From positions 1 to 20,916 of the IMG/VR virus record IMGVR_UViG_3300010334_000343: a stretch of DNA of 20,916 bases; one strand, 5' to 3'. Made by a program: the position numbers and the translations under genes. Every line of letters starts with the position of its first letter. Position 1 is the first letter of the stretch. This stretch comes from a virus. The notes below the pieces were generated by a model that was given only the letters and a program-made list of their open reading frames with translations, searched no databases and had not been told where the DNA came from. This document shows positions 1-20,916 of this stretch, piece by piece.

Positions 1-421
1 GGGCGAGATGGGCCCGCCCAAGCCCGGCCTTCTGACTGGTGCAAAGAACATGGTGACGAGCCTGTACAACAAGGGCAAGGAGAAGTTGTTCGGCCAGAAG
101 ATGGCAGAGGGCGAGATGGGCCCGCCCAAGCCCAAGATCCTGGATGTGGCGAAAATCAGGGCGATGGACATGTACAACAAGGGCAAGGAGAAACTGCTCA
201 GCCAGAAGATGGCAGAGGGCGAGATGGGCCCGCCCAAGCCCGGCTTGCTAGACAAGGCGAAGGGCAAGGCGATGGACTTGTACGGCAAGGGCAAGGAGAA
301 GCTGTTCGGCCAGAAGATGGCCGAGGGCGAGATGGGCCCGCCAAGGCCGGGTCTCTTGGACAAGGCCAAGGGCAAGGCTGCGGACTTGTACGGCAAGGGC
401 AAGGAGAAGCTGTTCGGGAAG
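1..421 (+). repeat. 108-bp in-frame tandem repeat, four copies visible
   Basis: Units begin at the ATG codons at 8, 116, 224 and 332, exactly 108 bases apart, and encode 36 residues each. The second copy is the most diverged (PKPKILDVAKIRAM). The third and fourth are nearly identical over LLDKAKGKA. The array is already running at base 1, so more copies probably lie upstream. Each junction carries the same GAGGGCGAG-ATG string. Confidence 0.9.
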
Positions 422-1825
422 GACGCTGGATCCACGGTGGAGTCGGCATCGAAAGCGGACGCCAAGGCTCCTGGGAGCATGGAGACATTCAAAGAAAAGA
501 TGAAGAACATAGCCGAGGGGATCAAGGAGTTCTCGGGCACCAAAGTTCTCGCTGGGGCCTTGAACTTAATCCCATCGTCTATAGGCCTCACCGCGATGGT
601 TCCAGGCTCATACGGGGCCCGAATGCTCGAGAAACTGGACGGCGAACGCCTGAAGACATCTCTACAGGGGCTGGGGAAAGGCGTGTCTTCCTTGGGTACT
701 GGGAAGGTCTTTGCGGGTGCTCTGGCGATGCTGGCCGTGGGAGTGGCCTCTCTGGGACTAATCCCCGCAATACCCATGTTTGCATTGCTTGGGATGGTCG
801 GGCCTCTCGTGCAGAGCGGGCTAAAGGCGTTGAGCAAGGGGCTGTCGGTGTTCGGCAAGGCAGCGGCGAACCCGTACACATGGCTCGGAGTCGCGTTGCT
901 CGGGGCCCTGAACGTGGTGATGATCCCTCTGGCTTACGCCATAAATCTCCTTGCGCCTGCCATAGCGGCTTTCGGAAACGTGATCAAGTCCGCCTTCGAA
1001 GGGGCGGGCTCTCTTCTGAAGGCCGCCGGCGAGAGTATAGGAATGATATTGAAGGAAGTAAGCATGTCCAAGGCCTTGGCACTTGGGGCCGTGGGGTTGG
1101 GGATAGCGTCTCTGGGCGCCGCCATGATTGCATTCGCGACCGGAGGTGCCGTGGCAAGCTGGATCGGATACTTCGGAGGCGACGGAGTTTTCACGCAAAT
1201 CATGGGACTTGCGGCGATGGGTCCGAACCTGAAGATGGCCGCGGACGCGATAGGCATGCTCGGAACTGCCTTCCAGAACTTCGCGGCCAACAAGGGAGGC
1301 GGCTGGTCGGAATGGTTCGCGGGCAGCGACGGCGTGATAGAGGGGTTCAAGAAACTTTCGGAGGTTGGGACGCCGCAGTTCATCGCCACGGCGGACGCGA
1401 TACACAAGGCGGCAGATGGACTCGAGAAGATGCAGGGCATGAATGCCGTCGCCACTGCGGAGGGGATGACATCATCTGCCCCCACGGCGGACGTGGAACC
1501 CGTTCATCTTCGTGACATAACCGGCTCCATACTGCGAGAAAGAGCGGGATCCGGGGGATCCAAGCTCCAGAGCGACGAGTTGACCCGTATGGAGGAGACC
1601 GCCTACAAGCAGGTGGAGGAACTTGAACAGATAAGACAGGGAATAAACGAGCTAGTTTCATTGATGAGGCCGAAGGGTTCGGTCGTAGGGTCCGCTGGCG
1701 AGGCGGCCCCGGGACACACGAAGGACCCTAGGAGGCCTCTGCACGCGGTCAGGTTCGGGAAGATGAAGTACGGCAAGGTCGGCGGCCTGGCCAACAGGGG
1801 CTTTGTGAACAACGGAGAGGTGTAA
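1..1825 (+). CDS. Tail tape-measure-like protein, 5' end outside window
   Basis: The reading frame is already open at base 1, so the start lies upstream and about 607 C-terminal residues are visible. They begin with four tandem 36-residue Lys/Gly-rich helical repeats, each starting MGPPKP or a close variant and ending GKGKEKLFG. Four long hydrophobic, Ala/Gly/Leu-rich helical stretches follow, at roughly bases 540-640, 700-850, 890-1000 and 1070-1190. A short charged helix (DELTRMEETAYKQVEELEQI) and a basic tail close the protein. Long hydrophobic helices between charged coiled-coil parts are typical of phage tape-measure proteins, which fill the tail tube, set its length and can enter the host membrane. 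The place directly before the baseplate genes fits this role. The family call is inferred from composition and position, since no signature motif is present. A membrane-active virion protein is the main alternative. Confidence 0.62.
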   Translation, partial: GEMGPPKPGLLTGAKNMVTSLYNKGKEKLFGQKMAEGEMGPPKPKILDVAKIRAMDMYNKGKEKLLSQKMAEGEMGPPKPGLLDKAKGKAMDLYGKGKEKLFGQKMAEGEMGPPRPGLLDKAKGKAADLYGKGKEKLFGKDAGSTVESASKADAKAPGSMETFKEKMKNIAEGIKEFSGTKVLAGALNLIPSSIGLTAMVPGSYGARMLEKLDGERLKTSLQGLGKGVSSLGTGKVFAGALAMLAVGVASLGLIPAIPMFALLGMVGPLVQSGLKALSKGLSVFGKAAANPYTWLGVALLGALNVVMIPLAYAINLLAPAIAAFGNVIKSAFEGAGSLLKAAGESIGMILKEVSMSKALALGAVGLGIASLGAAMIAFATGGAVASWIGYFGGDGVFTQIMGLAAMGPNLKMAADAIGMLGTAFQNFAANKGGGWSEWFAGSDGVIEGFKKLSEVGTPQFIATADAIHKAADGLEKMQGMNAVATAEGMTSSAPTADVEPVHLRDITGSILRERAGSGGSKLQSDELTRMEETAYKQVEELEQIRQGINELVSLMRPKGSVVGSAGEAAPGHTKDPRRPLHAVRFGKMKYGKVGGLANRGFVNNGEV

Positions 1826-1826
1826 T

Positions 1827-2372
1827 ATGCCAGCTGCAACGAGGATGGGTGGGGCCCTAGTGCCCATCAAAGACTGCTATGTGACCATACCGAACGAGGG
1901 CGAAGAATTCAATCTGGAGTTCAAGGTGCTGCCCGACATAAGCGACTCTAAGACGGCGAGCTACAACGACGAGTCCGTGATCGGAAGGGCGTCTCCTCTC
2001 AAGACGTACTCGCAGTCCGACAATCGCACGATATCCCTGACCATACACATGGTTGTGTCCAGCGCGGAGGACGTGGACTACAACCTGTCCGCCATGCGGG
2101 CCATACAGAGCGCGGTCTACCCCAGAAAGGGACACAACGGGGCTCCGTTCGTCCCGCCACCTGTGTGCAGGATGAAGTGCGGCAGGCTTCTCACCGAGGG
2201 GGAGGAGTTGTGCGTGATACTCAAGAGCTACACCGTGAAGTTCCCCACGGAGATAGCGTGGGACGAGTCTTCGTACGCCCCGTATAAGTTCGACATAGAC
2301 ACCCAGTGGGATGTGGTGTACACGAGCGCCGACCTTCCTGGGCAAGAGAGAATTTTCACTTCGGGGAGATGA
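1827..2372 (+). CDS. Tail tube/baseplate junction protein (CIS-tube-like)
   Basis: This 181-residue protein starts at an ATG one base after the preceding stop, with GGAGAGG six bases upstream. It is beta-rich, with the pattern EFNLEFKVLPDISDSKTASY, then GRASPLKTYSQSDNRTISL and a LTIHMVV strand. A conserved-looking middle (NLSAMRAIQSAVYP, then PPPVCRMKCGRLL) and a WDESSYAPYKFDIDTQWDVV end follow. In contractile injection systems and phages, proteins with this kind of 'peptide-strand, GR-P, sought-after beta strand' layout join the tail tube to the baseplate hub and sit just upstream of a LysM/gp53-type gene, as here. The assignment rests on pattern and gene order only, so the exact family is uncertain. 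It could also be described as an uncharacterised baseplate protein. Confidence 0.55.
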   Translation: MPAATRMGGALVPIKDCYVTIPNEGEEFNLEFKVLPDISDSKTASYNDESVIGRASPLKTYSQSDNRTISLTIHMVVSSAEDVDYNLSAMRAIQSAVYPRKGHNGAPFVPPPVCRMKCGRLLTEGEELCVILKSYTVKFPTEIAWDESSYAPYKFDIDTQWDVVYTSADLPGQERIFTSGR

Positions 2373-2374
2373 CG

Positions 2375-2701
2375 ATGGCGAATAGAATAGAGTACACAGA
2401 CATTACTCCGGCAGAGTTCGTTACGAGGCTGAGCAGGTATTCCGAAAGCAAAGTGGTTTACTATTCAGACAACAGGATAATAACTTTTGAGACCTACAAG
2501 AGAAAGAAGTACGAGTCTTCTGCCCGCGATCAGGTTGCAGTCATAACGCCCGGCATGGAATATCGTCCAGACCTCATGTCCTTCGACAAGTACGGAGCTC
2601 CTGATTTCTGGTGGAAGATCATGGAGGCCAACAGCATGAAGGACGTCACAGAATTCAAGGCGGGCACCACGATAGTTCTTCCGGAGAACATCTATGGCTG
2701 A
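2375..2701 (+). CDS. gp53-like baseplate wedge protein (LysM-like)
   Basis: The protein has 108 residues. The ATG at 2375 is chosen because GGGGAG (2363-2368) stands six bases before it. The in-frame ATG at 2369, which overlaps the previous stop, would be too close to that site. The C-terminal half reads RPDLMSFDKYGAPDFWWKI, then MEANSMKDVTEFKAGTTIVL and a final PENIYG. The 'YG-x-P-x-WW-x-I-x-x-AN ... G-T-x-I-x-[LI]-P' pattern is characteristic of gp53/LysM-like tail proteins that help hold baseplate wedges around the hub. The gene overlaps the hub gene by eight bases, which suggests translational coupling. The N-terminal half (ITPAEFVTRLSRY) is less recognisable. Confidence 0.75.
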   Translation: MANRIEYTDITPAEFVTRLSRYSESKVVYYSDNRIITFETYKRKKYESSARDQVAVITPGMEYRPDLMSFDKYGAPDFWWKIMEANSMKDVTEFKAGTTIVLPENIYG

Positions 2702-4220
2702 AACCAATTGCCTGGCGGGTTGCATCTCGAATTATCTCTGCGGCACCCCCGACCTTCCCGGCCCCGGCGGGCAGCAGGCCGAAAGTTTCGCCCCGTGGTG
2801 TTGGATCACGCTGGGTGTCGGAACCGACAAGATAACCGTTGGGAACGAATCTTACGAAGGCGACCCCAACGCAGCCTGCATCAAGTCCCTAGAGGTGGGC
2901 TGGACCGACACCCCGTCCATGAAATGCGAGATAGTCGACGAAAAGGGCGGAACGCTTCAGGCGGTCGCCAACGCCGTCAGGAAGTGCATCAAGCTCAATA
3001 TCGGGAAGGGAGCCATTTGCGAATTTCAGTTCGGCTGGATTTTGACAACTTGCAGCGGGGGCGCAAAGTCTAGCCATGTGCTGCCGTCAAAAACATTTCA
3101 GCTGCTCATAAACCAACTAGATGTGAGCTACAGCGAAGGAAAGATAAAGTACACAATTGAAGGAACGGCTTTAGACAAAGAGACAGAAGTTTCAAGGCAG
3201 AGAAAAACAATAGGTGACGACTCCAAGTTTGTAAAAATAGAAGACGCAATAAACAATCTTTGTTCTCAAGAGCCCACCTTCAATGTCAGGTATGTAGAAC
3301 TCACCCCTGACGGGAAGTTAAAGGACGTCAAATTCAACTGGGTTCCTAACGGCGAGATAAAGGCCGTCTGGCAGTCGGACAATCTGAATAGAATATCGAT
3401 CATAACTCATTGGCTGTCCTCTTTCAGAATAAAGGACGGGAAGTGCGACAAGGGCGTCGTCATCTACTTCAACCCGCAGAAGCCGGACGAACTCATCATA
3501 ATGAAGGATCCGTCTCCCGGACCCGACGAGTCCAGAGTTTGCTCCGGGAAGAACGCCAACAGCGAATGGGGACCGTTGGGGACATTCATAGTTAATGGCG
3601 GAAAATGCAGTAGCGTCATAGAATTCACGCCCACGATGAATGTGATAAACGCAATCAGCAGCATGGCCGCGGGCGGAGGCACATCTGGGCCGAACAAATC
3701 CACCAATCAACATGCCGAAGATAGAAGGTGTTACAACCAGAATTCCCAAGGAGCAGACGCCGGCACGCAGCTTCAGGCCACAATCACGCAGCAGGCGCTG
3801 GAAAGCTATGGAACTAAAACCGCCAACGAACAGGCCTTCAAGTCCGAGATAGCCCACCACAAGGCCTCTCTTGTGACCGCCGTGCAGAACCCCGGGGTGT
3901 CAGCCCAACTGAAGATACTGGGGAATCCAGACGCTAGATTTCTAAACTGGGGAGCCAATCGTTACCTTTCCATAGTTGTGATAAATCCTTACCACATAAG
4001 GGGATCTGGAAAGTGCGGGGATTGGCTTGCCTACCCTGTGTGCAACGAGCTGTTCACGAACAGACTTTGGATGGCCAAGAGTATAAATCACTCAATCACC
4101 ACGGGAAGCTACACTACCACAATAGAAGCGGTCCTCGCGGGCGATGTGCAGATATCTGCGGGCGAGCCTCTTGGCGGAAATGGTGGCGGAGGACCTAATG
4201 TAGAGAATCATTGTGAGTAA
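2694..4220 (+). CDS. Baseplate hub protein (gp27/gpD-like), Cys-rich
   Basis: The protein has 508 residues. Its ATG lies inside the end of the gp53-like gene, with GGAG seven bases upstream. The N-terminal half looks like the beta-barrel of tail hub proteins (KSLEVGWTDTPSMKCEIVDE, then ICEFQFGWI). The C-terminal part contains AQLKILGNPDARFLNWGANR and a late LWMAKSINHSITTGSYTTTI, the 'I-x-x-[ST]-x-H-x-I-x-x-G-x-Y-x-T' motif typical of gp27/late-control-D hub proteins. The hub forms the trimeric end of the tail tube and carries the spike encoded next. About 17 cysteines are present, several in a short N-terminal cluster (NCLAGCISNYLC), which is unusual for this family. A low-complexity linker (AAGGGTSGPNKSTNQ) splits the C-terminal half. 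Confidence 0.75.
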   Translation: MAETNCLAGCISNYLCGTPDLPGPGGQQAESFAPWCWITLGVGTDKITVGNESYEGDPNAACIKSLEVGWTDTPSMKCEIVDEKGGTLQAVANAVRKCIKLNIGKGAICEFQFGWILTTCSGGAKSSHVLPSKTFQLLINQLDVSYSEGKIKYTIEGTALDKETEVSRQRKTIGDDSKFVKIEDAINNLCSQEPTFNVRYVELTPDGKLKDVKFNWVPNGEIKAVWQSDNLNRISIITHWLSSFRIKDGKCDKGVVIYFNPQKPDELIIMKDPSPGPDESRVCSGKNANSEWGPLGTFIVNGGKCSSVIEFTPTMNVINAISSMAAGGGTSGPNKSTNQHAEDRRCYNQNSQGADAGTQLQATITQQALESYGTKTANEQAFKSEIAHHKASLVTAVQNPGVSAQLKILGNPDARFLNWGANRYLSIVVINPYHIRGSGKCGDWLAYPVCNELFTNRLWMAKSINHSITTGSYTTTIEAVLAGDVQISAGEPLGGNGGGGPNVENHCE

Positions 4221-4223
4221 AAA

Positions 4224-6383
4224 ATGGCACAGAACATAACAAGAAGCGCAAATCTTTCTCTGCCTGAAACAGTTCAGGTCGTGGAGCAGAGGCTCGCCCA
4301 GATGGAGGAGAGATTCTCCGAGATGGGATACGGGGTGAAGAGCCTGGTCCAGAGCGAGATCAGCACAAACTGGCACACGCCTGCGCAGGAGGACACGATC
4401 TACGGAATGCATACGGCCATATGCATTGACACCATAGACATCTACAAGCAGGGCAGGGTCAGGTACTTCAGCCCCCTCCAGCATTCGCCGAATTCGGAGG
4501 TGAAGTCTCTGCCATGGGCTTGGCCCATCTCGAATCAGGGTGGCTTCGATGACTGCGGTTGCACCTGGGTGCCACCGGCGGGATCGAAGTTGTGTCTCAT
4601 ATTCGAGGCCGGCAACAGGCAGTGGCCTTACTACCTGGGGACCACATGGGACAGGGACAGGGCCGAGGGCTGGGGGTACCCGATCCCGGAGTACGAGAAG
4701 ATACACAGGGGCCACAGGGGAGGATATCTCGTCGGCAAGGACGAGAGTCAGGTCTTCCCCCCGTGGAACACGGAGAACTACAACGGACTGGACATCGACT
4801 CCGTAAACGACTTTGAGAACGACCCAGAGGCCAAGAACAAGATCACGTATCCGAACATATACGGATGGAAGACGCCACAGAAGCACATGATCAAGATGGT
4901 CGATGGGAATTACAAGTGTAACTTCCGTTGGCAGAGGCTGGAGATCAAGTCGGCCCAGGGCAATCACCTGATATTCAAGGACGACCGCGTACACCCCGCC
5001 GCCCAGTGGGCCCACCCAGATTGCGGTTGCGGAACCGGGGATGTCTCGAAGTGCAACGAGGGCGACGAGCCCATAGAGAAGGTCGAAAACTGTCCCGTGG
5101 ACGCACAGGGGGACAACTCGCCGATCGCGCCGACTGTGATGATGATCGGGAGCGGTTCTGCCCCGCCGCCGAGCAGTGAAAGCGGGAGTTCCGAGGGGCA
5201 GTGCGCGAACCCATACTTCAAGCACAGAAGTGAGTGCAGGCCTTACTCTGGGCCTGGCAACCCGCAGAACAACAGGGTGGACAAGACCACCCTCCCGCAG
5301 GCCGGGATACAGATGACCTCGCTCAGTGGCCACACCTTCTGGATGGATGATTCGGTCAGCGAGCCCAAGGGCAAGAACAATTGGGAGAACGGCGTCATGC
5401 CGTTCGACTACGGTTGCGACGAGGTGTTCAAGGGAAGGACCGTTTGGAAGTCGGCCCATGGCCACCAGATCATGATGAGCGACGTCGAACCCGACGGCAT
5501 TCCCAAGGGAAGAAATTCGGAGAACTTCATACGCCTTCTTACGGCCACGGGCAACAGGATCGAGCTCAACGACGACACCGAGTCCAACTCTTGCCTGGCC
5601 GGCCCCCGAAGGGGCATCGAACTGCACAGCACTTCGAACCACATAATACAGATGATCGACGAGAACAACGATCACTGCAATCTGAACCGCCGTGAGGGCA
5701 TGGCCCCTTCTAGCAAAGCCACCAACGCCTTCGTGAGGATACGAACCGGCTACGGACTAGAGATGATGATGGCCGACGACAACCACCAGGAGGACACGCA
5801 GAAGCAGTACATCCAGATCACCGCTCCGCAGAAGGACGCTTGCTGTGGCCCCCACTTCATTCGCATGCAGGAGAGCGACTACTGCGGCTACATATGGGTT
5901 CGAGCAGGAGGCGACTACGTATGCATGACGGAGGGCGACCACATGACGATCGTCGGCACTGGCGCCACTACGCCGAAGGACGACTTCTGCAAGGGAGGGT
6001 GCCTCGGCCCGAGGAACTGGTTTACGGCGGTCTCCAAGCATTCAATACACTGGACTTGCAACTTCTACTTCAACAAGGCAGAGATATCGGCTTTCATGGC
6101 CGACAGGATCATACTTTTGATGGCGGGCAAGGATTGTCCGCCACCGCCTGATTCTGAAACCCAAGAGTGCGGGCCGTGCTTGGGGAGCGTGGTGACGCTG
6201 ATCAGCGATCCCAAGACAGGCGCGGCCAAGCTGGTGGCCAGCGACAGGGTGTTCGCCTCGGCATCATTGGAGGCAAGATGCGTAACGCAGTTCGACCTTT
6301 CCCCGACCGCCAGCTGCGGAACCCCGAACTGTCCGCCCCCTGGCAAGGGCAACACTTCACCTTCTTATCCGGGAGAGGCCTGA
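4224..6383 (+). CDS. Baseplate central spike (gp5/VgrG-like OB fold), no lysozyme
   Basis: The protein has 719 residues. A short coiled coil (about residues 12-45, VVEQRLAQMEERFSEM) leads into an OB fold (about 62-145) with PWAWPISNQGGFDDCGCTWV, PPAGSKLCLIFEAG and WPYYLGT, the usual gp5/VgrG signature. From about residue 215 on, short strand motifs recur: IKSAQGNHLIFKDD, SLSGHTFWMDD, KSAHGHQIMMSD, TATGNRIELNDD and TSNHIIQMIDE. These are the repeats expected of a trimeric beta-prism or beta-helix needle. No lysozyme domain lies between the OB fold and the needle, unlike T4 gp5. The protein has about 27 cysteines, including CC and C-x-C pairs. It should sit at the tip of the tail and pierce the cell envelope. 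The ribosome site is weak (GTGAG). Confidence 0.82.
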   Translation: MAQNITRSANLSLPETVQVVEQRLAQMEERFSEMGYGVKSLVQSEISTNWHTPAQEDTIYGMHTAICIDTIDIYKQGRVRYFSPLQHSPNSEVKSLPWAWPISNQGGFDDCGCTWVPPAGSKLCLIFEAGNRQWPYYLGTTWDRDRAEGWGYPIPEYEKIHRGHRGGYLVGKDESQVFPPWNTENYNGLDIDSVNDFENDPEAKNKITYPNIYGWKTPQKHMIKMVDGNYKCNFRWQRLEIKSAQGNHLIFKDDRVHPAAQWAHPDCGCGTGDVSKCNEGDEPIEKVENCPVDAQGDNSPIAPTVMMIGSGSAPPPSSESGSSEGQCANPYFKHRSECRPYSGPGNPQNNRVDKTTLPQAGIQMTSLSGHTFWMDDSVSEPKGKNNWENGVMPFDYGCDEVFKGRTVWKSAHGHQIMMSDVEPDGIPKGRNSENFIRLLTATGNRIELNDDTESNSCLAGPRRGIELHSTSNHIIQMIDENNDHCNLNRREGMAPSSKATNAFVRIRTGYGLEMMMADDNHQEDTQKQYIQITAPQKDACCGPHFIRMQESDYCGYIWVRAGGDYVCMTEGDHMTIVGTGATTPKDDFCKGGCLGPRNWFTAVSKHSIHWTCNFYFNKAEISAFMADRIILLMAGKDCPPPPDSETQECGPCLGSVVTLISDPKTGAAKLVASDRVFASASLEARCVTQFDLSPTASCGTPNCPPPGKGNTSPSYPGEA

Positions 6384-6385
6384 TC

Positions 6386-6808
6386 ATGGACTTCAGAGGA
6401 GCGCCGTATCCGATAACAAAGCATCCGCGCGGGCTTTTGAGAACCCAAAGGGGGGCCAACCAGGTTAAATCAGACCTTCTGTGCCTGCTTCTTACGGAGC
6501 CGGGCGAGCGGGTCATGCTCCCCACCTTCGGAACCCCACTCAAACAGTTCTTTTTCGAGCAAAACGACTCTGTTATTGTCGAGAGAGTCAGGGAGGCGAT
6601 AGCCAATTCCATCAGGACTTGGGAGCCTCGGATTGCCGTGACCGCCATAGACGTGACGAACTCATCGTCCGACATGAGGGACTCCCTAAGCCCCTTGGAG
6701 AGCGGCGATAGTACGGGCCATGTGCTGATGATCAGGATAATGTTCACGGACTTCAACGACATTCGTAGCGTCCAAGAACTCAAGTTGGAAATACCCCTTG
6801 GAGGTTGA
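6386..6808 (+). CDS. gp25-like baseplate wedge protein
   Basis: The protein has 140 residues. The ATG at 6386 is chosen because GGGAGAGG (6371-6378) lies seven bases upstream and the frame further up only overlaps the spike gene. The protein opens with RGAPYPITKHPRGLLRTQ and carries the family core LLTEPGERVMLPTFGTPL at residues 35-52, followed by a helix containing VERVREAIANSIRTWEPRI. The 'L-T-x-x-G-E-R-x-x-x-P-x-F-G' stretch is diagnostic of the GPW/gp25 family (PF04965), a conserved wedge component that contacts the sheath and gp6-type proteins. The length is normal for the family. It ends four bases before the next gene's ribosome-binding region is complete, as is usual in a tight operon. 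Confidence 0.9.
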   Translation: MDFRGAPYPITKHPRGLLRTQRGANQVKSDLLCLLLTEPGERVMLPTFGTPLKQFFFEQNDSVIVERVREAIANSIRTWEPRIAVTAIDVTNSSSDMRDSLSPLESGDSTGHVLMIRIMFTDFNDIRSVQELKLEIPLGG

Positions 6809-6810
6809 CG

Positions 6811-8385
6811 ATGCCAGATAATTGCCCGTTTGAAGTGACGCCATTCGCCAGGTCGAACCCTGTTAAGATCGACAAGATCCTGAGCCTCAACTACACGAAC
6901 CAGGACTTCTGGTCGCTCAAGACCAGGCTGGTGGAGTTCATCAGGGAGCGCTTCGGAGACCAGGGGAGCGTGCTTCCCAACACATTCAACGACCTCGTCG
7001 AGGGCTCCATAGCGATCATGCTGATGGAGAACTGGGCGTTCATCGGCGACATGCTCTCATTCAAGATGGACCAGATGGTGAACGAGCTTTTCGTGGACAC
7101 GGTCACGGAGCCGGACAACGCCTTCAGGCTGTGCCGTCTTGTGGGCTTCAACCCCACGCCGCCCATCCCATCCACATCCATGTGGACGGCAACGCTGAAC
7201 TCCGTGCTTGATTCAGACATCGAGTTGAACACGCCGATAGCCATCGAGACGGCCACGGAGGACGGGCTACTGACCATAGAGCTATTCGCCGCCGACTCCC
7301 GCGGCAAGCCGCTGTTCGGCCAAAACATAGTCATACCGGCTGGCTCGTTCTCCAACACCTCCGTGGTGGGCGTGGAGGGGAAGACCTTCGTCGACAACTA
7401 CACGGGCACGGGCCAGACGCTCCAGAGCTACCCGACAACCAAGGATTCCGTCATCTACGATTCAATAAACGTCAGGATAGACGGGGTTCTGTGGGATAGG
7501 GTCGACTACTTCAGCGACTCCCAGCCCAGAAGAGAGTATAGAGTCGAGTTTGACTCCTCCTACAGGGCATACATCATGTTCGGCAACAACAAGGCCGGAC
7601 TCAGCCCTCCGACCGGAGCCCAGATACAGGTTGAAGGGCGTCAAGGCGGCGGCGTCGTAGGCAACATAGTCACCGGGTACGTGGAGACGCAGATTCAGGC
7701 AAGGGTGTTCGGAATAACCGGCGGCATACCCGTAACCCTTCGCAACTACACCCGCGGAGAGAACGGCTACAACGGGGACACTGTAGAGGACATAAGGAGA
7801 AAACTGCCCCTCTACCTTCGCACACAGGACAGGGCGGTGACCGGCCTCGATTACAAGACCCTGACCGACCAATTCGTCACCCCGTTCAACGGCCAGATCG
7901 GCAAGAGCACGGCCGTACTACGCAACCACGGATGCGCAGGCAATGTGGTCGACATATACATACTGGCTCGGGAAGGGTCTTCCGGCCTGGCCCGAGCCAG
8001 CGACAATCTCAAGATGGAACTGTCGGACATGCTGGAACTCAAGAAGATGGTCACGGACTATGTTTGCCTCAAGGACGGGGTGGTGCTGGAAGCCGATGTC
8101 TCCATAGAGGTCAAGCTCTCCAGAATAAACAAGAAGTTCGAGCAGGAGATAAGGACGGACATAGAGAACAAGGTCGATGAATTCTTCGCCCTTCCCAACT
8201 GGGAGTACGGCAGGGAGTTGAGAGAGGGAGACCTCGTGAAGACCCTTGCCGCGATCAAGCAAGCAGAGGGATTCGACATAGTTTTCACGACCGACGACGA
8301 GGGTAACTCTGGCGGCCTTGTGACCGCAAGGTTTTTCGAGATTGTTCGCCCAAGCCGGGTGGAAATATCATTCATGTACCAGTGA
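6811..8385 (+). CDS. Baseplate J/gp6-like wedge protein
   Basis: The protein has 524 residues. The ATG at 6811 has GGAGG (6800-6804) six bases upstream. The in-frame TTG at 6805 would abut the ribosome site and is less likely. The N-terminal part has the helical FNDLVEGSIAIMLMENWAF motif and TEPDNAFRLCRLVGFNP, typical of gp6/BaseplateJ proteins, where early segments dimerise around the hub. The BaseplateJ core is visible around residues 315-352 (GENGYNGDTVEDIRRKLPL, then TGLDYKTL). The C-terminal part has an alpha/beta fold with VVLEADVSIEVKLSRINKKF. The protein forms the ring linking wedges in contractile baseplates, and its position between gp25-like and gpI-like genes is the normal one. 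No abnormal feature was seen. Confidence 0.88.
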   Translation: MPDNCPFEVTPFARSNPVKIDKILSLNYTNQDFWSLKTRLVEFIRERFGDQGSVLPNTFNDLVEGSIAIMLMENWAFIGDMLSFKMDQMVNELFVDTVTEPDNAFRLCRLVGFNPTPPIPSTSMWTATLNSVLDSDIELNTPIAIETATEDGLLTIELFAADSRGKPLFGQNIVIPAGSFSNTSVVGVEGKTFVDNYTGTGQTLQSYPTTKDSVIYDSINVRIDGVLWDRVDYFSDSQPRREYRVEFDSSYRAYIMFGNNKAGLSPPTGAQIQVEGRQGGGVVGNIVTGYVETQIQARVFGITGGIPVTLRNYTRGENGYNGDTVEDIRRKLPLYLRTQDRAVTGLDYKTLTDQFVTPFNGQIGKSTAVLRNHGCAGNVVDIYILAREGSSGLARASDNLKMELSDMLELKKMVTDYVCLKDGVVLEADVSIEVKLSRINKKFEQEIRTDIENKVDEFFALPNWEYGRELREGDLVKTLAAIKQAEGFDIVFTTDDEGNSGGLVTARFFEIVRPSRVEISFMYQ

Positions 8386-8394
8386 GGAGCCATT

Positions 8395-11300
8395 TTGAAG
8401 ACCGTAGGGGTTGACAGGGACATATCGGTTGAGGAGCAAGTCAGGTTCCTCCTTGAAACAAAGGATGGAAGAGACTGTCTGATCACGCCCTACCGGATAG
8501 ATTCAGTGACCGTGTACTTCGTCTCAAGGGAGTTCTCGGACGTCACCGCCACACCCTACGAGATGGTCGTCGAAGACGAAAGGATCAAGAGTAAGTACGA
8601 AGAGGCTCGGGACGCGGTCTGCTCCAGGAAGAAGGACTCTGTGGCCGCCGCCACTACGGGAGATGTGACGCTCTACGGGCTCCAGACGGTTGACGGAATA
8701 GCGCTGGCGGAAGGAGACAGGGTGTTGGTCAAGGACCAGGCCAACGCATCGCAGAATGGAATATATCTGGCGTCTGCCTCCGGGTGGGCTCGGTCGGAAG
8801 ACGCCAAATCCTTCTTGTCGAAATCTTATGTTTTCGTGGAAGAGGGCATCGCGAACATCGGGAGCGGATGGTATCTGGAGTCTGGACGCATGGTCGTCGT
8901 CGGCACGACTCCGCTCATTTTCGTCAAGTTCTCCGACAATGGGTCTCCGGCCTCGCCCGATGCGTATTCAGAGACGCTGGTCTCCGAGTTGAAGAGGATG
9001 AAGTCGGAATCTGCGTCAAAGAGCGACTTCTACTACAAAAACGCCGTCGCAGTTAAGGTTTTCGGCGGCAATTCAGACTCGGAAACCGGCGAGTTGTTCC
9101 CGGCATGGTTGAATCCAGACATGGTTCCCGCTGAAGTTCGGGATAAAACCGCGGGGGACAACATACTCGCGCAAGTATACGAGGGCGACGAGCCAATGAA
9201 TGGCAAGTTCGAACTCGTGTGGGATCCGCACGGGTGTCGCGAAGGCGACTACTTCGTTTGTTGGTCGTGGAGACCCACTCTGTCTGGCGAGACCATGTCT
9301 GCCCACATGTATTTCTCTCTGGGAGGGGGCGTCGGTCTGACCTCTAGCATACCCACCCACAGGACGGATCCCAAGAAGTACGACATGCTGATGAACAGGT
9401 ACACGCCAGAGATGTTCAAGAGTTATGTGTCAGATAGTGACTTGAGTCCGCTTGTCCTCAAGGGACTCAACGAGTCCGTGGCGGCTGGCTTCACGATGAT
9501 AGAGAACCTAGCCAACCAGATAATAGACCTATTGGACTCGAACGCCACGCACGAACAACTTCTGCCCCTGCTTTCGAACATGTTCGCCCTGAAGCTGAAG
9601 TCTTCAGACTCTACGCTGTGGCGCAGGCAGATAAAGAAGGCGATATCGAACTTCAAGAGGAAGGGAACGATAGTTGGCTTGAAGGAGGCGTATGGGGACG
9701 CGGGAATGAAGCTGCTGAGACTTTCGAGGCTGTGGCAGGTGGTCTCGTCATACACGCATCAAGAGAGCTTCGTGTATGACGACTCCGCATCTTTCCAGCT
9801 TTCAAAGACTATGCGTCTTCCCGTGGACTCCAATTTCGAGTTGTGGTACCGTCCGACCGATGGCCAGTGGGAGGATGTGACGGCGTCCCACGAATCGCTT
9901 GCCGTTTTCGACGGGTCCAGCCTCGTTTGGACGGGTGAAATATCGAAGGGGGACTCGGTAAGGATCCTGTACAAGACAAACGAAATCCCCTCAACGAGGC
10001 AGGCCCTTGAGGACTACATACGAACCCTCCCGCTCATGGACAATCGCGACGAGCGAGATCAGGAGTACCCTCCCAAGAACTGGAACGTTCGCGTCATAGA
10101 GGAAGACGACCCGATGTTCGGGGTTATCATTCCGGTTAGGCACCCTCTGGCTGATCCTGTGATCTGGGGGCGTGTTAGAACCGAGTTCCCCTACAGCGAG
10201 AACGCCTACAACATGGACGAGTACAACGGGTCGAAGAGGGAAAGTCTGGACCCGTGCGACATAGACAAAAACTTCGTGGACTCTTGCGGAGGTTGCCAGG
10301 CGAGCGTTTTCAACATCGACTTGGAGATCGAGGGACTGTCGGACTCCGGCTTCACGGAGGCGATGCAGATTGCCGAGGAGTACATGCCATTCCATTCGAT
10401 GGTTCACACATACAACATCAGCGGCTCGAGGACGGAGTTCTTGGGTCCGGTCGATGAGCGCATAGAGACCTTGGTCACCGTGTCGGGTTCGGAGACCGTT
10501 ATCTCCGGCGAGGCCCAGCACATATTCAACAGGGATGTGGATGCAAGACAGATAGAGGATGTGAAGAGGGACATACTCTCCAGTTTCGAAGCGGTCGAGG
10601 CCCCGGGAGGGGGTTCGACTTGGGGCGGAGTCCTGAAGAACAGCCGCGTGTGCCTTTTCCCTTCCTCCCTTAGTTCCGAATCAGATTTGAACGACCCAAG
10701 GCAGGCCGGGCTTTCCCAAGGCTTCGGACAATACAACATCGACACAGGATCGCCCGATGATGATCCGTTCGAGAGCGGAAATCTATTGGAGATATTGGGG
10801 GCGTCAACCAGGTACCACACGATATCGTCGGTAGACCCTTCGGCCGCGGAGATATACGGCGATGTCGACCCTTCCGTGGTCGGGCCGCTTTTTGAGTATC
10901 GCATATCAAACAGGTTGGCCGACATCACAGTGAACATAACGCAGTCGAACCGGATAATATTCTCCGACGAAGACGCCGATTTCTATCTCATGGGCATAGT
11001 TTCCCAGAAAGACATCGACGACGGCGTCCAGTCAGGCACAGCATGGACTCTTCGCTTTGAGGCGTCTGAGTACAAAATACTAGACCTGCTTCCAGACGGC
11101 ACTTTGCTTCTCGAGTGGCTCTCGGTCGTGCCCGACGTTGCGGGCTGGGAGGTTTGGGCGGGGCCAACGCAGATGGCCGATGGCTTGGGGGGCGCAAAAG
11201 CCGTGCAGAATATGGGTCTGGTCGAGGTCGTATCGGCCGTTTCTGGCGGGGTGCGTTCTCTGGTGCGCGTGGGCGACTACCTGTACATGGACTGGGGGTC

Positions 11301-11916
11301 ATCCATATCTAGGCACAAGGTTCGATCCTACAAGGCCGGCACTGACGGTTTCTATATCGAGGAATACGATGGCGGCGGATCCGGCGGCGTTTCGGCCAAG
11401 GTCTACAGGCGGGCAATCGAGTCCAAGGTGGGTCAGGTTGGTTACGACGGTCTAGTGCTGGATTCGGATGCGGATCTAGAGTCCGAACTTCCGGTTTCTA
11501 ACGGGTCTTCCTCCGACCCAGACGGGGCCACGTCCAACTTTGTTCGCGAAAACTACCTCATATTTATAGGTTCGGACTACTACACTATTTCGCGAGTAGA
11601 GGGTTCCAGAGCGCTCCTTGGTGGGCGTCTGGACTCTTACACCAAGGAGGGCAAAGAGGTGGAGTTCACCGTTTACAGGTTCTTGAAGCAGGGTCTTTCG
11701 TTGCGCGAGAGGGCGGCTCCCCAAGCGCCTTCGTTTGACTTTGATTTCGTAGACAGGTCGGGGAAGGCACTGATAAAGAGTACGCAGGCTGCCGGCGGGA
11801 TGAGCCTGCTATCCTCCAGACTGAACTCGGCCAACCAAGGACAGCCCTTCGACACGGCGTCGCAGGACGAGCAGATAGAATTCACTGTTGAGTATAGAGA
11901 CGGAGAGCAGCGATGA
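8395..11916 (+). CDS. Large baseplate wedge protein with P2 gpI-like domain
   Basis: The protein has 1173 residues and starts at TTG, with GAGGAG (8384-8389) five bases upstream and no ATG nearby. Residues about 335-445 resemble tail protein I (P2 gpI): HEQLLPLLSNMFALKLKSSD, then STLWRRQIKKAISNFKRKGT and VGLKEAYGDAGM. Residues about 80-181 form a separate fibre-type module (AATTGDVTLYGLQTVDG, EGDRVLVKDQANASQNGIYL, then GTTPLIFVKFS) that many phage tail fibres carry. It appears to be inserted into the wedge N-terminal domain. The remainder to the C-terminus is beta-rich and not recognised, including an acidic, Ser-rich stretch around DNA 10650-10860. The protein probably links baseplate wedges to the fibres, in the place of T4 gp7 or P2 gpI, but it is far longer than gpI. 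Confidence 0.72.
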   Translation: MKTVGVDRDISVEEQVRFLLETKDGRDCLITPYRIDSVTVYFVSREFSDVTATPYEMVVEDERIKSKYEEARDAVCSRKKDSVAAATTGDVTLYGLQTVDGIALAEGDRVLVKDQANASQNGIYLASASGWARSEDAKSFLSKSYVFVEEGIANIGSGWYLESGRMVVVGTTPLIFVKFSDNGSPASPDAYSETLVSELKRMKSESASKSDFYYKNAVAVKVFGGNSDSETGELFPAWLNPDMVPAEVRDKTAGDNILAQVYEGDEPMNGKFELVWDPHGCREGDYFVCWSWRPTLSGETMSAHMYFSLGGGVGLTSSIPTHRTDPKKYDMLMNRYTPEMFKSYVSDSDLSPLVLKGLNESVAAGFTMIENLANQIIDLLDSNATHEQLLPLLSNMFALKLKSSDSTLWRRQIKKAISNFKRKGTIVGLKEAYGDAGMKLLRLSRLWQVVSSYTHQESFVYDDSASFQLSKTMRLPVDSNFELWYRPTDGQWEDVTASHESLAVFDGSSLVWTGEISKGDSVRILYKTNEIPSTRQALEDYIRTLPLMDNRDERDQEYPPKNWNVRVIEEDDPMFGVIIPVRHPLADPVIWGRVRTEFPYSENAYNMDEYNGSKRESLDPCDIDKNFVDSCGGCQASVFNIDLEIEGLSDSGFTEAMQIAEEYMPFHSMVHTYNISGSRTEFLGPVDERIETLVTVSGSETVISGEAQHIFNRDVDARQIEDVKRDILSSFEAVEAPGGGSTWGGVLKNSRVCLFPSSLSSESDLNDPRQAGLSQGFGQYNIDTGSPDDDPFESGNLLEILGASTRYHTISSVDPSAAEIYGDVDPSVVGPLFEYRISNRLADITVNITQSNRIIFSDEDADFYLMGIVSQKDIDDGVQSGTAWTLRFEASEYKILDLLPDGTLLLEWLSVVPDVAGWEVWAGPTQMADGLGGAKAVQNMGLVEVVSAVSGGVRSLVRVGDYLYMDWGSSISRHKVRSYKAGTDGFYIEEYDGGGSGGVSAKVYRRAIESKVGQVGYDGLVLDSDADLESELPVSNGSSSDPDGATSNFVRENYLIFIGSDYYTISRVEGSRALLGGRLDSYTKEGKEVEFTVYRFLKQGLSLRERAAPQAPSFDFDFVDRSGKALIKSTQAAGGMSLLSSRLNSANQGQPFDTASQDEQIEFTVEYRDGEQR

Positions 11917-12404
11917 GAGATGCCATGGGTTGCAGGGGTGACATCCAGATGATCGTCGAAAGGCGTGGTCTTGTGGAGGTCGTTGAGTTCAGGAACACGA
12001 TATTGAGGACGGGCAGGGAGGCTCTTGCGCTGTCCTTGGCGAACCGAATCGGCGGTGATTTCGACTTCTTCGTAAGCAGGATGCTTTTTGGAGACGGCGG
12101 GTCGGCCGGCGGAGCTCCCAAGTCCGTCAACACCCAGAGGACATCCCTCTACGGCACGACGCGCGTTAGCAAGCCGGTCGTCGCAAACATCGATCCAAAC
12201 AACGGGTCTCAGGTCACCTTCACCTCCGTTGTGTCTTACGACGAAGGCAACGGGTTCGACATAAACGAGATGGCCCTGCAACTCCACGGGAGCGTCCCCC
12301 CCGAAGGATCCAGCCCCAGCCTTTACAGCATGGCAACATTCCCAGGAATATCCAAGACATCCCTCATGCAACTAACCTTCAACTGGCGTATCAGTTTCAT
12401 CTAG
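11913..12404 (+). CDS. Conserved phage tail-type protein, function unknown
   Basis: The protein has 163 residues. The ATG overlaps the preceding stop (ATGA) and has GGAG seven bases upstream, so translation is probably coupled. Recognisable stretches are VVEFRNTILRTGREALALSL, RMLFGDGGSAGGAPKSV, then TSLYGTTRVSKPVVANIDP and EGNGFDINEMALQL, ending in SLMQLTFNWRISFI. The mix of a helical N-terminus and a beta-sandwich-like C-terminal half, together with the position right after the wedge protein, suggests a small baseplate or fibre-attachment component. I recall similar sequences in environmental phage structural modules but cannot name a family. It has no signal peptide and no catalytic motif. 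Confidence 0.6.
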   Translation: MRDAMGCRGDIQMIVERRGLVEVVEFRNTILRTGREALALSLANRIGGDFDFFVSRMLFGDGGSAGGAPKSVNTQRTSLYGTTRVSKPVVANIDPNNGSQVTFTSVVSYDEGNGFDINEMALQLHGSVPPEGSSPSLYSMATFPGISKTSLMQLTFNWRISFI

Positions 12405-12413
12405 GAGCGAATA

Positions 12414-12662
12414 ATGCCGAGGGAAGTTGAGTTCAGGGCGAGAGCGGGCAAGATATTCATAGACGGGGAGCCATTTGACTGGGCTCTTGACGACGATGCC
12501 ATAGACGAGGCGAACAGGCACAGTGGAACGCCTCAATTCATGCGAGCCATACACAACGACATCATGGGCCATTTCCTGAATTCTCTTTCCGAAGTGCTGG
12601 GATTTAGGCCCTCCATGAGGCAGGTCAATGAAGCCCTTGAGAGGGGGTTCATATCAAAATGA
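12414..12662 (+). CDS. Small hypothetical protein
   Basis: The protein has 82 residues. The ATG has AGGAG (12403-12407) six bases upstream, partly within the preceding stop region. It opens with a beta hairpin (EVEFRARAGKIFIDGEPF) followed by an acidic turn and helices (FMRAIHNDIMGHFLNSLSEV, then SMRQVNEALERGFI). It overlaps the start of the SET-domain gene by four bases. I do not recognise the family. Good ribosome site, tight spacing and coding-like composition support a real gene. A small adaptor or assembly factor is possible but unproven. Confidence 0.6.
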   Translation: MPREVEFRARAGKIFIDGEPFDWALDDDAIDEANRHSGTPQFMRAIHNDIMGHFLNSLSEVLGFRPSMRQVNEALERGFISK

Positions 12663-13189
12663 TCACCATAAAAGAGGAGGATGAGAGGTTTAGAATCGGA
12701 CAGTCGACCCAGCCTGACGCCGGCCGTGGCCTTTTCGCGCTGAAGGACATCGAGGCCGGCGACTTCATAGTTGTGAAGGGCGTCATGGTCGAAAAGGGTT
12801 CGCCGGCCGACGCTTGCACTTCGTACGCCGACGCCTTCAAGTTCGCCGCCGACTACGCAGACTCCTACACCGGGCACATCATACCGATGGGGTATGCCGC
12901 GATCGTCAACCACGCCAACGACCAGAAGGACCAAAACGTCGAGATAAGACACATCATGATCGCGGACAAGAGGACATGCGTCTACTACTTCATCAAACCC
13001 GTCCCCGCAGGGCAGGAGGTTTTGGGGGACTACGGCGAGGGTTGGCGGGGTCTGGACGATTGGAGCCGTACCGTCAACGGTTCCGCCGACACATCTGAGG
13101 AGGAAGAGTGGGTCTCTTTTATGGGACGCGGCCTATATAACCTGGACAGGCTGAAGAGGCCAAGGGGGGAAGATGCCGCAGATCAATAG
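12659..13189 (+). CDS. SET-domain protein (lysine methyltransferase-type)
   Basis: The protein has 176 residues. The ATG overlaps the preceding stop (ATGA), and GAGGGGG lies about 11 bases upstream. The SET motifs appear in order: GRGLFALKDIEAGDFIV (residues 22-38) as the N-terminal strand with the SAM-binding G-x-G, VNHANDQKDQNVEI (83-96) for the usual N-H-S-x-x-P-N block, and AGQEVLGDYGEGW (117-129) for the E-[EL]-[LI]-x-x-D-Y-G catalytic block with its tyrosine. No pre- or post-SET cysteine clusters are seen. Residues after about 130 form an acidic, probably disordered tail. SET enzymes transfer methyl groups from S-adenosylmethionine to lysine side chains. The substrate is unknown; virion or host proteins are both possible. 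The gene sits inside a structural operon and overlaps the fibre gene that follows by 17 bases. Confidence 0.78.
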   Translation: MITIKEEDERFRIGQSTQPDAGRGLFALKDIEAGDFIVVKGVMVEKGSPADACTSYADAFKFAADYADSYTGHIIPMGYAAIVNHANDQKDQNVEIRHIMIADKRTCVYYFIKPVPAGQEVLGDYGEGWRGLDDWSRTVNGSADTSEEEEWVSFMGRGLYNLDRLKRPRGEDAADQ

Positions 13190-14111
13190 CATACAAGAGG
13201 TTCTCGACGACATCCTGACTCGGATCGGTTTGGTCAACATAAAGGCCAACACAAACGCCGCTATGATCCGCAGTGCCGCCGGCTCTGCGGGATCCATTGA
13301 TGCCCGATTGGGAATGTCATTGAAGGCGGACGGCTCCCTGAAGACATCTGCGATCGACTCCGGCCTGCACGGCATAGGCCACCACACGGATGGCGAAGGA
13401 CCCGACGGGGTCGAGTATGTCAGGATGACCGCTTCGGAGAGGGCCAAACTAGGGTTCGTAGAGAGAGAGGCAAATAGGCTCGTGCTGTCCGTGGATGACC
13501 AATTCCCTACCATAGGCAATACGGTCACGATATTGAGCGGGACCGTGAAGCTCGAGCGCTCCCCGAGCATATTCTTCGACTTCGAGGCCCCGAACATCGT
13601 GAGGGCCCATTCGGCGTTCCCGCCCGATGTCGCCCACAGGCACCACTACGGACTAACTCCCGTCCTTAAAAGCGATTCTTCTTCGTCCAGTTCCTTGTAT
13701 TACGCCACGACTTCGATTTCGACTCCGTTCGCGGAGGGAACTTTGCGCGTGTACGTGAACGGCGTACGGCTTTCTGGCTCGTCGGTGCCCGTACCGAACA
13801 GCTCCGGCAGTTCGTTCCTGCCCACCTACATCGCCTCCGAGAGCAGTTCGGACGGAACATTTGTCCTGAACAGGTCTCTGGCGGGGTCCGACAACATACG
13901 GATCGACTTTGACGAAATGTTCGTCCCGCCGTCCTCTTCCTCGTCCTCTTCGTCCTCGTCGCCGGACTGCTCGATGTACATCGACTGTAATCCTTCCGGA
14001 GGGACGGTCATTAGCGACTGCGGGCTCCTTCCTGTCCCAGGACACACGCAGAGTTTCGACTGCGGCATCTGCGAGTGCGTCACAACGCCCATATCTAGTT
14101 CGTCGTCCTAG
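13173..14111 (+). CDS. Fibre-type virion protein with serine runs and Cys-rich end
   Basis: The protein has 312 residues. The ATG lies in the end of the SET gene behind AAGGGGGG (13162-13169). A short helical N-terminus (INSIQEVLDDILTRIGLV) is followed by SLKADGSLKTSAIDSGLHGI and YVRMTASERAKLGFVE, a pattern common in fibre and collar proteins. Around residues 175-250 a second module reads FAEGTLRVYVNGVRLSG and later NRSLAGSDNIRIDFDEMF, a beta domain seen in phage fibres. Then come ten consecutive serines, a short C-terminal region with seven cysteines (DCSMYIDCNPSGG, then DCGICEC) and a final five-serine stop end. Serine tracts probably act as flexible linkers. The Cys-rich end may be a disulfide-stabilised tip or a metal site. 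Receptor binding is plausible but not shown. Confidence 0.6.
   Translation: MPQINSIQEVLDDILTRIGLVNIKANTNAAMIRSAAGSAGSIDARLGMSLKADGSLKTSAIDSGLHGIGHHTDGEGPDGVEYVRMTASERAKLGFVEREANRLVLSVDDQFPTIGNTVTILSGTVKLERSPSIFFDFEAPNIVRAHSAFPPDVAHRHHYGLTPVLKSDSSSSSSLYYATTSISTPFAEGTLRVYVNGVRLSGSSVPVPNSSGSSFLPTYIASESSSDGTFVLNRSLAGSDNIRIDFDEMFVPPSSSSSSSSSSPDCSMYIDCNPSGGTVISDCGLLPVPGHTQSFDCGICECVTTPISSSSS
13932..13961 (+). repeat. TCN serine-codon run (10 Ser)
   Basis: Ten consecutive TCN codons (TCC, TCT and TCG mixed) encode ten serines after PP. A second run of six serines lies near 13676-13693 and one of five directly before the stop at 14109. These are candidates for length change by replication slippage in units of three bases, which would keep the frame. 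Confidence 0.85.
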
Positions 14112-14119
14112 AGGGAAAA

Positions 14120-14689
14120 ATGGCCCCCCACACAGACTTTTCCTCTTCGATCGGCTTTGTAATAATATCGCCCGAGCCAAACATAGCCAGGCTTGGCGAT
14201 ACCGTGCGGTCTATACGATATGTCTTCGGAGACAAGGCCTCAATAGTCTGTTCGGTCGCCAAGGGCGTCGGAAAAGTCCGCATTGACGAGATGAGGGGCG
14301 TGTGCTCCACGGTGGAAGGCGGAGCGACGGTCACTTCACTGATCAATCGGGGCATGAAGGCATCCGAAGGTGATGGGTGGAGAGTGCTTGTGATGGAGGG
14401 GGCGCGGATTCCCCGGGGGATCGAAAGCAGGTACAGCAGATGGATAAAGAGCGACAAGGACGTCCTGTTTCCGATTGTGGTCAGCCACAACCTGGACGGC
14501 ATGCCTCTGAAGATCATGGCCAATTTCGAGGACTGCACCCTGAACGGGATAGCGATCCACACTGGTCTGTTTCGGGAGGTTGGTAATTTCTCCGACAACC
14601 CGATTGCAATATCGAAAAGCTTTTGGGCCGTTGGCGCACTCCAGAAGGGTGCGGCCTTCAAGGCGATACTGGGCGTCAAGATAATCTAG
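14120..14689 (+). CDS. Possible degenerate GT-A glycosyltransferase-like protein
   Basis: The protein has 189 residues. The ATG follows GAGGGAAAA at 14111-14119, with GAGGG about four to five bases before it. The layout recalls a family-2-type GT-A fold: GFVIISPEPNIARLGDTVRS (strand and helix of the nucleotide-sugar pocket), then GGATVTSLINRGMKASEGDG and WRVLVMEGARIPRG at residues 87-100. In active GT2 enzymes the last block normally holds an aspartate pair (DxD). Here it reads EGA, so metal-dependent transfer is doubtful. The end (FWAVGALQKGAAFKAILGV) is not recognised. The resemblance is judged by eye and may be fold-level only. A structural role is a fair alternative. It converges with the minus-strand gene that follows, sharing a CTAG at the stops. 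Confidence 0.45.
   Translation: MAPHTDFSSSIGFVIISPEPNIARLGDTVRSIRYVFGDKASIVCSVAKGVGKVRIDEMRGVCSTVEGGATVTSLINRGMKASEGDGWRVLVMEGARIPRGIESRYSRWIKSDKDVLFPIVVSHNLDGMPLKIMANFEDCTLNGIAIHTGLFREVGNFSDNPIAISKSFWAVGALQKGAAFKAILGVKII
14686..14689. other. Shared CTAG at convergent stop codons
   Basis: The plus-strand gene ends in TAG at 14687-14689 and the minus-strand gene ends in TAG read from 14688 to 14686. The palindrome CTAG therefore closes both genes, and no room is left for an intergenic terminator. Confidence 0.95.
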
Positions 14690-15222
14690 ACGGAGAAGAA
14701 GTACCACCTCGACTTGAGATCAGCCTGCTCGGAGGAGTCGACGACCTTCAGATAGTCCATGATCTCTTCCCATGTTGAAAAGATCATTTCATGAGGTATC
14801 GTCCCGAACAGCCAGTCGGGGGCCTGGCTCTTTCCCTGCTCCACGCGAACCAGTATGGGCTTCTTCTGGCGGTTGGCCCAGAATATCTCCTCTAGCGTCC
14901 CGCACGGATGGGTGTTTATGTCCAGATTCACCACCAGGAAGTCGCTGATGTCCACCAGCCTGAGATCCGTGGTCCTGATGACCTTCATCATGGCCGCCAG
15001 TTCATCGTAGCGGCCCTCCGACTTGAGCCTCGCCTTTGTGGCGTGAGTGGCGTCGTCTTCGGCCCCCACCTCCGTGGGTTTGTCGAGGGGGTTGAAAACC
15101 ACGACCCCCATGTCCTTGAGGAATGGAGTTATTTCAGATCTCCATCCGACGCCCCTGTCTGGCACCCTGTCTATGGCCCCAGCGAGGTAAACCCTCTGGT
15201 TCTTGAGTCTATTCAAGGCCAA
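14686..15222 (-). CDS. Nucleoside 2-deoxyribosyltransferase-like protein
   Basis: The protein has 178 residues and is the only minus-strand gene. The TTG at 15222 has a strong AAGGAGGG just upstream (15233-15226). An in-frame TTG two codons later (15216) would be spaced about ten bases from it and is also possible. The N-terminus reads QRVYLAGAIDRVPDRGVGWR, the usual strand and loop that bind the base, then GVVVFNPLDKPTE, DLRLVDISDFLVVNLDIN and HPCGTLEEIFWANRQKKPIL. GTLEEIFWA matches the G-[ST]-x-x-E-[IL] active-site block of the nucleoside 2-deoxyribosyltransferase superfamily, with the catalytic glutamate at 111 or 112. Such phage proteins may cleave or exchange the base of nucleosides or nucleotides. 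The exact reaction cannot be told. Its orientation against the structural operon suggests an accessory gene, perhaps under separate timing. Confidence 0.72.
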   Translation of the reverse strand: MALNRLKNQRVYLAGAIDRVPDRGVGWRSEITPFLKDMGVVVFNPLDKPTEVGAEDDATHATKARLKSEGRYDELAAMMKVIRTTDLRLVDISDFLVVNLDINTHPCGTLEEIFWANRQKKPILVRVEQGKSQAPDWLFGTIPHEMIFSTWEEIMDYLKVVDSSEQADLKSRWYFFSV

Positions 15223-15265
15223 AATCCCTCCTTGTTTTCTCTAATCCTATAGGAGGATCAATACA
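15223..15265. promoter_or_regulatory. 43-bp divergent gap with two ribosome sites
   Basis: This is the only noticeable intergenic gap in the window. On the plus strand AGGAGG (15251-15256) stands nine bases before the TTG at 15266. On the minus strand AAGGAGGG (15233-15226) precedes the TTG at 15222. The space between the two sites contains TTGTTTTCTCTAATCCTATA and an AT-rich stretch. A promoter for the minus gene would have to lie here or inside the coiled-coil gene. No clear -35/-10 pair and no T4-type late promoter (TATAAATA) is seen. Confidence 0.5.
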
Positions 15266-15931
15266 TTGTCAAGCGAGATAATAAATCAGGCTTCTGACAT
15301 GCTGTCCGAGTCTAGGGTTTCCGGGAGGCACACGTTCTACCAGCTCAAGCATTTCGTGCTGGGGAAGGAGGTGACAACCCAGGCCAAGATGTGGAAGTGT
15401 CTGCGGGAGCTCGAGGCCAGGCTCATTTCGGCCAAAGCCATGGCGTCGGGGATCGAGGAGGCCGAGGACGACGCCCGCATGCTCCAGATAAAGGCGGAGG
15501 TTTTGGAAAAAAAGAAGGCCAAAGGAAGACTACATAGGGAGTACAAGGAGATTCAGGCGCGCAAACTGGGGCGCAAGAGGAAGGGCTTGATGGACTCGAT
15601 TTCCGAGATGAAGAGGAGGCTCAATGAGACGGAGGAGGAGATGGGCTTCTTTATCGGTGCGTACCGCCAGCTGGAGGCCATAGAGCCCTTGAGGGGCCAC
15701 GACGACCCCGAGGCCAACTCCCACTACTGGGACCAGAACTTCGCCCAGGAGCTTCAACTAAGGCTGATGTTCCAGAAGCCCCTTGATTTGGAGCTGATCA
15801 GGTCGATCCTCGCTCTGGACGACGGGTCTTCGACGAGGAAGGAACTTGTCGGCATGATAGAGCAGATACAGAGGAGGGCCATTCTGGCTGGCAGGCAGGA
15901 GGCACTAGGCCAAAAAGGGGCAGAGAATTGA
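15266..15931 (+). CDS. Coiled-coil protein, function unknown
   Basis: The protein has 221 residues. It starts at TTG behind AGGAGG with nine bases spacing. There is no in-frame ATG before codon 12. A long charged helical region from about residue 40 to 130 (LRELEARLISAKAMASGIEE, EVLEKKKAKGRLHREYKEIQ, SISEMKRRLNETEEEM) should form a coiled coil. The C-terminal part contains DPEANSHYWDQNFAQELQLR and DLELIRSILALDDGS, probably a small helical domain. It has no transmembrane segment and no enzyme motif. The gene is the first of the right-hand plus-strand block and overlaps the next by four bases (TTGA). I do not recognise the family. A scaffold or chaperone for the following large fibre-type proteins is one possible role, inferred only from position. 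Confidence 0.6.
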   Translation: MSSEIINQASDMLSESRVSGRHTFYQLKHFVLGKEVTTQAKMWKCLRELEARLISAKAMASGIEEAEDDARMLQIKAEVLEKKKAKGRLHREYKEIQARKLGRKRKGLMDSISEMKRRLNETEEEMGFFIGAYRQLEAIEPLRGHDDPEANSHYWDQNFAQELQLRLMFQKPLDLELIRSILALDDGSSTRKELVGMIEQIQRRAILAGRQEALGQKGAEN

Positions 15932-16905
15932 GGAGAATATCTAGCTACGACGATGGATACGCCACGGGCGACCTGTCCTTGTTCCCATCGGCTCTGGACG
16001 ACAAGGAGAGTCTCTACGAGGTTCGTAACAACGCAGAAACGCGCTTGAGGTCGGGACTCTCTTACAACGCCCGGCAGATCATCGTGGACAGCACGGCTGG
16101 ATTCCCCGGAAAGGGTCTCGTCAGGGTCGGGCCTCCTGCGGGTCGGGCGGGCGAGGCGGAGCTGATCTACTACGGAGCCAAGACGGATTCGGCCTTCAAG
16201 GATCTGACGCGGGGTTTCTCCGGGTCGAGGCAGAACCAATGGCCTTCTGGGGGGTGGGTCACGAATGCGGTGACCGCAGAGCCGCACAACGCGATCAAGG
16301 ATGCACTGATAAACATGCAGCATCGGGTCGGACTTCGTTCGTTTCCCGAGGACGGAACTCTTAACAGGCGGCTCCGAGACATGGAGCTCCGCTATCTTTC
16401 CCCCAAGGCACTCTTCAGGGCATTCCCCAGATCCTGCAAGCCGGGGACGCCCATAAGGTTTCAAAGCCTTTGCGAGGGAGACATCATCCGCTACATGTGG
16501 GATTTCGGGGACGGCGGGACGAGCGTGGAGCAAAATCCGGTGTACTCTTACGCGACCGAGGGAACCTACACCGTTAAGTTGCACCTGGTGACTGCTTCGG
16601 GGGCGCAAGGAATATCAACCAAGTCAAACTACGTTAGCGTCTCCATGAGCGAGCAGACGCCTTTTTTCTATGCGACTCTGGTTTCCGATCGGACATATCG
16701 ATTTGTAGACCAGACCGACGGCGAAATCAAACAGAGGTTCTGGGTGTTCGACGACGGCCAGAACTACGTGGAGTCCGACCCCGACGTGCACGAACACATC
16801 CATACCTATGCGGATTCGGGCTTGTACAAGCCGTCGCTGCTGGTAGGCTTCGCCGACGAGACGATACGTAGGGTGTTTCTCAAAGAAACGCTGGGGGTGT
16901 CATGA
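15928..16905 (+). CDS. PKD-domain virion protein, paralogue 1
   Basis: The protein has 325 residues. It begins with TTG overlapping the preceding stop (TTGA), with AAGGGG seven bases upstream. Residues about 48-130 form a beta module (QIIVDSTAGFPGKGLVRVG, then EAELIYYGAKTDSAFKDLTR) ending in EPHNAIKDALINMQHRVG. After a short helix (RRLRDMELRYLSPKALF) a PKD-type Ig fold follows: YMWDFGDGGTSVEQNPVYSY, then ATEGTYTVKLHLVT (residues 189-225). A second, weaker Ig fold has RFWVFDDGQNYVESDPDVHE and HTYADSGLYKPSLLVGF. PKD folds are commonly used in surface and adhesion proteins as spacers. The N-terminal module recurs in the next two genes. A virion decoration or fibre protein is the likely role. It has no signal peptide. 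Confidence 0.7.
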   Translation: MRRISSYDDGYATGDLSLFPSALDDKESLYEVRNNAETRLRSGLSYNARQIIVDSTAGFPGKGLVRVGPPAGRAGEAELIYYGAKTDSAFKDLTRGFSGSRQNQWPSGGWVTNAVTAEPHNAIKDALINMQHRVGLRSFPEDGTLNRRLRDMELRYLSPKALFRAFPRSCKPGTPIRFQSLCEGDIIRYMWDFGDGGTSVEQNPVYSYATEGTYTVKLHLVTASGAQGISTKSNYVSVSMSEQTPFFYATLVSDRTYRFVDQTDGEIKQRFWVFDDGQNYVESDPDVHEHIHTYADSGLYKPSLLVGFADETIRRVFLKETLGVS

Positions 16906-19193
16906 CCATACCAGTGGCGAGCCTCTTCCCGGAAAACTACGACAGCGACCTGAACCTGTTTTTGGTTCGGGACGCGCTTCGCGTACGCCTTCTTTATGAC
17001 TACAACCCCGGCGACGCAAGCGTGATCGTGGAGGCCGATGCGGAAGTTATGGGGCGCTTCCCGCCTACGGGCATAATAACACTCACGGAGCAGTGCAGCG
17101 ACATAGACCTTCGCGCCCTGAGCTTCCACTATTCGTCCAAGACATCGACGAGCTTCGAGGGACTCGAGATACTTCCCGAGTTCGCCGACCTGGACTCGGT
17201 GAAGCCGAAGAGGATAACGAACGTCACCATGAACGTGGTCGCGATGCACCACAACAACCTCAAGGACTCGCTGGTCGCGATCCAGGGAAACCTGGGAACC
17301 AAGTACGAAACTGACAGGGACACAATAACCGGCAGGATAAAATACTTGGAGAGGCTCGCGTTCCAACCAAAGGCGTGGTTCTCTGCCGACACACGGCTGG
17401 GCCTGGTTCCGCTATCCGTCACCTTCAAGAATGAAAGCTTCCGTCTTGGCCCCGGGAAAGTAACACAGACATGGGACTTCGGGGACGGCGATCCCGTGAT
17501 TATCGAAACGAGCAACGAGGATGAGTATTCCAACTACGAAGCCGTTCTACAGGGCGTGCAGATCAAGGGTCAATATCTGACCAAGGTGTACTACGAGCCG
17601 GGTGTTTACACCATATCCCTTCTCGTGGAGAACGAGTGGGGCGAAAGCAACGTGGTCTTCCAGGACATGATAACGGCGAAGACGGAGTGCCCGGAGGAGG
17701 CGAACATAACCATCAACGCCAGATCGACGCAGTCCTACATCGACGGCGACCCGATACTTGGCACGCGTCCGAAAATACGGTCTGTAGCCAACAGCTTCGT
17801 GGACTTCGAGGTTCCGCATGGTGCGGATCCGTCTAGGAATGGATATTCGTACGCAGGCGAGTTGTTGGAGATGGGGAGCAGTTCCAGCATGTTCGGAAGC
17901 CCCGTAGATCCCGTCGTGGAGTACACGTGGAATTTGGGAGATGACCTGCCCCACCCGAACTCCTCGTCCGCGAGGGCCTCCTACAGGGTGGGGGGCGTAT
18001 ACGACATAGTTCTCCGAGTGGATACGAGTTTCGGGTCGTATCGGATAACCAAGTACGAGGGGTCGGTCGACATAGTCGAGTCGAGGAACCTCTGGCTCTT
18101 CAAGTTTGATCCAGAGTCGGAGGACTCCGGCGGGGGCGGCACAGTGAAGGCCTGCGAGTTCGGACTACACAGCGAGACCTTCAAGCTCCTCGGCAACCAG
18201 ACGATATCTATCGACAGGGACAAGAGGTTTCTGGACTCCTACAAAGACCCGGCTTTTGACTCGGCAACCCTCGCGAAGGCGAGGGCCGAGTTCGGACGGA
18301 ATGTCGAATTGGCACCCTACGGAAGTCTGAGTTCGGGCTTCAGAGGGAACTCAATTATGTTCTGGGCCAAGGGCGGAGCCTCGCAGGACTCCATGCAGAT
18401 AGGAGTGGCCAAGTACAACGCTTTTGACGACCATTACGAGTCATTCAGCCCAATTTCGGGCAGGCCTTGGAACTGGGTTGCTCTCAACTCCCCGGGGAAG
18501 ACTTACTTCCTCTTCGGCAGCTCAGACCAGTCGCTTCCAAACACCAATGCTTCCACGGCAACTCGAACCGACTATGACCTCGCGTCGCATTCCGTTACGG
18601 CCTCTTCCTCTTTGGACTCATCTTCGTTTGGCAATGGCGCCGAAGAGCTGCTGGAGCATCCGTCGTACTACGAGGAGGGCATTCCCACGAATGGTTACTT
18701 CGCAACCTACAGGTCGGCATGGAAGGATTCGGTGGGGTACATCATCAGAAACTCGGCAGTCAACGATTTCTTCAGGATGTCGAGCTTCTACAAGACCGTA
18801 GGCAGCGTGTCTTCGCCCTTCAATACGATCACGAAACTCCCCGACATGGCTGGTACGGCCAAGACTGAAGGGGAACTGGTGTCGATGTCGAACGGCATTT
18901 TCTTCTTCAACAACTCCGGCGAGGTCAGCGCGTGGAACGACACTACCATGACTTGGGAGGTTGGACGAACAGGATCTGCCACCCTGACTTTCAGGTCTGT
19001 TCAGGACACCTATGCGTCCGGCTTTGACGACCGCTCGAACACCCTGCTCGCGGCTTCTGACGGCGACAGGGTTGCCTACCTAAGTTACGACTACAGCGAA
19101 AAAGCCTTCGTCAAGTTCAACGGTACGGACCTGACCTTCTCCAAGTTGCGCCAGAGGCCCGTCGGCACTCAATTCAACATGGGGGTGTACTGA
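16902..19193 (+). CDS. PKD-domain virion protein, paralogue 2, with C-terminal beta domain
   Basis: The protein has 763 residues. The ATG overlaps the preceding stop (ATGA). The N-terminus parallels the previous gene: a beta module (about 38-115), then VVAMHHNNLKDSLVAIQGNL (112-131) and RIKYLERLAFQPKAWFSA. PKD-type folds follow at about 158-260 (TQTWDFGDGDPVIIE, later YYEPGVYTISLLVENEWG) and 295-395 (VEYTWNLGDDLPH, then YRVGGVYDIVLRVD). Residues about 485-763 are beta-rich, with ELVSMSNGIFFFNNSGEV and SAWNDTTMTWEVG near the end. This resembles Kelch or other beta-propeller blades, but the blade count was not established. The last ~100 residues (LLAASDGDRVAYLSYD) fit that view. The protein may be a large fibre or adhesin. 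Confidence 0.68.
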   Translation: MTIPVASLFPENYDSDLNLFLVRDALRVRLLYDYNPGDASVIVEADAEVMGRFPPTGIITLTEQCSDIDLRALSFHYSSKTSTSFEGLEILPEFADLDSVKPKRITNVTMNVVAMHHNNLKDSLVAIQGNLGTKYETDRDTITGRIKYLERLAFQPKAWFSADTRLGLVPLSVTFKNESFRLGPGKVTQTWDFGDGDPVIIETSNEDEYSNYEAVLQGVQIKGQYLTKVYYEPGVYTISLLVENEWGESNVVFQDMITAKTECPEEANITINARSTQSYIDGDPILGTRPKIRSVANSFVDFEVPHGADPSRNGYSYAGELLEMGSSSSMFGSPVDPVVEYTWNLGDDLPHPNSSSARASYRVGGVYDIVLRVDTSFGSYRITKYEGSVDIVESRNLWLFKFDPESEDSGGGGTVKACEFGLHSETFKLLGNQTISIDRDKRFLDSYKDPAFDSATLAKARAEFGRNVELAPYGSLSSGFRGNSIMFWAKGGASQDSMQIGVAKYNAFDDHYESFSPISGRPWNWVALNSPGKTYFLFGSSDQSLPNTNASTATRTDYDLASHSVTASSSLDSSSFGNGAEELLEHPSYYEEGIPTNGYFATYRSAWKDSVGYIIRNSAVNDFFRMSSFYKTVGSVSSPFNTITKLPDMAGTAKTEGELVSMSNGIFFFNNSGEVSAWNDTTMTWEVGRTGSATLTFRSVQDTYASGFDDRSNTLLAASDGDRVAYLSYDYSEKAFVKFNGTDLTFSKLRQRPVGTQFNMGVY

Positions 19194-20916
19194 TGGCCGT
19201 CGGATATCCACCATCCCCAGCATTTCCGATATCTCTCGATTCGGATCGGACCCTGTATCTGGTTTACAACACCAGCGAGGCCAAGACAATTTATGACAAC
19301 GCCCCTTGGCAGGAGGAGATAGAGATAGTTCCGGTCGGTGCCGACATGCCAGAGATATGGGCGGACAATGGATTCGCGAATATATCCGGCGAGTTGTTCT
19401 ATTACGACTCCGTAGAGAAGGACGAAAACGACAGGGTCTTCAAGCTCAAGCGTTGCGCCAGAAATGTTGGGGGTAAACAGACGAGGTTCAATCCCGCCGG
19501 CACCTGGGTCCGGGGATTTGTCATAGCAGAACACCATAATCAGCTGGTCGATGCGACGATAGCGACGGAGGCTTACATATTCGACTTGGAGAACGAACTT
19601 TCGCTCCTGGAGAGCGAGACGCCCTGCCTAGACGACGCCCCATGCGTGGATGTCCATATAGATACAGAGGTGGTTAACCCGAACCCTCCCAACTGCTCGG
19701 GCACCACGATCAGCTACAACGTGACCATCAACGGGACATTCAACAGTTTCGTCCTTGATTTTGGCGACGGACAGTCTACGAGCTCCAGCCTTTCCGGAGT
19801 TCACACATACAGTCCGGGGGTCGATATCGACCCTGTTGTCACCGTGTTCAGCGACTCTTGCACAGTCGTGCAGACCCCGATTGACCGCGACAAGGACAGA
19901 GTTCCCGATAGTCCGCCCCCCGAAACACCGACTCTAATCGTGCCGGATCCTCCTCCGTTCCCCACCATTTCCATACCGACTCTCAACCCGCCTCCTACAG
20001 TCGTGGAACTTCCGCCGATTGTGTTTCCGTGCGTCAATCTGACCCCGAGCATAAGCATTCCGAGCATAATCAGCATAGTCCCCCCCGAGATATCCATAAC
20101 CCCGTTCAGCTTCACCCCGTTGAGCGTAAGTTTTGGTCCGGCCCCCTTGGTGCCGACGAGTTTCACCTTTGGTCCAGCGCCTACTGTGCCTCCGGTTTCG
20201 TTCACCTTCGGCCCCGCACCGATAATAACTCCGGCATCGTTCATATTCGGGCCGATGTCGTTCACATTCGGGCCCGCACCCAACATACCGCCAGTGTCAT
20301 TCACCTTCGGCCCGGCTCCATTGATACCGCCCGCATCGTTCAACTTCGGGCCGGCTCCATTGATACCGCCCGCGTCGTTCAGCTTCGGGCCGGCTCCATT
20401 GATACCGCCCGCGTCGTTCACCTTCGGGCCGGCTCCATTGATACCGCCCGTGTCATTTAATTTTGGCCCGGCTCCGAAGATCGATCCCGCGTCGTTCACC
20501 TTCGGCCCGGCTCCGAAGATCGATCCCGCGTCGTTCACCTTCGGCCCGGCTCCGAAGATCGATCCCGCGTCGTTCACCTTCGGACCAGCACCGAAGGTCG
20601 GTGGTTCATTCACCTTCGGACCAGCGCCGAAGGTCGGTGGTTCATTCACCTTCGGACCAGCGCCGAAGGTCGGTGGTTCATTCACCTTCGGACCAGCGCC
20701 GAAGATCAGCAACGCGTCGTTCACCTTCGGCCCGGCTCCGAAGATCGATCCCGCGTCGTTCACCTTCGGACCAGCACCGAAGGTCGGTGGTTCGTTCACC
20801 TTCGGACCAGCGCCGAAGGTCGGTGGTTCGTTCACCTTCGGACCAGCGCCGAAGGTCGGTGGTTCGTTCACCTTCGGACCAGCGCCGAAGGTCGGTGGTT
20901 CGTTCACCTTCGGACC
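19193..20916 (+). CDS. PKD and FxFG-repeat protein, paralogue 3, 3' end outside window
   Basis: The ATG at 19193 shares its first base with the last base of the preceding TGA. The frame stays open through the last base, so at least 574 residues are encoded and the stop lies outside. Residues about 40-130 resemble the module of the two preceding proteins and end in VIAEHHNQLVDATIATEAYI. A single PKD-like fold follows (NSFVLDFGDGQSTSSSLSGV, residues 185-204, then HTYSPG). From about 236 the chain is proline-rich (PDSPPPETPTLIVPDPPPF). From residue 311 it consists of S-F-x-F-G-P-A-P units of 12-13 residues, 22 in view. The repeats should be disordered or extended rather than globular. A fibre or stalk is the likely role. 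An open minus-strand frame over the same bases (19801-20907) is a by-product of the repeat. Confidence 0.75.
   Translation, partial: MAVGYPPSPAFPISLDSDRTLYLVYNTSEAKTIYDNAPWQEEIEIVPVGADMPEIWADNGFANISGELFYYDSVEKDENDRVFKLKRCARNVGGKQTRFNPAGTWVRGFVIAEHHNQLVDATIATEAYIFDLENELSLLESETPCLDDAPCVDVHIDTEVVNPNPPNCSGTTISYNVTINGTFNSFVLDFGDGQSTSSSLSGVHTYSPGVDIDPVVTVFSDSCTVVQTPIDRDKDRVPDSPPPETPTLIVPDPPPFPTISIPTLNPPPTVVELPPIVFPCVNLTPSISIPSIISIVPPEISITPFSFTPLSVSFGPAPLVPTSFTFGPAPTVPPVSFTFGPAPIITPASFIFGPMSFTFGPAPNIPPVSFTFGPAPLIPPASFNFGPAPLIPPASFSFGPAPLIPPASFTFGPAPLIPPVSFNFGPAPKIDPASFTFGPAPKIDPASFTFGPAPKIDPASFTFGPAPKVGGSFTFGPAPKVGGSFTFGPAPKVGGSFTFGPAPKISNASFTFGPAPKIDPASFTFGPAPKVGGSFTFGPAPKVGGSFTFGPAPKVGGSFTFGPAPKVGGSFTFG
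20123..20916 (+). repeat. 36/39-bp tandem repeat coding for S-F-x-F-G-P units
   Basis: From 20123 to the window end 22 units are read, the last incomplete. The first units vary (SVSFGPAPLVPT, SFIFGPM, SFTFGPAPNIPPV). The middle ones are 13 residues with LIPPA or KIDPA ends. Most of the later ones are 12 residues (SFTFGPAPKVGG). The units nearest the window end are almost base-identical, as expected if the array grew recently at this side. It continues outside the window. Confidence 0.92.

Follow-up and report, generated by a model that had tools for sequence, protein, structure and literature searches.

Does the FxFG-rich repeat at the end of this phage contig form a cohesive chain comparable to that of the FG nucleoporins, or does it build the shaft of a fibre? 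The contig, an entire IMG/VR record of 20,916 b (referred to below as the window), stops inside the repeat, within a fibre-type gene (19193..20914, + strand) that was recognised from its ORF, a coding-frame test and its orthologs. The ATG start codon of this ORF overlaps the stop codon of the preceding gene, and its 574 codons run to the contig end without encountering a stop, leaving the 3′ end of the gene open. TRF detected tandem repeats at both contig ends, from which we conclude that the fibre gene was truncated by assembly. At the other end (1-417), the ORF 2-1825, which is cut by the contig start, begins with about four 36-residue tandem repeats (GEMGPPKPGLLDKAKGKAMDLYGKGKEKLFGQKMAE).

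Since other frames across the repeat array are long too, we tested the coding frame. Counted by codon position (1, 2 and 3), the differences that separate the window from L006, its nearest ortholog, number 29, 38 and 131 within the repeat and 41, 31 and 163 before it; they are mostly synonymous in both parts. Moreover, in each of the six sequences compared (the truncated gene of the window and five full-length genes), the frame of the fibre-type ORF was the only one free of stops over its whole length. An artefact or a wrong frame was ruled out by this third-position bias and by the complete genes present in other contigs.

The array itself (20123..20914, + strand) comprises 21 SxxFGP units, all of the form S[FV]xFGP, followed by a 22nd cut by the contig end. 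The initial annotation had reported 22 units of the type S-F-[TNSI]-F-G-P-A-P; the repeats are real and begin exactly at 20123, but the 22nd is incomplete, the first reads SVSFGPAP instead of opening with SF, and one is the short unit SFIFGPM. The full SxxFGPAP pattern occurs in twenty units of the window. The even spacing described earlier holds, with a period of 12 or 13 residues to which the 7-residue SFIFGPM is the sole exception, and TRF returned periods of 39 bp and 36 bp. We counted 21 FxFG motifs in the 574 residues, compared to a mean of 0.49 and a maximum of 5 in 10,000 shuffles of the protein. The spacers are short, rich in Pro, Gly and Ala, and strictly periodic. The repeat in the window is real, coding and unusual.

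Upstream of the array, the gene codes for a conserved N-terminal domain that probably mediates attachment to the baseplate (19193..19640, + strand; aligned in all orthologs), a PKD-like domain with an LDFGDGQS motif (19685..19880, + strand) and a Pro-rich lead-in to the shaft, also present in the aligned orthologs (19881..20122, + strand); the boundaries of the two domains are approximate. The PKD-like domain matches Pfam PKD_4 weakly (E = 0.22 in the window, 6.8e-4 in the LR756511 ortholog), and its Foldseek match to the PKD domain of ColH had a probability of 0.99 but an E-value of 0.52. Close relatives are encoded on six contigs. Full-length genes (L006, L002/L003, which are identical in sequence, L005, L007, L015 and L019) supplied the whole protein, including the C-terminal domain; the initial annotation had proposed to obtain the full gene from the DNA downstream. 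In these orthologs the N-terminal domain, PKD-like domain, Pro-rich lead-in, shaft and C-terminal domain follow one another in this order; the last is conserved, ends with CFALVPCxKK or similar, and is absent from the window contig. An extra Gly-rich domain lies in the N-terminal region (about residues 78-156) of L015 (8001-10547), L002, L005 and L007; this insert is found in neither the window nor L006, and in L015 it bears PHROG baseplate-wedge matches. Mean pairwise identity amounts to 53% for the N domain and 48% for the C domain, which diverge in step (r = 0.77, 24 complete proteins), and shaft length ranges from approximately 169 to 1603 residues (approximate boundaries). Freedom to change therefore lies in the shaft.

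The genes preceding the fibre gene place it in a baseplate region, in agreement with its earlier description as a phage fibre-type structural protein. They code for a baseplate wedge-like protein (2375..2701, + strand; PHROG 7145, E = 9e-12), two baseplate wedge proteins (6395..6808, + strand, PHROG 261, E = 5e-19, which we take to be of the gp25 type; and 6805..8385, + strand, PHROG 219, E = 1.2e-20, presumably of the gp6/J type) and a large tail protein with a Tail_P2_I region (8395..11916, + strand; Pfam PF09684, 22.9 bits for a cut-off of 20.6). Two PKD proteins follow. PKD protein 1 (15928..16905, + strand; Pfam PKD_4, E = 9.3e-21; PHROG 2885, baseplate wedge subunit, E = 1.2e-6) is a paralog of the N-terminal and PKD region of the fibre, with which it aligns collinearly (E = 3e-9), suggesting that the two proteins probably attach alike. 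PKD protein 2 (16902..19193, + strand; Pfam PKD_4, E = 5.6e-11), directly upstream of the fibre gene, resembles the fibre along a short N-terminal stretch only. PKD protein 1 is encoded upstream of the fibre in 72 of 72 loci and PKD protein 2 adjoins it in 68 of 73; gene order is also kept downstream, the conserved cassette consisting of the two PKD genes, the fibre gene and a gene weakly matching a Maf glycosyltransferase domain. Also located amid the tail genes is a SET-domain gene (12659-13189; Pfam PF00856, E = 1.3e-9). The product of 13173-14111 contains long runs of Ser and matched no family. A minus-strand gene (14686-15222) has a weak, below cut-off match to nucleoside 2-deoxyribosyltransferase; at the corresponding place LR756511 carries a minus-strand gene (L008:1783-2352).

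An alignment-based search recovered 167 relatives; among the 80 of these that were listed, several lie on contigs of 298-533 kb. LR756511.1, an unannotated metagenomic sequence of a 595-kb uncultured phage, codes for a relative with shaft units SFDCISFCxPP in the same gene order. The family belongs to huge phages, and the phage of the window is probably one of them. LR756511 was the only match when an annotated relative was sought in a phage collection, and it is unmentioned in the literature searched; no published account of the fibre family was found by title or abstract, and a search for a cultured relative found none. A genome collection yielded one matching 25-kb contig, from a Neisseriaceae MAG, which is too little to name a host.

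Across the family the ends persist and the repeat does not. At least three FxFG motifs occur in 14 of 73 distinct sequences, and the remaining 59 contain none; the whole shaft of some relatives lacks any FG. At the same position are found the patterns IxFGP, FxWGxPP, ISFCxPP and IxITPV, with repeat types such as IPTSITFGPAPT, IPTNITITPVT, ISFCKPPSF, SITGPEYSPF and PPVNI, and the closest relatives switch from FGPAP repeats to SFxWGxPPKxxG repeats farther along the shaft. The dominant period of most shafts lies at 10-13 residues; periods of 5 and 8 occur as well. When mapped on an N-terminal-domain tree, a quick one with many weak forks, the FxFG form clusters, chiefly within a single sublineage (4 changes, compared to 13 after shuffling).

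What is conserved at the level of the unit is an alternation rather than a residue. When units are anchored on their Gly-Pro, Phe occupies position −3 relative to Gly in 95% of those of the window, and FxFG-free relatives have Ile there in 80% of 607 GP-anchored units; while the residue varies from Phe to Ile, Val or Trp, every group has a hydrophobic one at this position in 89-100% of units. Position −2 is mostly polar in relatives with and without FxFG, and position −1, mostly Phe with Trp possible, is hydrophobic because the anchor pattern requires it. This Φ-polar-Φ pattern suggests a short strand buried on one side and not free FG motifs. Compared to shuffles, Φ-x-Φ alternation is raised in many members, with z-scores of 3.2 in the window, 6.2 in L006 and 13.7 in L085, with a family median of 2.6; it is weak in part of the family (minimum z of −1.5). 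The FG motif, which the initial annotation had treated as the meaningful part of the unit, finds no support in that role, since Ile, Trp or Val can stand where the window has Phe and most relatives lack FxFG altogether.

We then considered predicted structures. With an alignment of 11 sequences, AF2 modelled L015 at a mean pLDDT of 46; values were roughly 40-80 in the N-terminal and PKD region, and every FGPAP repeat received a short strand, at about 45. With a cleaner alignment of 39 rows, the model of L006 reached a pLDDT of about 67-82 over the first ~150 residues of the shaft and contained a 3-6-residue strand in most repeats, with a bridge near Ile/Val; its C-terminal domain stayed near 50. 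Since AF2 is reported to fold near-perfect repeats into confident yet unrealistic β-solenoids (PMC11795689), the shaft model counts as support and not as proof. The initial annotation had named a regular β-fold as the finding that would speak against a disordered chain; the predicted strand per repeat leans towards such a fold but, given the bias of AF2 for repeats, not decisively. Foldseek searches with both models gave no match at E ≤ 0.001, and the top matches of the L015 model, the PKD match excepted, were set aside as low-TM alignments. No solved homolog was found by sequence in the PDB for the repeat, the full ortholog or the C-terminal profile, and the shaft and C-terminus matched no PHROG, Pfam or PDB entry. 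The remark of the initial annotation that no tail fibre built this way was known agrees with the lack of any family profile or PDB entry matching the repeat. The triple β-spiral was rejected as a model of the shaft, as its period is not the 12-13 residues of the window, in which no 15-mer fits its consensus.

We propose, with a probability of roughly 0.65, that the gene codes for a baseplate-anchored fibre (or strut) with a Pro-turn β-repeat shaft, carried by a phage, probably a huge one, with a T4/P2-type baseplate. Gene context and shared domains point to the fibre assignment; the β-structure is suggested by the conservation pattern and by a predictor whose bias is known. Anchoring at the baseplate, beside the two PKD proteins, would be the role of the N-terminal and PKD-like domains. 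Each 12-13-residue unit would form one short β-strand (S-Φ-x-Φ) between Pro/Gly turns, and the Phe, Trp or Ile side chains would be buried in a continuous hydrophobic core of the shaft, possibly built by oligomerisation. Gain or loss of units would alter shaft length and leave both ends untouched. The conserved C-terminal domain would cap the shaft and could have a conserved task such as chain registration or docking of another protein.

The alternative that survives best, which we consider possible but unlikely, is that the shaft has no regular fold and is a Pro/Gly-rich tether (disordered, elastic or extended) that links a folded N-terminal anchor to a folded C-terminal domain, its aromatic residues self-associating weakly. 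The composition of the window shaft (34% Pro plus Gly, 24% Pro) would likewise suit a disordered elastic chain, shafts vary freely in length and type, the FGPAP repeats of the first AF2 model reached a pLDDT of only about 45, and the AF2 bias could account for the better second model (PMC11795689). However, a tether of this kind fits poorly with the strict unit length and with hydrophobic positions that are kept despite residue changes. Both AF2 models show periodic strands, and Gly-poor, Ile-rich versions at the same place, such as the shaft of L085 (27% Ile), argue for a fold.

It is improbable that the product is instead another structural protein of the virion or cell surface, such as a whisker, a head decoration or an internal tail protein, that shares a common attachment domain. 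The matches of this domain do include PHROGs labelled head and packaging, but the gene follows the baseplate genes and stands beside the two PKD proteins in nearly all loci, and the combination of a long repeat shaft and a distal domain resembles the architecture of a fibre. The FG-nucleoporin-like cohesive chain, in which 21 evenly spaced FxFG motifs would drive gel formation or stickiness, is the least credible reading and very unlikely, as 59 of 73 relatives keep the gene position and both ends without FxFG, with Ile, Trp or Val in place of Phe, the spacers are short and Pro-rich, and no Pfam nucleoporin profile matched at E ≤ 10. Since relatives keep both ends but swap the Phe-rich repeat, the likeness to the nuclear pore is superficial, and the FG motif is unlikely to be the basis of any self-association. 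The caution of the initial annotation that the likeness was of motif level only was well placed; its expectation of a chain working like a disordered FG nucleoporin is not supported, given the strictly periodic spacers and a motif that is not conserved.

Returning to the β-repeat fibre, the downstream gene of the cassette, which is known from relatives and in the phage of the window would fall past the contig end, codes for an MptE/Maf-like protein. It lies 3′ of the fibre gene in 38 of 38 complete loci, at most 150 b away in 36 (e.g., L030:9597-10454). Of the 26 downstream proteins compared, 12 matched PF01973, the central domain of the Maf flagellin glycosyltransferase (PMC11339370), at E ≤ 0.01, with 6.9e-7 as the lowest value; bit scores for two of these proteins (29.6 and 23.1) are under the curated cut-off of 34.6. 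A structure search with the downstream gene product gave nothing useful. Because this neighbour is constant and Ser plus Thr make up a median of 18% of the shafts, glycosylation of the fibre by the Maf-like protein is a reasonable idea and may occur. Farther downstream of the cassette lies an actin-like gene (L006:15336-16361, L002:15698-16717, L015:13081-15222). In L006 its product matches Pfam Volactin (PF25216, E = 1.4e-62), whose name is that of a haloarchaeal actin; in L015 the copy has roughly double the length and is apparently interrupted by an intein.

A bolder form of the proposal, which we hold to be doubtful, is that the shaft is a fast-changing modular β-fibre of undescribed fold, in which FxFGPAP, FxWGTPP, ISFCxPP, IPTxITITPV and PPVNI units are interchangeable, and that the Maf-like protein glycosylates its Ser and Thr residues. 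If so, repeat turnover would change the length and surface coating of the fibre with a constant distal domain. Many phage fibres vary at the tip; in this family conservation is about equal at the two ends, and what varies is the shaft, in its sequence and in the length and number of its units. Little has been described of the attachment gear of very large uncultured phages, in which the family occurs. The many natural repeat variants at one position of one protein could serve as a useful test set on the encoding of a fibrous shaft by sequence, and the constant, possible glycosyltransferase neighbour makes fibre glycosylation directly testable.

Compared to known systems, the relation to the Maf flagellin glycosyltransferases is a weak domain match (PF01973) in the gene downstream of the fibre in relatives. 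With FG nucleoporins of the FxFG type the window protein has in common a regularly repeated motif; unlike them, it is the product of a phage gene in a baseplate cluster with no nucleoporin profile match, its FxFG is not kept among orthologs, and its short Pro/Ala/Gly spacers impose a fixed period of 12-13 residues. The triple β-spiral shafts of the adenovirus fibre and reovirus σ1 offer an analogy in their alternating hydrophobic residues and Pro/Gly turns, but their unit has 15 positions (a-o), with hydrophobic residues at c, e, g, k and m and Pro or Gly at j (PMC3150272), whereas units in the fibre family mostly span 10-13 residues. Similarly, the pentameric β-bracelet of Orsay virus δ resembles the predicted shaft, by analogy only, in its short strands, alternating hydrophobics and short turns, but is built of 5-residue strands and 3-residue loops (PMC7565637) instead of units of 10-13 residues with Pro turns. 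The long and short tail fibres of T4 share with the family a baseplate-adjacent gene, a long repetitive shaft and a separate C-terminal domain, and the N-terminal domain held in common with a neighbouring baseplate-type protein extends the likeness to baseplate-attached fibres. In contrast to T4 fibres, this family varies in the shaft, and its C-terminal domain shows almost the same degree of conservation as its N-terminal one.
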